A stretch of DNA of 64,000 nt from Actinotignum schaalii (lineage in GTDB: Bacteria > Actinomycetota > Actinomycetes > Actinomycetales > Actinomycetaceae), in the NCBI RefSeq assembly GCF_000724605.1, contig NZ_CP008802.1:1364001-1428000 (forward strand). The letters are read 5' to 3'. Position 1 is the first letter of the stretch; each line of letters begins with the position of its first letter. A program made the translations under genes and the position numbers. This document shows positions 1 through 64,000 of this stretch, piece after piece. Under the pieces are notes generated by a model. The model was not told the DNA's origin, made no database searches, and was given only the letters and a program-made list of their open reading frames with translations.

Positions 1-3000
1 CGAAGCCGGGGCCGGCGTTCTTGGCGCGCACCACGTACTCCACCACGGAGCCGGTAGCCCAGCGCTCGGTTTCGTTCTGCTTCTCGATATCGGCGAGCTG
101 CACACCCTCGGCCAGGCCGGCGTGCGCGGCATCTGCGGCAACCTTCTCGCTCAGCACGCTGAGATCAGCGGATTTCGCGTGAATATTTTCCTTGGTGAGG
201 TCCAGGTCGAAGGGCATGGTCAGCCCCACCTTGGCCGGTTCGGTCGGCATCACGGGCGCGCCGGTTTCGGCGTTCTTGCCGGTCACCGCGTAGCTATTCC
301 AGGCGATGCCACGGGCGGCGGCCGGGGCCGTCACATTGGCGTTGATCGTCCAGGTATCCGCGCGGGTGAGTTTGGCATCCTGCGGGAATTCCACCCGGAA
401 AGCACGCACCTGGGAGAAGTCCCCGCCCAGTTCCTCGGCGGTCTTCCAGGTACCCGGCTCGCAATTCTGCGGGCTGGAATCCTGGGCGGCGCCCAGCTCC
501 ATGACTTCACCGCGGCACGGGTTAATCGAGGTGGAGTACAGCACCGAGGTGGGCTGCGGGGTTCCTTCCCCGAAGGTCAGCGGGCCGTTGAGGCGCGGGC
601 GCCACGTGGAGCCACGCTCATTTTCCGGGGTGTTAGCGCCGCTCACGCCGTGATCACCCGGGTAGGGCAGCACATCGTAAGCCACCACGCCGGAGACCCC
701 CGCATTACCGTTATTGACCAGGTCCAGCTTGAGTTCGGCATTGGAGGCCGGCGAAACGGTCCCGTAATTCGGGTTGGCTTGGAATTCGGTGTCGACGTCG
801 CCCTTCACGTAATTCTTACCCGCGAGCGCCGGCAAGCCCGCCACGTTGAACTTCGTGGAGGTGGTGCAGCCGCGCGCTTCGGGGCGGTTGAGGCCGTCGA
901 GGTTATCGGTGAGTTTGCGGCTGTCCGTGCGCGCCCACCAGTTGCGGATGCACTGGTTCGGGGCGACGGCGGTGCCCAGGTTGGGGCGCTTGGCATCCGC
1001 AAGGATCATGTCATTGGTGTTTTCGCCGGGCTCGGTGGCCGCGGTTATTTTCGCACCGAAGTAAAGCACCATTTCCGAGGAGTTGGAGCGGCTTTGGTCC
1101 CCGGTGCTGGGCGGGGCGAAGTAGTCGCCCGCGCTGCCGGGTGTGCCCGCGGCGCCGTTAGCGCCGTCGCCCGTACCTTCGCCGGTACCGGCGCCGTTGC
1201 CTGCGCCCGCGCCGTCGTTCGGCCAGGTGAAACGCACCAGTTGGCGCTGTTTGCCGTCCACGGTTTTCATTTCGGTTTCCACCCGCATTTTGTCGAGCGG
1301 GAGGGTGGCCGGCCAGTTCGCGGAAGTGGTGATCTTCTGCGTGGGGTCGTATTCCATGCCGGGGGCGAGCAGGTCCATGATCACCGGGTAGAGCTTGGCG
1401 CCCTTGCCGGTGTAGAAGCCCAGCCCAAAGGTGTAGGTCTGGCCGGTTTGGAAGAGTTCGCCGGGCTTGGTGTCGAGGTTGCCGACCATCTGGCCGCCCA
1501 GGTGCGATGTTTTCGACACCCCGTAGGTGGGGTAGCCGTCCACAATCGCGACCTGCGCCGCGGATTCCCGCGTGGTGATTTTCGCGGGCAGGTCCGGGGT
1601 CGGGTTGCCGGCAAAATCGAGAGACTGCGCGGTCACGACGGCGCGATTCTCCAGCGTGGGGACCTCGTAGCGCGGGGCGGAGCTGTAGGTAGCGCCGTCG
1701 GGCGCAGTGGTGCCGTTATGCACATCGGCGGGGAAATCCGTCACCACGGTTCCGCGGATTTCCAGCGTGATATCGCTCCGTTCACCGTTGAATACATCCA
1801 CGTCCAGGGCGATGGAGGTGATCTCCTCTCCCGCGGGAACGGGGAGGTCAAAATCCCGTGTGGTAGTTGGGTCGACGACGACGCTCAGCTGCTTCCCACT
1901 CGTGGTGGTGTAGGTGACTTTCGCCGGGACATTCTTACGGAGCGGACGGACCAGGCCGGCCTTGACATTGCGCAGGGCCGGGGTGGCGCAGGCACCGGGC
2001 GTTTCCGGGGAGACGTAGCGGCAGGGCAGGTTATCGGCCACGTGCACGCGCAGCGGCACATTCCCGGTATTCGACCAGGAAATATCCCAGCTGGCTTCCC
2101 CGTCGCGCTGGGTCACGGGCTTATTGGCGGTTTTGCGGAAATTGCCTTCGGCACGCAGGTTTTGCAGCTGGCGAGTCACGGAATCGGTGGCGGTGACGGC
2201 CGCGTGTTTGGGATCGAGCGGGGTGCCGGTGGCTTGCACGTTGTTGGTGGCGCTGGCACCTTCGGCGAAGGTGCCGGCGGGGAAGGCTACCGTGACGCGG
2301 TAATCTTCGATGGCGCGCACAACGGGTGAGCCGGGAACCACCCAGGTGACGGTGCGGGTGGCCGGGTCGTAGGTGCCGTCATTGGTGGCGCGTACGAATT
2401 CCGCGCCTTCGGGCAGGGTATCGACCAGGCGGATTTCGGTGAGGCCCATGAGGCCGGGTGTGCCGGTGCCCGGATCCTTGAATTTGTTTTCGTTGGTATT
2501 GAAGGCGCCTTCGTAACCGGCGGTAATGGTGTAGGTGTACTGGCCGCCGATGGCCGGCTGGGATTCGGGAGCGAATTTACGGACCGCGATGGTGGGGGTG
2601 GCATGCACCGGGGTGGCCAGTTCCACCGGGTCAGCTACCAGGCCGTTTGTTTCGCCGGCCACCTTCGGGTGGATCGCTTCGCCTTCGGGCCAGCGCAGGT
2701 TCTCCGGGCGTACCTGCACGCGCATGGCGCCGGTGGTTCCCACCGGCACGGTGCCCAGCTTCCAGGTGTAGGTATCACCTTCGCGCACCGGGACTGCGGA
2801 TTGGTCGTGGGAAGAATTGGTGGCGCTCACGTGGGTGAGAGGGAGCTGATCGGTATTCGAAATGGAATCGACCAGGCCGGGGATAGTCACGCTGAGAGTG
2901 GTGTTCTCGCATTGACCTTGCACGCCGGCGCAGGACCATTGCACGTCATAGCTGGCCAGGGCGCCGGATTTCACGCCGTTGGTTTTCTGGTCGGCGGGTT

Positions 3001-3283
3001 CGGCCACCGCGACTTCCAGGCGGGCCGAGGCCGCTTCCGCGGCGCGCTCGGCGTTTTCGGAGTTTTCAGTGTTGTCGCCGGTGGCGTTGGTGTTGTCGCC
3101 GGTGGTGTGTGCGGCGTTATCACCATTCGTTGTGACTCGCACGTTCGCGGCCATGGCCGGCGCGGTCAGCGGAATCGCTCCGCCCACCGCGACGACGGCG
3201 GCAATAAGCGCTGCCACCGCACCCGTGATCAACCGGTGCGCCGCGACTCGCGAACGCGCCGCTCCCGTTCTTAATTTTTGCAT
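1..3283 (-). CDS. large secreted surface/adhesin-like protein, C-terminus beyond window
   Basis: The reading frame is open without a stop for about 1,094 codons from an ATG at 3283 to the left window edge. AAGGGATC lies just upstream of the ATG. The N-terminus is basic (MQKLRTGAARSR), followed by a hydrophobic stretch ending in AMA-A, a classical Sec signal with cleavage near residue 50. A Thr/Asn/Glu-rich linker follows, then repeated extracellular modules of the DUF11 or SdrD-B type, recognisable from phrases such as NTGNVPLRVHVADNLP and EIRLVDTLPEGAEF. An Ala/Gly-rich loop lies near 1110-1220. Proteins of this build are usually anchored by sortase or serve as pilin-like adhesins. The C-terminus, where an LPXTG motif would sit, is not in the window. 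The secreted surface location is well supported; the ligand is unknown. Confidence 0.8.
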   Translation of the reverse strand, partial: MQKLRTGAARSRVAAHRLITGAVAALIAAVVAVGGAIPLTAPAMAANVRVTTNGDNAAHTTGDNTNATGDNTENSENAERAAEAASARLEVAVAEPADQKTNGVKSGALASYDVQWSCAGVQGQCENTTLSVTIPGLVDSISNTDQLPLTHVSATNSSHDQSAVPVREGDTYTWKLGTVPVGTTGAMRVQVRPENLRWPEGEAIHPKVAGETNGLVADPVELATPVHATPTIAVRKFAPESQPAIGGQYTYTITAGYEGAFNTNENKFKDPGTGTPGLMGLTEIRLVDTLPEGAEFVRATNDGTYDPATRTVTWVVPGSPVVRAIEDYRVTVAFPAGTFAEGASATNNVQATGTPLDPKHAAVTATDSVTRQLQNLRAEGNFRKTANKPVTQRDGEASWDISWSNTGNVPLRVHVADNLPCRYVSPETPGACATPALRNVKAGLVRPLRKNVPAKVTYTTTSGKQLSVVVDPTTTRDFDLPVPAGEEITSIALDVDVFNGERSDITLEIRGTVVTDFPADVHNGTTAPDGATYSSAPRYEVPTLENRAVVTAQSLDFAGNPTPDLPAKITTRESAAQVAIVDGYPTYGVSKTSHLGGQMVGNLDTKPGELFQTGQTYTFGLGFYTGKGAKLYPVIMDLLAPGMEYDPTQKITTSANWPATLPLDKMRVETEMKTVDGKQRQLVRFTWPNDGAGAGNGAGTGEGTGDGANGAAGTPGSAGDYFAPPSTGDQSRSNSSEMVLYFGAKITAATEPGENTNDMILADAKRPNLGTAVAPNQCIRNWWARTDSRKLTDNLDGLNRPEARGCTTSTKFNVAGLPALAGKNYVKGDVDTEFQANPNYGTVSPASNAELKLDLVNNGNAGVSGVVAYDVLPYPGDHGVSGANTPENERGSTWRPRLNGPLTFGEGTPQPTSVLYSTSINPCRGEVMELGAAQDSSPQNCEPGTWKTAEELGGDFSQVRAFRVEFPQDAKLTRADTWTINANVTAPAAARGIAWNSYAVTGKNAETGAPVMPTEPAKVGLTMPFDLDLTKENIHAKSADLSVLSEKVAADAAHAGLAEGVQLADIEKQNETERWATGSVVEYVVRAKNAGPGF

Positions 3284-3504
3284 TCTTAGATCCCTTATTA
3301 GTTACCCGTTTTTACCGGATTCCACGCCCCGGCGGCGCGGTGAGACGCCCCCAAACACGTGGCTCAGCTGCGGAAACACCTTGATGACTCGAGGCACTCC
3401 TGGCGCCCCGCGATTATAAACCGTTTGGAAGGTGTTCAAGCACGACTTAAATAACTATGTGGTAAATCTTATCTTCCGAGGTAACTGTCTCAGAGTATGA
3501 CCAT

Positions 3505-3640
3505 TTGCGCTGGTGGTGGCGGTGCTGGGGGTGCCGCGGCAGCGCGCGGTGTCGATGTTGCGGCGCGGCGGCCGTGTGGTGGTGGCGGTGCTGGGGGTGG
3601 TGGCGGCGATGCCGGGGGTGGTGGCGGCGCACCAATATTG
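3505..3640. repeat. low-complexity GC-rich stretch with internal direct repeat
   Basis: Between the surface protein gene and aldolase there is a G/T-rich tract in which GTGGTGGCGGTGCTGGGGGT occurs at about 3512 and again at about 3580, with a third degenerate copy. All six frames stay partly open because of the composition. No frame has a convincing ribosome binding site or domain, so I treat it as non-coding. Confidence 0.45.
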
Positions 3641-3844
3641 GCTACGGCACCGCGGTACCGCGGAAGGCCGCCCGCGCCGGAGCGCCATCGCTCGAATGCT
3701 GTCGCTCGGCACCACATCATGCAAATCCAGGACCGGGCACGCCACGTAGTGCAACCTGGTGACAGAAAAACCGCCAAAACCGTGCGCCAATTTGCACTAC
3801 GTTTTTCGCGCCGGAGTGGGAACTGATCGTGGAATCCCACAAGT

Positions 3845-3960
3845 CTCACGACCCCCAATAGTCACACGCGCCCCCGCGGGGGTGGCATGTGTTGTCCGAG
3901 CTGTAGTGCAGATGTCGTACATGCGAAGTACACCTCGGAAAAACACACCCGCCTCCCGCC
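3845..3960 (+). repeat. dispersed intergenic repeat family A, copy 1
   Basis: This roughly 115-bp element recurs at 35420-35506 and 44335-44450, always between genes. It can fold back on itself: TCCGAG (3895-3900) pairs with CTCGGA (3934-3939), flanked by GTGTT and AACAC. The apical part contains GTCGTACATGCGAAGTAC. No coding potential is visible. Confidence 0.7.
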
Positions 3961-4005
3961 GGCGCGGGATCGGTGGAATGGGTCAGTTTCAAGATTCAAG
4001 ACTGC

Positions 4006-4226
4006 AAAGTGCGCGTTCTGGACATTGACCCCCGCGAAGTGCGCGTAAGGAACACAAAACCGTACCGAAACGGTGCTCTTACGCGCACTTCATTCCGGCG
4101 CTTTGGCGACTAGCCCGCCGCTCCTTACAGCTGCCCAGCAAAGTGGTACTGGAGAACAGCGGGCCTTACAGAGTGGTACTCCACGACAGAAAACCGGGCG
4201 CTGATTGTAGCTCCAGTACCACTTTG
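4006..4226 (+). repeat. dispersed intergenic repeat family B, copy 1 (two triple-motif hairpin modules)
   Basis: Module 1 carries AAGTGCGCG twice in direct orientation (4007 and 4037) and once inverted; 4037-4049 and 4078-4090 form a perfect 13-bp inverted repeat. Module 2 carries GTGGTACT twice direct (4143 and 4173) and once inverted; 4139-4154 and 4211-4226 form a perfect 16-bp inverted repeat. A near-complete relative lies at 44515-44737, and module 2 alone, inverted, lies at 30517-30607. Arm changes between copies are compensatory. Confidence 0.75.
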
Positions 4227-4320
4227 CGGGCAGCCCCGCCAGATCGGCACCCACTCAACGCAAGATCGGCACTCGCTCAACACTCGATCCGTGCACCCTT
4301 CGCGCACCCCGGGCAGCACA

Positions 4321-4355
4321 AAGGGCCGGCAGCCCAAAATGAGCTACCGGCCCTT
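4321..4355 (-). terminator. terminator-like hairpin downstream of aldolase gene
   Basis: AAGGGCCGG (4321-4329) pairs with CCGGCCCTT (4347-4355). It lies about 165 bp beyond the aldolase stop in the direction of transcription. The T tract is weak. The gap to the stop (4356-4518) shows no gene. Confidence 0.5.
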
Positions 4356-4518
4356 GTTACCGCTATTACCGCTGGTACGGTTCATGCGCGGAGCCGCGAA
4401 CGGCTCGCGCACTTGCGAAAGCTGAGCGCGGCGCGTCTACTTCACGTACGAGCACGCCCGCTTCACGAACGGCCCGCAAGCGCCATGCGCTCGCGCGCCC
4501 GCTCCGCGGGCACCGCCC

Positions 4519-5541
4519 TTACTTCATGCGGGTGCCGGTGGAGCCGAGGCGCTCGCACGCTTCGACAACGCGGGCGGCCATGCCAGCTTCGGCGGCCTTG
4601 CCCCACGAGCGCGGGTCGTACTGCTTCTTATTGCCCACTTCGCCGTCGATCTTGAGAACGCCGGAGTAGTTGGTCAGCATCCAGTCGGCCACCGGGCGGG
4701 TGTAGGCGTACTGGGTGTCCGTATCCACGTTCATCTTGATGACGCCGTTTTCCACCGCGGTGCGGATTTCTTCGGCGGTGGAGCCGGAGCCGCCGTGCAT
4801 GACCAGGTCGAAGGGCGATTCCTTGCCAACCTTGGCGCCGACTTCCTTCTGGATCTCACCGAGGATTTCGGGGCGCAGCTTGACGTGGCCGGGCTTGTAC
4901 ACGCCGTGCACGTTCCCGAAGGTCAGCGCGGTGATGTAGCGGCCGTTTTCGCCCAGGCCCAGCGCTTCAACCGTCTTGAGGCCGTCCTCAGCGGTGGTGT
5001 ACAGCTTCTCGTTAATTTCGCCGACGACGCCGTCTTCTTCGCCACCCACAACACCGATCTCAATTTCGAGAATGGTATTGGCCTTCTGGGAGAGCGCCAG
5101 CAGTTCCTTGGCGATTTCCAGGTTCTCATCCAGCGGCACGGCCGAGCCGTCCCACATGTGGGAGTTGAAGTAGGTCTGCTTGCCGGCCTTATGCTGCTCA
5201 GCTTCGAGCTCCATAAGCGGGCGGATCCAGGAATCGATGTTCTGCTTGGCGCAGTGATCGGTGTGCAGGGCGATGGTCACATCGTAGTTCTTGGCGACGG
5301 CGCGCACGTACTCCACCAGGGCGATGGAGCCGGCCACGCGGTCCTTGACGGTGGAGCCGGAAAGGTATTCGGCGCCGCCCACGGACACCTGGATGATGCC
5401 GTCCGATTCGGCTTCCGCGAAACCGCGCAGGGCAGCGGTGGCCGTCTGGGACGAGGTGACATTGATGGCCGGGTAGGCGAACTTATTCGCCTTGGCGCGG
5501 TTGAGCATTTCGTCGTACTGTTCGCGGGTTGCAACAGCCAC
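4519..5541 (-). CDS. fba: class II fructose-bisphosphate aldolase
   Basis: The 340-residue protein has the usual length and order of the zinc-dependent class II (FbaA) family. It carries the metal-site motif ALHTDHCAK near residue 95-105, the glycine-rich HGGSGS near 252, and NVDTDTQYAYTRP near 275. It cleaves fructose-1,6-bisphosphate to dihydroxyacetone phosphate and glyceraldehyde-3-phosphate in glycolysis and gluconeogenesis. The start is a GTG at 5541, with AAAGGAGATCTCA directly before it. It appears monocistronic. Two small hairpins (5637-5656 and 5657-5673) lie in its upstream region. It is the natural sink for the fructose-6-phosphate produced by the sialic acid operon in this window. 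Confidence 0.95.
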   Translation of the reverse strand: MAVATREQYDEMLNRAKANKFAYPAINVTSSQTATAALRGFAEAESDGIIQVSVGGAEYLSGSTVKDRVAGSIALVEYVRAVAKNYDVTIALHTDHCAKQNIDSWIRPLMELEAEQHKAGKQTYFNSHMWDGSAVPLDENLEIAKELLALSQKANTILEIEIGVVGGEEDGVVGEINEKLYTTAEDGLKTVEALGLGENGRYITALTFGNVHGVYKPGHVKLRPEILGEIQKEVGAKVGKESPFDLVMHGGSGSTAEEIRTAVENGVIKMNVDTDTQYAYTRPVADWMLTNYSGVLKIDGEVGNKKQYDPRSWGKAAEAGMAARVVEACERLGSTGTRMK

Positions 5542-5873
5542 TGAGATCTCCTTTATTCGGCGTTCCTCGAACCATCTGTCCGAGAGGTTTTCTGTGTGAG
5601 CACGCGAACCACCGCGATGTGGCGAAGGCTCCGTGCGAGTGCCGCGACCGGCACTCTTTGAGGGTTCCTCAAACAGGTTTTATTATCCCACGTTTGGCCC
5701 CGCCGTGGCCGGACCTTTGCCCTGAGGCGAAAGATTCACCCCGCCGCACATTCGGGATACGATGAGCGAAGAAGCGGCTGCCGGCCCGGTGCACGCACGC
5801 ACGCCCACATGGGACCGATCCGCACCGGCCGCCGCACCGCCCGAACCACCGGAGCCAGCACGAGGGAGTCACC

Positions 5874-6713
5874 ATGATCACCAGCGACACCACCGAGGCC
5901 GCTCGCGAACTAGCCGAGCTCATGGCCGGGCGCACCACCGTAGTTATCGCGGGGGCGGGCGTCTCCACGGCGTCCGGCATTCCCGATTACCGCGGCACCG
6001 GTTCCTCCGATGCCCCCTCCATTGATTACGACGCCTTCGTTTCCGACCCGGTATGGCAGCGCTGGGTGTGGCAACGTAATCAGGAAACGTGGCGCGCGCT
6101 GAGCGGCGTCGTCGCCAATGATGCCCACACGGCACTGGCGCGTTTCGAAAAAGCGGGCCTTATTAACGGCGTCGCTACTCAAAATGTCGATAATCTTCAC
6201 CAGAAGGCCGGTTCCACCAGGCTCGCGGAACTGCACGGGAATTTTTTGCGGGTCGTGTGCGTGGAGTGCGGGGCGGAGTTCCCGCGCGCGGAGATTGCGG
6301 CGCAGCTCGACGCGCTCAACCCGGGCTGGCCCGAGGATCCCGATCCGGCGCACGTGGCGATTTTGGCTTCCGCGGACCGTGCCGGGGCGGAGGCCTCCAC
6401 GTTCCGGGTGGCGCCGTGCCCGCGCTGCGGCGGCCTGCTCAAACCCGCGGTGGTATTTTTCGGCGAGGCGTTGCCGCGCGATGCGATGGAGCAGTCTTTC
6501 GCGTGGGCGCGCGAGGCGGATGTGGCGCTGGTGGTGGGCACGTCGCTCGCGGTGCTAACCGGTTCGTGGGTGCTGGGTGAGGCGCTCCAGCACGGCGCGG
6601 CGTGCGCAATTATTAATATCGGCCCCACTACCGCGGATCGTTACGCCGATCTGCGCGTGGAGGGGGACGTGGGGACGGTGCTCGCGGGCGCCGCGGATCT
6701 TTTAGGAGCGTGA
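5874..6713 (+). CDS. NAD-dependent protein deacylase (sirtuin, Sir2 family)
   Basis: The 279-residue protein shows every core sirtuin signature in order: GAGVSTASGIPDYRG near residue 27, TQNVDNLHQKAG near 101, catalytic His in ELHGNF near 120, zinc ligands CVEC and CPRCGG, VVFFGEALP, and GTSLAV. Sirtuins remove acyl groups from lysines using NAD and release O-acyl-ADP-ribose and nicotinamide. The zinc ribbon is complete, so activity is expected. The ATG at 5874 follows GAGGGAGTCACC. The next gene starts four bases after the stop, so the two are probably co-transcribed. Confidence 0.92.
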   Translation: MITSDTTEAARELAELMAGRTTVVIAGAGVSTASGIPDYRGTGSSDAPSIDYDAFVSDPVWQRWVWQRNQETWRALSGVVANDAHTALARFEKAGLINGVATQNVDNLHQKAGSTRLAELHGNFLRVVCVECGAEFPRAEIAAQLDALNPGWPEDPDPAHVAILASADRAGAEASTFRVAPCPRCGGLLKPAVVFFGEALPRDAMEQSFAWAREADVALVVGTSLAVLTGSWVLGEALQHGAACAIINIGPTTADRYADLRVEGDVGTVLAGAADLLGA

Positions 6714-6717
6714 GTCC

Positions 6718-8520
6718 ATGCGTGGTTCAGCTTTTAGCGACGACGACGGCGCACGCGGCTGGTTCAAACGCCGCCGCCAACGTAAACGAGCCCAGGACCT
6801 GGCCGAATGGCAAACCCGCGCGCACCGTTCGGCGTTTTCGGAAAGCCCGCCGCGCGCCGGCGCCGGCTCGGCTTTCTCGGAACCGGAAGGCGAGCGCCGG
6901 CCGGTGGTTTCGCGGGCGAAGGAAGGCACGCGGGGTAACGCGGGTTCGCGGGGCAAAGAGCGCTCGCGCACTCGCCAAAGCTCCCGCACGAAACCGCATC
7001 CGCGCGATGAGCGGGCGATGCGCCAGGCATACGCAAGTTCGGCGCAACTGTTGCCCACCGTCCCGCCGGTCCCCTATCCCGCGAGCGCGCAGCAGGCCGG
7101 CGGCGCAACCGGGCCCCACGGTGCAGCGCGGGTCACTACCGCGCCACCACCCGAGGAGCCGAAGAAAAAGAAGGACCGCGGCCTTTTCTGGTGGCTCATC
7201 ATTGTTTTTGTGTGCTTCCCGGCCGGGTTTTTCCTTGCCGATATGGAAGATGAGGTAAGCGATCCGCCGGCCGAAGTGGGGAGTGCGCAGAGTGCTGAAG
7301 ATTCTGGCGGTGCCGGGGGTGAAAATCCCGCCGCGAACGCGGACGCCCCGGAGGCCGGCGCGCAGCCGCTGGCGAGTTACGCACCCGTCCCGCAGAATCT
7401 TGCAGAAACGCAGGCGGTGCGCACCGAATCACACATTCCTGCTTTCTTGAACCAACCGTTCGTTATCCCAGCCGGGCACGTTTTCGGCGGCTACAACGCC
7501 AAGGCAAATTCCACAAGCTTTTATGACACGGAAACCGGGCAGCTGCGCTACACGCTGCCCGGGGAGCTCAGCTGTGCCCCCGCTGGTGACACCGCGAATA
7601 TGTGGTGCACGCCAAATTACTGGGGGAATCCTTACGCCAGCTCATATATTTCGGACGTACCCGCCACCCTGCGCGCCGCACCGGATGGCACCGTGATCTG
7701 GGAAAGCGGAGAGGACGCGCAGGGCTTCGCGCCCGGGGTGCTAGTCTCCCGGGCTGATATTCGCGAGGAACGTTTCTCCTGGCTCTCCCCCACGGATGGC
7801 ACGGTGTTGGCCGAGGTGACCGTCCCTGCCTCGCTCGGGAATTTTCACGTGGCGCCGAGCGGGGAGCTGCTGCTTTTCGATCGGGAAGGCACCACGGTCA
7901 ACTGGACTGTTTTCGATTCCGGAGGCCGCACGCGCGGTTCTGGTTCGGTGGAGGCCGAGGATGTGGAAAGCGCCTCGGTCATGCCAACCGCGGATGGCTG
8001 GTTCATCCCGGAGGACAATATGGCTATCACGCTGGAGGGGAAGTCGAGCACCGGGGCGCCGTTGCCTGGAGAAGTGTCGGTGCGGGAGGCCACCTGCCCG
8101 GCTCCGCAAGCAACTAACGCGCAGCTGCGGGAGAATCTGGAGAAGCTGCTCGGGCAGCAGCCGGCGGGTACTGCCGCGCGGTATCAGGTGGCGATCTCCG
8201 CCTGCGTGCCGGGCGGGGTGGCGTATCTTTCTAGCTTTACCGGATCTACCACCACGGTAGTGGCGGCGGGCCAGCTGCGGGAGGTTCCGCTCGCGAGCGC
8301 TGGCTCAGATTTTGTAGCACTCGGTAACGGGATCGTGCTGACTGGTTACCGTGAGGATTCCCGTGATGCCACCTTTGCTTTCGATTGGAACCAGGGCGAC
8401 GCCCCGGTCTGGTCAGTGCCCGCCACCATAACCGATGCCGTGCCCGGCTACGGCTTCGTCGGCACCGACTATTCCACCCCCGATTCCAAACCGGCCTACT
8501 ACGCCTTCCGGGCGAAATAG
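6718..8520 (+). CDS. single-pass membrane protein with extracytoplasmic beta-propeller-like domain, function unknown
   Basis: The 600-residue protein begins with about 150 residues of very basic, disordered cytoplasmic sequence (many Arg, Ser, Pro). One transmembrane segment follows near 158-178 (LFWWLIIVFVCFPAGFFL), then an acidic linker and a large extracytoplasmic region. That region has repeated short beta-type phrases (VIWESGED, SPTDGTVLAEV, FDWNQGDAPVWSV) as in PQQ/WD-like propellers, but no family can be named with confidence. The gene starts four bases after the sirtuin stop and is probably translated from the same message. The product is anchored in the membrane and faces outward; its role is unknown. 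Confidence 0.75.
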   Translation: MRGSAFSDDDGARGWFKRRRQRKRAQDLAEWQTRAHRSAFSESPPRAGAGSAFSEPEGERRPVVSRAKEGTRGNAGSRGKERSRTRQSSRTKPHPRDERAMRQAYASSAQLLPTVPPVPYPASAQQAGGATGPHGAARVTTAPPPEEPKKKKDRGLFWWLIIVFVCFPAGFFLADMEDEVSDPPAEVGSAQSAEDSGGAGGENPAANADAPEAGAQPLASYAPVPQNLAETQAVRTESHIPAFLNQPFVIPAGHVFGGYNAKANSTSFYDTETGQLRYTLPGELSCAPAGDTANMWCTPNYWGNPYASSYISDVPATLRAAPDGTVIWESGEDAQGFAPGVLVSRADIREERFSWLSPTDGTVLAEVTVPASLGNFHVAPSGELLLFDREGTTVNWTVFDSGGRTRGSGSVEAEDVESASVMPTADGWFIPEDNMAITLEGKSSTGAPLPGEVSVREATCPAPQATNAQLRENLEKLLGQQPAGTAARYQVAISACVPGGVAYLSSFTGSTTTVVAAGQLREVPLASAGSDFVALGNGIVLTGYREDSRDATFAFDWNQGDAPVWSVPATITDAVPGYGFVGTDYSTPDSKPAYYAFRAK

Positions 8521-8605
8521 ATCTTGAACAGCAGCCGCGCTCTTGAGCCGTCACCTCGGCCTTGAGCCTTTGCCGCGGCGGCATTGCTAGAGTTTATTCA
8601 CCAGT

Positions 8606-8753
8606 ACCGGCCCGCCTACCCGCGTTGCAGAGTAGGTCAGGGCCGGTCTTCACAATTTGAATCCAGGAGGTCTTGTTATCCCCTCCGGTTCTGGTAGATT
8701 TTAGTTACCAGAACCGGCCCGCCCATCCGCCTCGCGAGTGGGTCAGGGCCGGG
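8606..8753. repeat. duplicated nested hairpin (two copies), possible bidirectional terminator or small RNA
   Basis: Copy 1 pairs ACCGGCCC (8606-8613) with GGGCCGGT (8640-8647) and has an inner stem CCTAC/GTAGG. Copy 2 pairs ACCGGCCC (8713-8720) with GGGCCGGG (8746-8753) and has an inner stem CCCA/TGGG. The third inner pair changes from T-A to C-G, so pairing is preserved. The copies lie between the convergent ends of the genes at 8520 and 8767. Confidence 0.6.
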
Positions 8754-8766
8754 CTTCATACACCAA

Positions 8767-9186
8767 TCACTTCTCTTCTGAACCCGCGCCAACCTGCGGC
8801 GCCGGGTGCCGCTTGTCGATATACGCGCTGCACCCCATCGAGGTCACCAGCATCCACACCACCAGCAGGAACGACGGCCACCGAATCGATTCATACGCGT
8901 ACTGAAACACCAGGAAAGACAGCCCGGCAATGATTCCGTAGCCGGCGTCGAGGAGGTACCCGAAGCGCCGCGGCGTTCGCCCCACCGCGCGCGTCATGTA
9001 GAAACTGGCGATGCTAAAAAGAATAAGTACGACGACGAAGCTCCATAGCGGGAAGGAATGCCGGCCAGCAAGGAAAACCACCGCGAGGGCAAACCCGAAG
9101 CCGACTAGGAGGATAATCAGGAAGCTTGCGATCTTGCCGATGGGGACTTTCCTGCTCAGCTGCCGATGCTGCGGTGCGTCTGCCAT
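8767..9186 (-). CDS. small four-helix membrane protein, paralogue of the divergent neighbour
   Basis: The 139-residue protein has four hydrophobic segments (about residues 20-40, 48-66, 78-98 and 104-124), a basic N-terminus and a cytoplasmic tail ending after the shared motif YIDKRHP. The protein at 9229-9747 has the same helix layout, the shared phrase LDxxYGxxxGxSF and ends YLDQRHP, so the two are paralogues. They are transcribed divergently from a 42-bp gap. I recognise no characterised family. Confidence 0.75.
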   Translation of the reverse strand: MADAPQHRQLSRKVPIGKIASFLIILLVGFGFALAVVFLAGRHSFPLWSFVVVLILFSIASFYMTRAVGRTPRRFGYLLDAGYGIIAGLSFLVFQYAYESIRWPSFLLVVWMLVTSMGCSAYIDKRHPAPQVGAGSEEK

Positions 9187-9228
9187 AGACCATTCCCTTC
9201 ACCCTTGAATATCGGCCATAATTATCCT

Positions 9229-9747
9229 ATGAACGAGGATGTCACACAAGAACTTAAGCAGCAGCCCACAGACACCACGCAAGCACCCGCCGATTCTGCG
9301 CAGGCACCCGCAGATCCCGCGAATGCACCCAAGAACCGTGAAAAATCCGCCGAGAGGGCGTACCGCTACCGCAAGGGCGCCACTTTACTCATCGTGGTCG
9401 TTGCCGGGCTAGCGGCGGGGATACTTCTGTTCTGGGCCACCGGTGATCCGAAAGTGGAGATGTGGATGTTCTGGACTTCCACCCTCGTGTACCTGGCGGC
9501 GAGCGCGCTTCTCACCAAGGCCGCGGCAGCGCTACGCCGGACGCGTGGCGTGCGGAGTCCGTGGGGCTATGCCTTGGATATCATCTACGGCGCTTTCTTC
9601 GGCATCTCTTTCATCATCGCAACCGAGCTACCCCGCATCACGCTCTTCGGTGGCTTCAACTGGTACTCCGCCCTGGCCTGGCTCTGGATCCTCGCCTTCG
9701 CGGTCTTCTTCACCGCCTACCTAGACCAGCGGCATCCTCAAGAGTAA
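9229..9747 (+). CDS. small four-helix membrane protein, paralogue of the divergent neighbour
   Basis: I place the start at the ATG at 9229, giving 172 residues, because further upstream codons run into the divergent promoter region. The first about 40 residues are hydrophilic, with a repeated APADxAxAPAD pattern, followed by four membrane segments. It ends in YLDQRHPQE, matching YIDKRHP in the protein at 8767-9186. Function is unknown; the pair probably arose by inverted duplication. Confidence 0.75.
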   Translation: MNEDVTQELKQQPTDTTQAPADSAQAPADPANAPKNREKSAERAYRYRKGATLLIVVVAGLAAGILLFWATGDPKVEMWMFWTSTLVYLAASALLTKAAAALRRTRGVRSPWGYALDIIYGAFFGISFIIATELPRITLFGGFNWYSALAWLWILAFAVFFTAYLDQRHPQE

Positions 9748-9896
9748 AAAGCCCTGATCGAACAGTCCACAGACCCCTCTTCATATAGAAGGCACCACTC
9801 CAAATACCGTCAGTCGAAACAGCACCCATTCCACGCACTTCTCGATAGCTACTTCGAGGGAGATCACACCCTCTACCGTTTGGTAGTATCGTCAGT

Positions 9897-11807
9897 GTGG
9901 CTGATAATTTGATTCCTCTAGAAGCGATACCTGAACATTCCAGCCAGGCGCGCCCGTTACTCAAATGGGCTGGGGGAAAAACTCAGCTACTTCCGGAGCT
10001 GCTGGAACGAATGCCGACAGACTACGGTAAGTATATCGAACCGTTTTTTGGTGGCGGAGCACTCTTTTTCGCCTCACGACCCCAAAGAGCCATAATCGGA
10101 GACATAAATCCGGAGTTAATCAACCTGTACAACGCAGTTAAGGATGACGTACATTCCGTAATAGAAGCTTTAAAGCTTCATCGTAACGATGAGGACTATT
10201 TTTATACTGTTCGTGCGCAAAACTGGGAGGAACTACCCTCGACAGTTGCGGCAGCACGGACAATTTTCCTCAATCGTACATGTTTTAATGGATTGTACCG
10301 GGTCAATCGTTCTGGACAGTTCAATGTACCTTACGGCCGGTACAAAAACCCTAAGATCGTTGATGAACATAACCTTTACGAAGTATCATCCGCACTGCAG
10401 GGCGCTGAAATAATTCAAGGTACCTACGAAGATATACTTCAGGCGAACGCCGAGCCAGGCGATTTCGTCTTCCTCGATCCTCCATACTTACCGACAAGTA
10501 AGTATTCCGACTTTAAGCGCTACACCAAAGAGCAGTTTTACGAGGAAGATCATCTCCAGCTAGCCCAGGAGATTAAGCGCCTACACGAACTCGGATGTTT
10601 CGTAATTTTAACAAATTCCAACCATCCGCTTGTTCACCAACTATTCGACGGTTTCCACATTGACGTAGTTCAAACAAAGCGGTCGATTAGTGCAAAAGCC
10701 TCCAGCAGGTATGGAGAGGATGTCATTGTAACAATCCCTCCGAAACGTAAAGTGAATCTAGAAGCCTGCCGTGAACCCCTCGATAAACAAACACTCGCCT
10801 TCCCATCAACTCGATACATGGGATCCAAAAAGAAATTACTGTCGGATATCTGGGCTGTAGCCGAGCAGTTTGACTACGAAAACGTTGTAGATCTATTTTC
10901 CGGTTCCGGAGTGGTTTCGTACATGTTCAAAGCGAAAGGAAAGAGCGTTCTCGCCAACGACTACATGGCCTTTAGTGCAAATTCGGCTAAGGCACTCATT
11001 GAGAACTCGGAAGTTATTCTACCTTTAGACAAAGCATGCCGCCTCGTTGAGACCGATTTTAAAACTGATGGGTTCGTCTCCGAGACTTTCCACGACTTAT
11101 ACTACTCAGACGAAGATAACGCTTTCATCGATTCTATGAGGGCGGGCATTAAAACGATCAAGAATCCATACGAACGTTCAATCGCAATGGCGGCGCTAAT
11201 ACGAGCGTGTCTAAAAAAACGCCCGCGCGGAATTTTCACTTATGTCGGAATGCGCTACGATGACGGCAGAAAAGATTTACAGATGTCTTTTCAAGAACAT
11301 TTCCTCAGAGCTGTCCAAGAAATAAATAGTGCAATTTTCGATAACGGCAAGCAATCGCTTTCGAGGAGAGGGGACGCGATGACTGTGCGTGCCGTACCGA
11401 ACTCTCTCACCTACATCGACCCGCCGTACTATTCCCTCCGCTCAGACAACGAGTACGTGCGCCGTTACCACTTTGTTGAGGGACTTGCGCGCGACTGGAA
11501 GGGAGTCGAAATTCAAGAATCCACTCAAACAAAGAAATTCAAGTCCTATCCGACTCCATTTGCATCTCGCAAAGGCGCCTACGACGCTTTTGACCGTTTA
11601 TTCCATCAGCATCGGAACTCGATTCTACTCGTTTCATACTCCTCCAACTCATTGCCGACCCTTGATGAGATGGTCGAAATTATGAGCAAACATAAGCGAA
11701 ACGTGGAAGTGCTTCCGATCAACTACAAATACTCTTTCGGAAATCAACACGCTCGAGTGGGTAACAATAGAAATTCAGTCCAAGAATACCTTTTTGTCGG
11801 ATATTAA
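9897..11807 (+). CDS. tandem-fused N6-adenine DNA methyltransferase of a type IIS restriction system
   Basis: The 636-residue protein contains two complete Dam-family methyltransferase domains. Domain 1 (about 20-265) has KWAGGKTQL and FFGGGALFF for cofactor binding and catalytic DPPY in FLDPPYLPTSKYSDF. Domain 2 (about 295-630) has RYMGSKKKLL, VVDLFSGSG and TYIDPPYYSLRSD. Fusing two adenine methyltransferases in one chain is typical of type IIS systems, where each strand of an asymmetric site needs its own enzyme. A GTG at 9897 starts it, with only a weak ribosome site. The next gene, one base downstream, is the matching endonuclease. Base composition is clearly AT-richer than all neighbours, a sign of horizontal transfer. 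Confidence 0.88.
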   Translation: MADNLIPLEAIPEHSSQARPLLKWAGGKTQLLPELLERMPTDYGKYIEPFFGGGALFFASRPQRAIIGDINPELINLYNAVKDDVHSVIEALKLHRNDEDYFYTVRAQNWEELPSTVAAARTIFLNRTCFNGLYRVNRSGQFNVPYGRYKNPKIVDEHNLYEVSSALQGAEIIQGTYEDILQANAEPGDFVFLDPPYLPTSKYSDFKRYTKEQFYEEDHLQLAQEIKRLHELGCFVILTNSNHPLVHQLFDGFHIDVVQTKRSISAKASSRYGEDVIVTIPPKRKVNLEACREPLDKQTLAFPSTRYMGSKKKLLSDIWAVAEQFDYENVVDLFSGSGVVSYMFKAKGKSVLANDYMAFSANSAKALIENSEVILPLDKACRLVETDFKTDGFVSETFHDLYYSDEDNAFIDSMRAGIKTIKNPYERSIAMAALIRACLKKRPRGIFTYVGMRYDDGRKDLQMSFQEHFLRAVQEINSAIFDNGKQSLSRRGDAMTVRAVPNSLTYIDPPYYSLRSDNEYVRRYHFVEGLARDWKGVEIQESTQTKKFKSYPTPFASRKGAYDAFDRLFHQHRNSILLVSYSSNSLPTLDEMVEIMSKHKRNVEVLPINYKYSFGNQHARVGNNRNSVQEYLFVGY

Positions 11808-11808
11808 A

Positions 11809-13587
11809 ATGAATCATGAGATCGACTTCAGCTTACGGCCTTGGCACCTAGCCAACACGACCTTGCGAAATCCTTTGCGGCTCAGAAATGCTTTACAAGC
11901 CCTCGTCGATGCCGGTTTCGAAGGCCGCATGGGTAAAGAAGAGGAAGAAGCAATCGCAAGAGCGCTCGATAACGCCGGTATTATTACGTTGAATCCTCGC
12001 ACTAAAGATATTACGTCCATTTCCAGAAAATGGCGTTCAGGGCTCAGCAAACTAGGCTTTATCACACCAGATTTCACGAAGTTAAAGGAGATTAGAGAGC
12101 TTGACACAAAACAAATCCTTAACGAACTTGGAAAGCCATACACCGTTACCGAAAATGGACAACGCTTATTATCCGCACAGTCACTGCAAGCACAGCAAGA
12201 GGTCTTCTTGCGCTCAATTTCAGCGTTGAGCTTACCTAGCCCCCTTGAGCATAATTACGCATTCAAACCATTCTCACCACTGCGACATATTTTAGGAATA
12301 TTAAGACAGTTAGAGAAAAGTGGGATAGAGCCATACATTTCGCGTCTTGAAATGGCGTCTCTTGTAATTTTCACTCACAATACTTCCAATATCGAAGCCA
12401 TCTGCGATGAGATAATGTCGCTCCGGACACGTCGAGAAAGGGCTGTTAGCAAGAGAAAGTTCGATGCAGAAACTATGGAATCAACTCTGGAACGACAACG
12501 TACTCTTGGCGCATCGCACAGTAATTACGGAACATTCTACGACTATCAAGACGTATCTTTCAGGTACCTTAAAATGACAGGGCTTTTCCAATCTAAAGGG
12601 CGTGGAATCAGTCTGGTCCCTGAAAAAAAGACTATTGCGCACGCGATCTGCGACGACTCCTACGATCCCCTCCCTGGGGCAGTTCCGTATATGCAACGAC
12701 TTTTTAGCGGTGCCGAACTGCCAACCGACAATATTCGTGGCGCTGTGTCCGTACTCGAAGATCTTATTAAAGTCGCGAAAGCCCGACGCCTCGCTTTCGA
12801 CAAATCAAACTACGATTTAGGTACAGTAGCCGGTGCGAGTGCCGCGCGCTACGATCTGGACGCACTAATATTTCAGAATAAAGAACTTGAATTCGCGTTG
12901 GAGCAGCCGCGAGAAATCGATGAAATATCGGCCTACCTTGCAATGCTGGATGAGAATAAGACTACCTACCAATTCGGAGACTACGAACTGAAGATTCCGA
13001 AAGAGGAGCGAGCCGCATACTTAGAGTGGACGTTGTGGAGGGTAGTTTTAGCCTTCGGCGATCTCGCCATTCCCCCAAATTCCGTTCGCCGATTCCACAT
13101 TGACCAAGACTTCTTACCCATTGGCACTGCTTCTGGTGGTGGTGCAGATATAATTGCGGAATACGACGACAAGGTAATTGTGATAGAGGTTACGCTTACC
13201 GAAAGTTCGCGCCAGGAGGCCGCTGAAGGAGAGCCAGTAAGGCGTCACGTCGCCGACATGCTCGCTGAACATCGCACAGACGGAAAAGATGTTCTAGGTC
13301 TTTTTATTGCTCGGAACATTGATACTAATGCCGCAGAAACTTTCCGTGTTGGGACCTGGTATTTGAGCGATAATGACAAAGTTCGACTAGATATTGCGCC
13401 TCTCACTTTGAAACAGCTACGTATAGTCGTCGATTACGCAGGCCGACACAAGACTCTGTCTCCGCGCGTATTTTTCGAGCTAATCCAATCCGTTATGTCG
13501 AGCCGCGATAACACATCGGGCGCACCGGGATGGAAAGAAGAAATCGAATCTTATGTACAGTCAGTTTACAGTCCTCAACGGAGATGA
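11809..13587 (+). CDS. type IIS restriction endonuclease, AlwI-like family
   Basis: The 592-residue protein begins with FSLRPWHLANTTLRNPLRL and carries a PD-(D/E)XK-type site in GGGADIIAEYDD...VIVIEVTLTES near residue 440-465, followed by RRHVADML. I recognise this arrangement from AlwI/BstNBI/MlyI-type enzymes, which recognise short asymmetric sites and cut a few bases away. The ATG at 11809 sits one base after the methyltransferase stop, so the two are coupled; an in-frame TTG at 11794 is a less likely alternative. Low GC like its partner. The exact site cannot be read from sequence, though the Dam-like partner suggests a GATC-containing site such as GGATC. Confidence 0.75.
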   Translation: MNHEIDFSLRPWHLANTTLRNPLRLRNALQALVDAGFEGRMGKEEEEAIARALDNAGIITLNPRTKDITSISRKWRSGLSKLGFITPDFTKLKEIRELDTKQILNELGKPYTVTENGQRLLSAQSLQAQQEVFLRSISALSLPSPLEHNYAFKPFSPLRHILGILRQLEKSGIEPYISRLEMASLVIFTHNTSNIEAICDEIMSLRTRRERAVSKRKFDAETMESTLERQRTLGASHSNYGTFYDYQDVSFRYLKMTGLFQSKGRGISLVPEKKTIAHAICDDSYDPLPGAVPYMQRLFSGAELPTDNIRGAVSVLEDLIKVAKARRLAFDKSNYDLGTVAGASAARYDLDALIFQNKELEFALEQPREIDEISAYLAMLDENKTTYQFGDYELKIPKEERAAYLEWTLWRVVLAFGDLAIPPNSVRRFHIDQDFLPIGTASGGGADIIAEYDDKVIVIEVTLTESSRQEAAEGEPVRRHVADMLAEHRTDGKDVLGLFIARNIDTNAAETFRVGTWYLSDNDKVRLDIAPLTLKQLRIVVDYAGRHKTLSPRVFFELIQSVMSSRDNTSGAPGWKEEIESYVQSVYSPQRR

Positions 13588-13589
13588 AA

Positions 13590-13658
13590 AGCCTCGGCCG
13601 GTCGGCATCAAGTAGTTGTGAAACGTTAGCGACTGTAGCGTAGGGATATGCCGAGGCT
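13590..13658 (+). terminator. inverted repeat after the restriction gene
   Basis: AGCCTCGGC (13590-13598) is complementary to GCCGAGGCT (13650-13658), with a 51-base intervening sequence. It begins three bases after the endonuclease stop and marks the return to high GC. It may be a terminator or part of the boundary of the acquired segment. Confidence 0.4.
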
Positions 13659-13740
13659 GAGGCGAGCGAAGATCCTGGCCTGGCCTGCCTGCCCGGCCTA
13701 CCAGAGATCTGGGCGGCCCGTTGCGGCGGTAGGATGAAGC

Positions 13741-14514
13741 ATGGCATGGAAGAATGTGGCCCGCGGCGTGGCGGGAATATGTGCGGTGTGCTTGCTGGGG
13801 GCGTGCACGAGTAGCAGCCAGGCCCCCGCGGCGGGATCGCGGAGCGAGACCGACGCGGCGTCGTCGGCCTTGAAGGAAGATGTGGGTGGCGGGGCGAACT
13901 CTGCAAGCCCAAGCTCCTCGGCCGCAGAACAGAATGCAGACAGCGGTGACACCAGCGAGGCGATTGCCCGCGAGGCGCTGAGGTTCGTGGACGAACTCTC
14001 AGCAGCGGAGATGGGAATTATCCACTGGGACAACGCCAGGGGAGGCCCGGAGGACCTCAATTACGTGGGCGAACGGCGCATTGCGGTGACCTACTCGGGC
14101 GACGAGGCGAGTGACTACACCGTGCGCACGCGGGTGCCGGACGATGCTAACGGCGGCCCCGTTCTGAAAAGCGATATGCGTTTCCTGATTGAGCATGCCG
14201 ATTTTGGGCCGGCGGACGATAGGGGCGTCTCCCACGGGAGCGTGCGCGAGGGAACCGCGGTTCCGGCAGCCGATACTCGCCTCCTCGAGGGATGCTCGGA
14301 GGGTGACGGGTGGATCATCACGCGGGGGTGGGTGGCATACAACCGGAACACTGATGTGATTGAGTCTTTCGACTTCACGGTAAAGAAGCCGGGCGCCACG
14401 ATTGCGGTGCGCGAGTCGGATGGATCAACGCGGGAGGAAACTCCGGCCTGCACCGTGGTGTGGGACTTTACCTCGGCGAACGGGCGGGTGATTGAGAAGC
14501 CGATGCCGAATTAG
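13741..14514 (+). CDS. predicted lipoprotein, function unknown
   Basis: The 257-residue protein starts with a short basic region and a hydrophobic core ending in the lipobox LLGAC, with the lipidated Cys at residue 22. A Ser/Ala/Glu-rich linker follows to about residue 75. The folded part (SAAEMGIIHWDNARGG onward, about 170 residues) has no motif I can assign. It lies alone between the restriction system and the toxin-antitoxin locus. It is probably membrane-attached and extracytoplasmic. Confidence 0.75.
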   Translation: MAWKNVARGVAGICAVCLLGACTSSSQAPAAGSRSETDAASSALKEDVGGGANSASPSSSAAEQNADSGDTSEAIAREALRFVDELSAAEMGIIHWDNARGGPEDLNYVGERRIAVTYSGDEASDYTVRTRVPDDANGGPVLKSDMRFLIEHADFGPADDRGVSHGSVREGTAVPAADTRLLEGCSEGDGWIITRGWVAYNRNTDVIESFDFTVKKPGATIAVRESDGSTREETPACTVVWDFTSANGRVIEKPMPN

Positions 14515-14565
14515 GGAGCATGAGGGAATAATGGAGCGGGCCGAGCCAGTGGGTGATGAGCCCAG

Positions 14566-15156
14566 TCAGGTTAGACGCCAAGACCCGCTGCAATTTTTTC
14601 GAGTGCATCGCGAATCTCTTGACCAGTCACGTACATTGTTATTAGGTCGTTTCCTGGCGTACCGCTGGTTTAAAACCATACTTTTGCGATAGTACTGAAC
14701 TAAAGCGTCATCGCCAGTATGCAAGACAAGATACCTGGCGCTAGAAAACCTGATGCTATCCAGGAAACAAGAAAAAACGCCGTACATCATGAGAACACCA
14801 AATGGCGGCTTCCCAGCACAAGAAGCATCGAGAGCAAATTTTCCAAGCAAAACAGCCGGATGCATTTTATAGGAGCCAGCGGTACCGCCATTTTTCGGAT
14901 CGAAATACTTGTCTCTGCGCCGGACATCATCGCACAATACCGAGTACGAGGAAAGACAAAAATACCCGAGAGGAACGTTGCTGTTTTTCGGAAGTACCAC
15001 CCACACTCGGCAAAGATCTTCGCTATCCGCACGCAGGGCATGACGGCGCAGCCAGGTTCCGTGATAGTCACCATCGCCAAGCGTGGAAAAAGACGAAAGA
15101 TCATGGCCTGCGCTAATTTGGGTAAGCTCCAGGCCATGCTTCGATAACAGGCTCAT
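14566..15156 (-). pseudogene. GNAT-like toxin partner of Panacea antitoxin, probably frameshifted near C-terminus
   Basis: The reading frame starts at an ATG at 15156 that overlaps the antitoxin stop as ATGA. It encodes an acetyltransferase-like fold: SYKMHPAVLLGKFALDA (beta-4), FGVLMMYGVF (helix 3), ARYLVLHTGDDALVQYYRK (beta-5/helix 4). GNAT proteins usually continue with KYGF. Here the frame gives KSMVLNQRYARKRP and an Arg-rich tail, while neighbouring frames contain YGFKPAVR (about 14657-14680) and then GNDLITMYVTGQEIRDALEK, ending at a stop at 14571. The simplest reading is two small indels around 14640-14690 that destroyed the C-terminal part. The pyrophosphate-binding loop is also unusual (CAGKPPFG instead of RGxGxG). 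The toxin is probably inactive or altered. Confidence 0.6.
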
Positions 15157-15725
15157 GCCCGACACAGCGCCAAAATATCCTCAACGAAGGACCCGTGATC
15201 GAAATCGGCAACAGGTTCCTCTTCAAAAACCGTCACCGCTCGCTCAGGCAATTCCAACCCTTCCGGGACTTTTTTAGCTATGAAGTGATCGATAATATCG
15301 GAGCTAGGGAGATCGGCCCGCTCGCTTCCCTCTACCCGGTTATTCCAGGCAGTAATCCAGGGCTGTTCTTCATGAGTCATATCCCGAAGCTCCCACCTAT
15401 CGTGCGGGCTGTAGTAATCCCACACGGCCTCAAGAATCTCTTTTTCATAAAGAGAAAACTCAGCAGGTGAAAAACCGTGACGCTCCTGGGCACGTGCAAG
15501 CGGCTCTTCCGTCACCTCAATGGTTTTAGCATGAGCCGAATATAGGTCGGATATGACAGGCCCGTGCTTCATCGCGTAAAAACGTTCGCGGAAAAGGGGC
15601 CTGGCAGTTTCGTAGGCATACCACCCGTAAGCATAGAAGCACAACTTCTGCAAGGTAATAGCGGGAATGCTTCGCGTAGGAGATTTCCGAATAAAAAACC
15701 GCGCAACATCAAAAACGGTGATCAT
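15153..15725 (-). CDS. Panacea-domain (DUF4065/SocA-like) antitoxin
   Basis: The 190-residue protein shows the compact helical Panacea pattern: ITLQKLCFYAYGWYAYETARPLF at the N-terminus, then FYAMKHGPVISDLY and a helix-rich C-terminal half (EILEAVWDYYS, WITAWNNR). Panacea domains are known to neutralise a wide range of unrelated toxins. The gene lies immediately upstream of the GNAT-like gene with a 4-base overlap, the expected antitoxin-first order. The start ATG at 15725 follows a G-rich ribosome site (GAGGGGGTAGGT). GC is lower than neighbours, suggesting recent acquisition. If the toxin is dead, this gene is an orphan that may still protect against related toxins. Confidence 0.75.
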   Translation of the reverse strand: MITVFDVARFFIRKSPTRSIPAITLQKLCFYAYGWYAYETARPLFRERFYAMKHGPVISDLYSAHAKTIEVTEEPLARAQERHGFSPAEFSLYEKEILEAVWDYYSPHDRWELRDMTHEEQPWITAWNNRVEGSERADLPSSDIIDHFIAKKVPEGLELPERAVTVFEEEPVADFDHGSFVEDILALCRA

Positions 15726-15831
15726 ACCTACCCCCTCACAGCCCTTGAAAACCGACAGAATCTCTTACCCCCAGCCTATTGCAAAAATGTGGCGTCGTAT
15801 ACATTATGCACAGCACACTTTTACGACGACG

Positions 15832-15860
15832 CGGGGCGGGTGGCGCAGCCACCCGCCCCG
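15832..15860. terminator. perfect GC-rich hairpin
   Basis: CGGGGCGGGTGGC (15832-15844) pairs exactly with GCCACCCGCCCCG (15848-15860) around a 3-base loop. It lies between the 73-aa gene ending at 16012 and the antitoxin start at 15725, so it could end minus-strand transcripts. No T tract follows. The rest of 15726-16011 holds nothing else I can name. Confidence 0.55.
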
Positions 15861-16011
15861 TCGCCTTGCCAACAGCCCAATAATGGCAGGTAGTCTCTTC
15901 CCCGTGCAGCGACCAACAATTCCCGAAGCGCCTGCGAGAAATCTGGGCGAATGAGGGAGCGGTACAGGTGGCCAGCTGCGTAATGGCAGTACTCGTTTGA
16001 GAGAGTACCGT

Positions 16012-16233
16012 TTAGACGAGAGTGTCGAGGAAGTTGAGGGCGTCGCGGAGATTATCGAAAACGGCGCCGTCTTCTGGAAGTTCGCCGGCCATGATCTTCT
16101 CCGCGTGTTCAATTGCTTGCTCGGTGAGTTCATTCGGTACGTATGACTCACGTGGAGTGCTTGGAGGTGCCTGGCCGTTGGTATGCGTATCGGCCTGATG
16201 AAGCATCGAATCTGGAAACTCCATTGGGGCCAT
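16012..16233 (-). CDS. 73-aa protein resembling the C-terminal half of a RelB/DinJ-type antitoxin
   Basis: From the ATG at 16233 the protein is 73 residues. Its C-terminal part, VPNELTEQAIEHAEKIMAGE followed by VFDNLRDALNFLD, resembles the toxin-wrapping tail of RelB/DinJ antitoxins. The N-terminal ribbon-helix-helix is absent and no toxin gene adjoins it. It lies 40 bp after the ABC-F stop on the same strand. The same frame stays open further upstream through the ABC-F gene, but that extension is Arg/Ser/Pro-rich shadow sequence. It is most likely a remnant of a lost addiction module; a functional small protein is possible. Confidence 0.45.
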   Translation of the reverse strand: MAPMEFPDSMLHQADTHTNGQAPPSTPRESYVPNELTEQAIEHAEKIMAGELPEDGAVFDNLRDALNFLDTLV

Positions 16234-16273
16234 CTCTTTCGCACGGTCGGGCTTGCGGTGTGCAAGATTGAGA

Positions 16274-18058
16274 CTACCGGGTGCGGGTGGGGAGGTGAAG
16301 CCCCTTCGAGTCCGGAACGGTAAGACGCGAGTCCGGAACGGTAAGACGCGAGTTCGGTAAGTGGAGGCGTGGGCCGGGCCAGTGGGTGATGAGCCAGCGG
16401 TCGTGGGTGGCAAGGATGATCGTGCCTGGCCAGCGGGCCAGGGATTCCTCGAGGGCGTGCATGGCGGCCAGGTCAAGGTAGTTAGTGGGTTCGTCGATGA
16501 CGAGGACAGCAGGCTGGGACGCGAGCGCGAGGGCAAGCTGGGCGCGGCGCTGGTTGCCGGCCGAAAGCTCGGGTATCGGGGTTGCCCACATGGATGGGTG
16601 CAGGATTCCGGTACCCAGCTCGCCAATTCCGGAATTCCAAACCTCCGTGGTGAAGCCGGGATCTCCGCAGCGCGGGAGGCGTTGCGGGACGAAAGCCAGC
16701 GGGCCCGCGCAGGAGAGAGTGCCGGAAGGCCGCGCGGAGGGTGCCGCGGCAGGCTGCGCGACGGCAGCAGGCGCAGTGCGGCGCAGAGAGTCGGGCGATA
16801 CCGCGACGGATGACGTAGCAAGCGGCGGGGTGCCGGTGGCGATCCAGGTGAGGAGCGTGGATTTACCACTGCCATTGGCACCGGTGACCAGGAGGTGCTC
16901 GCCGTGGGAAAGGTCGAAAGTAACCGGGGCGAGGCGGCCGGGAACCGCTGCCGCACGAGCGGATACTGCAAGGCCGGCGGATTGGCGGGTAGGCCCACCG
17001 ACATAGTCCGGGAACGCAAAAGTGTATCCGCGGGGTTTACGTACTTCCCGGGTGGCGAGGGCCTCGAGTTTGCGGTCGTCATGGCGGGTGCGGCAAGTGG
17101 CCGTGCTCTGGGCGCGGTCCGCGAAGAACTTCTTCGCCTTGCCCTCCGCGTTTGCCAAGCGCACCCCGCCCCGGGCAATACCTCCGGCCGTCTGGCGATG
17201 CGCGCGCAGCTGCGTCTTTTCTTCTTGTTGGGCCAGGTAGAGTGCCCAGTAGCGCTGCTCCGCATCACCCTTGGCTTCAAGATAATCCGTGTAAGTGCCG
17301 CGGCACTCCCATACCCCACGCACCTCACCGCCACCTTCAGCACGCGCCAGCTGTGCCCATACACTCACATCCATATCCACAATGAGCGTGGCGACATCCT
17401 CAATAAAAGCCCGGTCATGGCTGGACATGAGCACCGGGCCCGGCCAGGAACGCAGCATATGGCTGAGGTACGCACTCGCCTCCGCATCCAGATGATTGGT
17501 GGGTTCGTCCAAAATAAGAACATGCGGGCGGGCCACCAGGGTGACAGCCAAGTTCAACCGCGCACGCTGGCCCGGGGAGAGCGTGGCCAGCTCCCGCGAG
17601 CGCCCGCTCCCGGCCAACATTTCCAGGCCCAGACCAGCCAAAGCGTCGTCGACCCTATCCTCAAGCGACCACAGGTCCAGGCGAGTGATCTCGGATAATA
17701 GCCGGTCGTATTCGGCCGCGACCGGGCCGCCCTCCCCCAGGCGTGCGCTGAGCGTTTCGAAGCGGGCGAGTAGTTCCCGCGCGGGCGCGAAGGTGCTTTC
17801 GAGGAAGTGAGCGACGGTCGCGGCGGCGGCGTCGTTCGGCACGGGGTTCCACGGGATGGTGCTGGCGCCGGTGCGGGTGACGGTGCCACGTTCGGGACTG
17901 AGGTGACCTGCTGCGATGCGCAGCAGGGTGGTTTTTCCGCAGCCGTTCGGGCCGATGAGGACGGCGCGGTCGGCGGCGGCGAGGCGCAGGGTGATGCGGT
18001 CGAGGAGCGGGCGGGCGGTGTAGGAAAATGAAATATTGTCAAGAATGAGGGTAGACAT
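16274..18058 (-). CDS. ABC-F family ATPase, probable ribosome-protection type
   Basis: The 594-residue protein holds two ABC cassettes and no membrane segment, the ABC-F layout. Cassette 1 has Walker A GPNGCGKTT near 36-44, signature LSPGQRARL and Walker B VLILDEPTNHLDA. Cassette 2 has GANGSGKSTLL, the variant signature LSAGNQRRAQL and VLVIDEPTNYLDL. ABC-F proteins bind the ribosomal E site and either aid translation or displace antibiotics such as macrolides, lincosamides and pleuromutilins. The C-terminus ends in a 7-residue repeat (SRLTVPD) from a 21-bp direct repeat at 16308-16349. The start ATG at 18058 follows AAGGAGATCACC. It has its own regulated promoter and a structured leader, as resistance-type ABC-F genes often do. 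Confidence 0.85.
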   Translation of the reverse strand: MSTLILDNISFSYTARPLLDRITLRLAAADRAVLIGPNGCGKTTLLRIAAGHLSPERGTVTRTGASTIPWNPVPNDAAAATVAHFLESTFAPARELLARFETLSARLGEGGPVAAEYDRLLSEITRLDLWSLEDRVDDALAGLGLEMLAGSGRSRELATLSPGQRARLNLAVTLVARPHVLILDEPTNHLDAEASAYLSHMLRSWPGPVLMSSHDRAFIEDVATLIVDMDVSVWAQLARAEGGGEVRGVWECRGTYTDYLEAKGDAEQRYWALYLAQQEEKTQLRAHRQTAGGIARGGVRLANAEGKAKKFFADRAQSTATCRTRHDDRKLEALATREVRKPRGYTFAFPDYVGGPTRQSAGLAVSARAAAVPGRLAPVTFDLSHGEHLLVTGANGSGKSTLLTWIATGTPPLATSSVAVSPDSLRRTAPAAVAQPAAAPSARPSGTLSCAGPLAFVPQRLPRCGDPGFTTEVWNSGIGELGTGILHPSMWATPIPELSAGNQRRAQLALALASQPAVLVIDEPTNYLDLAAMHALEESLARWPGTIILATHDRWLITHWPGPRLHLPNSRLTVPDSRLTVPDSKGLHLPTRTR

Positions 18059-18173
18059 GGTGATCTCCTTGGACGCGGGTGCGGGGTGCGGCGTCTCAGC
18101 GGGGCTGAGTGGGGATCACAGCAACATCGGAACGATGGCCTCCTTTGAGCGTGGGGTTGTAGTCCCGGTTACA
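18059..18173 (-). promoter_or_regulatory. leader of the ABC-F gene with mini-ORF and hairpin, possible attenuator
   Basis: From the predicted transcription start near 18173 to the ATG at 18058 there are about 115 bases. They include a strong AAAGGAGG, 11 bases before a three-codon frame ATG TTG CTG TGA (18127-18116). A 6-bp hairpin with a 3-base loop follows (18095-18109, CTCAGC/GCTGAG). A short translated leader plus hairpin is the arrangement used in antibiotic-sensing attenuation of ABC-F and erm genes. Confidence 0.5.
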
Positions 18174-18209
18174 TAAGTAAATGTAGCGACGGCGCGGGCG
18201 GTGGGTCAA
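18167..18209 (-). promoter_or_regulatory. promoter P2 (ABC-F) with palindrome over the -10 box
   Basis: On the minus strand TTGACC (18209-18204) is followed 18 bases later by TACATT (18185-18180). A near-palindrome GTTACAT...ATGTAGC (18168-18187) covers the -10 region. The same TTGACC plus flanking sequence of about 19 bp recurs in promoter P1 in front of the HTH gene, which suggests common control. Confidence 0.65.
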
Positions 18210-18322
18210 TCACGCTGGCCGCTCATATTCCGCCCGGGTGACACCAGCTGGGAAAATATCTCCACGAGACGGGCCTGCACCTGTTCCAGGCTCGTGTAGG
18301 CAGGTCCGTAGGTGAGTGCCAT
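18206..18322 (-). CDS. 38-aa peptide gene between HTH regulator and ABC-F
   Basis: The frame reads MALTYGPAYTSLEQVQARLV, then EIFSQLVSPGRNMSGQRD and stops. The ATG at 18322 is 10 bases after the stop of the HTH gene and has a well-placed AGGAG that overlaps that stop, so translation is well supported. The middle forms an amphipathic helix (SLEQVQARLVEIFSQLV); there is no signal peptide. Its stop codon overlaps the -35 box of the ABC-F promoter. It is too short for family recognition. It may be a partner of the regulator, a sensor or a small toxin; this cannot be decided from sequence. Confidence 0.6.
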   Translation of the reverse strand: MALTYGPAYTSLEQVQARLVEIFSQLVSPGRNMSGQRD

Positions 18323-18332
18323 ACGCGTTCTC

Positions 18333-18599
18333 CTAGGCGGCGGAAAAACGTTTATTGGCACCCTGGCGAGTCATGCCGAGCACGCGGCCGATGGCGGACC
18401 AGCTTTCGCCGGATGCGCGCGCTTCTTCGACCGCGGTATCGAGCTTGCGGTTCGCGGCGTTGAGCTCGATATTCGCGAGCAAGACACGCGTGAGTGCCTG
18501 GCCGAGCGGCGCGCCAACCGTATTAGGGCCTCGCCCACCGTCGGCTTTTTCGTAAAAATCCGCGGCGGCAAAAGCTTCTTCGCTTGCATCTTGGATCAC
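18333..18599 (-). CDS. small helix-turn-helix regulator
   Basis: The 88-residue protein has a helical N-terminal part (ALTRVLLANIELNAANRKLD) and a C-terminal helix-turn-helix (ARASGESWSAIGRVLGMTRQ followed by GANKRF). That C-terminus closely follows the pattern of small actinobacterial HTH proteins with WxxIGxxLGxxRQ. The start is the GTG at 18599, only a few bases after the predicted transcription start, so the mRNA would be leaderless. A perfect 7-bp-arm palindrome sits on its own -10 box and a related one lies on the ABC-F promoter. Autoregulation and control of the ABC-F gene are the obvious inference. Confidence 0.7.
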   Translation of the reverse strand: MIQDASEEAFAAADFYEKADGGRGPNTVGAPLGQALTRVLLANIELNAANRKLDTAVEEARASGESWSAIGRVLGMTRQGANKRFSAA

Positions 18600-18602
18600 A
18601 TT

Positions 18603-18636
18603 GGTAACTGTAGTTACCGCGCGGGCGGTGGGTCAA
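18603..18636 (-). promoter_or_regulatory. promoter P1 (HTH gene) with palindromic operator
   Basis: TTGACC (18636-18631) and TACAGT (18612-18607) are 18 bases apart on the minus strand. GGTAACTGTAGTTACC (18603-18618) has perfect 7-bp arms and covers the -10 box. The predicted start point falls next to the GTG at 18599. Confidence 0.7.
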
Positions 18637-18680
18637 TGGTTAGCGAATGGCTCGTGAATGGTGCGGCAGTGGAATGCGCG

Positions 18681-18808
18681 CAGACTGAAAGTCTGGACGC
18701 CAGACTCATAGTTAGACTCATAGTTTCACAGTCTTAATTGATAGTCTGATGCTATTTTTCGCAGTCTGCGTGTGAATTTTAATAGTCTCAAGGCGATTTT
18801 GGCAGTCT
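18681..18808. repeat. cluster of AGTCT motifs at about 20-bp intervals
   Basis: Within 130 bases there are at least nine AGTCT/AGACT words. On the plus strand AGTCT occurs at about 18730, 18743, 18763, 18784 and 18804, the last four 20-21 bp apart, most followed by a short T run. CAGACT appears inverted at 18681 and 18701. The block lies upstream of promoter P1 and beyond the 3' end of the gene at 18993. The rest of 18637-18992 is AT-rich with no gene. Confidence 0.6.
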
Positions 18809-18992
18809 GAATTATAGTTAGCAGCCAAAACCGCCGCCAGACATCGAAAATCGGGGGAACACTTTTAAATGTCTAAGAGTGTGATTCACAGTGTGACCCG
18901 TAATATTCAGACGGGCAAGGCGTGAAAACCACGACGTATACCCTTTGCGAACGGGGTGTTGCACAAGGTGGTGCTGATTAGCTGCCCGAGGA

Positions 18993-19901
18993 CTACCCGC
19001 CGCTGGAAGGCTTCCCGGAGCCGCTCGGCCCGGAATCCCCGGAGCTGCCCGATCCGGAAGAATTCGCTTGGCTCTTCTTGCTGAGTGCTCGCGCGCGGAG
19101 CGATTGGCGGGATTGGTTGCGCCGTCGTACCGCACGTTCCTGGCGTTCCGCGCGTGCCTGGCGGCGATGCTCCTCATCACGCAAGCGATGCATGCGGCGA
19201 CTGAGCGAAGAACTCACGTGCTGGAGCGTGTCATTGACGGAATAGTCGCGGTTCACGGGCAGCGACCACTCGAAAACGCGAGCCAGAATCACCAGCAGGG
19301 ACGCGAGCAGGGTAGAAACCGCCATCGCCAGCATCGGCGCGTGGTTGTACCACAGCACCACCGCCGGGAACGCCGCGATAAGTGAAGCCGTGGCGTAGAG
19401 AGTATTGCCGCCGAAAATCACCGGGGTACGGCCCACCGTGATGTCGCGGATAAGGCCACCGCCCACCGCGGTGATCATGCCCATCATGACAGCCGGCATC
19501 ACACCGAGCCCCGCGTTGAGAGTTTTGATCACGCCGGTGGCGGTCCACGCGCCCATCACGGCGGCGTCCATGACCGTCATGAAACGCCGCACCCATTTCC
19601 CGCGCAGGCGCAGCAGATACGCCACCAGCGCCCCGAGCAGGGCGCAGCTGAGGTAGTACGGATTGGTGAGCGCGACCGGCGGTTCCTTGAGAAGCGGCGC
19701 CTGCTGGATGAGGACATCGCGCAGCATGCCGCCACCCAGGGCGCTGATAATCGCCACGATAACAAAACCGACGATGTCGAAGGATTTTTCGCGGGCCACC
19801 ATGCCGCCGAGGATGGCCGCCACGAACACCCCGAAAATATCTAAGAGGTCAAAAACAACCGGAGACCATTCCGAGATCGTATCCAAATCCACGTCTCCCA
19901 T
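18993..19901 (-). CDS. TRIC/UPF0126-type membrane channel protein
   Basis: The 302-residue protein contains two inverted-topology repeats of the UPF0126 (YadS/TRIC) family. The hallmark ALGGGMLRDVL occurs near residue 55 and its counterpart AVGGGLIRDITVGRTPVIF near 145, with about seven membrane helices in the first 215 residues. Bacterial members form trimeric potassium-selective channels. The last about 85 residues are an unusually long, basic and Ser/Gly-rich cytoplasmic tail (RRMHRLRDEEHRRQARAERQ onward) not found in short family members. The ATG at 19901 is divergent from the operon at 20108 across a gap with DnaA-box sequences. Confidence 0.85.
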   Translation of the reverse strand: MGDVDLDTISEWSPVVFDLLDIFGVFVAAILGGMVAREKSFDIVGFVIVAIISALGGGMLRDVLIQQAPLLKEPPVALTNPYYLSCALLGALVAYLLRLRGKWVRRFMTVMDAAVMGAWTATGVIKTLNAGLGVMPAVMMGMITAVGGGLIRDITVGRTPVIFGGNTLYATASLIAAFPAVVLWYNHAPMLAMAVSTLLASLLVILARVFEWSLPVNRDYSVNDTLQHVSSSLSRRMHRLRDEEHRRQARAERQERAVRRRNQSRQSLRARALSKKSQANSSGSGSSGDSGPSGSGKPSSGG

Positions 19902-19977
19902 TCTAGGGGACTGAAGTTTTCAAAGAGTGGGATTGGGGGTAGATAGTGAAGGGGTGGCGGCAGCACCCACCCGAAGT

Positions 19978-20008
19978 TATCCACAGAATTACTCCGCGTT
20001 TTTCCACA
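19978..20008 (+). promoter_or_regulatory. two DnaA-box sequences 22 bp apart
   Basis: TTATCCACA (19978-19986) is a perfect consensus DnaA box and TTTTCCACA (20000-20008) matches TTWTNCACA in the same orientation. They lie between the divergent genes at 19901 and 20108. A small inverted repeat, CTTGCA/TGCAAG, follows at 20034-20050. Confidence 0.5.
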
Positions 20009-20107
20009 GGTTGTGGGTAGCTCTTTTTCGCACTTGCATACCGTGCAAGAATGACGGAGAAGCACACATAACTACTTCGCCATGAGGCGATTGAAGGAGT
20101 GAGACAT

Positions 20108-20338
20108 ATGGATATTGCTGAGGATCGGCTGTGCTTTCCAGACCGTGTTTACAACTCGCTGGAAGAGATTCTCGAGCGCAAAGAAGAAATCTTGCAGGAG
20201 GTCAGAATGACCCGCGAAGAATTCGACTGGCGCGCTGATAACTACCAGCTCGGACCAAAAGAAACTAACGCCTACTTCGAAATGGAAATCCTGGATCGCT
20301 TCGAGGAGTACTACCGTGGTGAACGCACGATTGGATGA
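20108..20338 (+). CDS. 76-aa acidic helical protein, first gene of an unknown two-gene operon
   Basis: I choose the ATG at 20108 because GAAGGAG ends eight bases upstream; a GTG at 20099 would place that site inside the gene. The protein is acidic and almost entirely helical (SLEEILERKEEILQEVRMT, ETNAYFEMEILDRFEEYYRG). It overlaps the start of the following gene by 23 bases. A small acidic protein overlapping a larger basic partner is the usual form of an antitoxin-toxin pair, but neither protein matches a family I know. Confidence 0.65.
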   Translation: MDIAEDRLCFPDRVYNSLEEILERKEEILQEVRMTREEFDWRADNYQLGPKETNAYFEMEILDRFEEYYRGERTIG

Positions 20339-20957
20339 GCTCGCTAACGAGTTCGCGGCGCATTTACAGTTGCTTGGGGAGCTCATTGACCCCGGTTTTT
20401 CGCTGCTAAATCAGACGGTCACAAAGGGAGATCTCCCGCTAAAAATCCTGTCGGGAGATATTCGCGTTGATCGTTTCCTCATTGTCCGCTTCGATTACGA
20501 GGTTTTCCTCAATTCGAAAACCGGGCTTCTAGCTGTCAATGAATCAACCTTCTCAGTTATTCACGGAAGGGTTGGAAAAGAGCCCCTGGTGCGGTGGGAT
20601 TACATTCGCTCGCCACGCTCAAATATCCCCTGTGCCCATGTCCAGGTGCATTCCCACCGTGATGAATGGACACACGCCTTGCTCCTGGGCGGTAAGCATT
20701 CCCGCCGCTCGCGCCGGCGCCTCAAGAATGCGCTGCGCACTCCCCGGATTGCCGATGTTCATTTCCCGGTAGGTGGGCGCAGGTTCCGGCCCTGCTTGGA
20801 AGAAGTTCTTCTTTTCGTTATCGACGAGTTCGGGGCGGCATGCACACCCGAGGCACGCGAAGCACTCCAGCGCGGCATGCGGGAATGGGAAGAGATTCAG
20901 GTGCGCTCCGTGGTGCGCAACAACCGCACCATCGCACTCCAAGCCCTCGCGGAGTGA
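20316..20957 (+). CDS. 213-aa basic protein of unknown family, possible toxin or effector partner
   Basis: The gene starts at GTG 20316 (or 20319) after GAGGAG at about 20302-20307 and overlaps the preceding small gene, so it is translationally coupled. The protein opens with a helix (LDELANEFAAHLQLLGELID). The middle part carries RVDRFLIVRFDYEV and the charged HVQVHSHRDEWTHALLLG, then KHSRRSRRRLKN, and the C-terminal half has LEEVLLFVIDEFG. The conserved-looking H-x-H-x-D-x-x-T-H segment might bind metal; this is a guess. Function unknown. Confidence 0.65.
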   Translation: MVNARLDELANEFAAHLQLLGELIDPGFSLLNQTVTKGDLPLKILSGDIRVDRFLIVRFDYEVFLNSKTGLLAVNESTFSVIHGRVGKEPLVRWDYIRSPRSNIPCAHVQVHSHRDEWTHALLLGGKHSRRSRRRLKNALRTPRIADVHFPVGGRRFRPCLEEVLLFVIDEFGAACTPEAREALQRGMREWEEIQVRSVVRNNRTIALQALAE

Positions 20958-20989
20958 ACCACCTACGTTACGGGTCTATCTAAGGGTTA

Positions 20990-22012
20990 CTAGACAGGCT
21001 TGAGCCGCACGATGATGCCGCGGTGGTCACTGGCGTTATCCGGGTCGATGATTTCCCCGGCCACCCCGCGGTAGGCCCCCGAACTCATGACCCGATCAAT
21101 CGGCGAGGCCAGCAGCGCGGGCACCGTGGTGGGCCACGTCCCCACCGCCCCGATTCCGGCGTCGGCCCCCAGATCACGGCAGGTAGAGCCGGGGCTGAGG
21201 GCAGCCTGGTGGTCCGCCGTCGAATTAAAATCCCCCGCAACAACCGCATCCGGCACGGCCTCGCACACCCGGTACAGCGCCCGCGCCTCCGCGCGCCACA
21301 GGTCCATATACGCAGGTACCGGCGCCGTGGGGTGCCCGGCCACGAACATCGGAGCATCCGGGCGCGCCCCGCCGCGCGGCGCCGCCGCCACCGCGCGCGA
21401 CACATCCTCCCCGTACGTCTCACTCAGATCCACCGCTTCATACTCCCCGCGCGCGGCAGACACCAGCAGCACCGAGGACCGCCACGCGGCGCTATACCGC
21501 GACACCCCGCCGTCGAAAAGCTGATAGTCCGCCCCGCGCGCGGCCAGTTTCTCCTGAATCTCCGCGCCGGCCTCGCTCGACGTTTCAATCAGCGAGACCG
21601 CATCCGCACCCACCCGCACAATCGCATCTGCCAGGTGATCGAGGTCCACGCGCCCGCCCTCCGTGTTGTACTGCACCACGGTGAGCTCGCCGGCCGCGGG
21701 CGCGCCGAGGGTCTCCCGCTCCAGCCCGCGCCCACTCAAAGTTCCGGCATGCGCCAGGGCCACGAGTAGTAGCACGACGGCGCAGCTCACCGCCACGCGC
21801 CCACCCCCGAAATACCTGCGGACCGCGCCGAGCAGCCCCACCGCGAGCGCGGCGATGAGCATCCCGAGCGCGAGTGCCCCGCGGCTGGACATGATCTGAG
21901 CCCCGGGCACCACGGTGGCGAGCCGGGCGGCCGGACCGAACCAGGCCGGCTGCACCGTGAACACCGCGAAGGCGGCCAGGAGCAACCCGAGAAGAGAACT
22001 AAGAACGCGCAC
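20990..22012 (-). CDS. membrane-anchored endonuclease/exonuclease/phosphatase-family protein
   Basis: From the GTG at 22012 (AAAGGTAGG upstream) the protein has 340 residues. Three N-terminal membrane helices occupy about 1-100. The extracytoplasmic EEP fold follows with its metal-binding signatures in order: VVQYNTEGG, SLIETSSEA, VVAGDFNST and the C-terminal catalytic SDHRGIIV. The family includes DNases and phosphodiesterases acting on lipids or nucleic acids. The anchored form in actinobacteria is of unknown substrate. It starts 22 bases after the acyltransferase stop and is probably in the same operon. Longer upstream in-frame codons overlap the acyltransferase gene and lack a ribosome site. 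Confidence 0.82.
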   Translation of the reverse strand: MRVLSSLLGLLLAAFAVFTVQPAWFGPAARLATVVPGAQIMSSRGALALGMLIAALAVGLLGAVRRYFGGGRVAVSCAVVLLLVALAHAGTLSGRGLERETLGAPAAGELTVVQYNTEGGRVDLDHLADAIVRVGADAVSLIETSSEAGAEIQEKLAARGADYQLFDGGVSRYSAAWRSSVLLVSAARGEYEAVDLSETYGEDVSRAVAAAPRGGARPDAPMFVAGHPTAPVPAYMDLWRAEARALYRVCEAVPDAVVAGDFNSTADHQAALSPGSTCRDLGADAGIGAVGTWPTTVPALLASPIDRVMSSGAYRGVAGEIIDPDNASDHRGIIVRLKPV

Positions 22013-22034
22013 CGCGCCTACCTTTCCGGCTGGC

Positions 22035-24191
22035 TTAAGCCCCGCACAGGGCCTGCTGGATAAGGGTAGCGAAGTGCTGCTGCCCGGTGGGTGTGAGATG
22101 GATGCCATCGTCGCGCAGGAATTCTTCGTGGCCTTCGGTGGCAGCCCACCAGTCGATAATTCCCACATTCGGGTGGGAGGCGGCATAGGACTTGAGCAGC
22201 TCGTTATTGGGGTTTTGAGCCTCCAGCGGGCTGCGGTTCGTCACGAAATAGACGGGCAGGCCCTGCGCGGCGTCCACGAGTTTTTGAATATCCGCCTCAC
22301 TGCCGATGAGCCCGTTCGAACCGAGTGCGTAGATAAGCACCCGCGGTTTCTCCCCCAGCGCTTGGCGCTGGGCAAAGACCTCCGCGCCAGCGGCGAATTG
22401 GCGGCTGACCTTGCCGTCCACCACCGAATTGGGGAGGACTTCCTTGAGGGCTTCGGTGGCGCCCAGGGTAACCGAATCGCCGATCATCACGGCGTTTGCG
22501 GAGCAAACGCCGGTGGCCGGGTCCTTGGCCCAGGCGGACGTATCCAGATTGGCCGGGACTTGGGTGGCGATGGGTTGGAGGGCGCCCGGAGTGGGAGTTG
22601 AGCTGGGTTCCGGAGCGCTGTTCGGACTGGCGGAAGCAGCCGGGTTGCCCGAGTTGCCGGGATCGGCCGGGTTGGCCGGGGTGCCAGGATCTGCTGGGTT
22701 GCCGGGATTGGCCGGGGCGGAGATAGCAGGCGCGGGCGCGGCGAGCTCGGGGCGCAGCACCACCGCGCGGGAATCCGCGAGGCGCTGCCAGGGAATCGGC
22801 ACGAAAGCCAGCAGAGCCACAAGCAGGAGAGAAACCGCGCTGAGCACCGCGAAGATCGTGTCGCTCAGGTGGTGCTTGCTCACCAGGCTGCGCCAGGTGC
22901 GCCAGCTGCGTGGGCTGGTGCGCCACGCGCGCATATCGCTGCGCCACGCGCGCAGGCCAGTCCACCAGCTGCGCAAACCCGCACGCCAGCCGGCCCGCGC
23001 CAGGCGCGCGCTCGGCTGCTCCACACAGCGATAAAACAGTTCTGCCACCAGGCCCACCACCAGCAGCTGCCCGATCTTGGCCGCCCCGGAAATCTCCGCG
23101 GTGCGGGTAGCCGGATTCATGAGCAAGAGCAGCGGGTAGTGAACCAGATAGAGGGAGAAGGACCGGGAACCCAGGTAGGCCAAGGGCGCGCTGGTCAGCA
23201 CCCGGCTCAGGCCGAGCCGCGGGTTGTGCACGGTGAGCACAATAAGGGCGGTCAGGAGCGCCGTCGTCGTTAAACCACCCGCGTACGTGAGGGCCGATTC
23301 ACCATCCGCCCACACGGCCAGCGCTAGCAAGGCCAGGAGAGCCGCGCCGGTGCCCACCCGCAACGCGAAAGCGGCGGTGGCGGAATGCGTGGGAGGCTGC
23401 GGCGTCGTCGTACTATCCGCGCGCGGCCACACGGAGGCGACATACGGCGAAACGAGAGCCGCGAGCGCGCCGATGAGGAGTTCGGCGGCGCGGGTGTCCA
23501 GGCCGTAGTAGGCGCGGGTTGAATCCGGGCCCGCGAAGAACAGCACGGCCATGAGCAGGGCGGATGCGAGGGCCAGGCCCGCCACGATCCGGAGCGTCGA
23601 GTAGCGCGCCCGGCGCAGGGCCAGCAGGACGAACGGCCACAGCAGGTAGAATTGGGCGAGGACCCCCAGGTACCACAGGTGGGTGAGCGGGGAGGGCAGC
23701 CCGGACGCCGCGAAATACGGGACCTCGCGGAAAATATAGACCCAGTTGCTCGCGAAAAGCGCGGCGGGGAGGGCGTCGGCCTGGACTTTCGGGAGGAGGC
23801 TGGGCGCAATGAGGTAGCTGAGGAGCGCGCTGCCCGCGATGGTGACGAGGACCGGGGGCCACAGGCGCAGGAGGCGACGGCGCAGGTAGCGCCGGTAGGA
23901 GAAGCGGCGTTCGCGGCTCAGCTCGCGCAGCACGCTTCGGGTGATGAGGAAGCCGGACAGCACGAAGAACACCGTGACGCCCACGAAACCGCCGGTGAGC
24001 AGCGCCGGGCGCATGTGATAGAGCACCACCGCGATGATCGCGAGCGCGCGGATGCCGTCGAGGGCGCGGATGCGGGTGGGACGGGGTGCCGGTTGCTCGG
24101 GTCGCGCCGCTTGCGCGGGAGTGCCCGGCGCAGAGGTGCCCGCGGCGGGCAGCGGCGACGATGTGGTGCGTGAGGATTGCGGCATAGGCAC
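22035..24191 (-). CDS. acyltransferase 3 with C-terminal SGNH hydrolase domain (OafA/YrhL type)
   Basis: The 718-residue protein combines about ten membrane helices of the acyltransferase-3 family (ALDGIRALAIIAVVLYHMRP near 42, GVTVFFVLSGFLITRS near 75, then YRRYLRRRLLRLWPP) with a secreted C-terminal SGNH domain. That domain has GDS in VMIGDSVTLGA and the catalytic DxxH in DDGIHLTPTG. Such proteins O-acetylate peptidoglycan or surface polysaccharides. A Pro/Gly/Asn-rich repetitive linker (AxPGNPADPG, about 495-545) joins the two parts. The start ATG at 24191 opens a Ser/Pro-rich cytoplasmic tail. The EEP-family gene follows 22 bases downstream. Confidence 0.9.
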   Translation of the reverse strand: MPMPQSSRTTSSPLPAAGTSAPGTPAQAARPEQPAPRPTRIRALDGIRALAIIAVVLYHMRPALLTGGFVGVTVFFVLSGFLITRSVLRELSRERRFSYRRYLRRRLLRLWPPVLVTIAGSALLSYLIAPSLLPKVQADALPAALFASNWVYIFREVPYFAASGLPSPLTHLWYLGVLAQFYLLWPFVLLALRRARYSTLRIVAGLALASALLMAVLFFAGPDSTRAYYGLDTRAAELLIGALAALVSPYVASVWPRADSTTTPQPPTHSATAAFALRVGTGAALLALLALAVWADGESALTYAGGLTTTALLTALIVLTVHNPRLGLSRVLTSAPLAYLGSRSFSLYLVHYPLLLLMNPATRTAEISGAAKIGQLLVVGLVAELFYRCVEQPSARLARAGWRAGLRSWWTGLRAWRSDMRAWRTSPRSWRTWRSLVSKHHLSDTIFAVLSAVSLLLVALLAFVPIPWQRLADSRAVVLRPELAAPAPAISAPANPGNPADPGTPANPADPGNSGNPAASASPNSAPEPSSTPTPGALQPIATQVPANLDTSAWAKDPATGVCSANAVMIGDSVTLGATEALKEVLPNSVVDGKVSRQFAAGAEVFAQRQALGEKPRVLIYALGSNGLIGSEADIQKLVDAAQGLPVYFVTNRSPLEAQNPNNELLKSYAASHPNVGIIDWWAATEGHEEFLRDDGIHLTPTGQQHFATLIQQALCGA

Positions 24192-24397
24192 ATTCTAGGA
24201 CTGCGCGAATACGGGGCGGCGAGACACGTGGCGGCGGGGCGTCCATGAGATGAGCGCCACCGGGGCACGGGCGGGGCGGCTACGCGAGGCAACGGCGCGG
24301 GACGGCACGGGACGGGACGGCACGGGTCGGCACAGCGGCTCAAAGCGGGCGACTGTAGAATTGCGATGTTGCCTAATCCAGCACGAAAGGACTGCCT
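24192..24397. other. gap with short tandem repeats
   Basis: Between divergent genes. 24298-24335 contains a degenerate run of GGGACGGCAC units. No further structure seen. AAAGGA ends shortly before the GTG at 24398. Confidence 0.5.
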
Positions 24398-24589
24398 GTG
24401 ATAACAGTCGAAGCCCTGACGAAACGCTACGGTGCGACCACCGCGGTCGATAACCTCAGTTTCCAGCTCCAACCCGGGAAAATCACCGGGTTCCTCGGCC
24501 CGAACGGTTCGGGCAAATCCACCACGATGCGCTGCATTATGGGGCTGGATCGCCCCACTTCCGGGCGCGCCCTCATTGCCGGTCTGCCT

Positions 24590-24810
24590 TACGAGCAGCT
24601 CGCCTCCCCGCTCACCACGGTGGGTGCGCTGCTGGACGGCAAGGCTTTCCACGGCTCGCGCAGCGCGCGCAGCCACCTGCAGATTCTGGCGGCCACCCAC
24701 GGGATTCCCGCGCGGCGCGTGGACGAAGTCATCGAGCTGACCGGAATCGGGAGCGTGGCCAAGCGCAAACTCAAGGGCTTCTCCTTAGGCATGGGCCAGC
24801 GGCTCGGGAT
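24590..24810 (+). repeat. left copy of 221-bp direct duplication flanking the insertion sequence
   Basis: Identical by eye to 26513-26733. The copy begins with TACGAGCAGCTCGCC and ends with CGGCTCGGGAT immediately before the left terminal repeat of the element. Confidence 0.95.
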
Positions 24811-26512
24811 CCTGAGTCGTGCAACTTTTTGAGTTTTGAGATTTTCTCGAGTGTTTTGCCTGGTCAGGGGCTTGTGGTTGGTGGTTTTGGGTCACTAAAA
24901 GGGTGGTGGTGTTTTAGCTAGACTAAGGCCATGGCGCCTTTCCTACGTAAAGTGAGAACCGCCTCGGGTGCCACGGCCGTGCAGATCGTGGAAAAACAAG
25001 GCCGGGTAAACCGGGTCATCAAACACCTCGGCTCAGCACACGACGAGGCCACACTGGCAGCATTACTCGAGAAAGGCCGCCAAGAACTCTCCCCGGGCCA
25101 GTTAAAACTCGACTTATTCGATAGTGGTAGCCCTGGTAGCCCGCGCGCTTCTACCCTGGCTAAACGCTCAACGCTACTGTGGCAAGTCCTCCAGGACGCC
25201 TACCGGGTAGTGGGCTTCGACCAGGCTATCAGAGACAACGTATTCGAGCAGTTGGTTTTAGCCAGAATTGTTGAACCGGCCTCGAAAGCTGACACGATCC
25301 GTATCCTCGACGAGCTCGGCGTCGAGCACGCGAGTTTGCGTACCATATTCACTACCCTGCGTCGCTGCGCGGATAAAGACTACCGCTCCCAACTCGCCCA
25401 GGCGTGTTTCCAGCACGCCACAAAATCCGGGGATCTATCACTGGTGTTGTATGACGTGACTACCCTGTATTTCGAGGCTGAACGCGAGGACGAGGACGGG
25501 GACGCGAATGGGGGATTACGGAAAGTCGGGTACTCGAAAGAAAGACGTGTTGACCCTCAAATCGTGGTGGGTTTGCTGGTAGACCGTGGCGGGTTTCCTT
25601 TGGAGATCGGTTGTTTTGAGGGTAACAAAGCTGAAACTAAAACCATTCTCCCAGTCGTGAAAGGCTTTCAAGCCCGTCACGGGTTAGATAGTTTCGTGGT
25701 GGTAGCAGACGCGGGAATGCTCAGCGCCAACAACCTCAAGGAATTAGACGCAGCCGGGTTCAGGTTCATAGTCGGGGCCAGGCAAACCAAAGCACCCTAC
25801 GATCTGGAATCCCATTTCCACTGGCATGGCGCGTCTTTTACTGACGGGCAGATTATCGACACGGTCACGCCCAGGCATGCCAATACGAAAGTCAATGACA
25901 AGCTGGAGGAAGGCGAGCCTGTGTGGGATGAGACTATGGTCAAGTCCTGGCGGGCTATCTGGCAGTACTCCGGGAAGCGAGCCCGCAGGGATGGGCTCAC
26001 CCTGGAAGCCCAACGCCGGCGTGCTATGGAAGCGATAGAAGGCGTTAAGCCCGCGCGTAAACCCAGGTTCGTGAAAACCACTCGTAACGGTTGTAGTTTC
26101 GATGAGGTGGCCTTTGAACGCGCCCGGAGGCTAGAAGGATTGAAAGGCTATGTCACTAATATCCCGGCCATGGTGGCTCCGGCAACGCAAATCATTGATT
26201 CCTACCACGAATTGTGGCATGTAGAACAGTCTTTCCGTATGTCTAAATCGGATTTACGAGCCAGGCCGATATTCCACCGGAAGCGTGACGCAATTGAAGC
26301 GCACCTGACCGTGGTGATGGGTGCTTTGGCTATCTCCCGTTATCTCTACCAGAAAACCGGGGTCACGACTAAAAAACTCGTACGCCTGCTACGCCCGATC
26401 CAGGAACAAACCATCCTTTATCAAGGCCATGAAATCCGTTCCAGTGATCCCGTCCCGCCCCAAGCCCAAGAAATCCTAGACAGTCTGGGTCACTAAAGTT
26501 GCACGACTCAGG
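24811..26512 (+). mobile_element. IS1634/IS1549-like insertion sequence, 1,702 bp
   Basis: The element has perfect 17-bp terminal inverted repeats, CCTGAGTCGTGCAACTT at 24811-24827 and its complement at 26496-26512. It carries one transposase gene in between. The flanking host sequence is duplicated for 221 bp rather than the usual 2-14 bp. From the literature as I remember it, IS1549 of Mycobacterium smegmatis also makes long direct repeats on insertion. The identical repeats point to a very recent event. Confidence 0.9.
24931..26496 (+). CDS. IS1634/IS1549-family (IS4-like DDE) transposase
   Basis: The 521-residue protein has the DDE layout: first Asp in LVLYDVTTLYFEAE near 175, second in VVVADAGMLSANN near 262, and catalytic Glu in the Y-x-x-L-W-x-V-E-x-x-F-R-x-S-K segment near 430, the YREK-type signature of IS4-related transposases. 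Length and order fit the IS1634/IS1549 group. The stop codon TAA overlaps the start of the right terminal repeat. The gene looks intact, so it could also act in trans on the transposase-less element at 28386-30304. Confidence 0.9.
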   Translation: MAPFLRKVRTASGATAVQIVEKQGRVNRVIKHLGSAHDEATLAALLEKGRQELSPGQLKLDLFDSGSPGSPRASTLAKRSTLLWQVLQDAYRVVGFDQAIRDNVFEQLVLARIVEPASKADTIRILDELGVEHASLRTIFTTLRRCADKDYRSQLAQACFQHATKSGDLSLVLYDVTTLYFEAEREDEDGDANGGLRKVGYSKERRVDPQIVVGLLVDRGGFPLEIGCFEGNKAETKTILPVVKGFQARHGLDSFVVVADAGMLSANNLKELDAAGFRFIVGARQTKAPYDLESHFHWHGASFTDGQIIDTVTPRHANTKVNDKLEEGEPVWDETMVKSWRAIWQYSGKRARRDGLTLEAQRRRAMEAIEGVKPARKPRFVKTTRNGCSFDEVAFERARRLEGLKGYVTNIPAMVAPATQIIDSYHELWHVEQSFRMSKSDLRARPIFHRKRDAIEAHLTVVMGALAISRYLYQKTGVTTKKLVRLLRPIQEQTILYQGHEIRSSDPVPPQAQEILDSLGH

Positions 26513-26733
26513 TACGAGCAGCTCGCCTCCCCGCTCACCACGGTGGGTGCGCTGCTGGACGGCAAGGCTTTCCACGGCTCGCGCAGCGCGCGCAGCCACC
26601 TGCAGATTCTGGCGGCCACCCACGGGATTCCCGCGCGGCGCGTGGACGAAGTCATCGAGCTGACCGGAATCGGGAGCGTGGCCAAGCGCAAACTCAAGGG
26701 CTTCTCCTTAGGCATGGGCCAGCGGCTCGGGAT
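26513..26733 (+). repeat. right copy of 221-bp direct duplication
   Basis: Second copy of the ABC ATPase segment 24590-24810, starting directly after the right terminal repeat of the insertion sequence. It contains the ABC signature region and continues into the rest of the ATPase gene. Confidence 0.95.
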
Positions 26734-27318
26734 TGCCGCGGCGCTGCTGGGCGACCCGGAAGTGCTGCTCTTTGACGAACCCGTGAACGGCCTGGATCCG
26801 GACGGGGTGCGCTGGGTGCGTCTGCTCATGCGCACGCTCGCGCAGCAGGGCCGCACCATCTTGGTCTCCTCGCATCTCATGAGCGAAATGCAGCAAACCG
26901 CCGACGACCTGCTGGTCATCGGGCGCGGGCGCATGATCGCCTTCGGGCCCATCGAAAGCTTCACCGAGGCCGCGGCGAATACCACCGTGCTGGTGGCGTC
27001 CCCGAACCGGGCCGGCCTGGAGAGCGCGCTGCGCGCGGCCGGGCTGGACTTCCAGGACGCTAGCGAGGTTGCTACTTCGGGCGCCGTGCCCGCGGCACCC
27101 ACGGCCAGTGCAGCCGCGGCACCCGCACCTGTCGCCCGCTTCGCGATCCCCGGCGGTTCGCGCGCGGACATCGGCAAAATCGCCTTCGAGGCGGGAGTGC
27201 AGCTGGACGAACTGGCCACCATCCACCGCTCGCTGGAAGATATTTTCATGGACCTGACCGGCCACGACGTCGAATACGGCGCGGGCCGCCCCGCCACGAA
27301 CCTCCCGGGAGGCCACCA

Positions 27319-28224
27319 ATGAGTACCGCTTTTGTTCCCGCTGGCCCCGGCACTCCCGGCGCTCCCGGTGCCGCCGCGCCTCAGCTCGCTCAGCTCCCCC
27401 CGCGCATCAGCCAATTCGCCGCGCCAAGCTACCGCGTCACGCTAGGCCGCTCCGTGCGCTCCGAGCTGCGCAAAATCCTCACGCTGCCTTCGCTGCGCTG
27501 GACGCTCATCATCGGCACCCTCTTCTCGCTGGCCATCACCGCGCTAACCGCCTGGGGTTCCAGCGAGCTCGAACTCAACACCTACGCCACCGCGATGGGC
27601 GCGGAGCATTCTCTCGCCGCCTACGTCCTCATCAGCGCGAGCACCATTTTCCAAATCATCATGGTGGCTTTCGGCGCCGTCACGGTGTGCTCGGAATACG
27701 CCGCGAACACCATGCGCTCCACGGTGAGCGCCGACCCGCGCCGCTGGCGCAACGTGGCCGCCCGCACCCTCGCGCTCAGCCTGGTTGCCCTGGTCACCAC
27801 GCTTGTTCTGCTGGTGCTGGGTGCCGTGGTGGGCACCCTCTTCGGCCTCTCCATCGGTTTCAGCGGCGACGCCTGGTGGCTCTACCTCAACTTCATCATC
27901 GCCATGGTCACCTCCGCGTGGATGGCCCTGGGAATCGGCTATCTGCTGCGCAGTTCGGCCGGCACCATCGTGCTGATCCTCGCGGTGATGATGCTATCCC
28001 CGGTGCTCGCGCTTATTCCCTCCGAGTTCGTGCGCAGCTTCGTGATCCCCTACCTGCCGCCGATGCTCCTCACCGCGGCGCTCAGCCCGCCCGGCCTCAA
28101 CGCCGGCGCCGACGTCCCCTCGTTCACGGTTTCCAGCCCGGCCATCGGCCTGGGGTTGTGGTGCGCGCTGGCGGTGGTGCTGCTCGCGCTGGGTGGCTGG
28201 CGCTTCTCGCGTTCTGACGTGTAG
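27319..28224 (+). CDS. ABC-2 type exporter permease
   Basis: The 301-residue protein has a Pro/Ala/Gly-rich N-terminal tail and six membrane segments, starting near residue 62 (WTLIIGTLFSLAITALTAW) and ending near 293. The arrangement is that of ABC-2 permeases such as those of bacteriocin or drug exporters. The cytoplasmic segment SVRSELRKILTLPSLRW before the first helix is typical. The ATG overlaps the stop of the ATPase gene (ATGA). Because the ATPase gene is disrupted, this permease is probably orphaned. The last 66 bases of the gene are repeated at 30305-30370 as part of a second long duplication. Confidence 0.88.
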   Translation: MSTAFVPAGPGTPGAPGAAAPQLAQLPPRISQFAAPSYRVTLGRSVRSELRKILTLPSLRWTLIIGTLFSLAITALTAWGSSELELNTYATAMGAEHSLAAYVLISASTIFQIIMVAFGAVTVCSEYAANTMRSTVSADPRRWRNVAARTLALSLVALVTTLVLLVLGAVVGTLFGLSIGFSGDAWWLYLNFIIAMVTSAWMALGIGYLLRSSAGTIVLILAVMMLSPVLALIPSEFVRSFVIPYLPPMLLTAALSPPGLNAGADVPSFTVSSPAIGLGLWCALAVVLLALGGWRFSRSDV

Positions 28225-28385
28225 TCGCGCCTGAGCCGCGGCGCTTTCCAGCGCAGCGCTTTTACGTACGGCGCTTTCAAGCGCGGCATCTTTAAGCACG
28301 ACGACGCAGGTGGGGCCCGGGCAATCGCCCGGGCCCCACCTGTTTCACTAGCCCGCGGGCAACCCCAACCGGTAGGAAGCTCCGG
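28159..28385 (+). repeat. left copy of long direct duplication flanking the fic element
   Basis: From TGGTGCGCGCTGG to CCGGTAGGAAGCTCCGG, ending exactly at the left terminal repeat of the fic element. The right copy begins at 30305, directly after the other terminal repeat. The coding part is identical and the rest differs at roughly ten positions. The left copy lacks about 143 bp that the right copy has. Confidence 0.88.
28308..28341 (+). terminator. strong terminator of the ABC exporter operon
   Basis: AGGTGGGGCCCGGGC (28308-28322) pairs perfectly with GCCCGGGCCCCACCT (28327-28341) around a 4-base loop, then GTTTCAC. It lies 84 bases after the permease stop. It is duplicated at 30455-30488 with the rest of the flanking repeat. 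Confidence 0.8.
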
Positions 28386-28459
28386 CCTGACTTGCACAGC
28401 CTTAGTGACCCACCACCCTCAGCAGCCGGCAGTCGGGTCACTAATCTGCACGAGTCAGG
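28386..28459. repeat. 74-bp MITE-like unit with IS-type ends
   Basis: Both ends match the right end of the IS1634-like element: CCTGACTTGCACAG then TTAGTGACCC at 28386, and GGGTCACTAA then CTGCACGAGTCAGG ending at 28459. The unit forms the outer end of the fic element, so that end is doubled in inverted orientation. Confidence 0.65.
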
Positions 28460-28488
28460 CAAACCGGCGAATGACGGGCAGCACCACC

Positions 28489-28625
28489 TTCCCGAGCAAA
28501 ACCCGTCCTGAGTGACGGAGAACTACCTTTTCCCGAGCAAAACCCGCAATGAATAATGGACAACCGCCAGATCCCAAGCAAAAATACTCGCGAATGATGG
28601 ACAATGGGCACTTCCCCATCATTCA
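28489..28625 (+). repeat. 41-bp tandem repeats, left of fic
   Basis: Three exact-length units, 28489-28529, 28530-28570 and 28571-28611, share TTCCCRAGCAAAA and, in the later units, AATGATGGACAA. They are followed by TTCCCCATCATT. The same unit and the same following sequence occur on the other side of fic at 29962-30060. There are no unique spacers, so this is not a CRISPR array. Confidence 0.75.
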
Positions 28626-28732
28626 TCGGCGCTTGTGATGGTAAACCAGCAGGAGAAGCACACCCCCTCACAGCCGGAAAAGCCAGCCGAGATGCCCGCC
28701 AAAGCGCCCCGAAGGCCGCTGTCGGCTCAGGC

Positions 28733-29923
28733 TCAAACCAACACCCGAACGATCGCAGGCGCGAAATACACTTTCGGCCGAGCGCTCTCGTTGACGGCGG
28801 CCAAGATTTCCAGATTCTCTAGCTGCCTAATTAGCTCGCCCGCTCGCGCCACTGAAAGATCCAGTTCTTCCGCTAGCGCCTTAGTCGTGAAAGTGATTTT
28901 CGCGATGGCTAAATCTACCACACGCAGACCCGCTTCTGAACGTAGACCAGAATCACGCACTTTGCCTTTGAGCACATTTCGAACACGCATCAGCTCCTGC
29001 ACCTGGCGCAAGGCCTGGCTGGCCGATTGCCCTATTCCTCTGGCGAAAAATTCGACGTACTCATCCCAGTTACCGGCGGTACTTACCGCAAGCAGCCGGT
29101 CATAGTATTCTGCTCGACGGGCTTCAAACCAAGGCGAAACGGAAAGCGTCGGCTCGGAAAGCACACCCTGAGACATCAAGTGCAGAACTATCAGCAGCCT
29201 ACCGAGCCTGCCGTTGCCATCCATAAACGGATGTAGAGTCTCAAACTGATAATGCGACATTGCGGCGGCGACCACGGGGTCTATCCGCTCAGAATGATCC
29301 TGCCCTATCCATTCCACCAGCCTTTCGACGCCCGAAATCAGCAAGTCCCCCGGAGGAGCTGGAACAAACCTAGAGGAAAGTATCGCTGGCTCATTTGCTT
29401 TGGCGCTACTTCGCTTACCTATGACAACCTGACGCTCTCGCAGCCGTCCGGATTGCCCAGCCAGTCGAGTGCCTTTCATCAGCTCCCCCTGCAGGGCTGT
29501 AAGCATCCCAACAGATATTTCTCTCCCGTAACTCAACCATTCAAAAGCCGCATAGGACATATCCAGATAGTTGATGATCTCACGCATGGTCTCGTCTTCT
29601 GGCGAGTCAACATCAGTTGTCATGACTCGCTCCAGAGGAGCATATGTGCCTTCCAAAGCAGAGGTGCTTTGCGCTTCCCGACGAAGAGCAGAACTTCTGA
29701 AAAGAGCAGGGTTAGGAAGCTGTAAAGCAACAGCGTCCAAAGCAGCCAAGCTAGACCTGGCATTTGCGACTTGGACGACAGTCCGCCCAGACAGCTCAGG
29801 CATCTCAGAAGGAAGCACGGCGGGCACGAACGCCTTGTGCTCCCAACTACCCAAAATGGGATCACTGCCCGCAATGTCCACCAACGAACCCATCTGCGGG
29901 GCAGTAAAGTCTTCAAGCCTCAT
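28733..29923 (-). CDS. Fic-domain protein (AMPylator type) with self-inhibitory motif and winged helix
   Basis: The 396-residue protein carries the full Fic active site HPFMDGNGRLGR at about 231-242. The inhibitory helix motif (S/T)xxxE(G/N) appears as TSALEG at about 87-92, so it is a class II Fic protein in which the block lies N-terminal in the same chain. The C-terminal about 60 residues (FTTKALAEELDLSVARAGEL) form a winged helix as in stand-alone regulators of the SoFic type. Such enzymes transfer AMP, or occasionally another nucleotide, to hydroxyl groups of target proteins and often act as housekeeping toxins or stress switches. The ATG at 29923 has no strong ribosome site. The gene sits inside a mobile unit, bracketed by 41-bp repeats, and is AT-richer than the host. 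Confidence 0.9.
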   Translation of the reverse strand: MRLEDFTAPQMGSLVDIAGSDPILGSWEHKAFVPAVLPSEMPELSGRTVVQVANARSSLAALDAVALQLPNPALFRSSALRREAQSTSALEGTYAPLERVMTTDVDSPEDETMREIINYLDMSYAAFEWLSYGREISVGMLTALQGELMKGTRLAGQSGRLRERQVVIGKRSSAKANEPAILSSRFVPAPPGDLLISGVERLVEWIGQDHSERIDPVVAAAMSHYQFETLHPFMDGNGRLGRLLIVLHLMSQGVLSEPTLSVSPWFEARRAEYYDRLLAVSTAGNWDEYVEFFARGIGQSASQALRQVQELMRVRNVLKGKVRDSGLRSEAGLRVVDLAIAKITFTTKALAEELDLSVARAGELIRQLENLEILAAVNESARPKVYFAPAIVRVLV

Positions 29924-29961
29924 GACGTAAATTTTAGGTCACCGCGACGCACAAACCCAGG

Positions 29962-30060
29962 CTCAATGATGGACAAGTGCCACTTCCCAAGCAAAACCAC
30001 TAGCAAATGATGAACAAGAGGCACTTCCCCATCATTCAGCAGCTCCATTGATGGTAAACC
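29962..30060 (+). repeat. 41-bp tandem repeats, right of fic
   Basis: A partial unit (29962-29983) and one full 41-bp unit (29984-30024) are followed by TTCCCCATCATTCA and GATGGTAAACCAGCA, exactly as on the left side at 28592-28653. The fic gene is therefore enclosed by direct repeats of about 60-105 bp. 30061-30290 holds no gene, only the AT-rich subterminal part of the element. Confidence 0.7.
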
Positions 30061-30454
30061 AGCAAAGCTGAAGCCGGCCAAGAAGCGGTCGGAGCTGACT
30101 CGTGGAGCACGGTAGCGAAACCACCCCGCTACATTCGTAACTCATTTTCGTAAATATTTACGCCTCAATACAGTAGCCCCGCTTCATAGTTGGGCTACTG
30201 AACCAGACCAGTAGTAGACACCACCACCAAAACACCAAACCCCGCTTGACAAGGAAAAACGCGAGCGAAAACTCTAAAAAATGGCATCACCTGTGCAAGT
30301 CAGGTGGTGCGCGCTGGCGGTGGTGCTGCTCGCGCTGGGTGGCTGGCGCTTCTCGCGTTCTGACGTGTAGTCGCGCCTGAACCGCGGAGCTTTCCAGCGC
30401 GGCGTTTTTACGTACGGCACTTTCCAGCACGGCATCTTTTAAGCACGACGACGC

Positions 30455-30488
30455 AGGTGGGGCCCGGGCAATCGCCCGGGCCCCACCT
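30455..30488 (+). terminator. duplicated terminator hairpin
   Basis: Exact copy of the 15-bp-stem terminator at 28308-28341, carried along by the long duplication. Confidence 0.75.
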
Positions 30489-30516
30489 GTTTCACTAGCC
30501 CGCGGGCAACCTCGCT

Positions 30517-30607
30517 TACAAAGTGGTACTGGAGCTACAACCAACACCCGATTTCCTGTCGGGGAGTACCACTTTGTATGGCTCGATGTCGTACAGGACC
30601 ACTTTGT
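30517..30607 (-). repeat. dispersed repeat family B, module 2 only, inverted
   Basis: TACAAAGTGGTACT (30517-30530) and AGTACCACTTTGTA (30565-30578) form a perfect 14-bp inverted repeat. A third motif, GGACCACTTTGTT, ends at 30607. Read on the minus strand, the order (direct, direct, inverted) and the conserved spacer with ATCGGG and TGTAGCTCC match the copies at 4139-4226 and 44646-44737. Confidence 0.75.
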
Positions 30608-30688
30608 TCCCTCAGCATGCGGTAGGACTCAAGCTAGGCACACCGATGCCAACCCAGCCGGTAGGAAGCTCCGGGGAGGCGTGGAATA

Positions 30689-33600
30689 ATGAGGCACGAT
30701 ATGGATAAGTCTCAGGAACCCGCAGCGCCCTCCGGCAAGGGCGAGGCCAACCACCACGCCCGCACCGACCAGCGCAACGGTGATGGCTCGACCAGCCGGC
30801 AGGGAGATGGCGCTTCGCGCCGTCGTCGTTCCAACCGCACCGGCACGCAAGGCAACCGCGGCCGCAACAATAACCAAAGCAAACGCCGCAGCAACCGCGC
30901 CAACCGCACCAACCCACGCGGGCCGCGGCCCTTCACCCCCGCGCAACTCGAAGCGCGCCGGGCCGCCGTCCCGCGCATTAGCTACCCGGAAACCCTACCC
31001 GTTTCCGCTCGGCGCGCGGAGATCCGCGAGGCCATCGCCGCGAACCAGGTGGTTATTATCGCCGGGGAAACCGGCTCCGGGAAAACCACGCAGCTGCCGA
31101 AAATCTGCCTGGAGCTGGGCCGCGGCATCACCGGGCTCATCGGGCACACCCAGCCGCGGCGCATCGCCGCCCGCTCGGTTGCCGAACGCATCGCGGCCGA
31201 ACTGGGGCAGAAAGTCGGCGGCGCCGTCGGCTATCAGGTGCGTTTCACCGAAGAAGTGGGCCCCACCACGCTCGTCAAACTCATGACGGACGGCATCCTG
31301 CTCGCGGAAATCCAATCTGATCCGCAACTACTGCGCTACGACACCCTCATCATCGACGAAGCGCACGAACGCTCCCTCAATATCGACTTCATCCTCGGCT
31401 ACCTCGCGCGCCTGCTGCCCGCGCGCCCCGACCTCAAAGTCATCATCACCTCCGCGACCATCGACACCGAGCGCTTCGCCGCGCATTTCGGCGAGCACCG
31501 CGCGGGCGGCCGCCCCGGCGACACCGCGCCCATCATCGAAGTGTCCGGGCGCACGTATCCGGTGGAAATCCGGTACCGGCCCCTCGATGAGGAACAGGAT
31601 ACGGACCAGGGCGAACAGTACGACGACGCCGGTGCGCAGCGCGTAACCGCGCCGCGCACCCCGGGCCGGGCCGCGGCACTTGATCAGGTGAGTGGAATCG
31701 TGGCGGCTGCCGAGGAGCTCATGGCGGAAGGCGAGGGCGATATTCTGGTCTTCCTCTCCGGGGAAGGCGAGATTCGCGATACCGCGAAGGCGCTCGATGA
31801 CGAGCTCGGGGCGCGATATGTGGCGCCCGGGGGGAGCTCCAGCGCGCCGGGCGCCGTGGAGGTGCTGCCGCTGTTTTCGCGGCTTTCCGCGGCCGAACAG
31901 CACCGGATTTTCCAGCCCGGTCCCTACCGGCGCATTATCCTGGCCACGAATATTGCGGAGACGTCGCTGACGGTCCCCGGAATCAAGTACGTGATTGACC
32001 CGGGCACCGCGCGCATTTCGCGCTACTCGAATAAGACGAAGGTGCAGCGCCTGCCCATCGAGCCGATTTCGCAGGCCAGCGCCAATCAGCGGTCGGGGCG
32101 GTGCGGGCGCGTTATGGACGGGATCGCGATCCGGCTCTATTCCGAGGATGATTTCCTGGCTCGGCCCGAATTCACCCAGCCGGAGATTCAGCGCACGTCG
32201 CTGGCCGCGGTGATTTTGCAGATGCTCGCGCTCGGGCTGGGCGCCGTCGACGATTTTCCTTTTATTGACCCGCCCGAAGCGCGGGCGGTGCGGGCCGGAA
32301 CCCAGCTCCTCGAAGAAATCGGGGCGATTACTTATGGAGCGGCGGGTGCCTTTGGGGCGGCGGGCGCGGCTGGGACCGAGCACGGCGCCACGGAAAGCGA
32401 CCCCGCACAGAGCGACCACCCGGAAAGCCGCTGGACAGAAAGCAGCCGCGCCGCGCACCGCCACGCCCCGCGCCTGACCGCCATCGGGCGGCAGCTCGCG
32501 CGCCTGCCTATTGACCCGCGCCTGGGCCGCATGCTTATCGAGGCGCAGCGCAACGGGTGCGCTTCCGAAGTATTGGTGCTGGTGGCGGCGCTGTCGGTGC
32601 AGGATGTGCGCGAGCGGCCCACCGAGAAACGCGCCCAGGCCGATCAGTTCCACGCGCGGTTCACGGCCGGCTCATCGGATTTCCTCGCGTATCTGACGCT
32701 GTGGCGCTATCTGCGCACCCAGGCGCGCGAGCTGTCCGGTTCGGCGTTCCGGCGCATGTGCCGCGCGGAATTCCTCAACTACCTGCGCTATCGCGAGTGG
32801 GCGGATGTGGTGGCGCAGCTGGAGCAGATGGCGCGGCCGCTGGAGCTGACGATCCGCCGCCTGGCGCTGCCCAGCCCGAAGCAGATTCGCGCCGCGGCCG
32901 ATGCGGGGGCGGCTCAGCTGGGCGGGGCCCCGAATTCCGGTGCGGTGGCCCACGCCTGCCGCGAGCTCGGGCGCGGTTCGGATACCCCGGAATCGGGGGC
33001 GATTCACCGGTCGCTGCTGGTGGGGCTGCTGTCCAATATCGGCAATTATTCCCCGCGCAGCCGCGATTACCTGGGCGCGCGCGGCACCCATTTCGTGATC
33101 TGGCCCGGCTCGGGCCTGCACCGGCGCACCCCGGAGTGGGTGATGGCCGCCGAGCTGGTGGAAACGTCCCGGCTGTTCGCCCGCACCGTGGCCGCGATCC
33201 AGCCGGAGTGGATCGAGCCGCTGGCGAAGAAGCTGGTACGGCGTTCCTATTCGGAGCCGTATTGGTCGGCGAAGAACGGCGCGGCGATGGTTCACGAAAA
33301 GGTGACGCTTTACGGGGTGACCCTGGTGGCGGACCGCCCCGTGCTGCTGGCAACCTCCGGTTCGGATGCGGCGCGCGAGCTGGCCCGCGAGATGTTCATC
33401 CGCCACGGGCTGGTGGAGGGTGAGTGGCGCACTCACCACGAGTTCCTGGCCCGCAACCGCGCGGCCCTCGAGGAGGCCGGCCGCACCGAAGATAAGCTGC
33501 GCCGCCACGGGCTGGTGGCTGATAATGACGCGCTGGCCGCGTTTTACGAGGAGCGCATCCCGGAGAGCGTGGTTTCCGGGCGGCATTTCGATTCCTGGTG

Positions 33601-35368
33601 GAAGAAAGAACGCCACGCGCGCCCCGAACTGCTCGATTTCACGCAGGATTTCCTGCTGGGCGGCGCCGGCGGAAGCGCCGCGGAAGAGGACTTCCCCACC
33701 GAATGGCGCCAGGGCGATATCACGCTGCCCATCACCTACACCTTCGCGCCGGGCTCGTTCAACGACGGCATCACCGTGGACGTGCCCATCGCGCTGCTCC
33801 CCCGCCTACGCCCGGACGGTTTCGACTGGCTGGTGCCCGGGATGCTGGACGAACTCGTGGTCGCCACCATCCGCGCGCTACCTAAACGCGTGCGCCGCAA
33901 CCTGGTGCCTGCCCCGGACGTTGCGCGCGATATCCGCGCGGTGCTGCCCAGCTGGGAGGAAGCGGTGCACGGGGGCGCCGGTGCGCGTGGGGGCGACGCG
34001 GACGGTAACGCGAGCGGCGGTGACGTGCGCGGTGGCGGACCGATTTCTTTCGAGGAGGCTTTTCGCGCAGCTACGGCCCGCGTGCGCGGTATTGAGATCG
34101 ACGACGCCGCATGGCAGGAGGTTAATCTTCCCGCGCATCTGACTGTGAATTTCCGGGTGCGTTCGGAGCGGGGTGCGGTGCTTGAAGAATCTACGTCGCT
34201 CGAATATTTGCAGCGCAGTCTTGCCCCGCAAACGAAGGCGGCGGTGGAAGATGTGGTGGCCGGGGCGGTGGCCCAGGCCCTTGATGAAGCACGAGCGCGG
34301 TTGCGCAAGTCGAGCGCGGCGAAACAGGGCACGAAGCACTCCGCGAGTGCACAGTCTGCGGACACCCCATCCGCCGGCACGCCAGCCGCGAGCGCGCCGT
34401 CAGCGGGTGTGCCAACCACAAGTTCGGCCAGCACCACCGGTTCGGCCGGTGCGGCCGCCACCGAACTCGCATCCGGGGACGCTTTGACCGGCTGGCCCGA
34501 GGTGGAGCAGGGGATTATCCCGGCGGTTATCGAAACTGAGGGACCGGCCGGGACGGTTCGTGCCTACCCGGCGCTCGCTGACCGCGCCGGAAAGGTTGTG
34601 CTGGATGTGGTGGCGGAGCCGGGTGAGCAGGTGCGGGTGCATCGCGGCGGAGTGATTCGTTTGCTCGCGGATGCGCTGGCGCTGCCCGAGGGCCGGATCA
34701 CCTCGCGCTGGGATGGCGAGCTGGCTTTGCAGCTGGCGGGTAGCCCGGCGCCTTCTACGGCGGCGCTGGTGGCCGATCTGCAGTGGGCGGCGGCGCGGAA
34801 TCTCGCCGACCGCTGGGGTGCGGCCAATGATGCCAGCCCGGAGGAGCTGCGTTCCGGGCGTGAATTCGAGGAATTGCAGGCTTGGGCTCGTGACGAGTTC
34901 GAGGACGAGGTGTTCTTGATCGCGCAGGGTGCGGGCAAGGCCGCGGCCGCCTGGGCAGAGGTGGAACAGCTGGTGCGGGACAACCGCTCAGTGGCGCTGC
35001 TTGCCACAATGAGCGACGAGCGCGCCCATTTGGATGCGCTCATGCCCGCCGATTTTGTGCGGGCCACGCCGGCAGCACGCTTCTGGGATCTGCCACGCTA
35101 TCTCCAGGCCGCGAAACTGCGCATCGAGAAGGCCGCGGTGAATCCGGCAGCCGATGATTCGCTCGCCTGGCAGGTGCAAACCGCGGCGGATGCGGTGGAG
35201 AACGCCCGCGAAGAAGCCAGCTACGCGGCTTTCGATCCGGGCCGCGCGCGGGTGCTCGACCATGCTCGCTGGCTCCTGGAAGAACTGCGCGTCTCGCTTT
35301 TCGCCCAGCAGTTGGGCACCAAGGAAAAGGTTTCCGTCAAGCGCATCCAAAAGTTGTTGGCCAGCTAA
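30689..35368 (+). CDS. hrpA: ATP-dependent RNA helicase, HrpA family (DEAH box)
   Basis: The 1,559-residue protein has a disordered, very basic N-terminal tail (about 1-95), then the DEAH helicase core. Walker A is GETGSGKTTQ near 126-135, DEAH lies in IIDEAHERS near 228, SAT in ITSATIDTERF, and QRSGRCGR is motif VI. The HA2/OB and long C-terminal HrpA-specific domain follow. It is longer than E. coli HrpA (about 1,300 aa) because of Ala/Ser/Thr-rich inserts near 555-590 and 1210-1265. HrpA unwinds RNA and acts in mRNA processing and rescue of stalled ribosomes. The ATG at 30689 follows GGGGAGG. It stands alone. Confidence 0.93.
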   Translation: MRHDMDKSQEPAAPSGKGEANHHARTDQRNGDGSTSRQGDGASRRRRSNRTGTQGNRGRNNNQSKRRSNRANRTNPRGPRPFTPAQLEARRAAVPRISYPETLPVSARRAEIREAIAANQVVIIAGETGSGKTTQLPKICLELGRGITGLIGHTQPRRIAARSVAERIAAELGQKVGGAVGYQVRFTEEVGPTTLVKLMTDGILLAEIQSDPQLLRYDTLIIDEAHERSLNIDFILGYLARLLPARPDLKVIITSATIDTERFAAHFGEHRAGGRPGDTAPIIEVSGRTYPVEIRYRPLDEEQDTDQGEQYDDAGAQRVTAPRTPGRAAALDQVSGIVAAAEELMAEGEGDILVFLSGEGEIRDTAKALDDELGARYVAPGGSSSAPGAVEVLPLFSRLSAAEQHRIFQPGPYRRIILATNIAETSLTVPGIKYVIDPGTARISRYSNKTKVQRLPIEPISQASANQRSGRCGRVMDGIAIRLYSEDDFLARPEFTQPEIQRTSLAAVILQMLALGLGAVDDFPFIDPPEARAVRAGTQLLEEIGAITYGAAGAFGAAGAAGTEHGATESDPAQSDHPESRWTESSRAAHRHAPRLTAIGRQLARLPIDPRLGRMLIEAQRNGCASEVLVLVAALSVQDVRERPTEKRAQADQFHARFTAGSSDFLAYLTLWRYLRTQARELSGSAFRRMCRAEFLNYLRYREWADVVAQLEQMARPLELTIRRLALPSPKQIRAAADAGAAQLGGAPNSGAVAHACRELGRGSDTPESGAIHRSLLVGLLSNIGNYSPRSRDYLGARGTHFVIWPGSGLHRRTPEWVMAAELVETSRLFARTVAAIQPEWIEPLAKKLVRRSYSEPYWSAKNGAAMVHEKVTLYGVTLVADRPVLLATSGSDAARELAREMFIRHGLVEGEWRTHHEFLARNRAALEEAGRTEDKLRRHGLVADNDALAAFYEERIPESVVSGRHFDSWWKKERHARPELLDFTQDFLLGGAGGSAAEEDFPTEWRQGDITLPITYTFAPGSFNDGITVDVPIALLPRLRPDGFDWLVPGMLDELVVATIRALPKRVRRNLVPAPDVARDIRAVLPSWEEAVHGGAGARGGDADGNASGGDVRGGGPISFEEAFRAATARVRGIEIDDAAWQEVNLPAHLTVNFRVRSERGAVLEESTSLEYLQRSLAPQTKAAVEDVVAGAVAQALDEARARLRKSSAAKQGTKHSASAQSADTPSAGTPAASAPSAGVPTTSSASTTGSAGAAATELASGDALTGWPEVEQGIIPAVIETEGPAGTVRAYPALADRAGKVVLDVVAEPGEQVRVHRGGVIRLLADALALPEGRITSRWDGELALQLAGSPAPSTAALVADLQWAAARNLADRWGAANDASPEELRSGREFEELQAWARDEFEDEVFLIAQGAGKAAAAWAEVEQLVRDNRSVALLATMSDERAHLDALMPADFVRATPAARFWDLPRYLQAAKLRIEKAAVNPAADDSLAWQVQTAADAVENAREEASYAAFDPGRARVLDHARWLLEELRVSLFAQQLGTKEKVSVKRIQKLLAS

Positions 35369-35419
35369 GGGCCTTAAGAGCCGCGCGCATCTCAGGATTC
35401 ACACCGGTCACAAGAATCC

Positions 35420-35506
35420 CAGCGGGGGTGCTATGTGTTGTCCGAGCTGTACTTCATTTGTTGTACATACGAAGTACACCACGGAAAAAACACCCCGCCC
35501 CGCCGG
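35420..35506 (+). repeat. dispersed intergenic repeat family A, copy 2
   Basis: Shares GTGTTGTCCGAGCTGTA and CGAAGTACACC with copies 1 and 3. In this copy the apical stem is a clean GTACTTC/GAAGTAC pair. It lies between the convergent ends of hrpA and the gene ending at 35536. Confidence 0.65.
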
Positions 35507-35535
35507 CGCAGAATGCGTCGTCGTACTTCTTGGAA

Positions 35536-36234
35536 TTACAGCAGGCTGACGATGCCCATGATGACAGCGGCGAGCAGCGCGCCGGCGATCATTCCGCCCC
35601 ACCATTCCAGCTGGTCCCCGGTGGTGACGCGGTCGAGGGACTGCGGCTTGAACGGCAACACCGGCGCGGTATTGGGCAGCAGCTTCGGGCGCTGTTCCAA
35701 GGAGCGCATGAGGGCTTCTTGTTCCGGGCTGGCTTGCTCCACATTGGCGAGCCCGCCGTAGCCCTTTTCGGTTTGGCGCAGCGGGAGCAAGGTGCCGGGC
35801 TTGCTCTCCGCAAAGCCTGCCTGCTCCGCGCCATGCACCGCGATCACGGTGCGGAAATCAGCGGATTTATCCACCGGGCGGACCACCACCGGCACCATGA
35901 GCGCCTGCTTGCGGCGGCTATTGCCGACCGTGCGCATCCGCCGACTTTCGTCGGTGCCCAGCACCCGGGCAACCACGTCCACGCCGGGTGCGACCGGCGT
36001 TTTATCGCGAATCAGCCACGGCAGCGCCAGCAAAAAAGCCACCACCGCGGAGGCCGGGATCAGGTAGAACGCACGCGAACCGACCAGAGCATTCGGGAAA
36101 GCGATGAGTCCGAGCACCACGCCCGCGCCCAGGCCCCACAGGGTGCCGGTGCATACCCGCCGGGCATGATCGATAGGCCGCGCCGCCGGGAGGTTACCTT
36201 CCCGCCAAATCTCAGCCACAACGTTGGTGCTCAT
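35536..36234 (-). CDS. membrane protein of unknown function
   Basis: I place the start at the ATG at 36234, which has AGGAAGGACGT before it, giving 232 residues. Two membrane helices lie near 36-80 (GTLWGLGAGVVLGLIAFPNA and FYLIPASAVVAFLLALPWLI), a cytosolic middle part contains EQRPKLLPNTAPVLP, and a last helix sits at the C-terminus (WWGGMIAGALLAAVIMGIVS). The layout (two helices, loop, one helix) is seen in many actinobacterial hypothetical proteins. It is on the same strand as the next gene with a gap of about 130 bases. Confidence 0.7.
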   Translation of the reverse strand: MSTNVVAEIWREGNLPAARPIDHARRVCTGTLWGLGAGVVLGLIAFPNALVGSRAFYLIPASAVVAFLLALPWLIRDKTPVAPGVDVVARVLGTDESRRMRTVGNSRRKQALMVPVVVRPVDKSADFRTVIAVHGAEQAGFAESKPGTLLPLRQTEKGYGGLANVEQASPEQEALMRSLEQRPKLLPNTAPVLPFKPQSLDRVTTGDQLEWWGGMIAGALLAAVIMGIVSLL

Positions 36235-36365
36235 ACGTCCTTCCTCTTCTCTCGCGCCGCTACTTGCCGGCAGTTTTTGGCGCCTCGCTATTCGCGGGCG
36301 CTCAGGCCGTGCACATGCCGGCAGCCCCTTCGCGGGACAATCCGCGCTTTCCATGGTAACCCGGG

Positions 36366-37595
36366 CTAGCGCAGGCTTTCACTTTCCAGCACCACGTCCC
36401 CGTTCTCCACCCAGAAGCGCACCGTCTGCTCCCGCTCGAAAACCCGCGTGGTATCCGAGCGTTTCTCCCAGCTCAGCGGGGCAAGAAGCCGCCACTCGTA
36501 GCTGCGCTCCAGCACGCCTCCCCGCACGCTCACGGTTCCGCCTAGCCCTTCCACAGACGCACTCACCTGCGGCTTCTCTTTCCAGCTCAGCTTCTCCTTG
36601 CGGGTATCCCCGAACGTACGATCCTTGCGGAAGGTGGCAGGGCAGCCAGCTGGCGGCGTCGTCGTACCATCACCGCGCACGCAACTCTCCACGAGGCGTT
36701 CCACCAGTTCCACGGCGCGTTCGCCCGCGGCCGGGGTGGCCTGGGCGCTGAGGCGCGCGGTCGCGGTCTGGCCGGGCCGCACCGTGGCGGTGGTGCCGGC
36801 ACCGAAGGTGAGGTAGCGCGAATCACCGGGCGCCGCGACGGTGTAGTCGCCGGGGAAGGCCGGGGCGGATTCCTGGGGTGCGAGGGCGACGGGCACGTCG
36901 TTGATGCTGGTGAGGGCAGGAGGGGTGGAGGCTGCGGCGGCGGAAGCCTGATCGGTGCCGCTGCCGGAAGTCTGCTCGGTGCCGTGATCGACGGCATGTT
37001 CTAGGCGCAGCTGGCCGAGGGCACCCTCGCTCACCTGCCAGCGCGGGGTCAGGATCGGGGTGGTGCCGCGGCGCACCAGGGTGATGCTCAGGGGTTCTTG
37101 GGTGCCGTTATAGCTGACGACGCCGTCTACGCGCACGCTGGTTTCGGCTCCGTTACTGGTGCCAGCGGCATTGCCGGCACCGTTACCGGAGTCAGCACCA
37201 TTACTGGTGCCGGTGCCAGCGCCAGTTTCAGCGAAGCTGGTTTCGCGCACCTGGAAATGGGCGGGGCGGCCCGGGACGGCGCGATAGACTTCGTCGCTCA
37301 GCAGGGCGAGGGAGCCGGAAAGTGCGCCGGGATCGGTGAGGTCCAGGGCATCGCGAGCGCGGCCTTCTTCGAGGGCTGCCATGTAGCGACTGGCCACGGC
37401 CGCGGGAGAGTAGTAAGTGGCGGCCAAAACCTGGCGCACGGCCAGCAAAGCCAGGGTAATTAGCAGCACCGCGAGCGCGCCGAACAACACCCGCCGCCGG
37501 CGCATAACTATACGGGCGCGCGCCGCGGGCCGAGTACTCACCGCGGGCTGGGTACTCACCGCGTGATGAGTGCTCACCTCAGGCCGAGTGCTCAC
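36366..37595 (-). CDS. membrane-anchored extracytoplasmic protein with N-terminal VSTxxx repeats
   Basis: The GTG at 37595 overlaps the phosphatase stop as GTGA, so translation is coupled. The protein then has 409 residues. It begins with four 6-residue repeats (VSTRPE, VSTHHA, VSTQPA, VSTRPA; 18-bp DNA repeats at 37524-37595), a basic RMRRRR-type stop, and one membrane helix (LFGALAVLLITLALLAVRQV). The rest is outside: YYSPAAVASRYMAALEEGRA resembles the start of NTF2-like domains, and the last part is beta-rich. Each repeat starts with a GTG, so the exact start could be any of the four. Function unknown. Confidence 0.65.
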   Translation of the reverse strand: MSTRPEVSTHHAVSTQPAVSTRPAARARIVMRRRRVLFGALAVLLITLALLAVRQVLAATYYSPAAVASRYMAALEEGRARDALDLTDPGALSGSLALLSDEVYRAVPGRPAHFQVRETSFAETGAGTGTSNGADSGNGAGNAAGTSNGAETSVRVDGVVSYNGTQEPLSITLVRRGTTPILTPRWQVSEGALGQLRLEHAVDHGTEQTSGSGTDQASAAAASTPPALTSINDVPVALAPQESAPAFPGDYTVAAPGDSRYLTFGAGTTATVRPGQTATARLSAQATPAAGERAVELVERLVESCVRGDGTTTPPAGCPATFRKDRTFGDTRKEKLSWKEKPQVSASVEGLGGTVSVRGGVLERSYEWRLLAPLSWEKRSDTTRVFEREQTVRFWVENGDVVLESESLR

Positions 37596-38245
37596 CGCGC
37601 CGCGGGCAGGTGACCGCGCAGCAGCTCCACGAGGCGCTCGGAGCCGGCTTCCACGCAGGTGAGCGTCGCTTCGAATTCGCGCGCCGACCCGCCCCACGGA
37701 TCGGGCACATCGTACTCGCCGGACGAATAATAAAAATCGGAAGAATGCTGGCGGCCCGAGGCCCGCCCGGCGTCGTCGGAAAGAATGCCGCCGTGCCCGA
37801 ATACGCCCTCCGGCGCGATCCCGACCTCCGGCAGCGCGAACTCGGTCCACAGGTGAATATTGGTCAGCGAAAGGGAGAGGGAGCGGCATAGCCGGCGCAC
37901 CGCCCGGGCGTGCCCGGTGGTCATGGCCAGAATCAGGCCGGCGTTTTCCAGTTCCTCGGCTGTGACGCGGTGGGCCCGGTGGTGATCAGGCAGGTCATAG
38001 CCGTGTTCGGTGAGAGTGCGTTGGGCGGGCGGGTAAATCGGGTTGCCGGATTCCTCATTCGAAACCCCCGCGGACGCCACCGCAATATCAATACCGGCAT
38101 CGCGCAACCGCTGGCGCAGCACGATTTCCCCCATGGGAGATCGGCAAATATTCCCGGTACAGACAACAAGAATGCGGGGCCGTTCCGCCAGCGCGCGAAC
38201 GACGCCCGCACCGGGGTAGGCAGCGGGAGTGGCACTTTCCGTCAT
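37592..38245 (-). CDS. low-molecular-weight protein tyrosine phosphatase
   Basis: From the ATG at 38245 the protein has 217 residues. The P-loop VVCTGNICRSP (C-x5-R-S) lies near residue 25-35 and the general-acid Asp in VPDPWGG near 180, the two hallmarks of the family. The family usually has about 150 residues; here an insertion of about 50 residues (LPEVGIAPEGVFGHGGILSD and onward) lies before the DPW motif. Actinobacterial members dephosphorylate tyrosine kinases of capsule or surface assembly, or host proteins when secreted; no signal is seen here. It is coupled to the downstream membrane protein gene. Confidence 0.87.
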   Translation of the reverse strand: MTESATPAAYPGAGVVRALAERPRILVVCTGNICRSPMGEIVLRQRLRDAGIDIAVASAGVSNEESGNPIYPPAQRTLTEHGYDLPDHHRAHRVTAEELENAGLILAMTTGHARAVRRLCRSLSLSLTNIHLWTEFALPEVGIAPEGVFGHGGILSDDAGRASGRQHSSDFYYSSGEYDVPDPWGGSAREFEATLTCVEAGSERLVELLRGHLPAAR

Positions 38246-38511
38246 GCTGGCAAGTCTAGGCACCGCGCCTGAAAAGTTTTGAGCAGTAGGTCTCATCGAG
38301 TGCATACTACGCTGAAAGTATGCAGAATCCCGGGATAGAAACGCCCGGGCACGTGTGACCGGGCAGCCCAGATCACCCGTGTTGAACTGCGGAAAAGTCA
38401 CGTCCGGGCAGTTCCGCGCCGCGGTTATGCATAATCCCAGCTGAAAGCGCGTGATTTTCGCCACGGCCTATGTGGGGCACGATAACGCGCTCATTTTGAG
38501 TAACGACGACG

Positions 38512-38541
38512 CAGGGCCGGGGCGCGTGCGCCCCGGCCCTG
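38512..38541 (-). terminator. terminator of the MsmK-type ATPase gene
   Basis: CAGGGCCGGGGCG (38512-38524) pairs perfectly with CGCCCCGGCCCTG (38529-38541), loop CGTG. A second inverted repeat, GCATCGCCTA/TAGGCGATGC (38570-38579, 38605-38614), lies between it and the gene end, followed by two GGTGCTACCCC units. The rest of 38246-38511 shows no gene. Confidence 0.7.
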
Positions 38542-38642
38542 GAAGTTAGGCCACTGCCTGAGCAGCCTTGCATCGCCTACATAATGCGGGCACTACCCCC
38601 GGGATAGGCGATGCGGTGCTACCCCCGCGGGTGCTACCCCGG

Positions 38643-39764
38643 CTAGTTGATGCGGGTGCCATCCCCGGCATGGAACACATGGATAGCATCCAGGTTCGGG
38701 GTGGCGTACACGGTGTCACCCACCGCGGGGGCCTTGAAGGGCGGGATCCGCACAACCACCTGGGAGGAGCCATCGCCCGAGCCGAAGCCGGACTTCTCCA
38801 CGCCGGCGATCTCGCCATATACATAGTTATCCGAACCCAGGTTCTCCACCATATCCACCACAATCGGCACCGAGCTTTCCCCGGGCTCGCGCGTGAGCTC
38901 CGTGAAGGATTCGGGGCGCACACCCAGGATGACCTTGCCCTTGTCATCCGGGGTGATCGCATCGATCACCGCGCGGGGCAGGCGAATGCGCGCTTGGCCG
39001 AGGACTGCGTCGTCGCCCTCAATATTAAAGGTGCCGAGGTTCATGGCCGGCGAGCCAATAAAGCCCGCCACGAAAGCGTTTTGCGGTCGGTTGTACAGCT
39101 CATCCGGACTACCCACCTGCTGCAATACCCCGAAGTTGAGCACGGCGATGCGATCGCCCATGGTCAGCGCTTCGGTTTGGTCGTGGGTGACGTACACCGT
39201 AGTGGTGCCCAGGCGGCGCTGCAGGGTAGCGATCTGGGTGCGGGTTTGCACGCGGAGCTTCGCGTCCAGGTTGGACAGCGGTTCGTCCATGAGGAACACC
39301 TGCGGGTTACGCACAATCGCGCGGCCCATCGCCACGCGCTGGCGCTGCCCACCGGAGAGCGCCTTCGGCTTGCGATCCAGGTATTCAGTCAGATCAAGAA
39401 TCTGGGCGGCTTCCTTGACGCGCTTATCGATTTCTTCCTTCGGGGTGCGCGCAATCTTGAGCGCGAAGCCCATATTCTCCGCCACCGACATATGCGGGTA
39501 GAGAGCGTAATTCTGGAACACCATCGCGATATCGCGGTCCTTAGGCGAAACATTGGTAACATCGCGGTCCCCAATATAGATACGCCCGTCATTAATATCT
39601 TCCAGCCCGGCCAGCATGCGCAGCGACGTTGATTTACCGCAGCCGGACGGGCCAACAAGAACAAGGAATTCCCCGTCAGCAATCTCGAGGTTGAGCTGAT
39701 TGACAGCCGGGGTATCCGACCCCGGGTAGATACGCGATGCGTTCTCAAATGTTACAGATGCCAT
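38643..39764 (-). CDS. sugar ABC importer ATPase (MsmK/UgpC/SugC type)
   Basis: The 373-residue protein has the carbohydrate-uptake ATPase layout. Walker A is GPSGCGKST near 37, signature LSGGQRQRVAMGRAIVR near 135, Walker B is VFLMDEPLSNLD, and a C-terminal TOBE/OB regulatory domain extends from about 240 (ILGVRPESF, IPPFKAPAVGDTVYATPN). Such ATPases are often shared by several sugar importers, and here no permease or binding protein is adjacent, which fits a shared energy subunit. The ATG at 39764 follows AAGGGACCAGTA. An inverted repeat CCGGCA/TGCCGG (39779-39797) lies just upstream. Confidence 0.9.
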   Translation of the reverse strand: MASVTFENASRIYPGSDTPAVNQLNLEIADGEFLVLVGPSGCGKSTSLRMLAGLEDINDGRIYIGDRDVTNVSPKDRDIAMVFQNYALYPHMSVAENMGFALKIARTPKEEIDKRVKEAAQILDLTEYLDRKPKALSGGQRQRVAMGRAIVRNPQVFLMDEPLSNLDAKLRVQTRTQIATLQRRLGTTTVYVTHDQTEALTMGDRIAVLNFGVLQQVGSPDELYNRPQNAFVAGFIGSPAMNLGTFNIEGDDAVLGQARIRLPRAVIDAITPDDKGKVILGVRPESFTELTREPGESSVPIVVDMVENLGSDNYVYGEIAGVEKSGFGSGDGSSQVVVRIPPFKAPAVGDTVYATPNLDAIHVFHAGDGTRIN

Positions 39765-40131
39765 TACTGGTCCCTTCACCGGCAGGTACGTGCCGGACGA
39801 TCCGAGTGAAGAGTGCCGTTGCGGGCACCCGAAGCTCCAGCAGTTGTGGTACGACGACGCCGCCCCTTGGCAGGCCGCAATGCCCCCACGCCCGGAAACC
39901 CGGGCCATGTACAAAATGCTGTGACTTCAGAGTGTCCACTCTGACACAGTCGCCCTGTGCGACATACCCAATTTTGCCAGGCGCCGGCGCAGATTTCCAG
40001 CTCCGCTGCCATGTTTTGCGCAAAGCTTCCAGGCTTTTCCCGGGTTCGCGGCGCGCTCGTTCAGAACGTGTGGTGGAAGCGAAAGTCGATGATGCCGGAT
40101 AGCGCCGTCGCCGTCAAAAGCGCCGTCGTTC
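39765..40131. other. gene-free stretch upstream of the ATPase gene
   Basis: Contains the small inverted repeat near 39779-39797 and one ACGACGACG motif near 39851. No coding frame with a ribosome site was found and no other structure was recognised. Confidence 0.5.
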
Positions 40132-41085
40132 TTAACTGGTATCCCCCGCATCACTCCGCTGCGGCTGGAGGGAGCGCACGCCGGCGGGCAGCGGAATCGC
40201 CAGGATCAGATCGCGCACGTACTGGCCGATCGGGGTGAGGGGCACCGCGGTATTCGCCACCACGGAAACTTCCCGCCCGTAATCACCCGCGATGGCAATC
40301 GCGCGCAGCCCCTCGTGATCGCAACTGCGAAAAGCCAGCAGGTTGATAACCGGGGTGAGCAGCCCGGCCTTGCACATATTGAGGAGGGTCTGGGGTTGCT
40401 CAGTGCGGAAGTCCGCGATGCGGGGCTCCAGCTCCCATAAATCAAAAGCGGCGCGCATTTCCGGGTCGATGCTCAGGCCCGGTGCGCCGGTCAGTCCCAA
40501 GGTCACCTCCGCGAGATCGCCGGGAGCCACCACCTCCACACCCTGAAAATCCGGGGAATTCTGGCGGACCACCGCCACGTACGGCTCCCACCACAGGCGC
40601 TGGGAATCAGGAATCGAGGGCAGCGAACTAAATTGCGAAACGATGGCCAGCTGCGCGTGCCCGGCCCCCACTTTCTCCAATAATTCCGCGGAAGTGCGCT
40701 CCAGCAAATTAACGGAAATACCGGGCTCTTCCAGCTGTAATTGCGCCAGCATTCCCGGGCACAGCACCGCCGAAATAGAAGGAATCACCCCGAGGGTTAC
40801 CGCGCCCACCAGGCTGCCCGACTCGGTATTGAGCTCATCGACCGCATCGCGCAGCTTCACCAAGATCTCCTCGGCGCGCGGTAGGAACGTTTCCCCTTTC
40901 GCGGTGAGGGTGCAGGGCACATGACTGCGATCCACCAAGGTATGGCCCGTCGCCCGCTCCAAATTCGCAACGTGGAGCGATACCCGCGACTGACTGCTGT
41001 GGAGCAAACGAGCCGCCCGCGAAAAGGACGATAATTTCGCAACGGCAACGAAAGACTCCAACCATTCAAGTCGGTCGATGCGCAT
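40132..41085 (-). CDS. LysR-type transcriptional regulator
   Basis: The 317-residue protein opens with the LysR winged helix-turn-helix (WLESFVAVAKLSSFSRAARL, then SQSRVSLHVANLE) and continues with the effector-binding domain from about residue 90. The ATG at 41085 follows GTGGAGGGTTTT. It is divergent from the transporter-dehydrogenase operon at 41509-44126, the standard position for a LysR activator of that operon. The ligand is probably the transported acid or sugar acid. A palindrome ATATGACATAT (41352-41362) flanked by CGAAAT repeats in the gap is a candidate binding site. Confidence 0.88.
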   Translation of the reverse strand: MRIDRLEWLESFVAVAKLSSFSRAARLLHSSQSRVSLHVANLERATGHTLVDRSHVPCTLTAKGETFLPRAEEILVKLRDAVDELNTESGSLVGAVTLGVIPSISAVLCPGMLAQLQLEEPGISVNLLERTSAELLEKVGAGHAQLAIVSQFSSLPSIPDSQRLWWEPYVAVVRQNSPDFQGVEVVAPGDLAEVTLGLTGAPGLSIDPEMRAAFDLWELEPRIADFRTEQPQTLLNMCKAGLLTPVINLLAFRSCDHEGLRAIAIAGDYGREVSVVANTAVPLTPIGQYVRDLILAIPLPAGVRSLQPQRSDAGDTS

Positions 41086-41508
41086 AAAACCCTCCACGAC
41101 TATGTGGCACCAACGAGCTCTCCGATAATTTACCTGGCGCATTTCAAGTTCTTTCGCGGCGAGTCGGCTCCCCCGGCGGCGCGCGGCTGCGCGCCGCCGG
41201 GGCGGCGTCGTCGTTCCACCACCAAAGCAGCCACCCGGGTGGGCGACTTATCCGCGGAATCTCGCGGCGTTTCGCGCACGCCAACGCCGCGCCGTGCCCA
41301 CCGCACGCACCCTACTTCCACCCCGCCCGCGTATCGCTATTCGAAATCCTCATATGACATATCGAAATATCGCCGTCTCTCGGGCGTGATTTCGGCGCAT
41401 TCCCGCCGCGATACTGAAGCCATCGGAGCTCGCTTATCCATCCGGCTATCCGCCCGGAAAGCAGCTTCTTCTCAGTTAACACAACGAAGTGAATGTGGAA
41501 GGCACCTC
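41086..41508. promoter_or_regulatory. divergent control region with strong hairpin and palindrome
   Basis: CCCCGGCGGCGCGC (41171-41184) pairs perfectly with GCGCGCCGCCGGGG (41189-41202). An AT-rich part near 41335-41375 contains ATATGACATAT between two CGAAAT words, a plausible LysR site. GGAAGG precedes the transporter ATG. The open plus-strand frame across this gap is composition-driven and lacks a start signal. Confidence 0.5.
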
Positions 41509-43092
41509 ATGTCCAAACAACACCCGCCGGGAACAGTAACCGCCCCGGTGCCCACGCGCTCAACCTCGGACCTGGTCAAGGCCGCGGTTTCCGGCTGGCT
41601 CGGAACAGCTCTGGAATTCATGGACTTCCAGCTGTACTCCCTGGCCGCCGCGCTCGTCTTTAAAGACATTTTCTTCCCCGCCGGTCACCAGTCCATGGCG
41701 ATCCTCGGGGCCATGGCCATTTACGGCGTGGGCTACGTGGCCCGCCCGCTGGGCGCCTGGTACTTCGGGCGGCTCGGCGACCGCATCGGCCGCACGAAGG
41801 TCCTCTTTATTACCATCGCCATGATGGGCGTGGCCACCACCCTCATCGGCTTCCTCCCCACCTACCAGGTGGTGGGCATTTGGGCGCCGATTATGCTGGT
41901 GATTCTGCGACTCATCCAGGGCTTCGGGGCCGGCGCGGAAATTGCCGGCGCCTCCGTAATGCTGGCCGAATACGCCCCGCGGGAACGCCGCGGCATTATT
42001 TCTTCGCTGGTGGCCCTCGGCACCAATACCGGCACCCTGGGCGCCGGCGCGATCTGGGCGATCATGCTCGCCACCATGGGCACCGACACCGTGGTCGCGT
42101 GGGGCTGGCGTATTCCCTTCATCGCCTCGGTTGTGCTCATGGGTCTGGCTGTATTCATTCGGCTACACCTCAAGGAATCGCCCGTTTTCGAGGCGGCTAC
42201 CAGCGGGGAGATTTTGGACGACGCCGCCCTGGTGGCCACCTACGACCAACCGCTTCCCTCGCGCGCCGAGCGGAAGGCGGCGGCTGCTGCGGCCGCGAAG
42301 GCCGGTGCTGCTGAAGCTGCTGCTCAGCGGGAAGCTGCGGCCCCCCGCGGCAATGCTGACGCCCGCGCCACCGCGGCCGCCCAGCGCGAAGCCGCCGTGG
42401 AAGAACTCGCCAAAACCCCGAAGTCGTTCAAGGCGTTCATGGCGGCCTTCCTGCTGCGCTTCGGCCAGTCCGGCAACTCCGGCATGGTGCAGACCTACCT
42501 CATTACCTTCCTGACCGCCCAGATCCTGGTGGCCAAGGACGTGGCATCCGCAGTGGTGGTCTACTCCTCGCTGGCCGGCTTCATTACCGTGCCGATTATC
42601 GGCTGGATCGGCGACCGCATCGGCCGCGAACGCACGTACCGCCTGGTCACCGGCCTGGGGATTCTCCTCATTATTCCGTGCTTCTTGCTCATGGTCTCCC
42701 CGCGGTTCCTGGGCGAGCTCAACGCGCCGGAGCTGGTGGACGGGCAAATGGTGGACCATTACGGTACCCCCACCCTGCTGTTCTTCATCGGGTACATCGT
42801 GCTGCACAACATCACCGTGCTGGCCATGTTCTCCCTGGAAAACATCACGATGGCCGAATGCTTCGGCTCCGCGCATCGCTACGAGCAGCTGGCGCTCGCT
42901 AAGGAAATCCCGAATATGATCACCGCCGGTTTCGGCCCGCTCATCGCCGCTGGCCTGGTGCAACTCTTCGGCGGTTCCTGGATCGCCTGCGCGATTCTCA
43001 TGTTTGTTTACACCGGAGTCACCCATATCACCGCGTGGCTCATGCCCGAAATCACCGGGCGCGACCTCACCCTCAAGGAGGATGCATTCTAA
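41509..43092 (+). CDS. MHS-family major facilitator transporter (ShiA/ProP-like)
   Basis: The 527-residue protein has twelve predicted helices and the metabolite:H+ symporter motifs, including GWLGTALEFMDFQLYS at helix 1 and RPLGAWYFGRLGDRIGRTK between helices 2 and 3. The central cytoplasmic loop has an unusual insert of about 60 residues rich in Ala/Glu/Arg (ERKAAAAAAAKAGAAEAAAQ onward, about 258-310). The ATG at 41509 follows GGAAGGCACCTC. The stop overlaps the dehydrogenase start (TAATG). Substrate is not readable; a sugar acid such as idonate or gluconate would fit the neighbour. Confidence 0.88.
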   Translation: MSKQHPPGTVTAPVPTRSTSDLVKAAVSGWLGTALEFMDFQLYSLAAALVFKDIFFPAGHQSMAILGAMAIYGVGYVARPLGAWYFGRLGDRIGRTKVLFITIAMMGVATTLIGFLPTYQVVGIWAPIMLVILRLIQGFGAGAEIAGASVMLAEYAPRERRGIISSLVALGTNTGTLGAGAIWAIMLATMGTDTVVAWGWRIPFIASVVLMGLAVFIRLHLKESPVFEAATSGEILDDAALVATYDQPLPSRAERKAAAAAAAKAGAAEAAAQREAAAPRGNADARATAAAQREAAVEELAKTPKSFKAFMAAFLLRFGQSGNSGMVQTYLITFLTAQILVAKDVASAVVVYSSLAGFITVPIIGWIGDRIGRERTYRLVTGLGILLIIPCFLLMVSPRFLGELNAPELVDGQMVDHYGTPTLLFFIGYIVLHNITVLAMFSLENITMAECFGSAHRYEQLALAKEIPNMITAGFGPLIAAGLVQLFGGSWIACAILMFVYTGVTHITAWLMPEITGRDLTLKEDAF

Positions 43093-44126
43093 TGAAGGCT
43101 GTACAAGTTCGTACCGATACCCCCAAGCAGATTCATATCACCGAGGTTCCCGACCCGGTTGCCGGTGCTGGCGAGGTGCGGGTCCGCATGGAATGGGGCG
43201 GCATTTGCGGCTCCGATCTGTCCTATTGGAAGAACGGTGCTTCCGGGACCGCGATTATGCGCGAACCGCTCATCCTCGGGCACGAAGTTGCCGGCGTGGT
43301 GGACCAGGTGGGCGAAGGCGTTGCCGGAGTTGAGGTGGGCCAGCGGGTGGCGATCTATCCGCCGACCCTCGTGGGCGAGCACGATATCCCGGAAAGCACC
43401 CGCGGCAAAGATAACCTGTGGCCGGAGGTCCGCTACTTCGGATCCGCGGCTTTCTTCCCGCACGAGCAGGGCGGTTTCTCCACCTACCGGGTGGTGCGCC
43501 CCGATCAGCTCCGTGCACTGCCGGCGAACGTTTCGACGAAGGAAGGCGCCGTCGCCGAACCTCTCGCGGTGGCGATGCACGCCGTGAGCCTGGCCGGGGA
43601 TCTGTCCGGGAAGCGCGTGCTGGTCAACGGCGTGGGCCCGATCGGAGCGCTGGCCGTGGCCGCCGTGAAATTCGCGGGTGCGCGCGAGGTTATTGCTTCC
43701 GATGTGGCCGCGGAATCCCTGCGGATCGCGAGCGCGATGGGCGCCACCAGCACGGTGAACCGCAGCGCGGGTGAGGAGCTTCCCGCCGACGTGGACGTCA
43801 CCATCGAAGCGTCGGGTGCCGCCGTTGCCATCGGTGATTGTTTGCTGGCGACCGTGCGCGGCGGCACCATGGTGCAGGTGGGCAACTTGCCGGCCGGCGC
43901 GGTCTCCGTGGTGCTCGGGCAACTGGTCACCCGCGAAATCACGTACAGGGGCTCGTATCGGTTCAACCCCGAGTCCATGGACGCCGCGATTGATGCGATG
44001 GCGCGCGGATTGGACGTTTCGCCCGTGCTCACGCACGAATTTAAGATCGACGACGCCGCAGCCGCTTTCGCCACCGCCGATGATCGGTCCACGGGGTCGT
44101 CCAAGGTGATGCTCCAGCTGAGCTAG
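43092..44126 (+). CDS. idnD: zinc-type dehydrogenase, L-idonate 5-dehydrogenase-like
   Basis: The 344-residue medium-chain dehydrogenase has catalytic zinc ligands in GGICGSDLSYW (Cys) and LGHEVAG (His-Glu) and the NAD(P) fold GVGPIGALAV. The segment RYFGSAAFFPHEQGGF closely follows E. coli IdnD (RFFGSAMYFPHVDGGF), which oxidises idonate to 5-ketogluconate. The four cysteines of the structural zinc lobe, present in E. coli IdnD, are absent here (GEHDIPESTRGKDNLWPEV in their place). The gene overlaps the transporter stop by one base, so uptake and oxidation of the same compound are likely, under the divergent LysR protein. Confidence 0.82.
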   Translation: MKAVQVRTDTPKQIHITEVPDPVAGAGEVRVRMEWGGICGSDLSYWKNGASGTAIMREPLILGHEVAGVVDQVGEGVAGVEVGQRVAIYPPTLVGEHDIPESTRGKDNLWPEVRYFGSAAFFPHEQGGFSTYRVVRPDQLRALPANVSTKEGAVAEPLAVAMHAVSLAGDLSGKRVLVNGVGPIGALAVAAVKFAGAREVIASDVAAESLRIASAMGATSTVNRSAGEELPADVDVTIEASGAAVAIGDCLLATVRGGTMVQVGNLPAGAVSVVLGQLVTREITYRGSYRFNPESMDAAIDAMARGLDVSPVLTHEFKIDDAAAAFATADDRSTGSSKVMLQLS

Positions 44127-44268
44127 GCGGAGCAGGCCGGCGCGGCCGGGCGATGCACTCTCGCCCGGCTAGGCGATGCACTCTCGCCCGGCTCGGGCTG
44201 GCACTTACCTCGTGATTCGCAGCGTACATCGCGCGACGCGCGGTGTACCTCGCTCACGAGGCGGTGAA

Positions 44269-44300
44269 GGGGCACGGACTTACGGGTCCGTGCCCCTTTT
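44269..44300 (+). terminator. rho-independent terminator after the dehydrogenase gene
   Basis: GGGGCACGGAC (44269-44279) pairs with GTCCGTGCCCC (44286-44296), followed by TTTT. Upstream, 44155-44200 contains a 23-bp tandem repeat (GCGATGCACTCTCGCCCGGC twice), each copy itself able to pair CGGGCGA with TCGCCCG. Confidence 0.85.
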
Positions 44301-44334
44301 CCGTGCCCCGACCGGCCCGCGCGAATCTCATAGG

Positions 44335-44450
44335 TCTCGCGAACCCCAATAGTCACACGAGCCCCTGCGGGGGCGGTATATGTTTTCAGAGCTGTAGTGC
44401 AGATGTCGTACATGCGAAGTACACCCCGGAAAAACACCCCGCCTCCCGCC
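44335..44450 (+). repeat. dispersed intergenic repeat family A, copy 3
   Basis: Nearly identical to copy 1 at 3845-3960, including CCCCAATAGTCACACG, GTGCAGATGTCGTACATGCG and the CGGAAAAACAC arm. As at the first locus, a family B element follows within about 70 bp in the same orientation. Confidence 0.7.
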
Positions 44451-44514
44451 TGGGCGACGACTCTACACGGCGGGCGGCACGACTTTTCGACCATGCAGGG
44501 CGCCATCTGGCAAC

Positions 44515-44737
44515 AAAGTGGGCATTCTAGACAACGCATCCCGCCTAGTGGGCGTAAGAGACACGAAATCGACCCAAAACGGTGCTCTTACGCCCACTTC
44601 ATTTTGGGGCCGCCGGGGCTAACTCGCTGACTCCTGCTGCCGCCGAACAAAGTGGTACTCCACGACGGCGGGCCTTACAGAGTGGTACTCCACGACAGAA
44701 AATCGGGAGTTGGCTGTAGCTCCAGTACCACTTTGTT
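44515..44737 (+). repeat. dispersed repeat family B, copy 3 (both modules)
   Basis: Module 1: AAGTGGGC direct at 44516, direct at 44547 (one base variant) and inverted; 44547-44560 and 44585-44598 form a perfect 14-bp inverted repeat. Module 2: GTGGTACT direct at 44652 and 44682 and inverted; 44646-44659 and 44724-44737 form a perfect 14-bp inverted repeat. Compared with 4006-4226 the central C of module 1 is G in both direct arms and the partner base is changed to match. 44738-44941 holds nothing else. Confidence 0.75.
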
Positions 44738-44941
44738 TCGGGGCCCAGAGAGCCCCCGGCGAATCAAGTTCCCAAGTTCCCAAACCCCCAGGCGGGCAAA
44801 GAAAGCGGGGCGCGGGCCTGAGCCCGCGCCCCGTGGAGAGGGGCAGGATCGACACGCCCGATCCTGCCCGAGGGAGGCAGTGAACGCTTCCCGGCTTGTG
44901 GTGCTGCCGTACCCGCGAAGGGTTTCCGGAAAATCCGGAGG

Positions 44942-46345
44942 CTAGGAGTGGGAGATTTCCACTCCCTCGCGGACAACCGCCAGCGGGGTCATCGCCTCAT
45001 TCCAGGCGACCAGATTGACCGGCTTGCCCGGGGTGAAGTCCACCGTGACACCCGGAGCATCCCAGGCACCACCTGCGTAGACAGGCCCGGCCACCGTGGC
45101 CCGCACCAGCTGCGGGAGCGTCAGCTTCCCGCGCCCGGCGAAGAGAGCCACCTGATCGGCCAGCACCGAAGCACCCCCGGCCAAAGTATCGGTACCTTCC
45201 AGGTAGCAGGCGCCGTCGCGCACTTCCACCGCGAGCCCGCCCAGGGTGTACTTCCCGGGAGGCATACCGGCCGCGGCCAGCGAATCCGTGACGAAGAAAG
45301 CCCCGGGAATACCCAGCTGGCCCGAGCCCGCGCCGGCACCCACGGCGCCCGGTATGCTTCCGGCACCGTGTGCACGTGCGAACGCAGCCCCGAGATCCGG
45401 CTCATCAAGGTAATCCACCACATCTTCGACGAGGTCGGGATGCACGTGGTAGCCGTCGGCAATCACTTCCGCGCTGATGAACCCTCGGCGCGCCGCCTGA
45501 ATGTACTCGCGGATCGGGCCGGGAGCCCGGTGCGTAAAAGCGGTCATCGCGTTGAAGAGATGCGTGACGGTTTGTGCGGCTTCCTGCCCGACGGCGCTAC
45601 CGCTGCCATCGCCAAGCGCCGCCAGCGGCGTGTACCCGTGCCGGCGCGCCACTTCCAGGGTGCGCGCAATTTCGGCCCGAGTGACCGCGCCATCCCCGTG
45701 GGAATGCCCCCAGGACGGCTTGCCGCCATATTCAAGCAGCAGCTCGGCGGCCCGCTGGGCGCCCTCCGCTTCCGGGGCCACCGTCATCGTCTTAATCCAG
45801 CCGCGCCCGGCCTCCAGCCAGGAACGCAGCTCGGCCTCGTCCACCGCGCGAATCACCTCGGGGTTCTGCGCCCCGCACTTCTCCCGCGAAATATACGGGC
45901 CCTCCAGGTGGATACCGGCCAGCTCCCCGCGCTCGCAGAACGGCACCAGCGCCTCGATCTGCGGGAGCGGATCCGCCAGCGACACCAAGGAAGCGAACAT
46001 CGCCGTGGTTCCCCCGCGCTGGTGGGTGCGGATCGCCGTCGCGATCTCCTCCTCCGCATAGTTATCCGGGAAAGCAAAGCCACCGCCCCCATGGCAGTGA
46101 ATATCCACGAGGCCCGGGGTAATAACATGCGCCCGGCGCACTCGCGGGTTATCCGCACCCAGCCCGAACGCCTCCGCGGCCCGCGCTTCGATCCCGCGCG
46201 ACTCCCGCTCCGCAGCCAAACCCGCGGTTACCGCGGCGGCCTCCTCAGCGGTGAGCAGCCGAGCCAGCGTACCGGCGTCGTCGATCTCAATACCGTACCC
46301 AACCTCGCGGCCGTACCCGTTGAGAACGCGCCCCAGGTAAAACAC
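44942..46345 (-). CDS. nagA: N-acetylglucosamine-6-phosphate deacetylase
   Basis: The 467-residue amidohydrolase removes acetate from GlcNAc-6-phosphate to give glucosamine-6-phosphate. Metal and catalytic motifs appear in order: VDIHCHGGGG near 80, HLEGPYISREKCGA near 147, WGHSHGDG, HLFNAM and VTDSLAAAGMPPG near 360. It is longer than typical NagA (about 385 aa) owing to an Ala/Glu-rich N-terminal segment (about 30-70) and a Gly/Ala insert near 330-345. The start is a GTG at 46345 immediately after the nagB stop, with GGGAGATGATCTAA as ribosome site inside nagB. Last gene of the sialic acid operon. Confidence 0.93.
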   Translation of the reverse strand: MFYLGRVLNGYGREVGYGIEIDDAGTLARLLTAEEAAAVTAGLAAERESRGIEARAAEAFGLGADNPRVRRAHVITPGLVDIHCHGGGGFAFPDNYAEEEIATAIRTHQRGGTTAMFASLVSLADPLPQIEALVPFCERGELAGIHLEGPYISREKCGAQNPEVIRAVDEAELRSWLEAGRGWIKTMTVAPEAEGAQRAAELLLEYGGKPSWGHSHGDGAVTRAEIARTLEVARRHGYTPLAALGDGSGSAVGQEAAQTVTHLFNAMTAFTHRAPGPIREYIQAARRGFISAEVIADGYHVHPDLVEDVVDYLDEPDLGAAFARAHGAGSIPGAVGAGAGSGQLGIPGAFFVTDSLAAAGMPPGKYTLGGLAVEVRDGACYLEGTDTLAGGASVLADQVALFAGRGKLTLPQLVRATVAGPVYAGGAWDAPGVTVDFTPGKPVNLVAWNEAMTPLAVVREGVEISHS

Positions 46346-47116
46346 TTAGATCATCTCCCAACGCGCGCGGTACAGGTCCGTCAGCTTGAGCTGCGCGGCG
46401 GCCGCTTCGTCCAGGAGCACGGTGACATCCGGGTGCATCTGAATAATCGTGGCGGGCCAGAAGGCGCTGATGGGGCCTTCGCACAGCTCGCGCACCGCAT
46501 CCGCCTTATTCGCACCGAAAGCGAAAAGCACCAGCTTCTTCGCTTCCATAATGGTGCCCAGGCCCTGGGTGATGCAGCGGGTGGGAACGGCCGCTTCATC
46601 GCCGTCGAAGAACCGCGCATTGTCCTTGATGGTTTGCGGGGCCAGCGCCTCCACGTGGGTGCGCGAGACCAGCGAACCACCCGGCTCATTGAAGCCGATA
46701 TGCCCGTCCGCGCCGATCCCGAGAATCTGCAGATCCACCCCGGCCGCCCCGATCTTCGCATCGTAGTCGGCGGCCGCGGCCTGCGGATCCGGGTTCTGCG
46801 CATCGGGAGTATTGAGACCCTCCTCGGTCAGGCCGGTTTTATCCTCCCCCACGAGGTTGCGGCGCAGCACATTGCGGTAGGACTCCGGATGCTCCGGATC
46901 CAGCCCCACGTACTCATCCAGGGCAAAAGCCTTGGCGCCGGAGAGGTCAAATTCGCCGGCCGCGTGGGCCTCGCGCAGCGCCGCGTAGAGGAGGTCCGGC
47001 GTGGAACCGGTGGCCACCCCGAGCGTCGCGTGCGCGTCACGCGCGAAAAGATCCTGGATAATGCGTGCGCCCTCGCGGGAAGCTTCTTCCGCGGTGGCGA
47101 AAATTCCGATATGCAT
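46346..47116 (-). CDS. nagB: glucosamine-6-phosphate deaminase
   Basis: The 256-residue enzyme converts glucosamine-6-phosphate to fructose-6-phosphate and ammonia, the last step of sialic acid breakdown. Signatures: LGVATGSTPDLLY near 33, FALDEYVGL near 67, ILGIGADGHIGFNEPG near 128 (catalytic Asp, His, Glu). Length is normal. The ATG at 47116 follows AAAGGACGAACTC. It is separated from nanE by 97 bases that contain a perfect parS palindrome, and it is followed directly by nagA without a gap. Confidence 0.95.
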   Translation of the reverse strand: MHIGIFATAEEASREGARIIQDLFARDAHATLGVATGSTPDLLYAALREAHAAGEFDLSGAKAFALDEYVGLDPEHPESYRNVLRRNLVGEDKTGLTEEGLNTPDAQNPDPQAAAADYDAKIGAAGVDLQILGIGADGHIGFNEPGGSLVSRTHVEALAPQTIKDNARFFDGDEAAVPTRCITQGLGTIMEAKKLVLFAFGANKADAVRELCEGPISAFWPATIIQMHPDVTVLLDEAAAAQLKLTDLYRARWEMI

Positions 47117-47135
47117 GAGTTCGTCCTTTCCCGGG

Positions 47136-47155
47136 CGCGTTTCACGTGAAACGCG
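47136..47155. promoter_or_regulatory. parS-type ParB binding site
   Basis: CGCGTTTCACGTGAAACGCG is a perfect 20-bp palindrome. Its 14-bp core GTTTCACGTGAAAC (47139-47152) is the parS sequence used by ParB in streptomycetes and, with flanking T/A, in most bacteria. It sits between nanE and nagB. ParS sites normally cluster near the chromosomal origin. Confidence 0.8.
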
Positions 47156-47213
47156 GCAGTGCTCAGTGCTCGCGGGCCCCGCGCTTCGGTTACGCGGGAA
47201 CCCTGGTGAAGTT

Positions 47214-47888
47214 TTAGTTTTCGACGGCCTCGCGGAACCACGTGGTGATCGTGGTCGGGTGCGTAATAGCAGTTCCGACGACGGCCGCCCAGGCGCCAGC
47301 TTCCATGACAGCCCGCGCTTGCTCCGGAGTGTGGATGCGCCCTTCGCAGACCACCGGGATCTCCGGGAATTCCGCGACCATCTGGGCCAGCAGGTCAATA
47401 TCGGGGCCGTCGGTCTTCGGGCGGTCCCCCGAGTATCCCGCCAGGGTGGTGCCGAGGATATGGCAGCCGGCCTTGGCCGCCGCCCGGGCATCCTCAATCG
47501 AGCCGCAGTCCGCCATGACGAGTGCGCCGTCGCCCAGCAGCGCTTCCACGGTTTCCGCGAAGCTCAAGCCATCCGGACGCGGGCGGGACGTGGCATCGAG
47601 GGCCACAATATCGGCGCCGGCGCTGATGCAGGCGCGGGCGTGGCGCAGGGTCGGGGTGATGAACACGCCTTCGTGGCCCTCTTTCCACAGGCCGATGACA
47701 GGCACTTCCACCTGGCCTTTAATCGCGGAAATATCCGCCAGGCCCTGGCAGCGAATCGCCGCCGCTCCCCCGCGCTCGGCGGCGAGGGCCATCTGCGCCA
47801 TCGTTTCGGGGTGGCGCAGCGGTTCGCCCACGTACGCCTGGCAGGACACGACGAGGTGCCCGCGGAGAGATTCGATCATCGGATGCAC
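47214..47888 (-). CDS. nanE: N-acetylmannosamine-6-phosphate 2-epimerase
   Basis: The 224-residue TIM barrel has the NanE signatures: VVSCQAYVGEPLRHP near 13, AAIRCQG, catalytic Lys in GLWKEGH, ALDATSRPRP, MADCGSIEDA and CEGRIHTPEQARAVMEAGA. It converts ManNAc-6-phosphate to GlcNAc-6-phosphate. The start is a GTG at 47888 with TAGGAGTTACC before it; an internal ATG three codons on is a minor alternative. It is 156 bases downstream of nanK (47889-48044, GC-rich, no other feature seen) and followed by the parS-containing gap. Confidence 0.95.
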   Translation of the reverse strand: MHPMIESLRGHLVVSCQAYVGEPLRHPETMAQMALAAERGGAAAIRCQGLADISAIKGQVEVPVIGLWKEGHEGVFITPTLRHARACISAGADIVALDATSRPRPDGLSFAETVEALLGDGALVMADCGSIEDARAAAKAGCHILGTTLAGYSGDRPKTDGPDIDLLAQMVAEFPEIPVVCEGRIHTPEQARAVMEAGAWAAVVGTAITHPTTITTWFREAVEN

Positions 47889-48044
47889 GGTAACTCCTAA
47901 GTTATAACGAGAAATGCAGAAGTGTAGTTATGCGGTGCGGCGCGCTTGGGGCGAGACCCGGGCGGCGCGGCTGCGTGCGCGGTGCGACGCGTTTAGCGTT
48001 GCGCAGCGCGTTCGGCCCGCCTAGCGACCGCCCCGCGCGCCGCG

Positions 48045-49223
48045 CTAGCCCGCGGTGTGCAAGAAGTGAACGGCCGCGCCGATGAGCGGGGCCTGCGATC
48101 CCAGGCTACCCTCCACAATCGGGGTGGCGGCGGTGCCCACCATGGCATCGCGCCGGTAGCCCTCGCGCAGCGCGTCCATCCAGAACTCGCCCACGTGAAC
48201 GAGCGAGCCGGACAGGATAATAACGTCCGGGTCGAAAGAATTAGCCAGCCCGCCCAGGGTCTGCCCGAGCGCGAAAGCACCGTCCGTGAACACCTCGCGC
48301 GCGAACATATCGCCCGCGTCCACGAGGGCTTTCAGTTCCCGGCCTCCACGTACGACGACGGGGCGCTGCGCGCCCGGGGCCCGCACGTAAGCACTGTCGG
48401 GAACATCGGCGATCCCGGTGAGGGAAGCCGCTGCCGCGGCAGCGTAACTCGCCCCCTCCACATGGGCTTCGGCCTGGCGCTTGGCGTAGAGGCGGGCCGC
48501 CCCGCTGCCCGAGGCCACCGATTCCACGTGGCCATCGCGCCCGCAGGAACACACCAGCCCGGCGGCATAAGGATGGTGAATATGGCCGAAGTGGCCGGCC
48601 ACCCCGTGCGCGCCGAAGAGGATGCGCCCGTCGATCACAGCCGCACCGCCCAGCCCGGTTCCCACCGCGATGACGAGGGCGGTACGCGCGCCGGCGCCCG
48701 CCCCGTAGGTCGCTTCCCCGAGGGCGTGGCCGTGCACGTCATTGAGGACGCGCACCGGCAGGCCGCAGCGTTCGGCAAGATGCGGGCCGAGGGGCTGGCC
48801 GCCCCAGCCTGGCATGGTGTCCGTGGCGGAAGCGATGCATCCGCTCTCCACGTCCACTACCCCGGCGCTGGCGATAGCAATTCCGCGCACCGGCGTTCCG
48901 GCGGCGCTGGCTGCCGCGATCTGGCGTTCCGCGAAATCCGCGATATCCGCCAGCACGCGCGCTCCGCCGCGCCGCGCTTCGGTAGGAATACTGGCTTCGA
49001 GGGAGATGCGCGGGGCCGGGAGCGCGGCGGGCTCCACGCCCGCTCCACCCGCGGCCGGGGTACCGGCCGCGCGGTCAGCGCCCGCGTGACCGGCGCCCGC
49101 GCCCGCAGCATCGCCCGGGGCGGTGGCCGCAAAGGTCACCACCGCCCCCGCGATTTTGGTTCCCCCGATATCCAGCCCGAGCAACGAGAACTCAGACCCG
49201 GGCTGGAACGGTGCTACCTTCAT
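48045..49223 (-). CDS. nanK: ROK-family N-acetylmannosamine kinase
   Basis: The 392-residue sugar kinase has the ATP site LGLDIGGTKIAGA near 14-27, the sugar-binding motif VRVLNDVHGHALGE, and VGTGLGGAAVIDG. The ROK zinc motif reads CSCGRDGHVE, with His where the second-lobe Cys usually stands. An Ala/Gly insert of about 35 residues (ATAPGDAAGAGAGHAGADRA and on) lies near 33-68, making it longer than common NanK proteins. It phosphorylates ManNAc. The ATG at 49223 follows AAGGAGCACTC, nine bases after nanA. Context rather than sequence fixes ManNAc over other sugars. Confidence 0.85.
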   Translation of the reverse strand: MKVAPFQPGSEFSLLGLDIGGTKIAGAVVTFAATAPGDAAGAGAGHAGADRAAGTPAAGGAGVEPAALPAPRISLEASIPTEARRGGARVLADIADFAERQIAAASAAGTPVRGIAIASAGVVDVESGCIASATDTMPGWGGQPLGPHLAERCGLPVRVLNDVHGHALGEATYGAGAGARTALVIAVGTGLGGAAVIDGRILFGAHGVAGHFGHIHHPYAAGLVCSCGRDGHVESVASGSGAARLYAKRQAEAHVEGASYAAAAAASLTGIADVPDSAYVRAPGAQRPVVVRGGRELKALVDAGDMFAREVFTDGAFALGQTLGGLANSFDPDVIILSGSLVHVGEFWMDALREGYRRDAMVGTAATPIVEGSLGSQAPLIGAAVHFLHTAG

Positions 49224-49232
49224 GAGTGCTCC

Positions 49233-50153
49233 TTAGAGCAGCCCGCAGCTGGCGAGCACGCCGCGAATAGCTTCGACGTTCTCACCTTCGAGGGCCTTGA
49301 CGGGCCGCGGCATCTGGTTGGAGGCGATAACCCCCAGTTCCTTCATGGCCGCCTTGAAGGCGCCCACGCCACCCGCGAAGCCTTGCACGCCCTTGGGCAC
49401 CATAACGATGCGCATGAGGTGGGCGAGCTCGTTCTGCAATTCGGCAACGCGAGCCCAGTCCCCGGCCTGCGCGGCATCCCACTGCTCCACGTAGGGGCGC
49501 GGTGCCACATTGGCCAGGCCCGGAACGGAGCCGTCCGCCCCGCCCATGTAGGCGCCATCAACAACCACTTCGTGACCCGTGAGGATGTTGAGCGGCTTAC
49601 CGGCGGCCTTGTTCTCCTCCAGCAGGAAGCGGAAGTTAACGTCGTCGCCAGAAGAATCCTTGACGCCGGTCAGCACGCCTTCGGTCCCGAGGCGCATGAG
49701 CAGGTCAATGGAGAGCTTCTTGTGCACGCACACCGGGATGTCGTACGCGAAAAGCGGCAGGTCCACGGCGTCGCGGATGTAACGGAAGTTCGCTTCGATT
49801 TCCGCTTCCCCGCCCAGCGCGTAGAACGGCGCGGTGGCGACGATGCCGTCCACCCCGATGGACTGGGCGTCACGCGCGTGCTCGATCATGCGCTCGGTTT
49901 GCATATCGATAACGCCGGCGAGCACCGGGACGCGCCCGTTCGCAACTTCCACCGCGGTTTCGAGGATTTCACGACGACGCGCATCGGTGCTGAAAACCAC
50001 CTCGGAGGTCGAACCGAGCACAAACAAGCCGTGCACTCCGGCATCGAGCATCCGGTTGAGCGAGCGCGCGAAGGATTCCTTATCGAGTTCGCGTTCTTCG
50101 GTCAGCGGCGTCACTGTCGGGGGGATAACGCCGCGGAAACGAGGATCTGACAT
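49233..50153 (-). CDS. nanA: N-acetylneuraminate lyase (DHDPS/NAL family)
   Basis: The 306-residue aldolase has the family's Schiff-base Lys in LTGVKDSSGDD near 165 and the Tyr in FAYDIPV near 137. The usual GSTGE loop reads GSTSEVVFST here, so it is a divergent member. In this operon the reaction should be cleavage of sialic acid to pyruvate and ManNAc. The start is the ATG at 50153 with GGAGG nine bases before it; longer in-frame codons overlap the ATPase gene. Dihydrodipicolinate synthase activity cannot be excluded from sequence alone, but the neighbours argue against it. Confidence 0.85.
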   Translation of the reverse strand: MSDPRFRGVIPPTVTPLTEERELDKESFARSLNRMLDAGVHGLFVLGSTSEVVFSTDARRREILETAVEVANGRVPVLAGVIDMQTERMIEHARDAQSIGVDGIVATAPFYALGGEAEIEANFRYIRDAVDLPLFAYDIPVCVHKKLSIDLLMRLGTEGVLTGVKDSSGDDVNFRFLLEENKAAGKPLNILTGHEVVVDGAYMGGADGSVPGLANVAPRPYVEQWDAAQAGDWARVAELQNELAHLMRIVMVPKGVQGFAGGVGAFKAAMKELGVIASNQMPRPVKALEGENVEAIRGVLASCGLL

Positions 50154-50157
50154 GGGA

Positions 50158-51030
50158 CTATGCCTCCAATTTCGGATGGAGCAGCGACGGCGCCGCTGCC
50201 AAAAGTGTTCTCGTGTAGTCATTTTGCGGATTGTGGAGCACGTCCTTGGCGTCTCCCCATTCCACGATCTCTCCGTGATTCATCACCGCGATCTTGTCCG
50301 ATACGTAGCGCACCGTCTGAATATCGTGGGTGATGAAAACCATCGCCAGCCCCAGATCCCGCTTGAGATCGGTGAGCAGGTTGAGGATCTGGGCGCGCAC
50401 GGACACGTCCAAGGCCGAGGTGGGTTCGTCCGCGATAATCGCGTCCGGGCCCACGGCCAGCGCACGGGCAATAGCCACGCGCTGGCGCTGCCCACCGGAG
50501 AGCTGCCCGGGCAGGGCATCGAGCGCCGATTTAGGCAGACCCACCATGCCGATGAGGTCCTTCACGCGCTCGTAGCGTTCCTCGCGGGTGCCGATCTTGT
50601 GGACCGTCATCGGGTCGAGGAGCTGGTCCCGGACCGTCATGCGCGAATTGAGCGCCGTGGCCGGATCCTGGAACACCACCGAGACCACGCGGCCGATATG
50701 GCGGCGCTGGGCAGCGGTACGTTTCGTGACTTCTTCGCCCTTGAAAAATACCTGGCCGCCCGTGGGTGACTGGAGTCCGCACATCACATTGGCCGTCGTC
50801 GACTTACCGGAACCGGATTCGCCAACGAGACCGATGGTCTGGCCGGGCATGAGGGAAAGGTTGACGCCGCGCACGGCGCGCACCTTATTCGGATTGAAGA
50901 TGGAACCGGTACGGGTGCGGAAGGTGACGTCGACGTCGCGCAACTCGATAATCGGCACATCGGACAGGGTAGGCCGGTCAGCGGCGCGCGCGCCGGCAGC
51001 GTGACGAGCTTCGGTATCCAGAGTAGTCAT
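50158..51030 (-). CDS. peptide-type ABC importer ATPase (OppF/DppF-like), sialic acid uptake
   Basis: The 290-residue ATPase has Walker A GESGSGKST near 75, VFQDPATALNSRMTV, signature LSGGQRQRVAIARAL, and Walker B IIADEPTSALDVS. The C-terminal tail TRTLLAAAPSLL is typical of Opp/Dpp ATPases. It pairs with the second ATPase that is fused to the permease. The ATG at 51030 follows GGAGGAAAGATC, 16 bases after the fused gene. Peptide-family importers for sialic acid are known (SatABCD of Haemophilus ducreyi), which supports the assignment. Confidence 0.88.
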   Translation of the reverse strand: MTTLDTEARHAAGARAADRPTLSDVPIIELRDVDVTFRTRTGSIFNPNKVRAVRGVNLSLMPGQTIGLVGESGSGKSTTANVMCGLQSPTGGQVFFKGEEVTKRTAAQRRHIGRVVSVVFQDPATALNSRMTVRDQLLDPMTVHKIGTREERYERVKDLIGMVGLPKSALDALPGQLSGGQRQRVAIARALAVGPDAIIADEPTSALDVSVRAQILNLLTDLKRDLGLAMVFITHDIQTVRYVSDKIAVMNHGEIVEWGDAKDVLHNPQNDYTRTLLAAAPSLLHPKLEA

Positions 51031-51046
51031 GATCTTTCCTCCTTCG

Positions 51047-53155
51047 TCACTTCTGGGCATCCGGGCCGGCGGGAGTGCTGGCGCTTCCACCAGCGGCATC
51101 ACCAGCAGCGGGAGCTGCGGCGGGGCTCGCGGTTTCGGCGGCGCTGGACGCGCCCACCGATTCCTTGGGCACCAGGTTGGTGGTGGCCGGATCCGGAGCA
51201 TCGGGCTGGGCGGCGTAGAAGTGCCACGTCTCGCCCACGCGTTTCATAATCGGGCGGGTGTCCAAGCCCACCGTCGGGTGCGAGGACCGCGGGGCGAAAC
51301 GATCGCCCTTCGGGAAGTCGCGCGGCGAAGGAACCGTGCCGGGCACCTGGTGGAGCCGGCCGGCACCCGCTTCGATGGAGAGCACCGAACCGAGCAAACC
51401 GCGAGTGTACTCGTGGTGCGGGTCGGTGAGCAGTTCCTTGGTGGAAGCCTGCTCCACAACCTGACCGGCGTACATGACGGTAATCGAGTGGGCCACTTCG
51501 GCAACGAGCGCCAAATCGTGGGACACGAAGACCATCGCGAAGCCGAGCTCCTTGCGCAGGCGGTTGAGGAGTTCCACCACCTGGGCCTGGACGGTCACGT
51601 CCAGCGCGGTGGTCGGTTCGTCCGCGATAACCAGCTTCGGGTCACGGGTGAGCGCCATGGCGATAAGCACGCGCTGGCGCTGGCCACCGGAAAGTTCGTG
51701 CGGGTAGGACTCCAGGGTCCGCTTGGGATCCAGGTCCACCAGCTCGAGGAGCTCTTCGGCGGTGCGGGTGCCCCCGCGGCTGGTCAGCTGCTTCATCTGT
51801 GCCTTGATGAGCATGGAGGGGTTGAGGGAGGACAGGGCGTCCTGGTAGATCATCGCGATCTCATGCCCGCGCAGTTCATTGTGCTGCTTGGGGGTGAGTT
51901 CGAGGAGGTTCTGCCCGTTGAACATAATCTCACCGCTAATATCGGCGGACTTGTCGAGCAGGCCCATAATCGCCAGGGAGGTAATGGACTTACCGCACCC
52001 GGATTCGCCCACGAGGCCCATGGTTTCGCCGGCGCGCACATTGAAGGACACGTGGTCCACCACATTGACATCGCCGTGGCGCGGGAACTTGATGCACAGG
52101 TCGCGCACTTCGATAACCGGGGCCTCCTGCGAGGTAGGTTCGAAGCGGTCGCTGCGGCGTTCTTCGGCTTGGCGCAGTTCCTCCAGGCGCTGGACCAGCG
52201 CATCGTGCTGGGCGGCGTAAGCGGCCACCGGGTCCACGAGGAGACGGTCCTCTTCGCGCTTGGCGTTCGCGTCCACGTTATCGGGAACGGCCGCGGCCTT
52301 CGGGGCCGCCACCATGGCGTCCGTGAGACCTTCGGAGAGGATGTTGAGGCAGAGCACCGTGATCATAATGGCCAGGCCCGGGAAGAGCGCCTGCCACCAC
52401 CGGCCCAGGAGCACGCCGCCGCGAGCGTCGGCGAGGATATTGCCCCAGGTGGGTGTAGGTTCGGCGATGCCGGCCTGGATGAAGGACAGCGAGGCTTCGA
52501 AAACAATCGCATCGGCCACGAGCACGGTGGTGAACACCATGACCGGGGCGATACAGTTGCGCGCCACGTGCTTGACGAGGATCCAGGGAGCCCGCGCGCC
52601 GGAAACGATCACCGCGCGCACGTAATCTTCACCGTATTCACTCATAACATTCGCGCGCACCACGCGGGTAATCTGCGGAATGTAGAGGAAGCCGATCGCC
52701 ATAATAATGACGGGCAGGGTATTACCGAAGACGGAGACGAACACCGCGGCCAGCGCGATGCCGGGGAAGGACATGATGATGTCCATGCAGCGCATGATGA
52801 CTTCGGAAATCCACTTGCGGGACACCGCGGCCAGCGCACCGAAGATCGCACCGAAGAAGAGCGCGAAAGCGGTGGCGGCGAAGCCGATGACCAACGAGTA
52901 GCGGGCACCGTAGATCATGCGGGAGAGAATGTCACGACCCTTTTCGTCAGTACCGAAGAGGAAATCACCATTGGGTGCCTGACGGGCCACTTCAATGGCC
53001 TGCGGATCGTGCGGGGAAATAAGGGGTGCGAAAACGGCCGCGAGGGCGATGAGCACCAGAACGACGACGCATAACTGGGCGCCGCGAGTCATATTGCGGA
53101 AACGCTTGAACCGGACGCCCGGGCGTTCCATCTTTTCCGTGAGTTTACGCCTCAT
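51047..53155 (-). CDS. fused permease-ATPase of the peptide-type (sialic acid) ABC importer
   Basis: The 702-residue protein joins a DppC-type permease (about 1-285; six helices, EAA loop GARAPWILVKHVARNCIAPV near 195) to a DppD-type ATPase (about 345-650; GESGCGKSITSLAIMGL, signature LSGGQRQRVLIAMALTR, LVIADEPTTALDVT). The ATPase ends with the usual Pro-rich iron-sulphur-less tail and a disordered Ala/Gly/Pro C-terminus. A charged linker (about 300-345) connects the halves. Such fusions occur in several actinobacterial importers. It begins three bases after the DppB-type gene. Confidence 0.9.
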   Translation of the reverse strand: MRRKLTEKMERPGVRFKRFRNMTRGAQLCVVVLVLIALAAVFAPLISPHDPQAIEVARQAPNGDFLFGTDEKGRDILSRMIYGARYSLVIGFAATAFALFFGAIFGALAAVSRKWISEVIMRCMDIIMSFPGIALAAVFVSVFGNTLPVIIMAIGFLYIPQITRVVRANVMSEYGEDYVRAVIVSGARAPWILVKHVARNCIAPVMVFTTVLVADAIVFEASLSFIQAGIAEPTPTWGNILADARGGVLLGRWWQALFPGLAIMITVLCLNILSEGLTDAMVAAPKAAAVPDNVDANAKREEDRLLVDPVAAYAAQHDALVQRLEELRQAEERRSDRFEPTSQEAPVIEVRDLCIKFPRHGDVNVVDHVSFNVRAGETMGLVGESGCGKSITSLAIMGLLDKSADISGEIMFNGQNLLELTPKQHNELRGHEIAMIYQDALSSLNPSMLIKAQMKQLTSRGGTRTAEELLELVDLDPKRTLESYPHELSGGQRQRVLIAMALTRDPKLVIADEPTTALDVTVQAQVVELLNRLRKELGFAMVFVSHDLALVAEVAHSITVMYAGQVVEQASTKELLTDPHHEYTRGLLGSVLSIEAGAGRLHQVPGTVPSPRDFPKGDRFAPRSSHPTVGLDTRPIMKRVGETWHFYAAQPDAPDPATTNLVPKESVGASSAAETASPAAAPAAGDAAGGSASTPAGPDAQK

Positions 53156-53157
53156 AT

Positions 53158-54114
53158 TTAGACCTCCCGGATACGCGGGTTGATCAGCACATAAAGCATG
53201 TCAACCACAATATTGACGACGATGAAGGCCAAGGCCACCACGAGGACCACGCCCTGCACCAGGAGGGGGTAGTTCTGCTGGACGCCTTCGAGGATGGCCA
53301 TACCCATGCCGCGCAGGTTGAAGATAACTTCAATAACCACAGCGCCACCCATGAGGTAGCCGATACGCAGGCCGAGCACGGTCACCGGGGAGATCAGGGC
53401 ATTGCGCAGCACGTTGCGGGACACCACCACGCGCTTGGGGATACCCGCACCGATAGCGGTGCGCACGTAATCCTTATCCAGTTCCTCCACCATCGAGGTA
53501 CGAATAACACGGGTGAGGGAACCGGCCACCGGGACGCCCAGGGCGATAGCCGGCAGCGCCATGCGCGCCAGCCAGCCGGCCGGGTCTTCGCCGAAGGGCG
53601 GCAGGGCACCGGATGCCGGAAGCAGAGGCATATTGACGGAGAACGCCAGGATCATAAGGACGGCCAGCCAGAAGGACGGCGTCGCGATGAAGGCGATGGA
53701 GAAGACGCGGATGATCTTGTCGGGCCACTTGTCGCGGTAGAGCGCGGCGAGGACACCGAAGACGACCGCGAGAATGACGGCGATAATGAGGCCGAGGAAG
53801 GTCAGCTGCATGGTGATGGGGAAGGCCTCACCCACACGTTCGGCCACCGAAGCTTGGTTGGCGCCGTACGTGCCGAGGTCGCCCTGCACGAAGTTGACGA
53901 GGAAGTTCCAGAACTGAGCGAGCCAGGGATCATTGAGTCCCATGGTGTCACGATAGGCTTCCAGGGCTTCCTGGGATGCTCCTTCACCGAGGGCCGAGTA
54001 GGCCGGATCGATCTTAGAGAAGGACATCAGGAAGAAGACGAGGAAGGCAACGCCCAGAACCATGATCGGGAGCACCAGCAGGCGGCGCCCGATGAGTCTG
54101 AGAAGGTTGTTCAC
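53158..54114 (-). CDS. DppB-type permease of the sialic acid ABC importer
   Basis: The 318-residue protein has six helices, the DppB N-terminal pattern LLRLIGRRLLVLPIMVLGVA and the EAA motif in AIGAGIPKRVVVSRNVLRNA near 215. The long first periplasmic loop (SKIDPAYSALGEGASQEALE) is typical. The ATG at 54114 follows GAGGAGATATC. It forms the membrane channel with the fused permease-ATPase protein. An intercistronic hairpin separates it from the binding-protein gene. Confidence 0.9.
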   Translation of the reverse strand: MNNLLRLIGRRLLVLPIMVLGVAFLVFFLMSFSKIDPAYSALGEGASQEALEAYRDTMGLNDPWLAQFWNFLVNFVQGDLGTYGANQASVAERVGEAFPITMQLTFLGLIIAVILAVVFGVLAALYRDKWPDKIIRVFSIAFIATPSFWLAVLMILAFSVNMPLLPASGALPPFGEDPAGWLARMALPAIALGVPVAGSLTRVIRTSMVEELDKDYVRTAIGAGIPKRVVVSRNVLRNALISPVTVLGLRIGYLMGGAVVIEVIFNLRGMGMAILEGVQQNYPLLVQGVVLVVALAFIVVNIVVDMLYVLINPRIREV

Positions 54115-54178
54115 TGCGATATCTCCTCGGGGCTGCGGTGCCCCGCGTTGAGTATAGGGGAGTATTTGGGCAAAGCTC

Positions 54179-54212
54179 GGGCCGGGGGTGGGGTTTACAC
54201 CACCCCCGGCCC
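54179..54212 (-). terminator. intercistronic hairpin between binding protein and permease
   Basis: GGGCCGGGGGTGG (54179-54191) pairs with CCACCCCCGGCCC (54200-54212), 13 perfect pairs. No T run follows, so it probably stabilises the binding-protein mRNA or only partly terminates, giving more binding protein than permease. Confidence 0.65.
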
Positions 54213-54277
54213 TCGCATTACCGTGTGTTCTTTGAGCCAGCGCCGCGCGTGTCGTCAGCGCTGATTCACGGGATTAT

Positions 54278-55879
54278 TTACTTTCCAGCCGCGGAGCCAG
54301 CGTTGATGAAATCAAGGCCGGTCGTCGAAATCGGGGAGAAGTTGGTGACCTTGTCCGGGTAGTACGCGGTCAGCATCTGACGGTGGAAGAGCGGGTAGAG
54401 CGGAACTTCTTCGGCAACGAGGTCGAAGGCCTTGTTCCATTCCTGCTGCTGGGCGTCGCCTTCAAGGGTGACGGCCTTGTCCATGTACTGATGCAGTTCC
54501 TTGAACTTCTCGGAGCCGCCCCACTGGGTGCGCTTCTTGGTCCAGGTGTTATCTCCGTACCACCAGCTGAGCAGGAGGTCGGGGTCCTGACCGAAGACCG
54601 AGGGGTCGCCGGGGGCCAGGGTGACATCGAAGGTCGGGTTGTCCACGTCCAGGTTATTGGCGTAGAGAGCCGAGGAAGCCTGGGATTCGATGGTCGCGTT
54701 GATGCCGACGGCAGCCAGGTCGTTCTTGATCTGGGGAGCCAGAGCGGTGATCCACGGGTGATCGGTGGTCAGCAGCTTGATGTCGAGGTTCTCAACACCG
54801 GCTTCCTTGAGGAGTTCCTTGGCCTTTTCCGGGTTGTAGGTGTAGACCGTGGAAGCTTCGTGGAAGTTCGGGTGGTTCTCCGGGAGGAAGGACTTAGCGG
54901 CCTTCGCGTTGCCCGAGAGCGCGTTGGAGATGAGCTTGTCGGTGTCAATGGCGTAGAAGAACGCCTGGCGCACCTTGTTGTTATCGAGCGGAGCCTTCTT
55001 GGTGTTGAAGAGCAGGAAGGGCAGGTTGAAGCCCTGAACCGCGTCGATCACGCCGCCGGCGCCCTTGATCAGAGCTTCGGCATCGGCCGGGGCAGCTTCG
55101 ATAACATCGACGGTGCCCTGCTGGAAAGCGGTGGTACGAGCGGTGTCGTCCTTGAGGATCTCCCACTGCATCGCTTCCGCGGTGACCGGGAACTGGCCGT
55201 TGTAGTTCTCATTCGGGGAGAACTTGATGTGGGCGCTGGTGATCTCGTCGTACTTCCACGGGCCGGTGCCCACGGGCTTGGCGGTCAGATCATCATCGCT
55301 CATCGAGGCGGGAACGATCTTGACGAGGGCCAGGCGCTCCTTGACCAGGGAGAAGGGATGCTTGAGGTTGATGGTGACGGTCGTGTCATCCTTCTTCTGC
55401 ACGTTGTCGATGAAGCTCAGCATCGGCAGGTAGATATTGCCTTCAGCGGTGGACCGCTCGAAGGACTTGACCACGTCGTCCGTGGTTACCGGGGTGCCGT
55501 CCGAGAACTTCGCGCCATCACGCAGCGAAACTTCGTACTGGGTATCGGTCACCTTGGTGGGAGCATCTTCCTTCGCCAGGGCGCGGTAGGGCTTGTAATC
55601 GTGGTAATCCAGTTCGTACAGGCCCTCCACCACGTGCATATTCGCGCCGGTTGCCAGCGCGGACGAGGTGGACGAGGGATGGTAGTTATTGGATTCGTAG
55701 GCGGCCGCCGCGCGAATGGTGCCACCCTTTGCCGGCTGTCCCGAGGGAACTGCGGCCTTCTCGGGTGCATCTCCACCGCTCTTGCCGGTGTCAGATCCAC
55801 CGCCACCGCAGCCGGACAGCGCCAGCACACCAGCGGCCAGCACGGCCGTGGCCTTGGCGCCCCACTTCATGCGTGTCAT
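54278..55879 (-). CDS. substrate-binding lipoprotein (family 5) of the sialic acid importer
   Basis: The 533-residue protein has a lipoprotein signal with lipobox LALSGC (Cys at 24) and a Gly/Ser linker. The SBP family 5 fold follows: YELDYHDYKPYRALAKED, VSLRDGAKFSDGTPVTTDDV near 120, GTGPWKYDE near 205. Family 5 proteins bind peptides, nickel or, in Sat-type systems, sialic acid. The ATG at 55879 follows AAAGGAGAGGACACTTC. It is the first gene of the operon and is led by a promoter with a palindromic operator inside. Sialic acid as ligand is inferred from the catabolic genes that follow. Confidence 0.88.
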   Translation of the reverse strand: MTRMKWGAKATAVLAAGVLALSGCGGGGSDTGKSGGDAPEKAAVPSGQPAKGGTIRAAAAYESNNYHPSSTSSALATGANMHVVEGLYELDYHDYKPYRALAKEDAPTKVTDTQYEVSLRDGAKFSDGTPVTTDDVVKSFERSTAEGNIYLPMLSFIDNVQKKDDTTVTINLKHPFSLVKERLALVKIVPASMSDDDLTAKPVGTGPWKYDEITSAHIKFSPNENYNGQFPVTAEAMQWEILKDDTARTTAFQQGTVDVIEAAPADAEALIKGAGGVIDAVQGFNLPFLLFNTKKAPLDNNKVRQAFFYAIDTDKLISNALSGNAKAAKSFLPENHPNFHEASTVYTYNPEKAKELLKEAGVENLDIKLLTTDHPWITALAPQIKNDLAAVGINATIESQASSALYANNLDVDNPTFDVTLAPGDPSVFGQDPDLLLSWWYGDNTWTKKRTQWGGSEKFKELHQYMDKAVTLEGDAQQQEWNKAFDLVAEEVPLYPLFHRQMLTAYYPDKVTNFSPISTTGLDFINAGSAAGK

Positions 55880-55976
55880 TGAAGTGTCCTCTCCTTTGAG
55901 TTCTTCCGGAAATTCACTGCCGAATTTCCGCTATTTTTTCGCGTGCGACAACCATCTTTAGCGTCGCGTAGCTATG

Positions 55977-56005
55977 ACTCTAGATTGTCTGACAACTTTG
56001 TGCAA
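55977..56005 (-). promoter_or_regulatory. sialic acid operon promoter with operator in the spacer
   Basis: On the minus strand TTGCAC (56005-56000) and TAGAGT (55982-55977) are separated by exactly 17 bases. The 11-bp palindrome TTGTCTGACAA (55985-55995, read on the plus strand) lies inside the spacer, so a bound repressor would block polymerase. The same palindrome occurs twice before the sialidase gene. Confidence 0.8.
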
Positions 56006-56181
56006 GCCCAATATCTGGCTTGTGAGCAAACTGTGACCAATTTGTGATGAACCTGAGATATGGGTGCGTGGGCAGCTGTGCGGCGTCGTCGTTCCTGCGC
56101 GATACCACGCGTAACGTGACCCTATTCAATATTCCTGCGCACATCTTTTGAAAACATCCGTTTTCCGATACCTTAGGTGTC

Positions 56182-57198
56182 ATGATGCCCGACGACGCGC
56201 AGTCACATGCCACGCAGGGCGCTATGCGGGTCACCGGCGGCCACCCCCGTTCCGGCTCGGATCGCGCCGATTTGGTCATGGACGCTTTGAAACAACGGAT
56301 TATTGAAGAACGCCTGCAACCCGGCGCGAAGCTCCCCACCGAAGCGGAGCTGTGCCGCGAACTGGGGGTCTCGCGCTCCTCGGTGCGCGAGGCGCTGTCC
56401 AAGCTGGCCGCGCTGGATATTGTCACCTCGCAGCGCGGGAAGGGCACCCAGGTGGCGAATATGTCCCTTTCCCCGCTGGTTGAATCCTTGCTGCTGCGCT
56501 CCTCCGCGCGGGCCGGTGCGGGCACGGGCGCGGTGGAGAGTGTGGCTCAGCTGCGCGAATACCTGGACTTGGGGATGGCGGAAGGTGTGGTGCGGGCGCT
56601 GTCGGGCACCCATCACGATAATCTGCACGACATCGTGGCGCGGATGACCGAAAAAGCGCTGCGCGGGGAAAACTTCCAGCACGAAGATATTGAATTCCAT
56701 ATTGCGATGACGTCCGCGCTCGATAACGAGGTCGCGTTGGAGATGGTCACGGCACTGTGGGTGGTGCACTCTATTGCGCTGCGCGATTTAAACGACGACG
56801 TCGACGAACTTCTCCTAGAAACCGCTCAGGCGCATAAACGTATTATTCAGGCCGCCGAAGATGGTGATATTTTCGCGTATCGCGGGGCGGTCATTGACCA
56901 CTACCGGCCCCTCAATATGATTATTGACCGGCACGAAGCCGCCCAGCAGCGGGCGAATTCCGGGAGTTCGGAGGGTTCCGGGGGAAGCGGCGCGGAAAGT
57001 GCGGAAAGTATGCTGGGAGATTGTGGGGATCCGGAAGCACCGCCGGAGGCGCTGACCGCGCAGGCCGCTGCCCAGCAGCGCGAGGCTGAGCGGGCCGAAC
57101 GAGCCGAGCGCGCCGCGGATATTGCCGCGCGGGCGCAGCGAGCCGCCTCCTTTGCCGATATCGCGGATCCGACATCGCGGGTTTCCGGGGTGTTGTGA
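56182..57198 (+). CDS. GntR/FadR-family regulator, probable sialic acid repressor
   Basis: The 338-residue protein has an N-terminal winged helix (about 28-95: IIEERLQPGAKLPTEAELCR, VSRSSVREALSKL) and an FCD effector domain (about 110-255) with the metal-binding Asp/His set in HEDIEFHIAMTSALDNE and DHYRP. FadR-type regulators bind palindromes like TTGTCTGACAA. It is divergent from the sialic acid operon and next to the sialidase region, both with that palindrome, so a NanR-like role is a firm inference. The last about 80 residues are an unusual Glu/Ala/Arg-rich low-complexity tail. Start ATG 56182 is directly followed by a second ATG; the ribosome site is weak. Confidence 0.85.
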   Translation: MMPDDAQSHATQGAMRVTGGHPRSGSDRADLVMDALKQRIIEERLQPGAKLPTEAELCRELGVSRSSVREALSKLAALDIVTSQRGKGTQVANMSLSPLVESLLLRSSARAGAGTGAVESVAQLREYLDLGMAEGVVRALSGTHHDNLHDIVARMTEKALRGENFQHEDIEFHIAMTSALDNEVALEMVTALWVVHSIALRDLNDDVDELLLETAQAHKRIIQAAEDGDIFAYRGAVIDHYRPLNMIIDRHEAAQQRANSGSSEGSGGSGAESAESMLGDCGDPEAPPEALTAQAAAQQREAERAERAERAADIAARAQRAASFADIADPTSRVSGVL

Positions 57199-57247
57199 GG
57201 CGGGAGTGCATCTTGTCCACGGATCCCATAGTTGGCTAGAATATACA

Positions 57248-57300
57248 TAATCGTTCAGCCCGCCCCGACTTCGGTCGGGAGTGGGCTGGATCTCTGTTTT
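57248..57300 (+). ncRNA. predicted abiF-associated small RNA, copy 1
   Basis: A promoter TTGTCC (57212-57217), 18-base spacer, TAGAAT (57236-57241) predicts a start near 57248. The RNA would fold as CAGCCC (57256-57261) with GGGCTG (57283-57288), and inside it CCCGAC with GTCGGG capped by a UUCG tetraloop, then end in CTCTGTTTT. A near-identical unit follows at 57410. Conserved small RNAs upstream of abiF genes are known as the abiF RNA motif. Confidence 0.65.
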
Positions 57301-57409
57301 CGGCCGGTAGCTTGGGCCGCCGTCCGTACATCCTCAATCCTTGTGATGCTGTGCAAGTTCTTAGTCACAGGACTTGCGCACCATGCTTGCAGTCGGATAC
57401 GCTGTAGGT

Positions 57410-57462
57410 AATAGTTCAGCCCGCCTCGACTTCGGTCGGGAGTGGGCTGGAGCTCTTTTTAC
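57410..57462 (+). ncRNA. predicted abiF-associated small RNA, copy 2
   Basis: Promoter-like TTGCGC (57374-57379), 18-base spacer, TACGCT (57398-57403). CAGCCC (57417-57422) pairs with GGGCTG (57444-57449); the inner stem has the same UUCG loop, with one C-G replaced by a U-G pair. It ends in CTCTTTTT, 20 bases before the abiF start. Spacing from -10 box to hairpin is the same as in copy 1. Confidence 0.65.
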
Positions 57463-57479
57463 CGCTTCTAGGGGCAGCG

Positions 57480-58427
57480 TTGACCAAGCAGGTGAAACCG
57501 ACAGCAACCATTGATGAGCATATTGACCTGCTGCGGTACCGCGGCATGGATGTTGATGCCGCTTTAGCTCAGCAATGGCTAGCCAACGTGAGCTACTACC
57601 GACTGTCAGCATATTGGTATCCGGCTCGGATCCTCATGCCCAACGGGCACCGCCGCGACTTCTTTACACCAGGCACCACGTTTCTGGCCGCAGTTGAGCT
57701 TTATGAGGCGGATAGAAAACTCCGCACACTTGTCCACGACGGCATAGAACGCATCGAGATAACAATGCGGACCCGTATTGGAGAAGTGCTATGCGTAGAC
57801 AACCCGCTCGGATACACCAACGCCAAACGTTTCCGTCCCTCTTTCAGCCACGAAAAATGGATGGCAACAGCACAAAAACGGATTTGCCGAGTCGGCCAAA
57901 ATAATGAAGCAATCAAACACTACCGGGATGAGTACGACGGGAAGTATCCATTCTGGGTTCTCGCTGAAATACTCGATTTCGCCGACATTTCACGACTTTT
58001 TGAAGGCCTTCCCGCCAAAGAACAACTCGAAATTTCAGAGGGACTGAACATCAGAATTGACCTAGAAAGCCTATCGAAGAACCAGCGGCGCAAGGCCAAA
58101 ACACAGCCACCTTTAGTACGTTGGCTGGAGCAATTAACTGTGGTCCGTAATATCTGCGCTCATCACGGACGACTGTGGAACAAATCTCTGACACCAGCCC
58201 CTACCGCTGCATTACGAACCCGGCCTGAATTCAGATCACTTCCCGAAGGGCAAAGTCAAGAGCTTTTTGGTACGTTGACGATGATGGCGCATTTGCTTCG
58301 CGTCACTTCTCCCGGAACTACTTGGCCCGACAAGATTACCCAGCACATCAAGAGCGCTTTTTTGACTAACCCCCTGGTACGACCCGCCAGTCTGGGACTA
58401 CCTGAGGGTTCATTCCAGTCGCTGTAA
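57480..58427 (+). CDS. abiF: abortive infection protein of the Abi_2 (AbiD/AbiF) family, HEPN RNase fold
   Basis: The 315-residue protein matches the Abi_2 family: N-terminal IDEHIDLLRYRGM and NVSYYRLSAYWYP, then YEADRKLRTLVHDGIERIEI, and the C-terminal HEPN active-site motif R-x4-H in RNICAHHGRLWN near 222-233. HEPN proteins of this type are RNases and cause growth arrest upon phage infection. The start is a TTG at 57480 with AGGGG before it; GTG 57492 in frame is possible. Two short RNA units precede it, matching the known association of abiF with a structured RNA that may act as antitoxin. GC is lower than the flanking genes, consistent with transfer into the regulator-sialidase interval. 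Confidence 0.88.
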   Translation: MTKQVKPTATIDEHIDLLRYRGMDVDAALAQQWLANVSYYRLSAYWYPARILMPNGHRRDFFTPGTTFLAAVELYEADRKLRTLVHDGIERIEITMRTRIGEVLCVDNPLGYTNAKRFRPSFSHEKWMATAQKRICRVGQNNEAIKHYRDEYDGKYPFWVLAEILDFADISRLFEGLPAKEQLEISEGLNIRIDLESLSKNQRRKAKTQPPLVRWLEQLTVVRNICAHHGRLWNKSLTPAPTAALRTRPEFRSLPEGQSQELFGTLTMMAHLLRVTSPGTTWPDKITQHIKSAFLTNPLVRPASLGLPEGSFQSL

Positions 58428-58633
58428 TCAGAGCAGTACCCTCTAGGAAAAGTACATACGCTGGCTGAGATGCGCCGTCGTACTGAAGCACGGAGAAATG
58501 GACCTACCGCGGCCGCGACCCGCACCGAAACGATGTTTCGCGCGGCCAACCGACGTTCCACAGCATGACCACAACGACGTTCCGTGCGCTCGAAACACTG
58601 CTTTATGTGACCGGAACGCTGTTCCACTAGGCA

Positions 58634-58697
58634 TTATTGTCTGACAATAACTTTCCAAGCGCGGAGTTGCTGTGCTATTTTCGTTGTTGTCTGACAA
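58634..58697 (+). promoter_or_regulatory. sialidase promoter with two regulator operators
   Basis: TTATTGTCTGACAATAA (58634-58650) is a perfect palindrome around a central T. TTGTCTGACAA recurs at 58687-58697. A candidate promoter, TTTCCA then 18 bases then TATTTT, lies between them, so repression by bridging or blocking is plausible. 58428-58633 shows no gene. Confidence 0.75.
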
Positions 58698-58743
58698 TAG
58701 CGTCAGACGAGACGATGATGTCTGCCAGAAAGGTAACAGCACA

Positions 58744-61700
58744 ATGTCAACTCCTCGCGCCCGGCGTGGGTGGAGTGCATTCGTGGCACTGTCGGCCACG
58801 GTTGCTCTCACGGTCACGCCGTTGACAGCGTGGGCCAGCCCGGGGGAAACGCCCCCGCAGCCCGAACCTCAGGCAGCGGAAGTCCTCGAGACTGCGCAGC
58901 CGGCCCTCACTGCTGACGAATTAGAATCAGGCACGTCAAGCGCTCTCGCCGCGGAGAGCACGCCAGAAAACAGCGAAACCCCAACTGAACCTACTAACAG
59001 AGCCGCCGAAACTATCGATAGATCCGCCGAGAGCACCGAGGCTTCGGAGGCGGAAAATACGGCGGACGCCGCGAACTACATGTCGCTCACCCTTGAACGA
59101 ACCGATGACAACGGAGACCCGCTCCGCATCGGCCAAAAGATGACGTTCGCAATTACCTACACGAATCACTCGAAGCAAAACATCACGGCGTTCCCGTACC
59201 AGTCGAATCTCAAGGGTGTTCTCACCAATGGAACACCGAATTGCCGCTGGGCCAATCTCAAACCCGGCGAAACCAAAGGCTGCACGAAGGTTACTTACAC
59301 AGTGACAGCCGAAGATGCGGCGACCGGCACCTTCACCCCCTACGTCGAATTCCGCGCCACCGAAGATCGCAACGGCACAAAGGTCCTCCAGGAGGGCATC
59401 CGCCAGGAACTCACCCCGGTGACCCTCATTAATGAGCAGGCTCCAAAGGAACCGGACCCGGCAACCATCCCCACCGAACGCGGGGATATGGAGACCGTGC
59501 GCCTGGCACGCGCGGGCGATAAGGAAGACTACTGCTACCGCATCCCGGCCCTCGCGCAAGCGAATAACGGCTGGATCTTGGCTGCTTATGACGGCCGCCC
59601 CGGATCTTGCATGGACTCCCCCAACCCGAACCACATCACCCTGCGTATCTCCAAGGACAACGGGAAATCGTGGACCGAGCCGAAGGAAGTCCTCCAGGGC
59701 AAGGGCACGCTTTACAGCCGCGATAAGTACGGATATTCCGATCCGTCCTTCGTGGTGAATGAGGAAACCGGCCGTATTTTCCTTTTCTCCGTCTTCTCCT
59801 ATGACAAGCGTTTCCAGGATTCGCGCCCCGGCACGGATCCCAATGATCGCAATGTGCTGCACGCGCAGGTGGTCTACTCCGATGACAATGGCGAGACCTG
59901 GTCTCAGCCGCGCATCATCACAGATGACATCACTTTCGATAAGGGCATTCGTTCTCGTTTCGCTGCTTCCGGCGCTGGTATCCAGCTCAAGTACGGCGAG
60001 CACAAGGGTCGCCTGGTTCAGCAATTCACCATGACCATGCCGAATAACCGCGGTTACGCGGCGGTGTCCGTCTACTCGGATAACAACGGTGAAACCTGGA
60101 CCCCGGGCGCACCCGTGTACGGCAATATGGATGAGAACAAGGTCGTGGAACTGTCCGACGGCACTCTCATGCTCAACTCGCGCTCCTCGGATAACGTGTG
60201 GGCCCGCAAGATTGCCTATTCCACGGACGGCGGGGCCACCTACAGCCCCATGCAGGTCGATTGGCAGCTACCCGACCCGCATAACAACGCCTCGATTATC
60301 CGCGCCTTCCCGAACGCGCCGCAGGGCAGCGATAAGGCGAAGATTCTGCTTTACTCGTCCTCGTCCCCGGACGGTCGCGAAAACGGCCTCATCCGTGTTT
60401 CTTACGACGACGGCGAAAGCTGGTCGGTGGGCAAGCTCTTCAAGAAGGGCGCTATGGCCTACTCCACCATGTGGGCGATGAAGGATGGCCGGTACGGCAT
60501 CTTCTTCGAGGGCGATAACAATGACATGCTCTACGCCCACTTCGGCTTCGATTGGCTGAACTCAGTACCGCTCTCCACCACTCCTGAACGCGTGGTGGTC
60601 AACCGCGGTGAAGCGAAGGTGAAGATTAGCGTCTCCAACCTGGGCACCGCTGCCATCGAAAATCCGGTTATGGCGCCGCTGTGGCTGCCGCGCGGGTGGT
60701 CCGCTGAGCCGGTACAGATCGGAAAGCTGGAGGCCGGTGAAACGCGCACGGTCGCGATTCCGGTCACCATCGGCGATAGCGCTGTCGCGTACGACGACGA
60801 TATCGGGCTCGACTTCGTTGTGAATGTGGAAGGCAAGGTCGGGGTGAACGCCAGCGCGATTGCCCGGCTGGAGGAACGCGAAGGGGAAACCCCCGCGCCG
60901 CAGCAGTACATGACCGTGGACTTCAAGCGCACCGATGACGGCGGGGAACCGCTGCGCATCGGCCAGGAACTGACCTTCCGGGTTTCCTACACGAACACTT
61001 CGGATCGCACGATCACGGCCTTCCCCTACCAGTCCAACCTCAACCGCTTCCTGACCACCGGCACCCCGAATTGCCGCTGGGGTAATCTGGCGGCCGGAGA
61101 TACCAAGGGCTGCGATACCATCACCTACAAGGTGACCGCGGAAGATGCCGAGCGCGGCAGCTTTACCCCCTACGTGGTCTTCCGTGCCACCGAGGATCGC
61201 GAGGGCACGCGGGTGCTTCAGGATAATATCCGCGCCGAACTGCCCGCCATCAAGGTGATCAACGAAGAGATCGGCAAGCGGCCTGACCCGGCCACCATCC
61301 CCACCGAACGTGGGGATATGGAAACCGTGCGCCTGGCGCGCGCCGGGGATAAGGACAACTACTGCTACCGCATCCCGGCCCTCGCCCAGGCGAATAACGG
61401 CTGGATCCTCGCGGCTTATGACGGCCGCCCGGATTCCTGCATGGACTCCCCCAACCCGAACCACATCACTCTCCGCATCTCCAAGGACAACGGAAAGTCG
61501 TGGACAGCACCGGAGGAAATCCTGCAGGGCAAGGGGCATATCCGCGACGCGGATAAGTACGGCTTCTCCGATCCCTCCTTCGTGGTGAATGAGGAAACCG
61601 GCCGTATTTTCCTCTTCTCGGTGTTCTCCTACGATGTGCGTTTCCAGGATTCCCAGCCGGGCACCGATCCGGATAACCGGCGGGCCCTGCACGCGCAGGT

Positions 61701-64000
61701 GGTCTACTCGGATGACAACGGCCAGACCTGGTCCAAGCCGCGCCTCATCACCAAGGACATCACCTTCGATGAGAATATTCGCTCCCGTTTCGCGGCCTCC
61801 GGCGCTGGTATCCAGCTCAAGTACGGCCCGCATAAGGGCCGCCTCATCCAGCAGTTCACGATGACCATGCCGAACGGTAAGGGCTACGCCGCCGTCTCCG
61901 TCTACTCGGACGATAACGGCGCCACCTGGACCCCGGGCGCACCCGTGTACGGCAATATGGACGAAAACAAGGTCGTGGAGCTGTCCGACGGCACCGTCAT
62001 GCTCAACTCGCGTTCCTCGGATGGCATTATGGCCCGTAAGGTCGCCTTCTCGAAGGACGGCGGCCAGACCTACACTCCGATGCAGGTCGAATGGCAGCTG
62101 CCCGACCCGCGCAATAACGCCTCGATTATCCGCGCGTTCCCGAACGCACCGGAAGGCAGCGCACAGGCGAAGATTTTGCTTTATTCTTCGTCGTCCGCGA
62201 CCTCGCGTTCGAACGGCCTCGTGCGTATTTCGTACGACGACGGACGCACGTGGTCAGTTGGTAAGCAGTTCAAGCAAGGTGCCATGTCGTACTCCACGAT
62301 GTGGGCCATGGATGATGGCCGATATGGCATCTTCTACGAGGGCGATAACAATGACATGCTCTATGCGCATTTCACCCTGGATTGGCTGAACTCCCTGCCT
62401 GTTTCCGCGGTCCCCGCGGAGAACGCCAAGGTGTATCGCGGTAAGTCCACGATTCCGCTGTCGGTAACCAATATGGGCAGCGAGGATCTTGCTGGCGTGG
62501 TAGCCACCCCCGGTGAGCTGCCCGCCGGTTGGGAAGCCGAAGCGGTGGAGCTGGGCACCCTCAAGGCCGGGGAAACCCGCGTTGTGCAGGTGCCGGTAGC
62601 CATCGGTGCGAAGGTGCTGGCCGGTGACGGTAACCAGACCATTCCGTTCCTCATTACCTCCGGTGACAAGGTGGCGGCCAATGGCTTTGCCGAAGTCACC
62701 CTCATCAACCGCGAATGCGAATCGCGACCGGTCTACGTGCCGGGCGTGAAGCTCGCTAACGAGGTGGCGGCGGAAACCGCCCGGGAGGATAACGGCACCG
62801 ATAACCTCTTCGACGGGGACCTCAACACCATTTGGCACAGCCCGTGGAGCTCCACGATCACGCTGCCGCTGGATATTGATCTGGCCCTGCCCCAGGCTGA
62901 GAATATCGGCCGAGTGGATGTACATCCGCGCAGCGCCGGCGGGGATAACGGTCGCATCCGTTCCGCGGAACTGTGGGCCGGTAAGGACGCCGCGAGCGCG
63001 GTGAAGATTGCCGAAGGCACCTTCGAGAATTCGCCGGAGCCGGCAACCTTCTTCGTGGACGCCAAGGACACCAAGTTCCTGCGCCTTCGCATTACCGGCA
63101 CCTACGGGCGCACCGCCGATTCCCTGGCCTCCGCCGCGGAAATCGCGGTGTACAAGATGACGGAAGTGTCCGATACCTGCGTGGAGCCGAGCCCCGAGCC
63201 CAGCCCCACGCCCGGTACCGAGGATCCGACGCCGGGCACTGAGCCGACGCCGGGTACTCCCGATCCGAGCCCCAAGCCGGATCCGACGCCCGATAAGCCG
63301 GCGCCGTCGCCCGATCCGACGCCCGGTACTCCGGACCCGAGCCCGACTCCCAGCCCGGAGCCGAGCGAACCGGAGGTTCCCGAATCCAACGGAAACTCCA
63401 ACTTCCTCTCGAACTCGTGGACATCCACAGTTGCTGATCTCGTCTTCTCCTATGGGCGCGCCGGCGACGAACTCCTCGTGGGCGATTGGACCGGAGATGG
63501 CCGCAAGTCCGTGGCGGTGCGCCGCGGCAACCAGTTCTTCGTGAAGAACTCCCTGGGCGGCGGCAATGCCGACACCGTCTTCTCCTACGGCAAGGCCGGA
63601 GACAAGGTCGCTGTAGGCGATTGGGATGGCGACGGCAAGTCCACCTTCGCGGTTATCCGCGGCAATAAGGTGTTCGTGAAGAACTCGCTGACCAGCGGCA
63701 ACGCCGATAGCGTTATCGCTTACGGCAAGGCCAGCGATACCCTCATCTCCGGCGATTGGGATGGCGACGGCGTCGCAACCTTCGCGGCGGTGCGCGGCAA
63801 CCAGTTCTTCGTGAAGAACTCCCTGGAATCCGGAAACGCGGACGCGGTCTTCAGCTTCGGCCGCGTGGGCGATGAGGTCATCGTCGGTGATTGGGATGGC
63901 GACGGCGTGGACACCGTTGGGGTGCGCCGCGGCAACGTCATCTACACCGCCGATGCGCAGGGCAATACCGTGATGAGCGTCGCCTACGGTAAGCCCGGCG
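58744..64000 (+). CDS. nanH: very large secreted sialidase with two tandem GH33 catalytic modules, C-terminus beyond window
   Basis: The frame is open from the ATG at 58744 (AAAGG upstream) to the window end, at least 1,752 codons. A signal peptide ends in TAWA-SPGE near residue 34. An N-terminal beta module (from 59077) and a GH33 module (about 59470-60560) are followed by a linker domain. The whole 610-residue block is then repeated (60907-62736). Each catalytic module keeps the RIP arginine in CYRIPAL, several Asp boxes (SKDNGKSW, SDDNGETW type), Glu in KVVELSDG and Tyr in YSTMWAM, so both look active. A discoidin-like (F5/8C) module (about 62740-63160), a Pro/Asp/Thr linker (63180-63380) and 45-residue FG-GAP-like repeats with GDWDGDG (63420 onward) follow. 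The enzyme releases sialic acid from host glycans. Confidence 0.95.
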   Translation, partial: MSTPRARRGWSAFVALSATVALTVTPLTAWASPGETPPQPEPQAAEVLETAQPALTADELESGTSSALAAESTPENSETPTEPTNRAAETIDRSAESTEASEAENTADAANYMSLTLERTDDNGDPLRIGQKMTFAITYTNHSKQNITAFPYQSNLKGVLTNGTPNCRWANLKPGETKGCTKVTYTVTAEDAATGTFTPYVEFRATEDRNGTKVLQEGIRQELTPVTLINEQAPKEPDPATIPTERGDMETVRLARAGDKEDYCYRIPALAQANNGWILAAYDGRPGSCMDSPNPNHITLRISKDNGKSWTEPKEVLQGKGTLYSRDKYGYSDPSFVVNEETGRIFLFSVFSYDKRFQDSRPGTDPNDRNVLHAQVVYSDDNGETWSQPRIITDDITFDKGIRSRFAASGAGIQLKYGEHKGRLVQQFTMTMPNNRGYAAVSVYSDNNGETWTPGAPVYGNMDENKVVELSDGTLMLNSRSSDNVWARKIAYSTDGGATYSPMQVDWQLPDPHNNASIIRAFPNAPQGSDKAKILLYSSSSPDGRENGLIRVSYDDGESWSVGKLFKKGAMAYSTMWAMKDGRYGIFFEGDNNDMLYAHFGFDWLNSVPLSTTPERVVVNRGEAKVKISVSNLGTAAIENPVMAPLWLPRGWSAEPVQIGKLEAGETRTVAIPVTIGDSAVAYDDDIGLDFVVNVEGKVGVNASAIARLEEREGETPAPQQYMTVDFKRTDDGGEPLRIGQELTFRVSYTNTSDRTITAFPYQSNLNRFLTTGTPNCRWGNLAAGDTKGCDTITYKVTAEDAERGSFTPYVVFRATEDREGTRVLQDNIRAELPAIKVINEEIGKRPDPATIPTERGDMETVRLARAGDKDNYCYRIPALAQANNGWILAAYDGRPDSCMDSPNPNHITLRISKDNGKSWTAPEEILQGKGHIRDADKYGFSDPSFVVNEETGRIFLFSVFSYDVRFQDSQPGTDPDNRRALHAQVVYSDDNGQTWSKPRLITKDITFDENIRSRFAASGAGIQLKYGPHKGRLIQQFTMTMPNGKGYAAVSVYSDDNGATWTPGAPVYGNMDENKVVELSDGTVMLNSRSSDGIMARKVAFSKDGGQTYTPMQVEWQLPDPRNNASIIRAFPNAPEGSAQAKILLYSSSSATSRSNGLVRISYDDGRTWSVGKQFKQGAMSYSTMWAMDDGRYGIFYEGDNNDMLYAHFTLDWLNSLPVSAVPAENAKVYRGKSTIPLSVTNMGSEDLAGVVATPGELPAGWEAEAVELGTLKAGETRVVQVPVAIGAKVLAGDGNQTIPFLITSGDKVAANGFAEVTLINRECESRPVYVPGVKLANEVAAETAREDNGTDNLFDGDLNTIWHSPWSSTITLPLDIDLALPQAENIGRVDVHPRSAGGDNGRIRSAELWAGKDAASAVKIAEGTFENSPEPATFFVDAKDTKFLRLRITGTYGRTADSLASAAEIAVYKMTEVSDTCVEPSPEPSPTPGTEDPTPGTEPTPGTPDPSPKPDPTPDKPAPSPDPTPGTPDPSPTPSPEPSEPEVPESNGNSNFLSNSWTSTVADLVFSYGRAGDELLVGDWTGDGRKSVAVRRGNQFFVKNSLGGGNADTVFSYGKAGDKVAVGDWDGDGKSTFAVIRGNKVFVKNSLTSGNADSVIAYGKASDTLISGDWDGDGVATFAAVRGNQFFVKNSLESGNADAVFSFGRVGDEVIVGDWDGDGVDTVGVRRGNVIYTADAQGNTVMSVAYGKPG
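59077..62736 (+). repeat. in-frame tandem duplication of the sialidase module (two units of 1,830 bp)
   Basis: Matching positions are offset by exactly 1,830 bases throughout: for example TACATG at 59077 and 60907, and GGGGATATG ending at 59490 and 61320. Protein identity between units is high in the catalytic part, lower in the last about 110 residues. Confidence 0.92.
63420..64000 (+). repeat. 135-bp (45-residue) FG-GAP-like repeats within the sialidase
   Basis: About four units share the pattern FSYGxxGDxxxVGDWDGDG then RGNxFFVKNSL. The array continues past the window. Such repeats form a beta-propeller or calcium-binding surface domain. Confidence 0.8.

Follow-up and report, generated by a model that had tools for sequence, protein, structure and literature searches.

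An IS1634-type unit without a transposase carries a SoFic-like fic gene in Actinotignum schaalii and is a probable mobile insertion cassette

We have identified a transposase-less unit with IS1634-type ends that carries a fic gene at positions 28386-30304 of a 64-kb window (the whole stretch of DNA that was analyzed) of the Actinotignum schaalii chromosome. That the unit entered by transposition is supported by its possession of one L-type and one R-type end, a long target duplication and empty sites in relatives. We consider it probable that the unit is an IS1634-type mobile insertion cassette, bearing a SoFic-like fic that is a likely defense gene, and that it was moved in trans. It would have moved as one whole and most likely jumped using a transposase made elsewhere.

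The unit is bounded by a perfect 14-bp terminal repeat, CCTGACTTGCACAG, located at 28386-28399 on the forward strand and at 30291-30304 on the reverse strand. These termini are the only sites in the 64 kb that match the repeat with two or fewer mismatches; shuffled controls gave an expectation of 0.31 such sites, with two or more in 3 of 100 shuffles. The outer R-type end (28386-28412, forward strand) consists of the terminal repeat followed by CCTTAGTGACCCA, and the outer L-type end (30218-30304, reverse strand) is 87 bp in length. The sole long annotated-looking gene between them is fic, and no transposase remnant was detected when six IS1634 transposases were compared with the unit alone by tblastn (best E = 0.024). 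The first-pass annotation had reported both the perfect repeats and a class II fic as the only gene, oriented as a transposase would be, and both reports were confirmed. IS ends thus bound a passenger gene without a transposase, as in a mobile insertion cassette, and the target duplication and empty site of such cassettes are present as well. Unlike an autonomous IS1634 member, the unit encodes no IS1634 transposase or remnant of one, and its ends of 27 and 87 bp are not the two complete IS copies of a composite transposon; two mini-elements that may be present, of 74 bp and some 211 bp, are not complete IS copies either. Promoter-like sites did not exceed chance (1 found versus 1.1 expected).

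The ends of the unit match those of an IS1634 subgroup with the termini CCTGACTTGCACAG...TTAGTGACCC, and transposase-bearing elements with matching ends occur in other genera (genomes G184, G187, G143, G397, G525 and G537). Terminal inverted repeats are therefore common to the unit and to transposase-bearing IS1634 elements. The autonomous element of G184 is 70% identical to the unit over the 87-bp left end and 93% over the 27-bp right end, and the R end of the unit is 92.6% identical over 27 bp to the R ends of the autonomous elements in both G184 and G143. Among 12 end-bounded elements examined, a perfect target duplication was found at five (48, 52, 64, 75 and 239 bp) and none was found at the remaining seven, one of which is the G180 unit described below. 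The 75-bp duplication (locus L107) was counted from the outer of two ends in G397, where double ends lie 138 bp apart. Alternative end use in G397 was rejected, since each has an N beside a copied tail and we read them as assembly joins.

An intact IS1634-family element of a sister subgroup resides upstream of the unit (24811-26512, forward strand; transposase at 24931-26496; 18-bp ends), and its transposase matches the NCBIfam IS1634 model at E = 2.9e-117. The 221-bp duplication on its two sides (24590-24810 and 26513-26733) is perfect. The three resident copies of this subgroup have duplications of 221, 33 and 98 bp with no mismatches between the two sides, and a copy in G053 has one of 57 bp; the left end of the Actinotignum timonense copy was not found in a search of that copy. 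The subterminal sequences of the fic unit had been said to follow those of the upstream element, which was not borne out: they match the element of another subgroup in G184. The resident element terminates in CCTGAGTCGTGCAACTTT rather than CCTGACTTGCACAG and gave no blastn match to the unit at E <= 0.01, and it was rejected as the parent on these grounds; the proposal that the unit was derived from or served by it is unsupported. The right end of the resident element does have TTTAGTGACCCA in common with the subgroup of the unit. A search of the host genome detected no transposase of the CCTGACTTGCACAG subgroup, and all intact IS1634 transposase genes that it did detect belong to the resident copies; the resident element is thus a possible but unproven helper.

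Duplicated host DNA lies flush with both terminal repeats. The left copy (28159-28385, forward strand, 227 bp) covers the 3' terminus of the gene for an ABC permease together with the adjoining downstream intergenic DNA, while the right copy (30305-30674, forward strand) is 370 bp in length, such that approximately 143 bp of it are missing from the left. The earlier description of a flush duplication of at least 227 bp consequently stood for the left side and required correction to 370 bp for the right. A segment similar to the additional ~143 bp occupies the corresponding place in the congener G052 and is absent there in G053; the presence in G052 makes it probable that the segment is ancestral and that the duplication at first spanned some 370 bp. 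Both congeners have an empty site with a single copy of the target, for which the first-pass annotation had proposed to search. The duplication is of the long kind made also by IS1549, IS1634 and the local sister elements. Alignment of the two target copies over 227 positions shows 8 differences, compared with none in the duplications of the three resident elements, which argues that the insertion of the unit was not recent.

A. timonense carries the fic unit at the same place with the left terminal repeat and both duplicated copies, although it lacks the right 216 bp (30089-30304, forward strand), including the right repeat, and has about 20 other bases instead. The end of the lost segment coincides with the edge of the duplication to within 1 bp. 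We read the missing end as later decay. The presence of fic at this site without terminal repeats had been named as grounds for abandoning transposition, and this is partly what A. timonense displays, with the right repeat gone and the left repeat and duplication retained. No second copy of the unit was found in the host genome, and thus a single site is known. Between the two species, fic differs at 6 of 1,191 positions (six codons, three synonymous), whereas the flanking stretches are 86.6-99.2% identical (most 94-97%) and the target copies diverge by 3-4% within each genome; fic and the duplication therefore need not share one history.

Additional repeats and end-like motifs occur within the unit. 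An R-like end of the TCGTGCA subgroup lies inverted inside the unit (CCTGACTCGTGCAGATTAGTGACCCG; 28434-28459, reverse strand) and, with the oppositely oriented outer end, delimits a possible 74-bp mini-element, 28386-28459. Repeats of about 41-bp units lie downstream of fic (28461-28660, forward strand), where they are 123 bp longer than in A. timonense, and have a direct-repeat partner upstream of fic (29953-30064). A weak, tentative end-like motif, GCTGACTCGTGGAG, is located at 30094-30107 (forward strand), with the A. timonense breakpoint 5 bp away; a match of this type is not rare by chance, with 0.6 expected per window at two mismatches. The first 14 bases of the inner end have four matches in the 64 kb with two or fewer mismatches, namely both ends of the resident element, 28434-28459 and 30094.

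The fic gene (28733-29923, reverse strand) encodes a protein of 396 amino acids with Fic_N and Fic domains (Pfam). Class II Fic proteins are marked by an HxFx(D/E)GNGRxxR active site and an N-terminal (S/T)xxxE(G/N) motif, and both hallmarks are present and intact here as HPFMDGNGRLGR and the inhibitory motif TSALEG. The HP-DGNGR-GR active-site residues and TSALEG are identical in all 31 aligned proteins (31 used of 43 fetched). The protein matches the PADLOC SoFic model at E = 2.6e-82, and its best sequence matches include SoFic structures; as in SoFic, Fic_N and Fic domains are combined with an N-terminal inhibitory motif and a FIC active site. The NCBIfam SoFic equivalog cut-off is missed (118 versus 550 bits), such that the protein is better termed SoFic-like than SoFic itself, a refinement of the class II assignment, which was retained. 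Judged by its sequence, the protein would belong to a type linked to anti-phage defense (PMC12249575), and fic is a probable defense gene. That source describes an anti-SoFic gene downstream of the Escherichia coli Sofic gene (PMC12249575); no such gene was recognized among the short frames listed in the window. Relatives of the Fic protein occur in 10 phage records, all below 60% identity, and in 929 plasmid records, of which 15 among the matches listed have 31-34% identity and one other falls in the 60-80% band.

G180 (genus g29) harbors another transposase-less unit with ends of this kind, and the cargo there is a two-gene, toxin-antitoxin-like module that is also present in the G180 genome without such ends. 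The contig ends 306 bp from this unit, and similar DNA flanking it resembles an interspersed repeat. A search of the family for terminal repeats around fic without a transposase had been proposed: no convincing facing pair of ends was found within 1.5 kb of either side of fic at 28 other family loci or at 13 loci of the order (no locus was available for the broken G012 fic). At the loosest setting, one of these 41 loci (L138) had a facing pair, which was taken as chance, given that each end has 4 mismatches in 16 and the ends are mutually unlike. Direct repeats beside fic at several Actinomyces loci look, at two loci, like intergenic repeats common in the same genomes. Single ends in G557, G492, G235, G095 and G211 revealed no second unit (frames for G235 and G557), and viral contigs gave no match to two R-end patterns. 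Further pairs of end matches occur in G357 and G522, and weak single matches occur in G029, G129, G132, G176, G203 and G204.

In the mechanism we propose, the cassette would retain the 87-bp left end and the 27-bp right end of a CCTGACTTGCACAG-subgroup element, with a gene for a SoFic-like Fic adenylyltransferase where the transposase would be. The enzyme that bound both ends would have been a transposase of the same subgroup, supplied in trans and not detected in the genome today. It would have inserted the unit between the gene for the ABC permease and its neighbor, leaving a long duplication, probably of about 370 bp, as sister elements do here, and this duplication would have kept the permease gene whole. 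Restrained by its own inhibitory helix, the Fic protein is probably a phage-triggered abortive-infection toxin, a role that may be the reason the cassette was worth keeping.

Other histories would account for some of these observations. The unit might be a composite of two mini-elements flanking fic, 28386-28459 (74 bp) and about 30094-30304 (211 bp), that moved via its outermost ends, with A. timonense later losing the right one. We regard this as doubtful, albeit compatible with rather than opposed to the cassette reading: the left inner end is clear, 30094 is among its four matches, and the A. timonense gap runs from 5 bp ahead of 30094 to the duplication, give or take 1 bp; against this, 12 of 14 bases agree at the weak right inner end, which was noticed after the breakpoint and has an expectation of 0.6 per window, and the outer ends resemble the L and R ends of a single IS type, as would those of a simple derivative. 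It is unlikely that an ordinary transposase-bearing element of the subgroup inserted and duplicated its target, and that recombination at the site subsequently exchanged the transposase for fic, in a unit that never moved. The greater likeness of fic between species than of most flanks and duplicated copies, the single known site, and the direct repeats around fic as possible exchange sites are consistent with such a replacement; it requires two matched crossovers, however, and both ends are retained exactly, no transposase remnant lies inside, and the G180 unit has the same build with other cargo.

Movement of the unit in trans by the resident transposase (24931-26496) is more improbable still, since the terminal bases differ and the two elements lack similarity at E <= 0.01, even though no intact IS1634 transposase genes were found in the genome outside the copies of its element, which shares TTTAGTGACCCA at the right end. 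Chance repeats around a segmental duplication, without any transposition, are very improbable. The non-identity of the duplicated copies is the only point in their favor, while the ends, their type and orientation, the flush duplication and the empty sites are all concordant, and the same typed ends occur in independent transposase-bearing elements with duplications of their own.

The cassette reading has precedents in MIC231 of Bacillus cereus and the qnrD and qnrS2 cassettes, which are described as mobile insertion cassettes (PMC3913671). Like the fic unit, these have IS-type inverted repeats, a passenger replacing the transposase and a target duplication; their movement in trans is supposed or shown there, whereas for the fic unit we infer it. 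The transposase of IS231A mobilizes MIC231, and the duplication of the qnrD cassette measures 2 bp (PMC3913671); for IS231, duplications of 10-12 bp are given (PMC2266710). Those cassettes carry resistance or peptidase genes, in contrast to a Fic gene with IS1634-type ends and a duplication of hundreds of bases. According to a 2008 review, duplications in the IS1634 family are usually 5-6 bp, long ones of 8 to 514 bp are reported for two elements, IS1549 and IS1634, and no mechanistic model was known for them (PMC2266710). The unit differs from members of this family, which supplies the matching transposases, in having a passenger gene and no transposase. In the composite transposon Tn6097 of Paracoccus, IS1634-family ends likewise move passenger genes, but as two complete ISPfe2 copies with a 6-bp duplication (PMC3281130), rather than as ends alone. 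No IS1634-type mobile insertion cassette, or one with Fic, was among the literature matches listed, a scope mostly outside subscription journals.

Anti-phage genes travel between genomes, and their smallest vehicles are little known. If the cassette reading is true, a lone defense gene flanked by two short ends can be mobile without its own enzyme, and target genes may remain intact thanks to the long duplication of this group. We tentatively suggest, as a possibility on the less likely side, that IS1634 ends of the CCTGACTTGCACAG subgroup are a general vehicle for small toxin or defense modules in Actinomycetales, riding on the transposases of relatives, with a long duplication that can spare the target gene; the cassettes behind this suggestion are the SoFic-like fic of Actinotignum and the toxin-antitoxin-like pair of genus g29. 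Annotation based on transposases would overlook such cassettes, and non-autonomous units with clean duplications would be simple substrates for studying the mechanism of long duplication.

Perfect 14-bp inverted repeats bound the fic unit at 28386-30304 of the host genome window (2.16 Mb genome in a single contig; window at C1:1364001-1428000), and within two mismatches the repeat occurs at these two sites only in the 64 kb (shuffle mean 0.31). One gene was recognised inside the unit, fic (28733-29923, minus strand), which runs from L end to R end as does the transposase of autonomous elements. The repeat scan and the gene content thus agree with the first-pass annotation, which had described perfect terminal repeats around fic as sole gene. 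The unit has a G+C content of 54% vs 63% for the remainder of the window. Direct repeats of ~100 bp enclose fic, and the upstream one matched only its partner and A. timonense among 213 genomes (E <= 0.001).

The fic product contains Fic_N and Fic domains (Pfam) and was assigned to SoFic by PADLOC (2.6e-82), although it falls short of the NCBIfam SoFic cut-off; SoFic and a FIC-domain regulator top the list of matches to solved sequences. Relatives were found in 31 of 213 family genomes, including the host and A. timonense, the other 29 having 49-57% identity. Of the 43 fic proteins retrieved, 31 were aligned, and all 31 share the HP-DGNGR-GR active-site residues and TSALEG. At fic loci of genus g3 (L017, L019 and others), which we take to be Actinomyces-like, GGGGACA-type intergenic repeats of ~100-140 bp flank fic in several cases. 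For SoFic, an abortive-infection role against phage has been described, and in E. coli its gene is followed by one for anti-SoFic (PMC12249575). No anti-SoFic-like gene was recognised among the short frames at the fic unit.

The intact IS1634-family element upstream (24811-26512; transposase 24931-26496) had been taken as the model for the unit's ends; this did not hold, as it gave no match to the unit at E <= 0.01, while ends of the type found in genome G184 did match. The alignment of the unit's left end with the G184 L end spans 87 bp (70%), and that of its right end with R ends spans 27 bp (93%). The 14-bp end is present in 10 of 213 family genomes. It lies on both sides of the G184 element (1679 bp) and bounds elements in G187 (1746 bp) and, with one mismatch at one end, G143 (1689 bp); all three encode an IS1634 transposase, split over two frames in G187, with 50-58% identity to that of the resident IS. 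A 28-position model built on these ends and run on 213 family and 396 order genomes, own genome included in both, matched in 15 and 10 genomes, respectively. Perfect duplications of 48, 52, 64, 75 and 239 bp were seen at five of the 12 end-bounded elements examined (G180 unit included, end pairs in G357 and G522 left out) and not at the other seven. Some 350 bp outside the same-subgroup IS of G187, a weak Fic-like stretch (L080 130-375; 35% over 85 aa) offers a possible picture of cargo pick-up.

The resident IS belongs to a sister subgroup and is present in three copies in the host genome, with perfect duplications of 221, 33 and 98 bp. As a query, its transposase would pick up relatives at 50-58% identity; in that genome it returned only these copies. 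In one of them, the third (L004, G000:C1:1464665-1466367; perfect 98-bp duplication), the transposase is split over two frames. A lone right end of this type lies at L005 1501-1536 (G000:C1:1524393-1524428), with no partner seen within 1.5 kb on either side. Copied IS tails in genome G397 (L105 5733-5870, L107 5527-5664) adjoin an N and are probably assembly joins rather than doubled ends.

A second transposase-less unit, of 799 bp, was found in genome G180 (C19 6751-7549; L120, also L085 2752-3550). Its ends, R-type with one mismatch and L-type, are of the kind seen at the fic unit, and it gave no transposase match. Its two overlapping reading frames encode proteins of 108 aa, with no Pfam match, and 113 aa, with a ribbon-helix-helix match slightly under cut-off and only sub-cut-off NCBIfam matches; PADLOC returned nothing for either. 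A paralogous pair elsewhere in G180 (L126; 45% and 47% identity), whose first member has one stop codon in the matched stretch, had no IS1634-type ends within 1.5 kb, and weaker relatives of the 108-aa protein occur in four further genomes of the 213. Judged by sequence, we read the pair as a putative toxin-antitoxin module. No duplication could be shown at this unit.

At the fic unit, both copies of the target duplication (28159-28385 and 30305-30674) are flush with the terminal repeats, which bears out the proposed duplication bounded exactly by them. Single-copy empty sites, proposed as a check, were readable in two of the four other congeners without fic (G053 and G052); the contig of G054 breaks at the site, and G056 gave no match to it. 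The right copy is ~143 bp longer than the left. The long form is probably the original, with the segment lost from the left copy, because fic-less G052 has a similar segment at the same place; both A. timonense copies and the single copy of G053 have the short form, like the left copy here. One ABC transporter gene pair (24398-28224) was struck twice: the resident IS splits the ATPase gene, and the fic unit was inserted behind the permease gene, which stays whole because the target duplication is long. A palindromic repeat of ~90 bp with ACAAAGTGGTACT arms occurs at 4138-4227, 30518-30607 and 44647-44736; at one mismatch or fewer, ACAAAGTGGTACT has nine matches in the window vs 0.04 expected.

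One undisturbed insertion does not explain everything. A. timonense carries the same fic at the same site and retains both copies of the duplication as well as the left end, but has ~20 other bases in place of 30089-30304, the right breakpoint lying no more than 1 bp from the duplication edge. A break at the transposon end followed by repair would yield this structure. Between the two species, fic differs at six of 1,191 positions (three synonymous, three in other codons) vs flanks of 86.6-99.2% identity (most stretches 94-97%; 99.2% at 31000-31500), so that the fic segment was possibly exchanged between species at a later time than the insertion. The unit may also be a composite of two mini-elements flanking fic, because a sister-subgroup end stands inverted at 28434-28459, inward of the outer R end, and position 30094, near the A. 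timonense breakpoint, has a weaker motif resembling it; ~0.6 matches as weak as the latter are expected by chance per window.

A 2008 review, where it treats IS1634 and IS1549, gives long variable duplications of 8-514 bp with no model for them, and 5-6 bp as usual for the IS1634 family (PMC2266710). A composite transposon of this family is known (PMC3281130), as are mobile insertion cassettes (PMC3913671). The literature search found no cassette of IS1634 type, or with Fic, among the matches listed. The fic unit is best read as a mobile insertion cassette, a known kind, in an IS1634-type, Fic-carrying form that is new among those matches.
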